64,000 nt of DNA, taken from positions 2,697,857 to 2,761,856 of the forward strand of contig OY725493.1 of NCBI GenBank assembly GCA_963281255.1. Reading direction: 5' to 3'. The number at the start of each line of letters is the position of its first letter. Within the stretch, counting starts at the first letter, position 1. The notes under the pieces are model-generated. The model did not search any database and was not told the DNA's origin. It saw nothing but the letters and a program-made list of their open reading frames with translations. The DNA comes from Aphrocallistes beatrix. Its lineage: Eukaryota > Porifera > Hexactinellida > Sceptrulophora > Aphrocallistidae. This document shows positions 1 to 64,000 of this stretch, piece by piece. Both the position numbers and the translations under genes were made by a program.

Positions 1-1288
1 TCTGTGCGTCTTTATACTGACAATTTAGAATATCTAGCATTGCGCTACCTAGGTCCCATACACGGGGGTAGGGAGCTCTGAAAAGGTGGGGCTGCCAGAG
101 AGTAATGAAAAAAAAATGGGCAGATGGAGCGAGCGACCGTAAGAGGGATCTGGGGGATTTGTCCCCAGAAAAAAATTGGGAATCCTAGGAATTAACATGG
201 CCGTGAGGTCCTGGAACCTGTGTACGTAGAATTAATAATTTCATTGATATTGAAGTGGTATATGACAAGAAATTACCATTAGCCTGGAGAGGCCATGCCT
301 AACATCTGGAATGAACTGGAACATCGCGGAATTAGGTATCTTTCGCGATCTTTCAGAATCTATGTACGTAACTAGAATTATATAAATAATCATTAATACA
401 TTTCATGGATAGGTCCATAACATTAGGTCATTACATCATAGATCAAGGAGTTGCATTAGAAAGGACATATCTTACCTTTGAAGGTAGGAGCATGTACATA
501 CTAGAAATGCTCGCCTATATGACCTGGCTAATTGTTTGTGGATATGCTCTCCTGTTCCTGATTCCACCGTATTCCCTATCTATTCAACCTATTCTGTAAA
601 CATAATAGCCATTTAGAGCTACCAATCCTGTGCATTTGCGAGAACATTATTAGTTCTGTTCTGTCCAAGTCAGCACTCGAAGCAATTACATATTCGCCCA
701 CTCGAACCTTTTGAACCGCGAGAAAACGATTACATGCGTTGACGAAATTAAATTGGCCTACGTGTCTGAATTTATAAAAGTACCAATGTTATGACGGGAT
801 ACTTTAGCAGTTGAATTGATAAAATGGAACATCTTATAACAATAGCATGGATTGAAGTCTATTATTCGATGCGAACAAGCTACTATTTGCATTTGCGAAT
901 TTAGTTCTTTAGAATTCAATAGGAATTTAAACGTCATAAGGTAGTGGATGGAATAAAGTTTATTCTCTAAAAAATGCATTTGCTCTTGTATCTCGACATA
1001 TGCAACCCTGATACTCCTAATAAAAGTAAATAAAACAAACAAACAAACAAATTGCAAATATAAAATTGATAATGTAATAATCCCTACTTCAAGAACGATT
1101 AAACATTCTCAGGAGCCACTATTGTTTTCTTGCAGAACATTAAAGGAGGTACCGAGGGCTTCATGACAACAAGAGTTCACTATTTATACATTGCATTAGA
1201 TTAAATTAAGTTAGGATATAATTCAAGTTTGTTCAAATTCTCTGAATGGAATTGAATCCACGATCCTTTGGTCAGCTCTGCATGGCTG
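1..1288. other. Gene-poor left edge
   Basis: I see no supportable gene here. Open frames at 405-599 (+) and 758-1057 (-) are short, AT-rich and resemble nothing I know. About 60-190 holds an inverted copy of a dispersed repeat that recurs near 1800-1900, recognisable by the shared GAGCGAGCGAC core and the tract of GATCTGGGG. Confidence 0.5.
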
Positions 1289-1597
1289 TTAGACATTTCC
1301 AGATATGATACTCACAGAACCTACACGGTCTCTTGGGATCAGTCGGAGGTTGCTTCCGTGCTTCAAGAAAACCATCGCCGCTTCTTGACTCGGATTGATC
1401 CCGATTCCATCCTCCGTAATGATGGCACTCGTCTCTGCATTCACTCTGAACTGCTCTGCAGAGAATCTAACCACGGCTGAGAACGGTGTGTTTTCAGGCA
1501 CCTTTAAGATCTTGAACGGAAGTCTCGGATCAGAAGTTAGCGTTATCTTGAATGTACATTGTTTCTTTTCCCGGCTTCCTGCTCCCTCTTTTGACAT
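1289..1597 (-). CDS. UFM1: Ubiquitin-fold modifier 1 (UFM1)
   Basis: UFM1 is the small ubiquitin-like protein attached to lysines by UBA5, UFC1 and UFL1, with a main role in ER-associated ribosome quality control. The single open frame encodes 102 residues. The core is almost the animal consensus: [14 protein letters not shown] near residue 16, [15 protein letters not shown]-type segment in the middle, and IPRDRVG near the C-terminus. Conjugation needs an exposed C-terminal Gly after VG; here that is Gly93. The N-terminus is about 10 residues longer than in vertebrates ([13 protein letters not shown]). After the Gly the frame runs nine more residues (SVSIISGNV) rather than the usual two. The DNA just after GGTTCT reads GTGAGTAT, a strong splice donor, so the real tail could be spliced to a very short last exon. 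Either way UFSP protease would trim the tail. Confidence 0.95.
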
Positions 1598-1660
1598 GCT
1601 CGCAAGCTAAACCGATTGTTAATATTACAAAAGTATAATTATATAATATAATTATATTAA

Positions 1661-1910
1661 TTTGGGGGGCGTTCAAACGTTACGTAACGCTTCAAGGGGA
1701 GGAGGGGTATAAGAGATTGTGGCATAGCGCGACGTAGGGAGGGGTGTCAGATCTGAGAATTTCAAAAAATATTACCAATAAGACAAAATACAATTTTTTT
1801 CTCAATGGGGAACACAAATAGCTGTCGATATTAAAACCTCTAGGATTTAAAAAATCTGGAGGCAAGCCCCAGATCCCCTTTACCGTCGCTCGCTCTTACC
1901 CACCGCAATG
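1661..1910. repeat. MITE-like dispersed repeat
   Basis: The segment opens with GGGGGGCGTTCAAACGTTA and a ACGTAACGC motif. A related copy lies at about 3105-3210, whose right end CGTTTGAACGTCCCC is the inverted complement of this start. That gives the family a terminal inverted repeat, typical of non-autonomous DNA transposons. The 1800-1900 part is related in inverted orientation to 60-190. Exact boundaries are not clear. Confidence 0.55.
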
Positions 1911-1999
1911 AAATGTTTAATTAAAATTCATACAATGTACAGTATAAGAAAATAAATTATGCACAAAAATCGTAATTTTATTCTATTCTATTTATTTAG

Positions 2000-2682
2000 G
2001 TTTGTCAAGTTCTTCCATTGAAAACTCAAGTGTAATATCAGAAAAGGAAACTTCTTTTTTATTCCTTTCCAATCCCATTTACTTGACACTGATTATCGTG
2101 GCTCTTCTTTTCACGTGTACGCTCATCCTCATCACAGTCATTATCAGTATTGCATGCATATGTGGCGCATGCCACAATAGCAAGGTAGCGTCAGAGGAGG
2201 TTTGCGCCAGCTCTTCACACAGAACGTCCCCTCTTTCCAACCCCCGATATTACACGGAACATAGAGAGTATACTAACAAGTCCGGGCTCTCTCCTGCTCC
2301 CTCCCTCCTGTCTCTAGTTCCGCACAGTACTAGATGTTCGAATGGACAGGTCGCTTGCTGTGTTACTGATTCTCAACATTCCTACGTTTCTATCCCAAAC
2401 AAACACCCGCCTTACCCTCATCATGTACGCTGTCCTTCCGATCAAGTGGGCTATCATTATGTATCTACGCCGCGAATTGATGCTCCATGCACTAGGTGCT
2501 GCCCCAGTGTTACTATGTCAGAACCCAGGATATCCACCTACTCACCTAGACTCGCACAGAAATGTACATCCAAGAAACACAGCCTGCCCGACAGGATAGA
2601 GGAGCCCCATCCTCTCACTATGGCGCAGTCCTGCGGTAACACAATGTACCGTCAGGCCTCTGTGGACCAGGTGGATGTTTGA
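2000..2682 (+). CDS. Last exon of a transmembrane protein, unrecognised
   Basis: An open frame of 226 codons follows a good acceptor (TTTATTTAG) and ends in TGA at 2680-2682; it lacks an ATG at its start, so it is the terminal exon of a gene whose upstream exons I cannot place. It shows a short Ser-rich segment, one strong hydrophobic span (about residues 24-54, YLTLIIVALLF and on to IACICGAC), then a cytoplasmic-type tail of about 170 residues rich in Ser, Pro, Cys and Tyr with repeated YVS motifs. The C-terminus QVDV fits a class II PDZ ligand. A AATAAA signal lies 325 bp downstream. I infer a single-pass receptor or adhesion protein; the family is unknown. If its upstream exons lie left of 1289, UFM1 would sit antisense inside an intron. 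Confidence 0.6.
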
Positions 2683-3006
2683 TCCCAGTCTGTTCTAAAC
2701 TCATTCAATCTTACCCTCTCACTTAGCATTTAGAATCCCTGACATTTTAAGCACATCCATTATTTCTCCTTTAAACTTTTTATTTTTGTCTTTCTAATAT
2801 TTTGTATTTTTTAATTTGATAGTATTTTGTATAAATTGTGAAATTTGATTTGGGATTAAGATTTTGATAAATTCTCAAGATTCTGGATAATAGTATTTCC
2901 TTCTTAACGCATCTTATAATTGCCCAGAAAACATTGATAATAACGACAATTTTTTAATCTTAATGAATTCCTTAGAGAATCTACTTTCAAATGGTCTGTT
3001 GTGATA

Positions 3007-3012
3007 AATAAA
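3007..3012 (+). terminator. Polyadenylation signal AATAAA
   Basis: AATAAA about 325 bp after the stop of the membrane-protein exon, with a TTTTTATTGTTG stretch following it. Assigned by position and orientation. Confidence 0.5.
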
Positions 3013-3059
3013 CATTTTTATTGTTGCACTCCATTATACTACACAAAAAATATTTTGAA

Positions 3060-3300
3060 ACCCTCAATATTGGGGATAAAACAAATTTGAAGCCTAATTA
3101 ATGGGAGTATAAGATAATGCGACATAGTGTGACGTAGGTAATACGTATGGAGGGAGGGATGTTGGATTTTAGAATTTCTGCGTTTTGCATCGTTTGAACG
3201 TCCCCAAATTCGTAGGGAATCTAATTCTTTTGGATTCCAAATTGTTAGCTCGCTCAGGAGCAGTGGTGGCGGCAGACATATTTTCTCGGGGGGGTCTAGA
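3060..3300. repeat. Second copy of the MITE-like repeat
   Basis: The stretch GACATAGTGTGACGTAGG at about 3120 matches GGCATAGCGCGACGTAGGG at about 1720, and the end CGTTTGAACGTCCCC mirrors the start of the copy at 1661. Small antisense frames at 3039-3402 fall inside this repeat and are not credible genes. The rest, to 3793, holds nothing I recognise. Confidence 0.5.
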
Positions 3301-3900
3301 TAAACATCTGACCGACGCTCCGTTCTTAAAATGACCAACAAAATAACCAATACTGGTCTTTTGAAATCTGATCATATCAACGTGCAGAAGAGGTTTGGAC
3401 ATTTCTTAAACTAAATTCATACCTCGAAATATCCACTGATGACTTTGACCTTTACATTTTTGTCACGTTTTTTCTTGAATATCTCAAAAATTATATGAGC
3501 TATCGAATCTTCATTATAAGCATACCTCTCTCCACCTCAGATGAAATAACAATAAATGCAAACTACGCCCCATGCTTAAGGAATATATGAAAACGGAATC
3601 AGAAAAGTTGATTTTATTATACTTCAGATTTTGTAGAGCAGTTAGATAATGTGAACAAGTTGGTTTGCTTAGACAGACAGATAAATTAGATGTGTTGGAG
3701 TTACATAGGACAGTGATTCTAGTAGTTTAGAGAAATTTCCGGGACTAGTGAATTCGACTGGGTCTGAAAATGTAGTTCCATTGAGTGCAGCTACAGTCTG
3801 TCCCGTAATTATTGAGAATCACCTAAGTACTAAAATGAATATCAATTATTCAATTCCAGTATAAAATTTTAAGCAGAATATTATTACATGTGTCTGATGA

Positions 3901-5225
3901 TCAGTAATTTATCTTGTTACCATTGCTGTCGATCACTTTTTGACACCTTTTCGGCATTGAAGACCAGTAAGGTTCCAAAAATTCCGGGGTTATGGAATCC
4001 CATATGACAGAAATCCGATCTTTAAGGTCTGATTTTGTTCTTGGTCGATCTCTACTAAGGTTATGCTTTATCCATCCGAATAGATTCTCTATTGGATTGA
4101 TATCAGGACTCTGACTAGGCCAACCAAAGGTGTTTTGAGGCATATTTTGCTGCATCCAATCCCTTGCCTTCTTACAAGTGTGTTTGGGATCATTATCCTG
4201 TACCAAAAACCAATTTCTTTCATGAAAAACATTTGCTTGCGCCAGTAAATGAACCTCTAGAATCTTCACAAAGAATTCACCGTTCATATTGTGTTCGAAA
4301 ATACAGAGTGGGAATGTCCCCATTGAAGAAAATCCGGCCCAAATATTGATCTTAGCACTATGCTTAACAGTGGGGGAAACTCTGAATTCACTATTCTTAG
4401 TCCACATCCTCACTGAGCCACTAAAAAGCCAAAAGGATGCTTCATCCGCGAAAATTGCTTGATTCCACGGTCTGTCTATATTAGTTCTTGCCCAATCTAG
4501 ACCTAGGTTGACTAATTCATGAATTAATGAATAATTCGAATAATTCATAATTCATCAAGCCTGAGAAGAATTATTCAAAATTGAATTTTTTGCAACAAAA
4601 TATCATGAATTATATGAATGAATTTTTCGAATAATTCTTAATTCAGGATTCTGAAACATTCGAATAATTCATATTTCCTGAATTATGAATAATTCCTAAT
4701 TCAGGAATTATGAACTATTCGAATTATTCATTAATTCATGAATTAGTCAACTTAGCTTATGATTGACTAATTCATGCTTGAATTATGAATTATTCGAATA
4801 TTTCATAATTCTTTGCCATTTTTTAATGAATTAGTCAACTTAGATCTAGAGTCTAGACGTTTAATACGATTTGTCTCAGACAACATGGGAACTTTCTTCG
4901 GAAAGGGCTTTGAATAATCCAACTTTTTAAGACAACGATGGACGCTTGTTTTGCTAGCTGAACAAGGTAACTTCGATGAAAATTCGCGAATGGAGACCTT
5001 TGGATCATCTCTGATTTGCTTAACCACACTTTTCTTAATCGCCTGATAGACTATAGCCGGTCTTCCTGCACCACGATGGTGATCCAGTGACTGTTGTTCT
5101 GAAATTCGGCGAATTACACGGCAGACTGTCGCTAAGGAAACGTCGAGTGCTCGGCTAATTTGTTTCGGGTTGTATATCTTTGAGGTCCACAGAGGGTTCG
5201 AATTTCATTCCTCTTTGAAACTTGA
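3901..5225 (-). pseudogene. Tc1-like transposase, interrupted
   Basis: Read on the minus strand, the N-terminal helix-turn-helix part lies at about 5225-4840 (SRALDVSLATVCRVI, then GRPAIVYQAI and VHRCLKKLDYSKPF), and the DDE catalytic part at 4516-3901 (FADEASFWL, QDNDPKHTCK, QSPDINPIENLFGW). The acidic residues of FADEAS, QDND and NPIEN are the expected D, D, E. The copy is inactive in appearance. An AT-rich palindromic insertion separates the two halves, and the frame shifts near 5190 between NEIRTL and LWTSKIYNP. Confidence 0.85.
4507..4835. repeat. Palindromic AT-rich insertion in the Tc1 transposase
   Basis: The segment consists of repeats of GAATAATTCGAATAATTC-like sequence. It opens with GTTGACTAATTCATGAATTA and is closed by the inverted complement at about 4718-4752, with a further partial copy to 4835. 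It splits the transposase reading frame, so it arrived after the Tc1 element. It is most likely a small palindromic MITE. Confidence 0.6.
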
Positions 5226-5405
5226 GACATCTCAATAACTAGTGTATCTAAGCTCTTTAGAAATTCACAACAAACATTAGTCAGATATTGCTAAGTAATG
5301 ATGACGCATCACATATTTTTGCATAATTTCAAAAAAATACCAAGTTTATACCATACTAATTATAGAAAAATATCCATCAAATAGAGGAATATCTAAGATT
5401 TAGAT

Positions 5406-5770
5406 CAGGGGTGGGCACAAAAGTTAGCTTTCGGGCCGCAGTGAAACTTTGAGCCGACTTGGCTGGCCACAAAATTTGAGAATGTTTTTGCTACCATGAA
5501 AAACGAACAAATACACATACAAGTACACACGTCTATAGAATTTAGGTGTGGAATAATAATTCAAGTGTATTTGCAATTAAATATGTACTTGGAGTACAAT
5601 ACCATTATAGAATTATAGACAGGGATTTATGAATGGAAAAATAAAATCTACTCCTCTCAAGTAAGGGCTAAAAGTGTCCTAGAAAATTCTTCGGGCCGCA
5701 TTCATGCCCTTTCCAAACGAACCCCACAGGGCGCATAAACTTAGCGAGCGGGCCGCACTTTGCCCACATG
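5406..5770. mobile_element. hAT-type MITE nested in Tc1
   Basis: This 365-bp insertion starts CAGGGGTGGGCACAAA and ends TTTGCCCACATG. Its termini carry inverted GGGCCGC-rich sequence. Perfect 8-bp duplications ATTTAGAT flank it at 5398-5405 and 5771-5778, the length expected of hAT elements. No coding capacity. Confidence 0.9.
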
Positions 5771-5951
5771 ATTTAGATGAATAGGTATTGAAATTTCGTT
5801 TCAAATACTAAGGATATTCAATTAACATTTTCTCAATAATTATGGGACAGACTGTATGTTAAATGATTTGAGTCATGTTCGTGAGAAAGCTGTTACTTGG
5901 ATGTCTAATCTTTACTATTAATTAATTAAAACTCGATTAATGTGTATGTAT

Positions 5952-7092
5952 CAGAGGTGCAGCGGTCTGGACTGGACTGCGGTCCAGACCGGTCCGGACC
6001 GGACCGACCGGTTTCAGCTCAGTCCGGTCCGCCTTTTTAAAGTTCGGTCTGGACTGGTCCGAATTAGCGATCTAACGGTCTGGACCGATTCATCGGTCTG
6101 GACCGAACAATCAGTCTGGACCGAACAATCGGTCTGGACTGGTCCACCGGTCTGGACCGATTCATCGGTCTGGACCGAACGATCCATCTGGACCGATTCA
6201 TCGGTCTGGACCGAACAATCCGTCTGGACCGATTCATCGGTCTGGACCGAACAATCGGTCTGGACTGGTCCACCGGTCTGGACCGAACAATCCGTCTGGA
6301 CCGATTCATCGGTCTGGACCGAACAATCCGTCTGGACCGATTCATCGGTCAGGACCGAACAATCCGTCTGGACCGATTCATCGGTCTGGACCGAACAATC
6401 GGTCTGGACTGGTCCACCGGTCTGGACCGAACAATCCGTCTGGACCGATTCATCGGTCTGGACCGAACAATCCGTCTGGACCGAATCATCGGGCTGAACC
6501 GATCCATCGTTTTGGACCGATTCAGCATCCTAGTATATCGGCAAAACGATCTATTACCCATTGTTATAATACAATAATTAAGTAAGCAATATCGGCATTT
6601 ACATAAATGTGTTTTTACACATTTATGTTAATGCCGACCGACTCCGGTCTGGACTGGACCGCGGTCCAGACCGGACCGACGGGTTTCAGCTCAGTCCGGT
6701 CCGAATTAGCGATATAACGGTCTGGACTGGACAATCGGTCTGGACCGATCCATCGGTCTGGACTGGTCCACCGGTCTGGACCGATCCATTGGTCTGGACT
6801 GGTCCACCGGTCTGGACCGATCCATCGGTCTGGACTGGTCCATCGGTCTGGACCGATCCATCGGTCTGGACTGGCCCATCGGTCTGGACTGGTCCACCGG
6901 TCTGGACCGATCCATCGGTCTGGACTGGTCCACCGGTCTGGACCGATCCATCGGTCTGGACTGGTCCATCGGTCTGGACTGATTCATCGGTCTGGACCGG
7001 TCCAATATTTTAATCGTGCAGTCTGGACCGTCTAGAGAATATATATGACGGTCCGGTCCGGTCCATGAAATCACCGGACCGCTGCATCTCTG
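5952..7092. mobile_element. hAT-like element filled with an 18-bp satellite
   Basis: Inverted ends CAGAGGTGCAGCGGTCTGG at the left and CGGACCGCTGCATCTCTG at the right, flanked by perfect 8-bp duplications GTATGTAT (5944-5951 and 7093-7100), define a 1141-bp hAT-type non-autonomous element. Almost all its interior is a tandem satellite of about 18 bp with the motif CGGTCTGGACCGATTCAT and variants. It falls in two blocks (about 5955-6545 and 6640-7085) that start with the same leader (GCGGTCCAGACCGG, TTTCAGCTCAGTCCGGTCCG), so the interior has itself been duplicated. An AT-rich spacer with a TACACATTTATG-type hairpin separates the blocks. Long open frames on both strands (WTDSSVWTEQ, RPMNRSR) are translation artefacts of the repeat. 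Confidence 0.88.
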
Positions 7093-7103
7093 GTATGTAT
7101 GTA

Positions 7104-7624
7104 TCCTTACTATTAAAACTCGATTATTAATCCATATACTATATACGTATATCTGTAACGAATTCATTGAAGAAACTGCCAGGCACAGAAAGATCATTTT
7201 TGGCATGTGGGGGTCTTTTGGCTATGGCTCCACTAAGTTCTGAGTTCAGACCAAAATGTCGACTCATCATGGAATTGTGACGTCATTGTCACCTTTTTAT
7301 AATTAGAAATTTCAGTTTTTCGACTATAACTCAGCTATTTTAGGCGATAGAAGGCTGAAATTTTAATATAATGTGTATATTAATATACCTTACATATGAT
7401 ACAACTATCATCCAAAAATGATCATCATTCTGTTATGACGTCATCATTACGCATCAAAAAATTTAAAAAATTGACAAATTTGGTGATTTTTCGTGCGATA
7501 CCGATTATAACAGTAGTACAGACGTATTTAGAGATGTTATCCCCCTTACAATTAATCAATGTGACCCCAGGCGGACACAAAGTGTCCGCCAGCCGCGCAG
7601 CGGAAGCACGAGAAGCGCGCTTGT
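7104..7624 (+). mobile_element. Helitron-like repeat, family 1
   Basis: It starts TCCTTACTATTAAAACTCGA and runs through conserved text (GAAGAAACTGCCAGGCACAG, GACTCATCATGGAATTGTGA) to a GC-rich terminal hairpin (TGTCCGCCAGCCGCGCAGCG, then AAGCGCGCTTG). The same structure recurs at 30040-30593 and several times at 58.1-61.2 kb, on both strands. A TC start, GC-rich 3' hairpin and lack of target duplication suggest a non-autonomous Helitron or Helentron; the end does not show the standard CTRR, so the class is tentative. Confidence 0.6.
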
Positions 7625-7723
7625 TATACTTAAAATTGAATATAACATTTAGAAAAGTGCGCTAATCAAGTACTAGGGATAAATATAGTAATTACTGTTT
7701 ACATAATATTCATATAACAAAAA

Positions 7724-7899
7724 GTACGGAGAGCATGCTCCTTAGGTACGGAGAGCATGCTCCTTAGGTACGGAGAGCATGCTCCTTAGGTACGGAGAGC
7801 ATGCTCCTTAGGTACGGAGAGCATGCTCCTTAGGTACGGAGAGCATGCTCCTTAGGTACGGAGAGCATGCTCCTTAAGTACGGAGAGCATGCTCCTTAG
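7724..7899 (+). repeat. Left array: eight 22-bp palindromic units
   Basis: Eight near-identical 22-bp units run without spacers, each GTACGGAGAG followed by CATGCTCCTTAG. The centre GAGCATGCTC is a perfect 10-bp palindrome. Palindrome starts are at 7731, 7753, 7775, 7797, 7819, 7841, 7863 and 7885. The absence of unique spacers rules out a CRISPR array. These look like multimerised sites for a dimeric DNA-binding protein. Confidence 0.95.
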
Positions 7900-8443
7900 A
7901 AGTACAAAGAACAACTTCTTAAAAGTACGGAGCGCATAATAAATTATTATTAATTAACTTCATAGAAGTGCTGTGAGCGCACTTAGAAAGTAGGAAATGC
8001 GAGCTATGCAATCAAATAACTACGTATTTAATTTCAAGGAGTACTATTTCAATGAAGTTTGTTTAGATATCATTCTTATATTTTATCAGGAAATTAAGAT
8101 TAATAAAAAAAATATCGGCGCTTCTAGGGATGTCTGGATTAATTATGCTTACATATCCGCGCAATAAGGTACATTTTTGTTAGGAGTTTCGTAGCTAGCC
8201 TAGTTGTGTTTCCGCAAGTGTGAACAAACCCACCCAAGTAGATTAGTATGTTATTCAATTTAAATAGGCCTTTAGTACTATTAGTTTATAATGCATCTCT
8301 TAATTAATAATTAAAATAGCTATTCTTGTCAGTTAACTTGCATAAATTATCTATGTATACGAGTGTGTTTACAAACTTTCTTAATTCTCAAATAAACTTT
8401 TCAATACTTGACATGCCCAACATACTTGTATGTAAATACAGCT

Positions 8444-9051
8444 ATGCCGCGAGTGACGAAATCTAACGCGCGTCAACACTTGCAGAATGCTCTGGAATTG
8501 TTCTCCAAAGTCACAGGAGAGGCTATAGGGGCAACTTTCACTTGGAACGGGCAAGTGAATGTCTTCGGAGCAGAACCTTTTAAGGAGTTTGCATCGAAGC
8601 ACAAAGAGGAGGTGTGGCAGGCCTTGATATCTTCAGTTCACCGATCGGGGCGAGTAAACGAACCCTTGACCAAACCTGATCAGGATAGAAATGATCTAAG
8701 GTTACTTTCAGAAGGGAATTTTTCTACTCTAAGTGTTCCTATTCTTCGCAAACTGGTGGTTCTAGTCACGCAGCGATCTATCGGCAAGTTTTAAATATTT
8801 TCTGAAATGTATTTTTAGCCTAACGAAGGGCTCGTAATAGCCATTACGTAATTATTTCAGAGCCTTAACAGATATTATTTTTTGTTTCAGGTCGGAAACG
8901 ATTTTTCTGGGGGAATTCGACTCTCAAACCGAACTGGTGGCCAAATAAATACCCTTTTAGTAATGTCAGAAATTCCAAGGCTAATGTTTTAGTGGCAATA
9001 CTTAACGCGTATAAGGGTATTGAGCTCCTTGAAGAGTATTCCGAGACATAG
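8444..9051 (+). CDS. NRF1/EWG-like DNA-binding-domain protein
   Basis: Two exons, 8444-8783 and 8891-9051, join in phase across a probable GC-AG intron (donor G|GCAAGT, acceptor TTGTTTCAG). The protein of about 166 residues matches the DNA-binding region of animal NRF1 (Drosophila EWG) in order: VNVFGAEPFKEF plus a Lys-rich helix like NRF1's VFGAAPLE region; a helix LRKLVVLVTQRSIGRK like the one before NRF1's GWG; then WGNSTLKPNWWP, PFSNVRN, and a final helix ending ELLEEY like NRF1's REDLL. It stops there, without NRF1's long activation domain. NRF1 is a nuclear factor binding GCGCATGCGC as a dimer. The flanking arrays offer GAGCATGCTC. I infer a sequence-specific DNA-binding protein of the element, acting as repressor, activator or part of the transposition complex. 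A cryptic acceptor just before the ATG leaves an upstream exon possible. Confidence 0.72.
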
Positions 9052-10752
9052 TCATTAGTTCGCTGTATTCATATAGTAATGAATAATGGACGAAATAGTG
9101 GTTGTCTATGTTAAGAAGCAAATCAGATGATCCATCATAGACGGCGAAACATCTACATTTACCAGTGCAAGTCCCATTGAATACTAAATATATGAAGAAT
9201 TAAAACATAATATACTGCAAGTTTATTATAAATCAATTAGTAACAGTACCTTGATGGCCTGCTAATGAAATTACATCACTATCAGTGTATATAATGATTC
9301 CTTTCGCTGAACGTGCTGGCTTTAGATCACGAAATGGATAACCATTGACACAGTTCATTTTTTCAGGCTTAATATCATAAGGTAATTGAAGCCCATACTT
9401 CAGCTGATTATCATAGACACTGGAAAGATTATCATCAAGGCGTATTGGAATTGGGGTACGAGAAATTGATTCATATTTCTGTTCACTATAGTCTCCACAA
9501 TTAGGTATAGAAAGCGGTAACATTTCTAGAAATGACGATTTAAGGTTACAGGGCTTTATGCATGTTCTGCAAAACCAATTGCCTTCCTATCGGAAATAAT
9601 TAAGATTATGTATAATAATATATCTTATATATTAAAACGCAATGGTTTTTTGTTTTTTTTATGTTTTTTTGTTTGTGCAGAATTGATTGAGGAACTGGGA
9701 GGTGCTAGAAATGTGAAATTTGGCACACAGATAAATAATAATGAGTCTATGATTAAGTTTGAAGATCTAAGCGAAATTTTCACATCTCTGCAAAAATAAT
9801 GGAAGACAATTTTTCATACCTTTTCTATACAATATATATGGCTTCACTTTCACTATAGATATCATTGTGCGACACCTCAATAGACTATTGTTATTAATAC
9901 TTCAAAGAAATGACGTATGTGGATATCTTAATTTCCCTGCTATGCAAGTGCGCGAAGCGTGCTTTGTAAAAAATTAAACCAACCGTAAATTTATGTTATA
10001 ATTATTAATAACTTCTAGTTACCTTGCAATTGAAAAGGTGAAAAGTAGAAGCGTCGGCTAATATTGCAGAATTTTCAGTCAAAAAGTGAATATCAAATCC
10101 TGCATGGTTTTTCGCATCAACCTCTTGAAATAAATGATCATCAATTGCTAGCTGGGCGGCTTTAGCATGTAGACACTGCTTATCTCTGCATGCTGTACAT
10201 AGTAATGAATCGATTATTACAATTGTAGACGGACAGAGGGTTCGTTTCTCTAAATGAATGAAAACAAAATTGATTCTACTTGATCGTAAATAAATAAAAA
10301 TATTTTCAAAGAAAATAAATACCTTCATCGTCTACATAATCACACATAGCTATTATCCGTGTATTTGTCAATTTCCATAATTTTCCATTATGGAGAAGAG
10401 AATGTATATATCGATCAACAGGTGAGAGATTTAGAATATGCAGAGCCATTCCATGATCTGCATTGGCCTGAGGTCCATCACAGTCGTATGGAAGCTCGTC
10501 TATTAAATAATTTAACTTAGTACTATCTGCCCTGTTTCTAACTTAGTTTCTGCTATACAGATGCTGAAAATGTTTTTAATATGCATATTACGAATACAAC
10601 TTACGGATAGTTGATGGATAGTCTGATTTACTTATTGAAAAGTCTTCTATTTGGAGTTGAGAGAGAGATAGTTCTTCTGTACGCCTCCTTTTACTTGAGA
10701 CAGGTGCAAGTTCAGTCAGATGTACTTTATCAGCTCCTCGATTATTCGACAT
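9002..10752 (-). CDS. Spliced Cys-rich transposon protein (KDZ-like zinc-binding part?)
   Basis: Minus-strand exons: 10752-10603 (starts MSNNRGADKV, with SSKRRR as a likely nuclear signal), about 10508-10327, about 10240-10022 with LCTACRDKQCLHA, a C-x2-C-x4-C-x-H zinc-binding pattern, 9566-9250 with CIKPC, and 9183-9002 with GTCTGKCRCFAVYDGSSDLL. Most junctions keep phase; the join between the third and fourth exons needs a second acceptor about 10 bp downstream (ATAAAG|CCC) or a missed exon, and a Helitron-like insertion lies in that intron. The Cys pattern followed by YDG..DLLLN..N resembles N-terminal zinc-binding parts of KDZ-type (Zisupton/Dileera) transposases; that is recollection, not a search. 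No catalytic core follows. The last exon overlaps the end of the NRF1-like gene tail to tail by about 50 bp. Confidence 0.5.
9621..9972 (+). mobile_element. Helitron-like repeat, family 2, short copy
   Basis: It begins TCTTATATATTAAAACGC, continues GAATTGATTGAGGAACTGGG and ends at a GCGCGAAGCGTGCTT hairpin. A longer relative lies at 15790-16710. It sits in an intron of the minus-strand cassette gene, so it is younger than the cassette. Confidence 0.6.
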
Positions 10753-10819
10753 TACAAATAAGTATTATACTTATAAAATAAAACAGTTTGCGACAGTTAT
10801 TCACTTCATCTATTTATGT

Positions 10820-10955
10820 GGTTGGTGGTTGTGATACTTGTGAACTTCTAAAACCAAGACATATTTTATGTGGTTTCTAAACAAGTGCTGTTTGGAAACC
10901 ACATAATATATATCTTGGTCATAGTAGTTTATAACAGCTTCACAACCACTATAGC
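10820..10955. repeat. Hairpin-forming inverted repeat
   Basis: GGTTGTGATACTTGTGAA, CCAAGACATATTTTATGTGG on the left is mirrored by CCACATAATATATATCTTGG and CTTCACAACCACTATAG on the right. It lies just upstream of the start of the minus-strand cassette gene, so it may be part of its promoter or a small fold-back element. Confidence 0.55.
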
Positions 10956-11090
10956 GGTAAGGTATTGATTATAGGGCATGCAAATTCTTTACCACATCTT
11001 AAAAATTCCATTATACCAGAAATGCAGTTATCGTTACATAAAGTGAAAACGATTTTAAAATATTATATTGACTAGTACTACAATATATAA

Positions 11091-11277
11091 TTCTAAGGAG
11101 CATGCTCTCCGTACTTCTAAGGAGCATGCTCTCTGTACTTCTAAGGAGCATGCTCTCCGTACTTCTAAGGAGCATGCTCTCTGTACTTCTAAGGAGCATG
11201 CTCTCCGTACCTAAGGAGCATGCTCTCCGTACCTAAGGAGCATGCTCTCCGTACCTAAAGAGCATGCTCTCCGTACT
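11091..11277 (-). repeat. Right array: eight inverted palindromic units
   Basis: Eight units of GGAGCATGCTCTCCGTAC stand in opposite orientation to the left array. The inner five are spaced by 24 bp (TTCTAAGG...), the outer three by 22 bp (CTAAGG or CTAAAG). Copy number equals the left array, but spacing and a C/T variant (TCTGTAC in two units) differ, so the arms are not simply a recent copy of each other. Confidence 0.93.
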
Positions 11278-11485
11278 TTTTGTTACCTCCAATTTCAGGG
11301 TTTTAATTTAACAACAGATTTAAGGAATATAATTGGTTAACATGGAATAGACACAACTCAATACACATAAACTTTTGCGCGCCAAGTAAAAATATTTCAT
11401 AACATGGCGCAGAACAATATTACTATTTCGCCGACTAGAATTTTGTAGTGGTCCATTTTTGCATATCCAGCCAATTACTATCAAC

Positions 11486-11629
11486 CAAGGTTGCAACCGA
11501 ATAGTTCAATATTCGCCTAAACCAAATACTAATTTTCAAATACGTATTGATATTCGGTTGGGAACCAAAGATCAGTATTCGTATTCGGTTAGTGAATATT
11601 CATGAATACTGATAATCGGTGCAACCTCG
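11486..11629. mobile_element. Small hAT-type MITE
   Basis: A 144-bp insertion with inverted ends CAAGGTTGCAACCG and CGGTGCAACCTCG, flanked by perfect 8-bp duplications CTATCAAC (11478-11485, 11630-11637). The interior is made of TATTCG-rich short repeats. Confidence 0.88.
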
Positions 11630-11757
11630 CTATCAACCATGCGTAACGTAATTGGTGAATCGTGAAAGCAGGGACATAACCTTAAAATGAGCTATCAGTC
11701 CAAACGTAAAATAGTCATTACAATAGACATTCAACTTTTCAGTTTAACTCAGAATAG

Positions 11758-13710
11758 ATGGCGTGTGCTCTCAGCTCGGAGCCTAACCCTGAGGATGACA
11801 CGCAGCAGACACAGTCTGGTCCCAAACAGCAGAGCAGTGAGATATTGAACGGCGCCCCCGCTCCTGTCCTCGAAGATGAGAATTTAATAGAAACGGATTC
11901 TATTGGACTTTCCTTAGCTGGTGCAGAAGGATGGGAAACTGGAAACTCGGATGTGGCTGGTACCCGCGCTCTAGGGAAATACCTCCTAATTAGTCCCAGC
12001 GAGAAGCAGTACGACTGGCTAACGAGAGACCTTCAGCGGAGGCTTCAAGAGGGCAAGGGGGAGACGATATACCCTATCGGTGTTTGGCAAACACTGCCTG
12101 AGTTGGAACAACAGCCAGAAGTGGAGAATTCTTCTCCCCTGTCTCCCGACATCACGGTTTTAAGCATCTCTTCGGGACATGCCAACCACATCCGGGACGA
12201 AGAGGTGCCAGGTCTCTCTCAGCCGGACTATCAAGCCAGCGTGGCGACCGTCATGTCTCTCTCCACGGGCTGCAACTGCGAGTGCATTCTCCTGCGCGAG
12301 AAGACCCTGGAGGCAGGACTCACGGCGGAGTTCCTGATTCGCATCCGTACGCCGGAGGACGACTTCAATGAAGTCCGCGTGGCCGTTGTGGGGAACGTAG
12401 ACGCGGGGAAGAGCACACTGCTCGGGGTGCTGACGCACGGCGTCCTGGACGACGGACGCGGCCTGGCGAGACAGAAGTTGTTCAGACACAAGCATGAGCG
12501 CGAGTCCGGGAGGACTTCTTCTGTGGGCAATGACATCCTAGGGTTTGACTGCCAGGGACATGTCGTGAATAAGTCGGAGGGACACGGGCAGATGGATTGG
12601 ATCAAGATCTGCAAAGCCTCTGCTAAGGTGGTCACGTTCATCGACTTGGCCGGCCACGAAAGGTATCTGAAGACGACGATATTCGGCATGACGGGCAGGG
12701 CTCCAGACTTCTGCATGCTGATGGTGGGGGCTAACGCCGGCGTGATAGGGATGACTAAGGAGCACCTGGGTCTAGCCCTGGCGCTGTCCGTCCCGGTCTT
12801 CATCGTGATAACCAAGATAGACATGTGTCCCGACAACGTGCTGAAAGATACGCTGAAGACAGTCATCCGCATCGTGAAGTCCCCCGGCTGCCGCAAGATC
12901 CCAGCCCTGGTGCAGAATGAAGATGACGTCATCACATGTGCAATGAACTTCTCTTCTCTTCGACTCTGTCCCATTTTCCAGGTGTCTAACGTAGCAGGCA
13001 CGAACCTGGACCTCCTCAAGCACTTCCTCAACCTCCTCAACGGCCGCATGCCGGACAAGCAGGACGAGCCTCCGGTGTTCCAGATCGACGAGATCTACGC
13101 GGTGCCTGGCGTGGGTACGGTCGTGGCGGGCACTCTCCTGCAGGGCACCATCCGGGTCAACGACACCCTCCTGCTGGGACCGGACGGCCTGGGGCAGTTC
13201 CAGCCGATGCCTGTTCGCTCGATCCAGCGGAAGCGGCTGCCAGTAGAGGTGGTGTTTGGCGGACAGACCGCTTCGTTCGCGCTGAAGAGAATTAAACGAA
13301 ACCAGATACACAAGGGGATGGTGCTCATTGCGCGGGAACTAAAGCCGACTGCGTCCTGGGAGTTCGATGCAGATATTCTAGTGCTGCACCACCCGACCAC
13401 CATCATTGAGGGGTACCAGGCCATGGTGCACTGTGGGAGTGTGAAGCAGACGGCCACCATCATCATTATGAATCGAGAACAGCTGAGAACAGGGGACAAA
13501 GCCAGCTGCAGGTTCAGGTTCATGAAGTCTCCAGAGTTCTTACTCGTCGAGACCAAGCTCATATTTCGAGAAGGCAGGACAAAGGCTGTTGGTACTGTCA
13601 CTAAACTCTACCCACAGCTGAGCGGGCCCGCCAATAAGCAAAGACTCCCGCGGAATAAGACAGCCCCATTTCCCTCCAGTAAGACCAGCAAACGGAAAGA
13701 TGCTAAATAG
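11758..13710 (+). CDS. GTPBP1: GTP-binding protein 1 (GTPBP1 family)
   Basis: An intronless frame of 650 residues, close to the vertebrate length. GTPBP1/GTPBP2 are elongation-factor-like GTPases linked to translation, mRNA turnover by the exosome, and rescue of stalled ribosomes. A divergent acidic N-terminus (1-70) precedes a conserved [14 protein letters not shown] segment and GETIYPIGV. The G domain starts at G1 GNVDAGKST (residues 212-220); [11 protein letters not shown] and [14 protein letters not shown] form the switch I region; G3 is DLAGHE, G4 is TKID, and ISNV-like QVSNVAG follows. Domains II and III are present: [50 protein letters not shown] and [11 protein letters not shown]. It is a better match to GTPBP1 than to GTPBP2 in the residues I can compare from memory. 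The tail is Lys/Ser/Pro-rich. Its GC content is clearly higher than that of the surrounding sequence. Confidence 0.93.
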
Positions 13711-13875
13711 CAGTCACACCTCACGAAGCATTCTGATCAGTTTTTAGTGCGTGTATACAGCTAGTGACTTACTTTAGTGCTTTTGTGTATTTCCGCTTTT
13801 GTAAATAGAGAAGTTATACGTATTAAGATTATCTGATCTCTGTAGTAGAATTGATTTGACTGGGAATGGGAGGTA

Positions 13876-14934
13876 TTGAAAAGTCCAGGGCACATGTGCC
13901 TTGGCCCTTGGGTCCAGGACACATGTGTCTTGGGTCCAGAGCACATGTGCCTAGGGTCCAGAGCACATGTGCCTTTATAAAGTCCAGAGCACATACATGC
14001 ATACACTCTAAGTGCATATATTAAAAAGTACATTGCGCATCATCAATCGGTACATTGCGGATGATCAATTGAGAATTGACCTAATTGAAAATAGAATTGA
14101 GACAATCGAGTTATTTTAGGGAGGAATACAATCCCAATGGTGGAGAAGGGAGGCTTTATGGGATCCACAGCTTGGCTTGAGGCAGTTTAGTTAAATATTG
14201 GATTGATAAATGGATCGAAATGAGGCTTTTTTCCGCGAAACGCCCCCAGTAGAGATACAATTTAATGCAGTGTGGTGGTTTTAGCGACATTAATTTAGAC
14301 TACGGTTTTTCATATATAGAAATGTGTTAAGCGATTTTCACGTATGTGCATACGCAATGGACTTTTTAATACCTCCCAAGTCCAAGTGACCAGCTAAATG
14401 TTGGTTTGTCCAGCATTTTTGGTACAAAACCAGTTGACCAGGAAAGTGTTTTGACTCATTATGACCAGTAGGCTATCTATTGCATAATATCATTGCGAGA
14501 GCATTGATCTAGTTTAGCTTTTTGATAATTTATCAAATCAGTTGTTGCTGCCATCTTATATTTGAAATGTGGTAAGGCCAAATAGTAGTTTTGCAATAAC
14601 TATAATACAAATTATACGTAAAAGTGCTAAATGTTGTATCTTCCAAACCGCTTCTTCAGGCACTGCATTTACTTGTAGATTTCAACATGATTATACTAAC
14701 CAAAATATTAGAAACATAACATTTTTAGGTTTATTGATTGTCTAAAATATAAGATGATAGATTTTTACTGTTTATCACACTGCTTAAAGCAATCAAACCT
14801 GCAAGTATAATTATTGATAAGTGGTGGCAGAAAAGGACCAGCGTTTGAACACTCAATAAGTTGGGACCTATGTATGATACATGCACTCTGGAGTCTGGAC
14901 TTTAATAAAGGCACATGTGCTCTGGACTTTTCAA
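13876..14934. mobile_element. TA-flanked element with CACATGTG palindromic ends
   Basis: Inverted ends TTGAAAAGTCCAG and CTGGACTTTTCAA with TA on both outer sides (13874-13875, 14935-14936). The left end has four tandem units of about 20-30 bp, each with GTCCAG and a CACATGTG palindrome (13884-13998); the right end has one such unit (14905-14930). I find no coding region inside. The design, TA duplication plus palindrome-bearing subterminal repeats, is like the cassette at 7717-11283 but with a different palindrome, an E-box. Confidence 0.65.
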
Positions 14935-14936
14935 TA

Positions 14937-15789
14937 TATGGGGAATGGAGTGTATCCTTTTTCTATACAAATAGGTACGGATTCCTTCAGATTCCCAAGA
15001 TTGTTTCAATTCGGATAAATAAAAAATCGGAACTTTTCAATATATAAGACCATGGAAGCTTGCTCATTGGGATGAATTTCTAGAAACAATTGCCAATATA
15101 CATATTAAGCTCATCAATGTAGTATGGTTAATGAAGACAAAAATCTGATTGTAGAATAGTCCAGGGTTGGCAAGTTTTGTCAAGTGGAAAAAACCGCCCT
15201 GTCCAAAACCTCTTGACTGGACTAAACTCAAATACTACTACGAATTGAACCCTGAGCCGGCTGAAATATATGTAAGATATTCAGAAATAAGTTTTAGTGG
15301 AATCGCGCTTTTTATGAAATTAACTCATAAATAATTTCGAATTAAAACAATCGGGTATAAGAAAGTTTTTTGTGAGTCATAAGATAAAAAGCACTTTGAA
15401 TTTTGGATATAAGAAAGTCATTCAAAATAATGGTTCTATACTATACAAGTGTACTACATTTTATTCTACAAAAGTTTATTTATTATTTTTGATGATGAAG
15501 TCCCGAATATCTGCCTGAATTTGATTTCCTATTGCATTGTTAGCTTTACCTTAGGGTATTTCTGGTTTCAAACTCACATCCATCGTTGCGTTTTTGTAGA
15601 TACGGTAGGCTTCGGATATAATAAACACATTTAGTGAAATCGTAAACTTATATCCACTCCGAACCCAACTGTATTTAACACTAGTGCATATTTCAGTATG
15701 CAAAAATAATCCAAATAATCCAAATGAAAAAAAGTTTAAGGAAGAGTTTTATATGATACTTGCAAAAAATCTTGATACCCAAAGATGAA
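14937..15789. other. Intergenic, nothing identified
   Basis: AT-rich sequence without a credible gene. A short TCCAGGGTTGGCAAGTTTTG motif near 15160 could be the end of a degraded hAT element, but I find no partner end. Confidence 0.4.
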
Positions 15790-16710
15790 TATCTTATATA
15801 TTAAAATGCTAGGATTTTTTGTTTGTTTGTTTGTTTGTCCGAATTGATTGAAGAATTGGCAAGTCGTAGAGATACGAAAATTGGCATGTAGGTGTCAAAT
15901 GATGAATCTAGGATTAAGTTCGAAGATCTAAGCGAAATTTTCACACCTCTGCAAAAAAAATGGAAAACAAATTTTCACACCTTTTCTATACAAAATAAAT
16001 GACTACACTATCACAATAGAAACCATTGTACGACACTACAATAGATCGTCATTGTTATTAATATTTCAAAGCCACAACTTATGTTTGATATCTTAAATGT
16101 ATTATAGTATTTGGCAGTAAAAAAGATTATCTGCATATTTTCACACCTTTATATACATATTTTCACACCATTTGATGAATTTTGAAAATAATGCTAGAGA
16201 CTAGCTTCCAACGGGTGACATGGGGTTTTTAGGGGTGTAGATTTCGAATATCATATTTTCAGATCGATATGATATATTATTTGTTTACTTTTGTTTACAA
16301 TAGATACATAAAGTAAACAAATTACAAAAATAGGCTAGAGACTAGCTTCCTACGGTTGACATGGGTTTTTTAGGGGTGTAGATTTCGAATATCATATTTT
16401 CAGATCGATATGATAAATTATTTGTTTACTTTTGTTTACAATAGATACATAAAGTAAACAAATTACAAAAATAGGCCAGAGACTAGCTTCCAACGGTTGA
16501 CCTGGGGTTTTTAGTGCTGTAGATTTCGAATATTATATTTTCGGATCCATATGAGAAATTTTTCGTTGACTTTTGTTTAAAAGATTTATATAAAGGAAAA
16601 AAATCCCAAAATATGTTAGATTGAGTAACTCCAGGCACCCGCAGGGTGACTCTGCGGACACGCAGTGTCCGCAAGCCGCGCAGCGCAAGCAAGCGAAGCG
16701 TGCTTGTTAT
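15790..16710 (+). mobile_element. Helitron-like repeat, family 2, long copy
   Basis: It starts ATCTTATATATTAAAATGC and ends with GCAGGGTGACTCTGCGGACA and a hairpin of GCGCAGCGCAAGCAAGCG type near 16685. The middle contains three tandem 141-bp units. Related copies lie at 9621-9972, 31500-31880, 34945-35606 and about 38890-39150. No coding region. Confidence 0.6.
16193..16615 (+). repeat. Three tandem 141-bp units
   Basis: Units start at 16193, 16334 and 16475 with GCTAGAGACTAGCTTCCAAC (third GCCAGAG) and carry GGGGTTTTTAGGGGTGTAGA and ACTTTTGTTTACAATAGATA. The third unit is the most diverged. The copy at 35205-35470 has two units. Confidence 0.9.
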
Positions 16711-17089
16711 TATTAACTATTTAATATGTTAAATCAGCTGCTGCAAACCCTGTTACCAAGAACCGTCATGGTTGTTATCTTCAAAAGTAAGTCTAGATTC
16801 AGTGTTTATTCTGGTTTGCTTCAGTCCATGCACTTTTTCGTTATATATCAGAAGTAACTACGTAGAGGGAAATTAGGACACAACATGTGAAAAAATGTCG
16901 ACAGACCGATAGTGCAGCTCCATTAAGTGACTCGTAGACGTAGTGCATTTGCATATTAAACAGCTTTTGAGTTTTATTAAACAATTTTAGACGGAAACCT
17001 GTCACACCCAGTGTGCAAGTGTGTGCCATGGACTCACAGTTTTAGGATGTTAAGCGTAGCTAATAGCAGTGGAATATACAGAGTAGTTC

Positions 17090-20000
17090 TGTTGCGTGAA
17101 ATTCTGAGGCACTTGTATACAGGGACCATGGATGCACAACTAGCGTGAAATTTTGAGGCACTCCATGAAATTCTGAGGCATGAACATAGAAACCTGATCA
17201 GAACATATGGTCTAAGACTACTAGGTTTCTGGTTCCTATTACAGATGATATATCATCTAACATGATGATTTTCATTCATTTACGTATTATATGATTCTTG
17301 TTGTGGTTAACAAGCGCAAGAGGTCTGTATTTCTTTACTATTTTTATAAAAGACAGTCAAACAACATAGTCTAACGATCATTTCTATAAACCGTATCTAG
17401 CAGTTCTCTCTGATCGCTATAATATGGAATTGTATATCGTTAATTGTCAATATAATAATCAAATTAACTAAATAATGATACCAACAAGTAAATGTAACAC
17501 AACATATTATAATTCAACACCTAATCTATCAATCTGATGACAAAATTAACAAAACTTGAACAGTATTGCATAAAGGACTGAGTAAATGTGACTTCATAAT
17601 AGTATATTTTCATTACATTAAAACTTCTTAATCCATTCCAAAAGTTGGAGTGGAAGAATTAATCATAGAAACAACAGGTTCGTAGTGTTCATGATAGTTC
17701 TTTATATAGAGTGATGAGTTGGTATATTTCGTAGCTCTAAGCAGGCTCCATCGTACCTTGCTAGTGTACTTATTCGCTTCCATACTATAATTGTTGTTAG
17801 CTATGAATATATCCGCTTGAAGAATTGCGGAAGCTGCCATTATCTCAAAATCGCCTCCCCAAACGCCATCTAGGTAGGTAGGCCTTTCACTAAGAAAGTA
17901 ATCACATGGTGTAAGGCGAGATTGTCGAAAATACCAACCCATTTGTGTAGTACCCTCGCTTGCCATGTAGTTAGATATGATAGAACGGAGAGTAGAATGA
18001 TTTTCCTGGCTTCCTGTAATAATTTTGGAGAGACAACGGAATAGACAGTTGCCATCTCCCACGATATCTTCAGTTTCCCATGGTTGGTATTTTGAAAGTT
18101 GTTCATTTAAGAGGTGATCGGGTTGCCTGCATACGGAATGAAACGTGAGTCCGAGCATAGCACATTTCTGACGCTGCCATCGCTCATCGACTACCGTAAT
18201 ATTCGGGCTTTTAGTCAACATGCTAGGAATGAAATTCCTCCAGTTGTCAGGAAACGTTTCCCATAGCATGGTGTTTAAGTATTGGATTGCCTAATACAAG
18301 GAGAGTTATAATTACCCTAATTTTGTAAATTTCATAACTATGCGCGAAAATACAGATATTATTAAAAAAACAGAAAAATTTGCATTCTAGCTAAAGGCTC
18401 GAAACATTTTCTTTGTTATAGTCGAAATAAAACATTTTATTATTTCGAAATTTGTTTAGTCTAACACAATTTTTAATTGCAATCTCACCAATAGTCAATT
18501 AGTCAACTAAACAGATATCACAAACTTACCACTCCATATAATACTTTTTCTGTGTATTTGATGGCTAATGAGCCGCCAAATTGAGGATATAAATCCACTA
18601 TCCAACTTTTTTCACGAATTGCTTTTTTCTACAAATTAGAAATATGTTAATTTAATTGCTATGTAGTTGTGCTAGGAACATTGCGAGTTCATTACTCCTT
18701 GATAACTATAAACTATAAATAGAAAAATGACGTAGCCAGCCGCGGGTTTTAAGTAAAGTTTATGGTCATACGCATGACTATCTTGCATGCATGTGCATTG
18801 TTAGTATCCTATTGTTGGTATTAACTCAATTCCATGAGCTATAATTAGCAAAGAGAATCCAGTCTAAATCATTCAGTTACTTATCGTAATCATTTTGTAT
18901 TTGTCAGAGTGTTTATTACATCATCTGCTACAATTCATCTTTTACGAAATGTTGGAAATGTACAAGTAATTGCGATATTTACGTTTTGAAATAATGAAAC
19001 AATGGAATATCTAAATATCGAATTTATCTTGTTCGAGATGGTTGATATTTAAATCCAGAGATAGAAATTTTCCAATAAAACTGGAAATAACTGAATAAAG
19101 AATTACTCACCAAATTAACTTCACTTGAGTCATTCAGGAAACGAAATAATAATGTGTTTGGAACATACTCGTGATTTTTATTGAGCAACTCATGAAGTTC
19201 TTGATGTAATGGGCTCATGAACGTTCCTTCCCTGATATTAGTTGCTAAAATTTCCTGTGTAGAGAAATAAAAAATAAACCTTTCGAATGGCTAAATATAA
19301 TTGACGAAAAAGGTAGTAGAAAAGAATGGAATAGGCTACCTTGAGATTGTTGAGATGTCTCACTATTTGTACTCTTTGAAATCCAAAAAACTTGGTGTCA
19401 CTCGAAATCTAGATATTAATTAAAATATTTGACGATATAATCAAATACAAAATTTGTAAGTTGAGAAATGTCAATTATGTTATTACTAACCTTGGTAGTG
19501 TTCTCGATATCGATTTTTACATCTGTTTTTTTCGTTGTTTGATTAATATTGCTCGAAAGAACATTTCTTTTGAAGTAAGGTCGGGTTATATGAATTGGAA
19601 TTTTCTTTTCTTTTCTTTTTCCCTGTTGATCTTGTGAGACGATAATGTGACTTTCGGTGATTCGTTTTACTGTTTGTGGTCCCAAGTATTTTCGTTGACT
19701 TTTGGTTTTCGGCATTTTTATAAATTTTGGCATATTTAAATATAAAAACTGGTCTCCCTTTTCCAGTGAATGTCTAGATGGAACATAATGGATATTCAAT
19801 AACCTACTGGTAACATTTCTTTAAATATTTAATGCGGAAGCTAAGTTTGAGCAGATTTTAGTTGAAGTTTCTTTTAGAAAATGATTTTATTTAGTAAAAG
19901 TTTGTAGAAAATTGAAAATATACCTGATGTTGTTTACTTTTTGGTCGTATTGCCTCTTTTGTTTTGATTGTTCGGTTAGAATTGACTTGACTGCAGACTT

Positions 20001-21556
20001 GTTTGTATTCTCTCTATTTTCATCAATAATGGATATCTCTTCCTGGTGTTGTTGAGAAGATGGCTGGAATAAGTCTTCGATTTCACCACTGTTTTCCTCA
20101 TCAAGCGGAAATTCGTCGACTATAGTCTCCTCGCACTCAAAATCTTCAGCCGATGTGGAAGAAATATCGTCGATAGAGAGTAGTTCTTCATATCTGGACT
20201 CTCTTCCCCACATTACTCTGAAGGCAGTATATCCGTGAGACTTTTTCCTAGTACTGTTCATTGCAATGACAGCAGACTTGAGGAGCTCCGACCATTCTTT
20301 ATTAGTTTCGATGCACATCTTGTTCAACTTCCTAAATTTGCATATTAATTAATGAAAAAATAATTTTATATATATGTTCTCCAAATCCAGTTATTAACAA
20401 AAATTATTACATCTTGAGGATCTTATTATGTGCTTCCACTAATCCATTAGCCATTGGATGATATGCACGTGTCTTTCTGTTGTCAATCCCTAACCGCTTG
20501 TGAAAATCTTGGAAGATCTACATACATGCTGGAATGACATACGATTCTCAAGTAAATTCTAAATATTTTGATGGTTATCGTACTTACGTTGCTTGTAAAC
20601 TCCTTTCCTTGATCATGCTGGATAACTTTGGGCAAATCAACTTCAAGGTATATGTCCTTCAGCTGCTGAATTACTTCTTCAGAGGTCTTTGTTTTAAGCG
20701 GTCGAGCTAACACGTATTTGCTAAGGTAGCACACTGTAACAAGTATGTGTTTGAAACCTAGTCGAGTCACTGGGAGATCGCAGATGAGATCTATGCCTAT
20801 GTGGAACCATGTTTGGTTTGGAGGAGGGATAGGCTGAAGTTTTCTTTGAGGTTGTGCAGGTAATGGCGCTTCAGATTGGCAGTAATCACGTTTTTTTCTA
20901 AATAGAATTGCTAAATATTCAAGGTCTTCAAAAATGATTCAATATAATGAAGCAATACATAAAAAGGCAAACAAATTAATAGACTCAGCACTCACGTATT
21001 GAGAGACATCTGTAAACATTCCTTTCCAGTAGTATTGTTGCTGTATAGCTAAATAAGTAGAGTTGATTCCTGGATGGCCTACTTTATCATGGAACTTTTT
21101 CAAAATTCCATCGACTTCTTCACTTAGAGTGACTTTTACATCTACATCTGTTGTTCCCTCAAGATTATTTGTCAAATATTTTACTGCAGAAAAAGTGCTC
21201 GGGGCCTTATACGTATACAACTCTTTGCACAGATATTGCATGCATTTATTCTTTACGATAAGTTTCACAACCTTATCTTAGCAACTTTGCAATAATTTAA
21301 AAGAAAGGAAAGTTACTCAATAAAATAACTGAATTTGCAATACTGTTAAAATATTATATTTAGTACGAAGTTAATACTTTATATATAAAGTATAAACGCT
21401 TTGGTAGTAAAAGACGAATAACCAAATCATCATGTTAGATGATATATCATCTGTAATAGGAACCAGAAACCTAGTAGTCTTAGATCATATGTTCTGATCA
21501 GGTTTCTATGTTCATGCCTAAGAATTTCACGGAGTGCCTCAGAATTTCACGCAACA
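17090..21556 (-). mobile_element. Ginger1-type DNA transposon with OTU domain
   Basis: The element starts TGTTGCGTGAAATTCTGAGG and ends with the inverted complement finishing CACGCAACA, i.e. TGT...ACA ends. Perfect 4-bp duplications GTTC flank it (17086-17089, 21557-21560). Long inverted repeats (about 130 bp on the right; about 174 bp on the left, where an internal copy of GCGTGAAATTTTGAGGCAC adds about 45 bp) include GAACATAGAAACCTGATCAG. TGT/ACA ends, 4-bp duplication, and a gypsy-like integrase with GPY domain are the defining marks of Ginger1. One minus-strand gene of nine exons fills it. Length 4467 bp. Confidence 0.92.
17628..21284 (-). CDS. Ginger integrase-GPY-OTU polyprotein
   Basis: Minus-strand exons: about 21284-20996, 20897-20588, 20517-20411, 20331-19924, 19806-19491, 19408-19340, 19254-19111, 18628-18530, 18290-17628. 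All junctions from exon 2 onward keep phase. Exon 1 has the H-H half of the H2C2 finger (KFHDKVGHPGINST); the C half reads RDYCQ, so the first Cys is replaced by Arg. The integrase core shows GIDLICDLP, IQHDQGKEF and ANGLVEAHNK (D, D, E). YLGPQTVKRITESHIIV is the GPY domain. The last exon is an OTU cysteine protease with GDGNCLFRCLS (Asp, Cys) and YHEHYEPV (His), triad intact. Exon 1 to 2 does not join in phase; an extra A in a run of seven at 20891-20897 would explain it. OTU proteases cleave ubiquitin chains; its role for the element is unknown. Confidence 0.85.
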
Positions 21557-21560
21557 GTTC

Positions 21561-22184
21561 TAAGCCAATATTTTGTTTAAATTATCTTTTCCTGGTATTA
21601 ATTGATTTTGTTTATTGTTGGTGTTTTTATCAAAATATTCTTAATTAACTATTGTCAATTGCTACATTTGTATATCTGTTTTTGACTGGATTACTTTTAT
21701 AACTCGATTAAAAATATTTTTAATTTGATAGACATCTCTGCTATTCACCTAGCAAGTGCGATCTTAGTAATTTGATAATTTAGACGAGATTCCAGGAAAT
21801 ATTCCGTTGCTAAATTTTAAATTTATAAGACTATACCTATATGAAGGTACAAATTTAAAATTACATCTAATATCCATTCTCTCCATGATCACAAAGGATA
21901 TAGTCAAGATATAGAGTTGAACATTCTCCTATGCTATAATATTATTTATCGATTTAGGCGTACAAGAAATTCTGGGATTGAGATTAGCAACATGTCTCCT
22001 GTCCTGCGAGTTGTATATGCCCGGGGCTATATTATTATTGGCCAACATTGGTACAACCATACCGAGCAATACTGACCTAAGAATGTGCACCATCACGGTC
22101 GCCACAATTTGTAAGGCCTTCTAATCCTTACAATCTCAAGCTTGTTCTGATGTACTCCTACCAATTACTTAGGCTGAATTCTAG
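21561..22184. other. Intergenic, upstream of the DUF4139 gene
   Basis: No gene or repeat recognised. The last 200 bp must contain the promoter of the gene starting at 22185, but I see no clear core motif. Confidence 0.4.
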
Positions 22185-24846
22185 ATGAGTAAGGAGTTAA
22201 TTCCCAGCGTTGCTTCTCAGCGTTTCGAGGTGAGGTCCTGCGATCTCCAGCAGGTGGTCGTGTTCCAGGACCGCGCAGAGCTGACCAGGATGCTCAAGTG
22301 TGACGTGAGTCCTGGCGAGAACGAGATCCTCCTCACCAAGTTCCCTGAGGTCTTCGACAAGGACTCTCTCCGCGTGGTCATCCACAGCACCTGCCGCGCA
22401 GTGCTGAACGAGGTCTCCTACCAAGAGACGTACGTCAGCAAGGAGGAGACCGAGAAGATGAACCAGGAGGAGGAGCGGGAGAAGTCCACACAGGAGAAGT
22501 CTAAGCTCAAGCTAGTGTCTGAGAAGAAAGAGCTCCAGGAAAAGGTACGCTTCTCTTGTCAACTGTGGATTTAGTGGGTTTAATCGTTTGCGACAAGGCT
22601 GGAAGAGTGTTTTATTTGACAAGTTTTAGACTTATGTTTATATTAGTTGGAATTGATTTAAGGTTACTCTCGAGAGAAAAACGCTAAAGAAAAATAATTT
22701 GACTTCACATTACTAGATAATTAAATTGAGAGAATGTCTGCTCATCTCACTCTTCATAGATTCAATAATACTGTGCTACTGTGTGACCTAATTGTAGTTC
22801 GATCAGCTTATGACGTTGAAATTCGATAAAATTGAGAGGAAATACAGATTTCAGCGTGAATGTGGGCTTTACTACAGATCAGCGGATTTAATTCGGTCAG
22901 CGGATTTCGACTTTCAAATGCGGGTCATTGGGACATATGCTGCAGACAAGGCTTCACTAAAAATTTCATTAAACCACTATAACTATTAATGGGTTCTATA
23001 CACAAGTAAAATAGTAATATTAAAGATACCTAACGCACATGCGCACAGTACTTTTAACACCTCCATTCTCACATATCTTAGATCCGTCAGCTGGAGCACT
23101 CTCGCGTGGTCGTGAGTCAGAAGATAGACCTGATCGAGGTGTACTTGCAGAATGTGACCAGCACGGACACGCTGCATAAGATGACTCTAAGTGATTTCCT
23201 GTCCCAATTCAAAGGCCCGCTTAATGAGGGTGGAGGCGTTAATAACATTACTCAGCTTTTGGAATTCTACGAGGAGCAAATGACGAAGGAAGAACTGAAA
23301 CAGCTAGATATCGAGTGGCAGATTTCTGAACTCAAGGAATCTCTCTCTTCAATTGAAAAGAAGATCGCTGAGAGTACATCAGCGTCTTCAGGTGCAGCCA
23401 AGGACATCAATATACAGAAGCAAGCAGGAGTGTACATTGAGGCGCAAGGACTCGGATCTGTGGAGATCAAGTTCTCTTACCTGGTGAGACTGCAATGCTA
23501 GGCTAGACTGTGGTGTTTGTTCTTCATCATAGAGGTTGCTAGGGACATTCGAGGGGTACTTGAGGAGCAGAGGCGTAGCTAGATGGAGCAAGGGTGCGGT
23601 CCAAAATTATTGGGTTGAGGCCTCGGTCGCGTGTGCCCCACCCTCGCTACGCCTCTGCTGCGGAGTTATTCACTTTTTAGTCTTTGTAATTCTCCAATCT
23701 TCTCTTTGCAGGTCAAAGAAGCTGGTTGGACACCGAAGTACGACATCCGCGTGGACAACGTCTCACTCACGCTGAGTGTGTTCTACTTCGGAATGATCAA
23801 GCAGAGCACTGGAGAGGATTGGATGAATGTGAAGATCATTCTTTCCACAGCAGCAGCCAATGTGTCCGGAGAGATCCCGGAGCTTGATACCAAGTACATC
23901 AACCTCTCCATGCTACAATCCAGACCTGACTACAGCCAGCAGAAAAAATCAAGAAGGAGAAGCCATTCTCAGAAGGCCAGGTCGTCTCTCGTACGTTGCT
24001 ACTTCTAGAGATACGCACAGTAGCATAGAATCGTTAATGTTATTATTGCTCTAGGCAAGGAAGGATATGGAGAGGTACTACAGCAATTCCTCTTTGGACT
24101 CTTCGGATGAGGAAATTGTTCAGAAGGAGTCTCAGGCAGCTGAACCTACCACCGATTTGCCTCAGAGAAAAGCAGTTGCTTCTCACGGCATCCTCTCGAA
24201 CACGTTCCAGATTGCTAGTCTCGCCTCGATCCCCTCAGACAACACCCCGCACAAAGTCTCCGTGGCTAAGATCGACCTGAAGCCCACGTTCGAGCATGTG
24301 TCAGTCCCTAAGAAGGCTCCGTGCGCCTACCTCAAAGCCCGCGTCACGAACGCCTCCAAGTACATGTTCCTGCCGGGACCCTCCAACGTCTTCCTCGACA
24401 ACAACTTCGTAACCAAGTCTAGCATCGACGCAGTGGCTCCCAACGAGGAGTTCGAGACCTACCTGGGCGTGGACAACCGCGTGAAGATAGAGTACAAGCC
24501 TCTGAAGCGGTTCAGAGAGCACATAGGCATATTCTCAAAATCAGTTCTCTGGAACTTCCAGCAAGATATTCAGATCGAGAGCTATCGACAGGACGATTTG
24601 AAGATCCAAATCACTGACCAAGTTCCCAACTCCTTGGATGGAAGCATCACAGTCAAACTCCAGCAGCCCAATATACAGCCCCTGCCGGCCCCTCCCCCCG
24701 ACCCGCTGCCCAACCCTCACATGGACAGAGAAGGACTCATCATCTGGGATCTCAGCATCAAGCCCGGAAAGTCCGAGTCGATCTGTCTCCAGTACACTGT
24801 CGAGTACCCGAAGAACGTGCAGGTTACCGGCTTGAATGTCGCCTAA
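22185..24846 (+). CDS. F37C4.5-like protein (DUF4140/DUF4139)
   Basis: Four exons, 22185-22544, 23082-23483, 23712-23990 and 24055-24846, join in phase to 610 residues. The family is named from the C. elegans protein F37C4.5 and bacterial mucoidy-inhibitor-A homologues; its biochemical role is not known. The N-terminal DUF4140 part shows VVVFQDRAELTRML and GENEILLTKFPEVFD, followed by a charged coiled coil (EEEREKSTQEKSKLKL, exons 1-2). The DUF4139 part begins LGSVEIKFSYLV, continues AGWTPKYDIRVDN and FYFGMIKQSTGEDW in exon 3, and ends in exon 4 with ARVTNASKYMFLPGPSNVF, YLGVDNRVKIEYKPL and SICLQYTVEYPKNVQV. The C-terminus is typical and complete. A low-complexity Ser/Arg stretch (KKSRRRSHSQKARSS) links exons 3 and 4. 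Exons are GC-rich relative to introns. An 89-bp MITE sits in intron 2. Confidence 0.85.
23569..23657. mobile_element. 89-bp hAT-type MITE in intron 2
   Basis: Inverted ends CAGAGGCGTAGCTAG and CTCGCTACGCCTCTG. The flanking octamers TTGAGGAG and CTGCGGAG are similar but not identical, so the insertion is old. A relative lies at 50110-50255. Confidence 0.7.
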
Positions 24847-25173
24847 TTAGTTCGGTCGTTTCTTTGAGATTTCGGAATTTAGATAGTTTGTAGATATTTT
24901 ATTTTCTGACTATATTTGATAGAGCTCAAGAGTCGAGATTAGATTTGCATGTATTATTGAACTTGTCACGTCACATATTCATATCGCCGCGTGATATTGT
25001 GCAATTCAATCAGGTTTAGATTAATGTATTGATAATTCGGTACGGTTATCAGGGATTGTCCAGGTGGAAGAAGTAACTTTACTTAGGTACTTGGTTGATT
25101 GACTATACTCATTCAATTCATGATTTACAAATACACGTAGTACATCTTTGATTGATCAGCGAAATCTGTTATA
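24847..25173. other. Intergenic spacer
   Basis: About 330 bp between two same-strand genes, holding the 3' UTR of the first and the promoter of the second. No repeat or RNA gene recognised. Confidence 0.4.
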
Positions 25174-27009
25174 ATGGCCACTATGTGAGTGCTGTCACCT
25201 ATGTCAGTTAAGTACGATAATGTTAAGTGGCTTGAGTACAACTGTCATTTTTCAATCTCTTCGTTTCTTCTCATGCTCACTGCATATAGATTTCTTATGG
25301 CAAATTATCTCTCTCCTGATGAGCTCGCTTCCAATATTGAAGATGTAGAACTTTCAGCTGATGGAGTTGAAGATACTGGTGCCACTTGTGAAGATGATCC
25401 ATCTAGGCAAGAGAGTTCCTTCCCAACTACGGATATGTCTGAAGATATGTCACTGCTTCAAGTGTTTCTACCTGAATATTCACAGGACTGTTCGGATGTT
25501 CAAGTTGAGCTAGAAGCGTTGCACAAGAGGATAGACTCAGATAGAGATCTCACGAAAGATCAGATTAGAGAGATTATTTCTTTTTTAAGCATTCAAGATC
25601 CTCTCTACAACAACATTTCGATTGAACTATTAACGGAATCGTTGACGGAGGGACAATTCATGTCGCGAATTTCCAACTATTTTAAATGTAAAGAAAGTTT
25701 TCTAAATCCTGCGTTTGCATCTGATGGCCACGGAGCTTCGACATGCGAGTATTTGAAGTGGGCGTCTAACAACAAAGCAGTTAAAGGGCATTGTAACACT
25801 GTTCCTCTGTTTATTCTGCCTAAAGGCCTATCCGCTGATTTGACTGATGTTAGAGTTAACTGTTACGGGTCTGATGACAAGATGTATGAGAAGAACCGAG
25901 TGCTGAGAGAGAAGGTAGCCAGAGGCAACTGTTTCGTTGAATTCTTTGGGAAGGAAAAGCTAAATGGAGGCTGTGTGATTCGAGGGCTGAGCAAGTTCTC
26001 TGGCGGGTATTGGGATGACGACGATGTGCAGAATAACGACCACGCCGGCTGGTCTCGGTACTTCCTCTCCACCCCCGAGAAGGCCACCAGCGTCGTGGCC
26101 ATGGAGAAGGTGAATGGGGAGGCTGCGCATGTGAGCGTTCGTCTCCTCGGCGCCAAGTTCCTGATCTTCTGTGGTTCCAAGAACGTGCACCTCTTGATCT
26201 CCAAGAGAGAGCATCTAACCAAGTACACTGACCAGCGATACTCCTATGCACGCGTGATTGGAGAATCTTTTTGCGACATTCTAGACGGGATGGAGGAGTG
26301 CCAGCGCGTCCGACTGCTAGGATTCCTGGCGCACACCGGGTTTACAGCCGTGTTCGAACTCCTACAGCCGAGGAACCAGCACATCGTAGACCTCTCCGCC
26401 CTAGCCTCTCCCATCCTCAAATTCATTACTTGGGTTCCTTGTCAATTTTCCGAGAACCGGTCTCTCTGTTCCATGCCTCCGAACCTAGCTATCGACCTGG
26501 CCTCCTATTTGGGACTCAGTACTGCCTACTATTCCGTCATACCCATCAGACTGCTGGCAGCCGAGCTCAGTGCTGTCAGGACTCAGACACAGAGCGAAGG
26601 GGCAGTACTCTACTTCTTGGACGCAAAGCAGCAAGTTATTGGGTTGCTCAAGTTCAAGTCGATTTGGTACATTCTGTTGCGAGCCGTGAGAGAGATTATT
26701 AAGTTTCAGACTTCTCAAATCAATAAAAAGAAAGCAACATACGCTAACGCCAAAGATAACGGAACGGAAGTTATTAGGAAGAGGTTTACCCGAATTAATA
26801 AGAGTCTGAAAATAGAACTGGAGTCTTTTATCGCGTGGCAGGATCTGTGCATAGATTTCTTCTACTGGGTATTTGAGAGGGTGAAGAATGGAAAAATTTG
26901 CAATCCCTCAGCTGATTTCCCAAAATTATGGAAAAATTACTTAAGTTTTAAAAAAATTGAGGAACCTCCTATTCTCCAGCAATCTTTACAAACGAAAAAG
27001 TCAAAGTAA
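25174..27009 (+). CDS. RNA-ligase-like nucleotidyltransferase
   Basis: A tiny first coding exon, 25174-25184 (ATGGCCACTAT, donor GTGAGT), joins a large exon 25290-27009 (acceptor GCATATAG) to give MATIFLMANYLSPDE and 576 residues. The centre has the marks of covalent nucleotidyltransferases: motif I MEKVNGEAAHVS, with Lys277 as the probable nucleophile; FLIFCGSKNVHLLIS after it; FTAVFELLQP, resembling motif III/IIIa; and IGLLKFKSIWYILLRAVRE, resembling motif V with its two Lys. Upstream, VIRGLSKFSGGYW resembles the RGL.KF segment of T4 RNA ligase 1-like enzymes. An acidic N-terminal 250 residues and a Lys-rich C-terminal helical part flank the core. I infer an ATP-dependent RNA ligase that joins RNA ends, perhaps in repair or tRNA processing. 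The subfamily is uncertain, and I cannot say whether it is active. Confidence 0.6.
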
Positions 27010-27866
27010 AATGCTGGCAACGCAACAAGAATTGAGGAAATATTCAGTATTTTTTAATTCCGTATAGTATCTCATTATGCAGTTCACTCTATGAATTCAT
27101 ACATGCTTGTGGATTTATCAAAATTTACTATGTGTGCTATATACATTGTATCTATGGCTATTAAAACTGACTGTATGTTTTAAAATGATCAAGAATCACG
27201 TTCAAAGGCAGTACCCTAAAACGATGTACATTTAATCGAGTGCAGGAATCACAATAATTGTCCTATCAAAATAAATCTGTTGATGACAACGGACAAATTG
27301 AAAATATCCTATTTTCACTTTTGATATACATATATGGGATAAGAACTTTTTGAATGCCTTAAGTATGTTTTGGAACTTCATTGTACATAATCTCTTGATA
27401 ATACATTGTCACTTTTGAAGTTAACATTCCGTAAAATGGACAAAATTTCAAAATTCATGAAAAGTCTCGTTTTCTGCGTAGAATTGTTAAACTTGGTTAT
27501 TAGGCACAGAAAAAAGCGCCCTTATTTTTTCGCAAAATTTCTAACTGCCAATCCTTTGTGGCCAGTCTAACGTTTACGTTGTATTTATTCCATGAGCATA
27601 CACATAACTCAGCGAGTTTTGAAGATATCTTGACTCAAAATCATCTCAGCATTTAGATGACTAGCTCAGGATCGTGATATGAGGATTTTTTCAGAGTTAG
27701 AGTGTTTTAAAATTAAATTTCTCCCAAATTTCCGGAATTTTTGAACTTTAAACGCTATAACTCGCAAATCGGCCTTGTGTTAAAGTGACACAAAGGAATA
27801 GCGGTTGGAAAGGGAAGAAATTAATTGAATATGCTACTTAAATATTTGTTAAGGTTGAGCGTAGCA
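27010..27866. other. Intergenic with a dispersed repeat
   Basis: The stretch 27184-27300 (AATCACGTTCAAAGGCAGTA, CAATAATTGTCCTATCA) recurs at about 29350-29440 within the MITE-like element in cortactin intron 1. The rest is the 3' flank of the ligase-like gene and the 5' flank of cortactin, without recognisable genes. Confidence 0.5.
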
Positions 27867-48389
<20,523 letters not shown>

Positions 48390-48614
48390 CAATTTTGAAA
48401 TAGTATTTGACCATATTTACGCAGGAACTTGCTTTTAAGGATTATATGTAATATTTAGTTGTTTATTTCATTATTAGATGTGAATATAGAGTTGATTGTC
48501 TTAATTAATTATACTTATTTTTATCTTATTGTAAGAAAATAAGTGTTTCATCTTGATTATAAGTTCCAAGACAAAGAACGCGAATTGAATTGCTAAAATA
48601 ATCGTATTTACGAG

Positions 48615-48620
48615 AATAAA
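48615..48620 (+). terminator. Possible cortactin polyadenylation signal
   Basis: AATAAA 226 bp after the cortactin stop codon, in AT-rich sequence. Assigned by position only. Confidence 0.4.
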
Positions 48621-48975
48621 ATGCTAAATTAAATTCACACGCCGGAAAAATGCGAAAAATTCGAATCAAGTTAGTTGAGAAGATTTTGTTACAGTTGAAA
48701 GCGTTCATTAACAAGTTACAATTATTCCATCAACTATTTATTTTGACAAAGGTTGTACATTTGTCAACATTATCTACAAGATAAAGTGAGCCATGGTGAG
48801 TATCCAGCACTGATCAACAGCTCAATCAGTTAGTTTGAACTTTTTCAGATTTTAGACAGCTTAAGTTGTTTGGAACTGATGCAACTAATCCTCCTGAAAT
48901 ATTCCAAATGGAACTAATTTAAATACAAAATAACTCTGAGGAAAAGAGAACTTTCGCAGAGCATGACCTTCTGAC

Positions 48976-49212
48976 ATGTTATTGTCAATATGTTACATCG
49001 GATCTATTACTAATTTATCGCAACACGCCCTTAAATTCCTTTCCTTATTTGCCAGCACGTACACCTGTGAACAACTTTTGTCAACAATGAAAAATGTCAA
49101 AATCAAATCTGGATCACTCCTAACAGGCACTCATCTATCAGGAATATTACTGATTGCGACCCATATACGCTACATTGACCTTTGTGTAAACAAAAACAAT
49201 GTCAGATATTAG
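48976..49212 (+). pseudogene. hAT dimerisation-domain remnant
   Basis: The frame shows FLSLFASTYTCEQLLSTMKN and LTGTHLSGILLIAT, which is the C-terminal dimerisation region of hAT transposases and derived genes (F.ST..CE..FS.MK pattern). The rest of the transposase is missing. GGTTGGACAAGACTG at about 49364 may be the element's right end. Confidence 0.7.
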
Positions 49213-49379
49213 TTTTCTATATTTAAATTTGATTTTTCTGAAGAGTATAATCTAAAATAATCCGCGTTCAACGCCATCCCCAAATAAATAAAGTCATCCT
49301 GTTACCTTGATATATCCGAGGTCGTGCGGCCCTCAAGTATCCAAGTAATCCCTTAATTGCCTATAAAGGTTGGACAAGA

Positions 49380-50109
49380 CTGCTTTACGTAGAGCAACTG
49401 TCTAATTGCATCAATTCACAATCGTAGCTTGGTATCCTATAGCATGATGATACTTGTAATGTGAAAATGTTGGTTGACAGACCGAGTCCAGATGAACAGT
49501 CAGTAAATTCTAGCCATAAAACTGAGAGAATACAAAGAGATCTTATTATACTAAATAATATTCATATTAGAGCAGTAATTCTCTAACTATTTTCGCCCAC
49601 CGCCTCCTAATCAACAATTTATCTTTATACTGCCCCCCTCCTCACCTAAATGTTTCACCAATTATGGTATGTGGCTTTCCTGCTTCAGTAATTCGTAGCG
49701 AAATGCCATACGACGCAACCAAGTAGAGCTTCCAATCCGGAATTAGCGGTTTAATCCCAAGGATTAATTGATTATATTTCAACGAATTAAGTAATCAATA
49801 ATGGCTTCGTATCTGTAAATCATATCTGTCAAGCCGACTATATCAGAAATTTACCCTTACAAATATTTCTTCATTAAAGTAATTATCGCATAGCATTCTA
49901 TAAGTATAGTGTATGGAATGCCGTAATTATCACTATTTGTTTTGCGTATGACTGGGAATAAAGTCATATTTCGAGGGTCTGAAGGACATATGCAATAGAT
50001 TTCGATCCAGACTCAGTGATGAAACAATAGACACGTTAATTTTCATCATTCTTGATGGTTTATTCCTTCATTGGAAGAAACTTGCTCGCAAGCCGCAAAG
50101 CAGCCACAG
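49380..50109. other. Gene-free stretch
   Basis: AT-rich sequence with no open frame worth calling and no repeat end that I could pair. Confidence 0.4.
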
Positions 50110-50255
50110 CAGAGGGGTAGCCAGCTCAATTTTTAGGGTGTGGCAATTCCATTCCGTTTGGCGAGAGGGTTGCGGCACCCAATGCTAATTTGTGAAATTT
50201 TAGTGGGCACAGCCTTTGAGGTTGCGGCCTAGGCCGCACCCTGGCCACGCCTCTG
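50110..50255. mobile_element. 146-bp hAT-type MITE
   Basis: Ends CAGAGGGGTAGCCAGC and CTGGCCACGCCTCTG. Flanking octamers AGCCACAG and AGCCATAA match in their first half only. Related in its ends to the copy at 23569-23657. Confidence 0.65.
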
Positions 50256-50462
50256 AGCCATAATGGGAGTTGCTCATTGCACGGAGACTTAACAAGGCCG
50301 TATTTGATATAATCAGCGCAAAACTGTCGACATTATTGATCACTTTCTGTGATTGAATTTATCAGTTTGTATTGAATTCTATTTATATCCTTTTTGTAGT
50401 AATCTAGCTCATTTTCTGACATTGATAATTTGTTTAAAAAAACACATAGTGGTCATAAGTAA

Positions 50463-50760
50463 TATTATATTACATTATATTATATTATATTATATTATAT
50501 CCTGGGAGCCATTAACGGCGGAGGACATGACAGAAATATCATGCAAAAACGGGGCAGCCTAATTTCCTGCACGGGACAGTTTAAGATGCCTAAGTTCCTG
50601 CACGGGACTGTTTAAGATGCCTAATTTCTCGGACGGGACGGACCATCCCGAAAAATCTAGGTACATAATTTCCGGGATGGGACGGTTTAAGATGCCTATT
50701 TTCCGAGACTGGATGGATCAAGATACCTATTTTCCTTTTTTTGGCGGGACCAAAGTTTCT
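50463..50760 (+). repeat. TTATA microsatellite and 34-bp GGGACGG repeats
   Basis: A run of TTATA pentamers (50463-50502) is followed by four diverging units of CTAATTTCCTGCACGGGACA plus GTTTAAGATGC (about 50560-50745), with the core CGGGAC and TTTAAGATGCCTA. The function is unknown. Confidence 0.75.
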
Positions 50761-51000
50761 ACGTAATGATATAGTCGAGTTGATTCAGTGTGATTGTTAC
50801 ACCGAGTAATCAACATCTAAATACAGTGATTTAGTATATTTATGGGAAGGACTTCCGAGATGCGACAATCCGGATAAGAGATTTTTGATTTCTTGATTGC
50901 TATGATAGTTTATATATGTTCGTTTTCAATTAGTGCAGCAGAGTAGCGAAGGAATTGCGCATTTTATGGTACAAGCATGAAATTTAGTAGAAAAATTTTG

Positions 51001-51995
51001 TACAACATAAGATTCATTTAAAGATCAGGACCCACTTTCGAAAGTGCGTATTTTGGCTTTGGCGCATATTTTAATTTTACACCTTCCAAATGTGGTAATA
51101 CTACGAATTTGGCTTAGTTAGACATGGCAAATATACTATCTCTGAATTATGTATGCTGAGTCGAAAGGCTATACTCAATTTATTTAAATTTGATTGGATT
51201 TTTGAGTTAGCGGTTTTCACACCCATATACCCGTATATTAATGCTGGTTAAAACTCGTATTTGACTCTAATTCGATAAGGTCAAAGTACTAATAACTTCG
51301 AATGTGGAGTTAAAAGGCTCTACTGGATCCACTTAAATAGATATTGGTTTTGACTTTGCGGTTCTACCTAGTTCAGCCAATGGCAACATTCACCTGAGAC
51401 TCGATGCAGAACTAGGAGCCTTTTAAGGTCAATATCCATAGGCAAGCACTCTTCATTCTGAAATTCATTTAGTTTGGCTGCTAGAGAACTAAATCCACTT
51501 CTAGCATTTGGGTTAGTATTTCTCCCGGGATACTGCAGGGGATTGCCATTATTTTTCTGGCACAATACACACAACTCCCAGTTAGCGGTGTATGTAAAAT
51601 CCTTGGACTGCTTTGACCTGCTAAAATGAGCAGGAACTATCAGCATGAAACGCGTAGCTATTAAATGAAAAGTAACAGGAGAGAGTTATTAAATAATTAA
51701 AATTAAATACTTAGCTAAACTCGGCCTGATGAAGGATTAAATGTTAGTATAGATAAATGTATCAAGTATACAGACAAGAACCAATGTGAAGAAATTAAAA
51801 ATATCAAGCAATTTCAGTATAAAAAGCCTTTCGACTCAGCATACATGAGTTCCTAAAATAGTACATTCGCCATGTCTAACTAGAGCCAAATCGTTTTTAG
51901 TATTACTACATATGGAAGGTGTAAAAATTTAAATAGGCGCAAAAGTCAAAATACGCACTTTTGAAAGTGGCGATCTTCAAATGAATCTTATGTTG
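51001..51995. mobile_element. Fold-back element with a Cys-pair ORF
   Basis: Left arm 51001-51175 (TGTACAACATAAGATTCATT, TGTATGCTGAGTCGAAAGGC) is mirrored by right arm 51825-51995. The centre has a minus-strand frame at 51646-51368 with ANWELCVLCQKNNGNPLQYP and GFSSLAAKLNEF. This looks like the first exon of an uncharacterised transposon protein family with a C..C pair. Probably non-functional alone. Confidence 0.6.
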
Positions 51996-52007
51996 TATAG
52001 AATCATG

Positions 52008-52370
52008 GGTGTGAAGTTAGCAGCACGTTCAGCAGCGAAAAGTGAGCAGGGTATAATTAGTCCCAGTTTCACAGTGCCTCGTAGGATCTTGATCAAATTT
52101 AAAACAGAACATTATGAGTGAGGTAGCTTTGTGTCATTTTAATATCTAACGCCTCCCGATTAAAACCACATGACAATGACGATGCAAATTTGATGAAATT
52201 TCTATAGGATTTCAGTATAGCTCAAAGTGAGCAGGGTATAACTTGTTCTAGTTTCACAATACCTTGTGGGATCTTGATCAAATTTGAAACAGAACATTAC
52301 GAGCGAGGTAGCTTTGTGTCATTTTAATATCTAACACCTCTCTATTGAAAAATATTGCAACAACAGTCAC
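52008..52370 (+). repeat. Left 185-bp subterminal repeats (two units)
   Basis: GTGAGCAGGGTATAA recurs at 52042 and 52227, a 185-bp step; each unit also has GATCTTGATCAAATTT and GAGGTAGCTTTGTGTCATTT. The second unit is less intact at its end. Confidence 0.9.
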
Positions 52371-52906
52371 CTGATATTTCAAAGCCAAATGTGACCATGA
52401 CCAACCGGTGGGTCATGCCGTCATTAGAATAGAATACATATACTAGGTGTTAATTCATGATATTAAATTCTACAAATTACTAACAGTGCTTCCGATCTTC
52501 TGGATTTTCAATGTGCAGAGGAAACCTGGAATCCATACAATTTAATGCGATGATTTCGAGTCTTGGTCAAACCTGTTTATGATTAGTGTCCAACAAATTT
52601 ATGAATTCACCACAGAGCTGAGATTAACATCCAGTGAAACCAAAACTTAGTTTTACGCGGATGCTGATGAATATGTACTAATACAATATACGTAACTAAT
52701 TAATTGATAGCACTTATTCCAAAATATAGTCATATTTAAATGATAAAACTATCTAAAATCACTAAAATTTGATACTTATACAATTCACTGTTAACAAATC
52801 GATTTGGTTCATTTGATGTCTGCAGATTACTCGAATGGTCAGTTTTTATTCTTAGGATTTCCATCACAGCTGAATAGATTTTAAAATTCTTTTTTTTTAA
52901 TTTTAG

Positions 52907-55900
52907 AAGATGATGATAACAAATTTATCATTTGTCAGAATCTACCTTCGAAGATACTAAATGCTTTATCGAAATTTGAATTGTGTGAATTCACTGTACT
53001 GGAAAATCTTAACTTGACTAGAAATTGGCGTAATCCGTTTGGTTTCTGGGGAAAGCTCGCAAAAATGGTATATGGTCGAAATCGTCTAGAACTACGAGCA
53101 AAGCTTATGAATATATGGCGCAACAACAGATACAACATTCAATCACAGGTTCAAACAAATTTTATCACTACATCCTTACCTATAAGTATTAAATTTTCTG
53201 ATCTACCGTGTGAAGTTTCTTCAGATTTTGTAAGTATATCGTGTCCAAGTTCGCCATTAGCAGAAAATAATTTTCGTGATGATGCTATCTTATCAAATAG
53301 GAATGATGCAACCCATGAGATTGAACAAGGCGAAATTCATTTAACAATGCATGAATGGTTAAGAATCTCAAAGTTTTTGGAAATTAAGAACAAATTAGAA
53401 CCAGAATGGACAAACATATTGAATGATAAGATATCAATGAAATATCCATTTTGTGTACTAAAGTTCTTATATCATAGGATTAATAAGAATAGTACAAATA
53501 GCAATAAATGCTCTTTTCTTGTAGCTGCCGCAATTTGCAAATTTAGCGATTGTTTTAAGTTCAAGTTTATAATGGAAGAACCTGAAACGAATGCAAATAA
53601 TGTTTTCGTAATTACATATTTTGTCACTGGATCAATTTCAAAAGATCATTTCGCGAATCAAGTATCACAAAGTCGTCATTTAGTAGGCGAGAGAAGGGAA
53701 ACTATATCTGAACAACTCAAGAATAAAAGTGTTTCAAATTTCCATTATTCTCTGTTCACTAAACCTGACATTTTTACTGCTACAAAACATGGTAACGTTA
53801 ATTCTTTGCATTCAACTGATGTACTCAGAAAAGTAAAATCCCAACACATGTCAAAATCCAGGTTTAACAATGACATGTGGCAAGACATAGTCAGTACCCA
53901 ACTATCTTTTAAAAGCACTATTATAGGTGACAAAATGAATGGTTATATTCAAACAATATCCCATACTCCATTCGTAATTCACTTGTATAACGAAGAACAA
54001 ATCTCTTTATTGAAATACTTGGAAAATAAAAGTTTGACATTTCATCTTGATGCAACTGGCTCGGTCGTTAGAAAGTTAGAGAAGTCTCAAGATAGAATAC
54101 TCTACTATGCGTTATCTGTTCAACATCCTGAATCCCATGTAAGCCCAATTCCACTTGCAGAAATGATATCAAGCAAACAAACAAATGTGGAAATATCACA
54201 TTTTCTTAAGCAGTGGCTATATGATGTCAAGAAAGTTACAAATAGTGAAGTTACACCAAGTCAAGTAGAAGTTGATTATAGCTGGGCAATGTTGCACAGT
54301 GTTTGCAATAGTTTCAATAAACAAACTCAGATTATCTGACTACATCTTGGCAAGTTATTCATACTCCAAAATCGACCAAACCCCCGAAAACGATCATTCA
54401 CATATGTTCAGCACACATCATGAACCGCTTAAGCTACAAACTCAGCCGTAAATTTAGAATCGATCAACTACGAAAAAGAAAAGTCATGTTTATAATGGCA
54501 CGATTTGTTAGCTGTACAGCATTAGACGAACTGAAGCAACTTTTTGTTGCATTATGTATCACAAGTCTAGCTAAAAAGAATTACCCAGAAATTAAGGATT
54601 TATTTCATAAGCTTGACAATGCCATTAGCCTAAGTAATGACGAATATAATATTGATCTGGAATATCTGGAAGACCTTGATGAAGAATTAGACAATAATTT
54701 GGGAGATAGCAATACCTATAAAACAAGATCACCATTTGGTATCTATTTTCAGAGCGAACTAAACAAATGCACACAATTTATTACTGAATTAGAGAAGAAA
54801 AAACGGAACGACCATTGCAAGGAAAACATACACTTTCTACCAAGTCTACCCACATTCTTAGTAACACATTACATGCCCATATGTTCCCTCTGGTCAGGAA
54901 TCATATTAGGTCCGAATTTATTTCCAAATAGTGCAAGAATTACATTTACAAATGCGGTCGCTGAGAACTGGATGAGAATTGTCAAAATTACAATATTACA
55001 AAACGAATCCAAACTAAGGCCGGGAGATTTTATTCGTAAAATACGCGGAGGCATTGTCGGTAGAATCAGAGCATTTCGGTTTGCATTCGAACCATTAAGC
55101 GATAAAATTATAAAAAGAAGAAAAATAAATTTCAGAAGCGATGATCAAATAGAAGAAATTTGGGCGAAGAAAAAAAAGAAGCGAAGTTATTTTGAACCTG
55201 GAAAGGTTTCAACTTCTCAATCACTATCCAATCGAATCCCTGCCATCCCTCCTTGTTATGAATGCCTATCTACAAGTGATCGAAATCCTTCAGCTGAACA
55301 TAAACCAATCGGAAAAATGGAGCAATGCATTATGATGATAGCCTTGATGACGAACCTATCTCCGTTGAAGGGATTACATTTTTTTATCACGGGAATTTCA
55401 ATCCAGTAACACAAAGCTGGCAGAAAGAAAAATGCAAATTTCTGCAAATGACGTATACAAAGGGTGTTTTGTATAAGAACGAAGCTAATGAAAAATCCCT
55501 GGAAATTCGACAGCTAATACCTTCGAGAGAGAAAAGAATCTCACCAGATGGTAATTGCCTATTTAGATCACTGTCTTACGTAATTGCAGGGACAGATAGC
55601 TATCACCAACAAATAAGAGGGCTCTTTATACAAAAAATGAAAGGAGAATATAGAGAAACATGCTCCAAGTATTGTAACGCTCGAAATGATTTGCTACCCG
55701 AAGCCCGTTGCAGCACAATAGAAGAATATCTCAAAATAAGCTTGATGGACCGATTAGGATCTTGGAGTACTGACTTAGAAATATTCTTAGCAGCACAGAT
55801 CCTAGGTACTGACATTTTTGTCTACAAAGATGAAAGCAAATGTTAGATGAAATTTTCAGGGTATGGGTTCAATGAGAAACATTCTTCTCATAACCTGACA

Positions 55901-56005
55901 GAGACTAGGATTTACCTGAGATTGTTTAGAGATCATTTTCAACCGGTAATACAGGTGAAAGAAGTTGGAAGCATACAAATTGGATCACAAACCAAATTAA
56001 TTTGA
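52907..56005 (+). pseudogene. DDE transposase-OTU fusion, frameshifted
   Basis: An acceptor (AATTTTAG) precedes the frame at 52907. Part 1 (to 54339) has KCSFLVAAAICKFSD, LTFHLDATGSVVRKL with a catalytic-type Asp, LAEMISSKQTN and VEVDYSWAMLHSV, with a second Asp. Part 2 (54388-55320) continues IHICSAHIMNRLSYK, MPICSLWSGIILG and TFTNAVAENWMRIVK, with the probable catalytic Glu. Part 3 (from 55325) is an OTU protease: SPDGNCLFRSLS (Asp, Cys) and, beyond an in-frame TAG at 55843-55845, LFRDHFQPVIQV with the His. The three parts are in three frames, with shifts near 54335, 54385 (a CCCCC run) and 55320. I infer one ancestral protein that is now dead. Confidence 0.8.
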
Positions 56006-56189
56006 TCATTTAGGATGAAAATGTTAGTTAACGATATTTACATGTACAAGAATTAGCCTTGACATAAATTAGGATAGCGTATTGTGAAATTAGAAGCTAT
56101 AGAATCATCTAAATGTGTTATATTGTCAGTCAGTAATCAATTCAATAGTTGCACATTGCAAACTAACTATAGTGAGTTAAATAGAAATG

Positions 56190-56932
56190 TCCATGTTTTG
56201 CATCGTCATTGTCAAGTGGTTCTAATCGGTAGGCATTAGATATTAAAATGACACAAAGCTACCTCGCTCGTAATGTTCTGTTTCAAATTTGATCAAGATC
56301 CCACAAGGTATTGTGAAACTAGAACAAGTTATACCTTGCTCACTTTGAGCTATACTGAAATCCTATAGAAATTTCATCAAATTTGCATCGTCATTGTCAA
56401 GTGGTTTTAATCGGGAGGCGTTAGATATTAAAATAACACAAAGCTACCTCGCTCGTAATGTTCTGTTTCAAATTTGATCAAGATCCTACAAGGTATTGTG
56501 AAACTAGAACAAGTTATACTCTGCTCACTTTGAGCTATACTGAAATCCTATAGAAATTTCATCAAATTTGCATCGTCATTGTCATGTGGTTTTAATCGGG
56601 AGGCGTTAGATATTAAAATAACACAAAGCTACCTCGCTCGTAATGTTCTGTTTCAAATTTGATCAAGATCCTACAAGGTATTGTGAAACTAGAACAAGTT
56701 ATACTCTGCTCACTTTGAGCTATACTGAAATCCTATAGAAATTTCATCAAATTTGCATCGTCATTGTCATGTGGTTTTAATCGGGAGGCGTTAAATATTA
56801 AAATGACACAAAGCTACCTCGCTCATAATGTTCTGTTTTAAATTTGATCAAGATCCTACGAGGCACTGTGAAACTGGGACTAATTATACCCTGCTCACTT
56901 TTCGCTGCTGAACGTGCTGCTAACTTCACACC
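56190..56932 (-). repeat. Right 185-bp subterminal repeats (four units)
   Basis: Inverted copies of the left units, with TGCTCAC at intervals of about 185 bp (near 56340, 56524, 56709, 56893). The inner two are almost identical to each other, so the array expanded recently. The outermost unit pairs best with the left end. Confidence 0.9.
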
Positions 56933-57772
56933 AATTTTGTTTGTGGATTATTTATTGTTGGACAACTCAAGACATGTCCTCCACGTTATCTATAAGTATT
57001 TACCACCAACTCCGATTCCGATGGAACAAATGCCAAAAATTCCCCAATTCAAAATTGAATACGATGCGTTATCAGGATACATGGGCTGGGAAATGTTTAT
57101 CCAAAATTTCGTGCAGGTATCTGAATTGTTGTTGGAATCAAACTTGCATGCCACATCTTCTGTATTTTCCGATTTAGTCAAATTTCTTCCACAAAATATT
57201 TATTTCTATTTGAAAGCGACTTCTCCGAATGAATGGCACTGTTTTCTAAGATCTCTATGTCTCCTCCATTCCATCCAACTAATCCACTTCGACACTAAGG
57301 ACGTAACTCCAACTCAGTTCTGTTCTACTCACAGAACTGAGTTCGTGTTCTCTCACATACTTAGCTGTGCAGTTAGAATACAAGAAGGATATTTCTACAC
57401 TATATCCGTACACTGAGATAATCAATGAAATTCAGATGCCATCCGCTACTAAGATTAGCTTAGATCTCATTGGTGCTTGGTTTGATTCTAGTTCTAACAT
57501 TTTGTCTACTCATATTTTATCATTCTCAAGTTTGAGTTTACGCGATTCTAAATTGTCACATGTTACTGCAGCAGATAGCGAAACAACTAATGTATACAGA
57601 CTTATTTTTATTGGACTCTCTCTATGATCCCAATGAAATTGGAACTCTGTTACCTCACCTCTACATGGCTACACAACTAAGTGCTCTGCATCTTATTGAG
57701 ATTCCCGATAAGTGTAAGCAGCAACTACGAACTCTACTACCTCAGCTAACGAACCTACAAGAGATAAGCTAG
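56933..57772 (+). pseudogene. Broken gene next to the transposon, possibly LRR-type
   Basis: From the transposon edge a frame runs ILFVDYLLLDNSRHVLHVIY, MPKIPQFKIEYDALSGYMGW and NEWHCFLRSLCLLHSIQLIH to a stop at 57414-57416. The reading continues in other frames with ISLDLIGAWFDSSS and LLPHLYMATQLSALHLIEIP, ending QLTNLQEIS. Spacing of Leu in the last part resembles leucine-rich repeats. I cannot name it. At least two frameshifts make it non-functional. The transposon appears to have removed or separated its 5' part. Confidence 0.4.
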
Positions 57773-59007
57773 ACCAGTGGTTTTCTGTGTTGGTTGGCTG
57801 GCTGAGTGGGTTAGCTGGATGCTGTGTCTCCCCCGTCACTAAAATCCTTGGTTACGCCGGATCAATGTGGTAGTGCTTCCGGAGCCCTTGATAATGAGTA
57901 CGATGTTTTAGGTTTAAATCTTCCTATATAATATCTCTCCAGCGCACTTGAACATATTAATATGGAATCTGCGCTATATAAATGTATATTGTTATTATGT
58001 TGTTATCAGTTAAGAGGAGAACAGAACACAGACACACATCTAAAAACAGTTCAACCTAACAGTCATTATTACCCCGCCTATACCAGGAATGTGTTGCGTC
58101 ATTTCCTGTTTAAGCCATTTTGGGCGGGGAAGTCATATAAATTTGGGGTCCAGACTATAAATAGAACTTAGTGGAGCCATAGGCAAAAGACTTCCACGTG
58201 CCAAAAATCAGCTTTCTGTGCATGGCAGTTTCTTCAATCAATTCATTACAGAGACATACACATTAATTGAGTTTTAATACTTAAGTAGTAAGGATAATAA
58301 ATCCTTTATTGAAGTAGACCTGATTGATAAGATGATCAGTATGAGAAAAAAGGCCCTCACAGGTGAGATGTGCTTCTACATTTTTAGGAAAATGACAATA
58401 TTCCATACTGTGTACTCATCCAATAAAGTGAAAGCATACTCCTATCGCATCTGAGGGCTTTTATCGATACGTATAAATTTTACACACGCATCGCGTATCC
58501 TCTAATAATATAGCAGCCGGCCTGCAAGAGCGATTATTAATTTTTAGCCCCATTTTTCCTGATTTAAATAATTATTTAAAAATAAAAGATCTTTCAATTA
58601 ACGCAATAATGGAAAAAGGCAACAATTAACTATAACCGTTTCTAATTCAAAGGCAAACAAATAAATCAAGCATTCTAGGGGGAGGACTCTTTTTCGAGGA
58701 GCTTAGCAGTCCAGGCCGTAATAGTCAGCATTTACCGAATTGGTAAATAGACGTTGGACATTATACCCACCAAATTTATTTATTATTTATTTATAAATTT
58801 CAGGGTTGATAAAAATCATGATTTTTTATTGCTTTTTGCAATTCATTTCACATTTTGGAATATTATTTTGCTAATAAATCCACAATATTGAGAATCAGAT
58901 AGTTTAATAGCATATCATCGATTTAATTTTGCTTGAATTCAGCATGTTTATGATTAATTGCAATAGGAAAATGTAGTAGAGAAAATTAGTACGAAGTTTT
59001 ATATAGA
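57773..59007. other. Gene-free stretch with a Helitron-like fragment
   Basis: At 58150-58296 lies a minus-strand 5' fragment of family 1 (GGCAGTTTCTTCAATCAATT, ATTGAGTTTTAATAC). Otherwise I see no gene or paired repeat. Confidence 0.45.
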
Positions 59008-60052
59008 CAAGCGCGCTTCGCTTGCTTGCGCTGCGCGGCTGGCGGACACTTTGTGCCCGCCGAAGGCTCCCTTCGGTCGCCTGGAGGTGATATTGGTTAA
59101 TTAAAAGGGAGGTATCATCTCTAAATATGTCCATCTTAGTTTTAAAATCGATATCCTCGAAAAAACACCAAATTTGTCAATTTTTAAAATTTTGATGAGT
59201 AATGATGACGTCATAGCAAAGTGATGAGTCATCATTTTTTGATGATAGTTATATCATATGTGAGGTATGTTAGTATACAGATTCTATTAAAATTTCAGCC
59301 TTCTATCTCCTATAATGGCTGAGTTATGCCCGAATAACTGTGTTGCTTAACTTTTAAAAATGTGACAATGACGTCATAATTCCATGATGAGTAGACATTT
59401 TCGTTTGAGCTCAGAACTTACTGGAGCCATAGCCAAAAGACTCCCACATGCCAAAAATCAGCTTTCTACGCCTGGCAGTTTCTTCAATCAATTCGTTACA
59501 GAGATATATATATCCTTACTATTAAAACTCGATTAATATTTGTATATATATATATATACAAGCGCGCTTCGCGCTTGCTTGCGCTGCGCGGCTGGCGGAC
59601 ACTTCGTGTCCGCCGGAGGCTCCCTTCGGTCGCCTGGAGTCACATTGGTTAATTATAAGGGAGATAACATCTCTAAATATGTCTGTTCTACTGTGCTAAT
59701 CGATATCACTCGAAAAATCACCAAATTTGTCAATTTTAAAATTTTTGATGCGTAATGATGACGTCATAACAAAGTGATGAGTCATCATTTTTGGATGAAA
59801 GTCGCATCATATATGAGGTATGTTAGTATACATATTCTATTAAAATTTCAGCCTTCTATCTCCTATAATGGCTGAGTTATGCCCGAATAACTGTGTTGCT
59901 TAACTTTTTAAAATGTGACAATGACGTCATAATTCCATGATGAGTCGACATTTTCGTCTGAGCTCAGAACTTACTGGAGCCATAGCCAAAAGACTCCCAC
60001 ATGTCAAAAATCAGCCTTCTGCGTCCGGCAGTTTCTTCAATCAATTCGTTAC

Positions 60053-60089
<37 letters not shown>

Positions 60090-61231
60090 CATCGAGTTTT
60101 AATAGTAAGGATATATATATATATATATATATATATATCTGTAACGAATTGATTGAAGAAACTGGCGGGCACAGAAGGCTGATTTTTGGCATGTGGGAGT
60201 CTTTTGGCTATGGCTCCAGTAAGTTCTGAGTTCAGAGCAAAATGTCGACTCATCATGGAATTATGACGTCATTGTCACATTTTTAAAAGTTAAGCAACAC
60301 AGTTATTCGAGCATAACTCAGCTATTATAGGAGATAGAAGGCTGAAATTTTAATAGAATATGTATACTAACATACCTCATATATGATGCGACTTTCATCC
60401 AAAAATGATGACTCATCACTTTGTTATGACGTCATCATTACGCATCAAAAATTTTAAAATTGACAAATTTGGTGATTTTTGAGTGATATCGATTAGCACA
60501 GTAGGACAGACATATTTAGAGATGCTCTCTCCCTTATAATTAACCAATGTGACCTCAGGCGACCGAAGGGAGCCTCCGGCGGAAACGAAGTGTCCGCCAG
60601 CCGCGCAGCGCAAGCAAGCGAAGCGGGCTTGTATATATACAATCATCGAGTTTTAATAGTAAGGATATATATATATATATATATATGTAACGAATTGATT
60701 GAAGAAACTGCCGGGCGCAGAATGCTGATTTTTGGCATGTGGGAGTCTTTTGGCTATGGCTCCAGTAAGTTCTGAGTTCAGAGCAAAATGTCGACTCATC
60801 ATGGAATTATGACGTCATTGTCACATTTTTAAAAGTTAAGCAACACAGTTATTCGGGCTTAACTCAGCCATTATAGGAGATAGAAGGCTGAAATTTTAAT
60901 AGAATCTGTATACTAACATACCTCACATATGATGCGACTTTCATCAAAAAATGATGACTCATCACTTTGTTATGACGTCATCATTACGCATCAAAAATTT
61001 TAAAATTGATAAATTTGGTGATTTTTCGAGTGATATCGATTAGCACAGTAGAACAGACATATTTAGAGATGTTATCTCCCTTATAATTAACCAATGTGAC
61101 TCCAGGCGACCGAAGGGAGCCTCCGGCGGACACAAAGTGTCCGCCAGCCGCGCAGCGCAAGCAAGCGCGAAGCGCGCTTGTATATATATATATATATATA
61201 TATACAATCATCGAGTTTTAATAGTAAGGAT
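59008..61231. mobile_element. Cluster of family 1 Helitron-like repeats
   Basis: Four nearly complete bodies: 59008-59507 (minus), 59558-60112 (minus), 60137-60632 (plus), 60686-61182 (plus). Each has the GCGCGCTTCGCTTGC hairpin end and ACGAATTGATTGAAGAAACT at the other side. The 5' motif CCTTACTATTAAAACTCGAT occurs at 59511-59535 in plus and, inverted, at about 60086-60112, 60644-60666 and 61209-61231, each time between AT microsatellites and not always in the same orientation as the body beside it. The bodies are very alike, so the cluster is recent. Small open frames such as ALRACLRCAAGGHFVSAGG are translations of the hairpin. Confidence 0.65.
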
Positions 61232-61423
61232 AGATTGAGCATTCTGTAGATAAATACAATCTTGGCCGCCTTATCAATTCCAAGTCTATTCCTTATGTTG
61301 GAATGTATCTAGTCAAATTTTGAAAATATCCGCTCAACTCCTGCGCTTGATGCCAGAGCTGAATAATTTAATTTTTGATTGTAAAAATAATGTGTGATCA
61401 TTATAATTCGAATAGAGTGGAGT

Positions 61424-61587
61424 CTCGTTAATACGAATCAGGGAACCTTCAAAACTTGAACGTATTATCCGGAATTCGTATTACCCGAAGTTAATTTCAT
61501 GCATTCGTACAGGCTGGGGAATCAAACCTTGTTCGCTTTAACCGGTATTTTACCTTATCCGTGTTCGTATTAGCGAGAGGCTACTTT
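61424..61587. mobile_element. pogo/Tigger-like MITE
   Basis: GGAGTCTCGTTAATACGAA on the left and TTCGTATTAGCGAGAGGCTA on the right are inverted ends of a 160-bp insertion. Internal text TTATCCGGAATTCGTATTAC also repeats the motif. The ends resemble Tigger-type elements. Exact boundaries uncertain. Confidence 0.55.
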
Positions 61588-61927
61588 ACTTTATTATATG
61601 ATTTAAATCATGATTTTTATTAATAAAAATCATTGATTTAAATCATGATTTAAATCAAACAACCCTGCCACCAATTAACTACATTTCACCCACTTTCATT
61701 ACAATGTGTGTCTATAATTGTAATAAACGTAATTGAAACCCTTCTATTAATAATTATAACATGATAATTTCGTATTTAATAAATAATGATATGTAGAAGA
61801 AGATAAGAATAAAAGTTTGTAGAAGAATAGAATAAAATAGAAAAAGTTTTTTTTAAGTCCCTATGATAGGATAAATAGAACTAAAAGAAATTAGTCGTTC
61901 ATCTAATAACTAAGTGAAAGGTAAGGG

Positions 61928-64000
61928 TTAGCGATTTATAAGGAGGGAAGTAGAAAATGCCAACTCTTGGCATCCAACTATTTCATTTTGATTCATATCT
62001 TCAATTGCGTCCATTCTAAAAGCAAGAAAGCAATCTTCGACCATCAATTCGTTAGTACATATATCTTTACGTTTAATCTCGTTCAAATCATCTCTGGAGA
62101 AGTAAATAATTATATCAGGGGAGTTGCTATCTGAAGTAAATCCAGAGGAGAGCTGGTGCTGAGAATCCATTTGAAATACAACACTCCTATTGTTCCGAAT
62201 AACCCAATAATTAAACACTACACTGCTGCTCAAAACTGTTTCATCGAAGTTGAGCACCAAAACTCCTAAATCAAGATCCATCGTGAAATTGTATAGAGAA
62301 GGAGAAGTTATGTCCATAGTGTAATTTGCTACTCGTAAGGTAGCGATCGATAGAGTATTCATGTTCATATCAAGAATTGTATTTTCTCCGACAGCTATAT
62401 AAGTTGTCGATACATTTATAGCCAGATTTTGAAAAGATTTGATTGAGTTTAGATCATTTCTAGTCAATGAAAATGTAAACTCAGGCCCATTAGAAGATAC
62501 AGAAACATATTGGCCAGAAAGTATAAATATCTCTCCTGAGAGATCGAGTGAAGAAGAGATGGTTATTTGAGAGGTATCAAGACTTGAAGTGTTAACTGAT
62601 TCTGATAATCTAAATGTAATCGTTCCGACGTCCATGTCCAAATCGAATGAGTCAAGAACAGGCTTAACTGAATCTGGAGTAAAGGTATCCACTTGAAAAT
62701 GCATGACAATAGGGATGCAATTATTAAATACGTCCCTTATGAAGCACCTTGAAAACAAAAAGGTATTCGCTTTAGAAGTAGCCAAATCATTTCTGATCTT
62801 GATTTCATTTAAATCATTGAGTGATATTTTGACCCGCATAACATTGGAATCTGATGAAGTTAGAACAGTGCTAGTCTCTAGTTGGTAGAAACTATGATAG
62901 GCCTGAGATGTATTGGAAGAGCCATTAGATAACGCAATGATGTTTGGAAGAAATGATTGATAACTCACAGTCTCTGAAAAGGAAAAAACAATTTCTTCGG
63001 TCGTAAGGTCTAATAAGAACGATTCCAATTCAGGTGGAATACTATCTGGAGTAAAGGAAGACACAGGTAAGGCTGATATTCCAGCGAGTCTCATGTTAGC
63101 AAAGTTTCCATTAACATCTTGAATTGCTAGATCAGAAAGGGTAATGAATGCAGTTGAGCTTGAGAGAGCTATTTTCTCAATTTTTAAAACGTTTGTATCA
63201 TTACGGCTGAGGGAGAGAAGAAGTGCTGAGCTTAATGCAGTCGACGAGACAGTGGTACGGGATGAGAGTATGTGCACCTTTGATGATTGGACACCAGAAG
63301 TAGTCTGTAAATTGATCGCGGAAATATTCAAAGTTATCGGATCTATGATTTCATCAAATTGAAGCGTAAGGATGTTGGAAGTGAGATTAAGCTCCCATGA
63401 AATCAAGTTAGGTCCAGTTGAGTCATCGATGAATTGAGTTACTCGGAGTGCGTTGTTCGAGGTTATAGGCACAACTCTATTCGACGATAGGTCTTGCACG
63501 AGCGAGTCTGTGTGAGACAAGAAAGTGCTAGTATTAGACCTCAATAAGGATGAAAGTTCTTTCATTGCATTTATATCAAATTGAGTAAGGTTAATCATGA
63601 CCATTAATCCATTAGAAGTACTGATGGTTCCATCAGTAAGTTTGTAATTTTGTGTCCCTTGCAAGTTGGATTCAGTTGAAGAGAATGTGATGGAAGTAAG
63701 GTTTAATGTTGAAGCTTTAATAGGTTCATCAAAGTTCAATATCAACTCACCTCTATTAAAGTTTAATGCGAATGCTGTCAGCTTTGGTCTTACAGTATCA
63801 CGGAAATAACTGCTCATGGAGGTGCATTGGGATTGCATCAAGTTGTAATTGGCAGATTGCGCAGTATCTTGGATGGTATTTGCCATAATTGTAATGCAGG
63901 TTGTGTTTGCACTAGTTGCCAATTGAGTATTTAGTTTTATTTGATCCAGGTCGATTTTCAGGAGATAAATATCTAATCCAGTGCTCAGCGAAGTTGAAAC
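61928..64000 (-). CDS. Repetitive extracellular-type protein, 3' part
   Basis: One open frame covers 690 residues and runs off the right edge; the 5' end of the gene is outside. It ends LAFSTSLLINR and stop at 61928-61930. It holds five full repeats of about 110-120 residues and the tail of another. Each starts D-[ST]-x-x-P-x-L-x-x-F-x-[LM]-[DN] (DSVKPVLDSFDLDM, DSIPPELESFLLDL, DITSPSLYNFTMDL), followed by a LxLxFxE[TPS]V strand pair, then a [RQ]-[DN]-D-[LI]-N-x-[IM]-K motif and an IxDxxxN near the end. Many N-x-S/T sites suggest secretion. The beta-rich repeat resembles bacterial Ig-like or surface-layer domains; I do not know the exact family. No membrane segment is visible in this part. 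I have seen such repeats mainly in sponge predictions. Confidence 0.7.
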   Translation of the reverse strand, partial: VSTSLSTGLDIYLLKIDLDQIKLNTQLATSANTTCITIMANTIQDTAQSANYNLMQSQCTSMSSYFRDTVRPKLTAFALNFNRGELILNFDEPIKASTLNLTSITFSSTESNLQGTQNYKLTDGTISTSNGLMVMINLTQFDINAMKELSSLLRSNTSTFLSHTDSLVQDLSSNRVVPITSNNALRVTQFIDDSTGPNLISWELNLTSNILTLQFDEIIDPITLNISAINLQTTSGVQSSKVHILSSRTTVSSTALSSALLLSLSRNDTNVLKIEKIALSSSTAFITLSDLAIQDVNGNFANMRLAGISALPVSSFTPDSIPPELESFLLDLTTEEIVFSFSETVSYQSFLPNIIALSNGSSNTSQAYHSFYQLETSTVLTSSDSNVMRVKISLNDLNEIKIRNDLATSKANTFLFSRCFIRDVFNNCIPIVMHFQVDTFTPDSVKPVLDSFDLDMDVGTITFRLSESVNTSSLDTSQITISSSLDLSGEIFILSGQYVSVSSNGPEFTFSLTRNDLNSIKSFQNLAINVSTTYIAVGENTILDMNMNTLSIATLRVANYTMDITSPSLYNFTMDLDLGVLVLNFDETVLSSSVVFNYWVIRNNRSVVFQMDSQHQLSSGFTSDSNSPDIIIYFSRDDLNEIKRKDICTNELMVEDCFLAFRMDAIEDMNQNEIVGCQELAFSTSLLINR

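Follow-up and report, generated by a model that had tools for sequence, protein, structure and literature searches.

The window, a stretch of 64,000 nucleotides from the sponge Aphrocallistes beatrix, contains an internally deleted copy of a DNA transposon of about 6.76 kb and, downstream of it, a second, shorter relative. Their features are given below, the transposase exons being those of the gene model of full copies, mapped to the window.

7711..11289, no strand assigned: whole element, an internally deleted KDZ-type transposon copy of 3579 bp (termini common to other copies; blastn against six copies)
7724..7899, plus strand: left terminal array of eight 22-bp units, with the palindrome GAGCATGCTC in each
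8444..8783, plus strand: exon 1 of the NRF1-like gene, coding for the dimerisation-domain-like part and for the helix with the R206-equivalent
8891..9051, plus strand: NRF1-like gene exon 2, WG..KP.WWP / NVR part
9025..9026, no strand: internal deletion junction, about 3.25 kb missing relative to L021 2187-5436
9026..9183, minus strand: transposase exon 5, truncated by the deletion (exons 6-8 missing from the window copy)
9250..9586, minus strand: transposase exon 4
10023..10249, minus strand: transposase exon 3
10323..10526, minus strand: transposase exon 2
10605..10752, minus strand: transposase exon 1
11091..11278, minus strand: right terminal array, 8 units of 22-24 bp in the opposite orientation to the left one
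13870..14940, no strand assigned: second, short non-autonomous relative with ends GAGGTATTGAAAAGTCCAG...CTGGACTTTTCAATATATG

The minus-strand transposase exons had been overlooked in the initial annotation.

Limits and deletion of the window copy

The locus had initially been described as a TA-flanked, inverted-repeat-bounded unit of about 3.57 kb at 7717..11283. The element is real and is indeed bounded by inverted terminal arrays of 8 units each, but its limits lie at 7711-11289 because the longer termini CATATAACAAAAAGTACGG...CCGTACTTTTTGTTACCTC are common to copies of the window family. The supposed flanking TA falls inside these limits, and a TA target-site duplication is ruled out by the copy termini together with the 7-bp flanks, which match in four of the five window-family copies with both ends present (ACAGTAC, ATAGCTT, AAATATG and AATATTC). 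The sole exception is the window copy itself, whose flanks TAATATT and CAATTTC differ and thus form no target-site duplication. The genome holds several copies, of which seven were compared; identities between copies of 99.6-99.9% indicate recent activity.

The deletion at 9025/9026 has removed the remainder of the NRF1-like/Ulp1/PHD gene and the catalytic exons of the transposase. Exon 2 of the NRF1-like gene crosses the junction and thereby acquires a short new tail ending LLEEYSET. Thus, the window protein does end right after its DNA-binding domain, as first noted, but it does so because of the deletion; in full copies, the protein runs on into Ulp1-like and PHD regions. A stand-alone NRF1 DNA-binding cassette is excluded, since the window unit is a deletion product and full copies are longer and carry two genes. 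The proposal of a mobile element around an NRF1-like DNA-binding domain is supported, given the several copies, their target-site duplications and the KDZ transposase of the full ones. Speculatively, the 166-aa fragment left in the window could, if expressed, compete for the ends like a repressor form.

A two-gene, KDZ-type transposon

One copy, L023, retains open frames for both convergent genes, which encode a 799-aa transposase in 8 exons and a 514-aa NRF1-like/Ulp1-like/PHD protein. The spliced transposase matched the KDZ (Kyakuja-Dileera-Zisupton) domain PF18758 at 30.7 bits (cut-off 26.6, E=3.2e-7), and KDZ elements share its multi-exon structure. Single transposase exons of L081 scored 23.0 and 14.5 bits, below cut-off, and an exon-wise KDZ search of the genome gave 6 matches, none over it. 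CxC4, the KDZ-associated cysteine cluster, was found in L023 just under its cut-off (E=9e-6, 26.0 against 26.9 bits), and candidate catalytic motifs such as FDG, YDN and CEQ are visible in the sequence. The target-site duplications are of KDZ-type length, 7 bp in the window family and 8 bp in the second element, with CAAAAAAA at L081; PMC12730594 gives 7 bp for Kyakuja and 8 bp for Zisupton. The Kyakuja of Laccaria is reported to have CA..TG ends without inverted repeats, whereas such termini are absent from the window family, which ends CA..TC (CATATAAC...GTTACCTC) with inverted repeats. By sequence, we regard the window family as KDZ-type and do not assign it to Kyakuja. Two features set it apart from known KDZ elements: its long inverted arrays of palindromic ~22-bp units, and an additional gene that encodes an NRF1-like DNA-binding region.

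The two genes occur together across the genome. An NRF1-like gene lies within 10 kb of 36 of the 52 counted transposase loci (0.65 expected), in convergent orientation in 35 of these 36 pairs. No NRF1-like neighbour is listed for the other 16 transposase loci, and no transposase neighbour for 28 of the 63 NRF1-like clusters. The link is systematic in this genome and no one-off capture.

The NRF1-like protein and the terminal palindromes

The two exons of the NRF1-like gene are joined across a GC-AG intron (8783/8891) with the identical junction in full copies. The resemblance to NRF1, first recognised from landmark residues, was confirmed by profile search: the spliced 166-aa protein matched Pfam Nrf1_DNA-bind at 36.4 bits (E=5.9e-9, cut-off 23.5), the 514-aa protein of L023 also scored over cut-off (E=5.8e-7), and the first 160 residues joined to the full-copy tail matched human NRF1 in the PDB (8k4l, E=5.7e-6). 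Eight families were run against this profile (PF10491), the domains of L041, L042, L048 and L058 being left out, and each passed the cut-off separately, at 25.8-43.4 bits. A profile of the element domains gave E=2e-13 against human NRF1 and 5e-9 against the host's own, with E=0.37 as the best of 1000 shuffles. We considered whether the resemblance could reflect convergence or a weak-profile artefact, as the low identity to human NRF1, the modest Pfam scores and a profile-profile value of only E=0.067 for exon 1 alone against host NRF1 might suggest. This is highly improbable, as all eight families passed a curated cut-off, shuffled sequences do not match, the terminal sites of three family groups equal the NRF1 consensus (see below), and the dimerisation and DNA-binding regions appear similar to NRF1 in the same order, fold similarity being judged from sequence profiles.

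According to its structure paper (PMC10810270), human NRF1 contacts bases through R206, N242 and R244, in a DNA-binding mode that was called novel. The R206-equivalent is kept in all ten exon-1 sequences long enough to include the position, and profile alignment places the N242-equivalent in 7/8 families and the R244-equivalent in 2/8. The latter does not simply track the motif: L040 and L047 have T at this position despite exact NRF1 sites, and a simple residue-to-motif code is unsupported. Further differences from NRF1, EWG and P3A2 are that the element proteins are transposon-encoded and fused to Ulp1-like and PHD regions.

In L023, the PHD reached 22.3 bits (E=1.3e-4), under the cut-off of 24, while in L038 PHD (32.4 bits) and C48 (24.1 bits) both exceeded theirs. 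Against its cut-off of 20.7, C48 scored 14.8-17 bits in the window family and 19.0 in L079, with none listed for L043. The blocks HW, Y(D/N)S, Q.Q.G and DCG align in eight Ulp1-like pieces, the H being substituted in L048, and a profile of eight last-exon pieces matched H3-reading PHDs (5e-11) and an Ulp1-like SUMO protease (4e-5) in the PDB. The Ulp1-like region is, by resemblance, a putative SUMO protease.

The palindrome GAGCATGCTC occurs 16 times in the window against 0.06 expected. CATG-centred palindromes, a further likeness to NRF1, are repeated in the terminal region of 7 of 11 family groups, mostly every 22 bp; families other than that of the window carry GATCATGATC, GCACATGTGC or AAGCATGCTT, and the exact NRF1 consensus GCGCATGCGC stands at the ends of three groups, its tandem pairs numbering 144, where the reversed control gave 0. 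Among 10-bp palindromes in 14 chosen upstream regions, 55 had a CATG core and 11 the next most frequent of 16 cores. Thirteen ends were aligned, and in 11 of them the first palindrome begins at a distance of precisely 20 bp from the terminus; in L079 the distance is 21 bp, and L037 lacks the palindrome. The placement is mirrored at the two ends. In four further families, as in that of the window, the two genes lie between arrays, the far-end sequence having been examined for one of these four, L084. The second element in the window has GCACATGTGC 20 bp inside both ends and is flanked by the 8-bp duplication GGGAATGG (13862-13869 and 14941-14948). The best NRF1 match by Pfam, L037 (43.4 bits), lacks a CATG palindrome at its end; its AATT-centred repeats lie farther upstream. 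Within the last 900 bp, L076 and L058 have no perfect CATG palindrome and L041, L077 and L074 a single one, while the two each in L079 and L080 equal the largest shuffle count. Human NRF1 is reported to bind the window-family core ATGaGCATGCtCAT only weakly, so that altered specificity must be assumed for this family.

Proposed function and the origin of NRF1

We think it probable that the window unit derives by deletion from a two-gene KDZ-type transposon whose NRF1-like/Ulp1-like/PHD protein is its own end-binding factor, which is our best reading of this protein. The NRF1-like part would most likely bind, as a homodimer, the CATG-centred palindromes, which start 20 bp inside either end and recur at intervals of roughly two helical turns, and the bound protein would mark, and perhaps pair, the ends for the transposase. 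It may also control the element's own promoters, because both genes read inwards from the arrays, while the Ulp1-like and PHD parts could affect silencing that depends on SUMO, or the chromatin of the element or its target. A protein that works outside the transposition complex, mainly as an anti-silencing or transcription factor of the element, seems to us less likely than not. Repeated sites do precede the NRF1-like start codon by ~85-774 bp in the listed regions (by more for some in L066 and L076), both genes begin at array-bearing ends, NRF1 itself is a promoter activator, and Ulp1 and PHD domains are suited to chromatin work; we take VANC of VANDAL transposons to be a parallel. The fixed 20-bp distance, mirrored at both ends, is however what a transposition complex would call for, and anti-silencing is compatible with end binding. 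Among two-component plant transposons, En/Spm encodes TnpA and has subterminal repeats, and VANDAL encodes the anti-silencing protein VANC. These share with the present family a DNA-binding accessory protein and arrays of its sites, but their domains and transposases are unrelated. Fungal transposons with TET/JBP genes, KDZ elements among them, likewise carry an accessory gene related to chromatin; it encodes an enzyme and not an NRF1-like DNA-binding factor (PMC12730594).

The host has a single NRF1 gene of its own (C1:8494049). In the tree that the initial annotation had proposed, which is unrooted and built on a short alignment of two NRF1 proteins and eight element domains, host and human NRF1 grouped together with 100/100 support, a long branch separating the pair from all element domains. 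The latter are thus not orthologues of animal NRF1; recent capture is unlikely, and capture from the present host's gene is disfavoured. The NRF1-like sites at transposon ends hint that NRF1 and the elements share an origin. The elements may have acquired the domain in the distant past from an animal host, with the GCGCATGCGC site coming along. NRF1 is an ancient gene conserved in animals. DNA transposons, KDZ among them, are reported to capture host genes such as TET/JBP (PMC12730594). Such ancient capture is quite possible, if somewhat short of an even chance, but the element domains are diverse and separate from the pair of host and human NRF1, and capture alone does not explain family-specific palindromes. 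The reverse course, in which host NRF1 derives from the DNA-binding protein of a KDZ element, is a serious possibility that we would not call probable: the ends of three element groups themselves bear the exact NRF1 consensus and the element domains vary widely against a single host gene, but the tree is unrooted and the comparison is confined to this genome and human NRF1. More tentatively still, animal NRF1/EWG may have been domesticated from this very KDZ lineage, with GCGCATGCGC as the ancestral transposon terminal repeat. Two scans of viral contigs for homologues gave no confirmed relative.

Many genes, mitochondrial ones among them, are under the control of NRF1 as a master activator. 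PMC8122590 reportedly names an Nrf1_DNA-bind domain in an ascidian; a literature search by title and abstract found no link of NRF1/EWG with a transposase or KDZ element. As far as these searches go, NRF1 thus gains its first mobile relatives, a large, diverse and recently active transposon family whose ends carry the NRF1 site and its variants while the same domain stands on the protein side. The family also supplies naturally occurring pairs of protein and site from which the recognition code of NRF1 might be read, and the origin of NRF1 becomes testable with a rooted tree. If NRF1 was indeed domesticated, its promoter sites could partly have been seeded by such elements.

The window copy and the full element

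In the 100.5-Mb eukaryotic assembly (28 contigs) containing the window, we compared the window unit with six further copies of its family (L021-L026), one of them rearranged (L024) and another without the standard left end (L026). The left end of the unit carries eight repeats of GTACGGAGAGCATGCTCCTTAG and the right end eight repeats in inverted orientation, as expected of the inverted-repeat-bounded unit initially described. Because the termini CATATAACAAAAAGTACGG and CCGTACTTTTTGTTACCTC are common to the copies compared, its limits are 7711-11289 and not 7717-11283 as originally placed. Identity over matching blocks is 99.6-99.9% for the window copy, L021, L022, L023 and L025 (100% in one L025 block) and 96.7-99.6% for L026 and L024; an eighth relative, at C8:1648373, is degenerate (74%). 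Both ends are in place in five copies, four of which (L021, L022, L023 and L025) have a matching 7-bp flank. Comparison of the flanks of the fifth, the window copy, revealed no such target-site duplication, and this copy may therefore be the product of recombination or of an aberrant event. It lacks about 3.25 kb (L021 2187-5436), retains only the DNA-binding half of the NRF1-like protein and the first part of the transposase, and is presumably not mobile on its own. Thus, the initial annotation of a protein stopping after its DNA-binding domain holds for this copy but not for the family, where the full gene encodes 514 amino acids. Just left of the element lie tandem repeats of 36 bp (6078-6524) and 18 bp (6718-7004). 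Minus-strand transposase fragments in the window (3901-4551 and 40011-40655) match DDE_3 and Transposase_1, and we take them to be Tc1/mariner-like.

The L021 element is 6764 bp long (894-7657). Genes were modelled in four copies, splicing by eye and with a script: the minus-strand transposase gene has 8 exons (799 amino acids) and converges with the plus-strand 514-amino-acid gene. Both frames are open in L023, while the plus gene is broken in L021 and L022, and the transposase in L026. The 514-amino-acid protein matches Pfam Nrf1_DNA-bind (29.9 bits, cut-off 23.5), with PHD at 22.3 bits (cut-off 24) and a weak Peptidase_C48 at 14.8 bits (cut-off 20.7). As support for the latter we counted a different family, L038 (C48 24.1 bits, PHD 32.4 bits); C48 is below cut-off in L079 (19.0 bits) and unmatched in L043. 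Further support comes from a profile of eight last-exon pieces, which matches solved structures of H3-reading PHD fingers and of a Ulp1-like SUMO protease. The transposase has a KDZ domain (30.7 bits, cut-off 26.6), with CxC4 just below its threshold (26.0 bits, cut-off 26.9). KDZ transposons, some with accessory genes, are already known (PMC12730594). None of the papers listed in our literature searches joined NRF1/EWG with a transposon, and we file elements with the NRF1-like gene as a new form of KDZ-type transposon.

Gene pairs across the genome and their relation to NRF1

Genome searches returned at least 118 NRF1-like matches and, with 104 of 161 candidates scored, at least 123 transposase matches. 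Co-occurrence was assessed with 68 of the former, leaving out weaker matches, the host gene and many second-exon matches, and with 52 of the latter, one per locus. An NRF1-like cluster lies within 10 kb of 36 of the 52 transposase loci (0.65 expected by chance), convergently in 35 of these 36 pairs, and a transposase lies within 10 kb of 35 of 63 NRF1-like clusters; the 16 transposase loci with no listed NRF1-like neighbour do not fit this pattern. The spliced domains of eight families (the run left out those of L041, L042, L048 and L058) each separately passed the Pfam NRF1 cut-off, at 25.8 to 43.4 bits, bearing out the NRF1 likeness first proposed.

A profile of the eight domains matches human NRF1 (E=2.2e-13) and host NRF1 (E=4.6e-9), whereas none of 1000 shuffled sequences did better than E=0.37; exon 1 alone gives a discordant E=0.067 against host NRF1. 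The genome has one full-length host NRF1 match (C1:8494049, E=1.3e-47). The tree comparison suggested at the outset, which is unrooted, pairs host and human NRF1 with 100/100 support at the tip of a long branch. NRF1 may have donated the domain to the elements or may itself derive from them. Several families also show weak Pfam matches (E 0.025-0.12), mainly in the exon-2 half of the domain, to PF11001, the fungal YDR124W-like helical bundle, which may be distantly related to the NRF1 DNA-binding fold.

CATG palindromes at element ends

According to PMC10810270, GCGCATGCGC is recognised by a dimer of human NRF1, in which R206 contacts the central TG and the outer bases are read by N242 and R244. 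The repeats of the window family contain GAGCATGCTC, a palindrome that human NRF1 binds weakly (Table 2 of that paper), which does not fit; nor does the R244 equivalent, which varies among elements and allows no prediction of the motif.

Regions upstream of NRF1-like genes were inspected at 24 loci, and 14 were chosen after inspection, the window family excluded. These 14 contain 55 CATG-centred 10-bp palindromes, against 11 for TATA, the next of 16 possible cores. One CATG palindrome is repeated at least twice in 8 regions, occurs singly in L041, L077 and L074, and is absent from L076, L037 and L058; the two copies each in L079 and L080 equal the largest count among 200 shuffles. L061, L073, L075 and L074 share one palindrome and are not independent. 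By our own grouping into 11 family groups, repetition is seen in 7, the L041 and L077 groups have one site each, and the L037 and L038/L076 groups have none in the last 900 bp, ACACATGTGT lying farther up in L076. L037 (C2:2028967), the strongest NRF1 match and the closest family by profile, does not fit: its end lacks a CATG palindrome, and ACAATTGT repeats occur farther upstream. Palindrome spacing is mostly 22 bp despite differing spacers.

CATG palindromes by family or locus
GAGCATGCTC: window family, repeated
GATCATGATC: L061, L073, L075 and L074, common to these loci and repeated in the group
GCGCATGCGC: L040/L043, L081 and L079, repeated
GCACATGTGC: L080, repeated
AAGCATGCTT: L039, repeated

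Thirteen ends were aligned at termini chosen by eye (CAT.. or GAGGTA..). In 11 of them the distance from the terminus to the start of the first perfect CATG palindrome is exactly 20 bp; it is 21 bp in L079, and L037 has no such palindrome. The 20-bp distance is common to different palindromes and to both ends of the window element. A second, short relative in the window (13870-14940) carries GCACATGTGC at a distance of 20 bp from each of its ends and is flanked by a perfect 8-bp target-site duplication, GGGAATGG. Four exact TGCGCATGCGCA-type sites lie in mirror image at the far end of the L081 element, and in four families other than that of the window the gene pair has arrays on both sides.

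Genome-wide, tandem pairs (exact sites with 9-15 bp between) numbered 144 for GCGCATGCGC, 129 for GATCATGATC and 1545 for GAGCATGCTC, versus 0 for each in the reversed-sequence control. Among the matches listed, many arrays are not close to any listed gene and are presumably non-autonomous copies. The first 50 of the 1545 GAGCATGCTC pairs include several double arrays roughly 500 bp apart (e.g. C1:728356-728924), pointing to an abundant short non-autonomous family. Arrays of GCGCATGCGC with a different spacer (such as CTCACCGACGAG) occur at C4:5307448 and C4:5313128, inversely oriented and 5.7 kb apart, and at C2:1125624 and C3:2070724; they have no NRF1-like or transposase match nearby among the matches listed, and possibly represent a further element family.

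A model for the accessory protein

We propose that dimers of the NRF1-like half would bind the arrays at each end and thereby recruit the transposase or pair the ends. Because both genes read inwards from the arrays, the protein probably also controls their promoters. The Ulp1-like part would remove SUMO marks and the PHD part would read histone H3, functions that may allow the element to escape silencing or to choose open chromatin.
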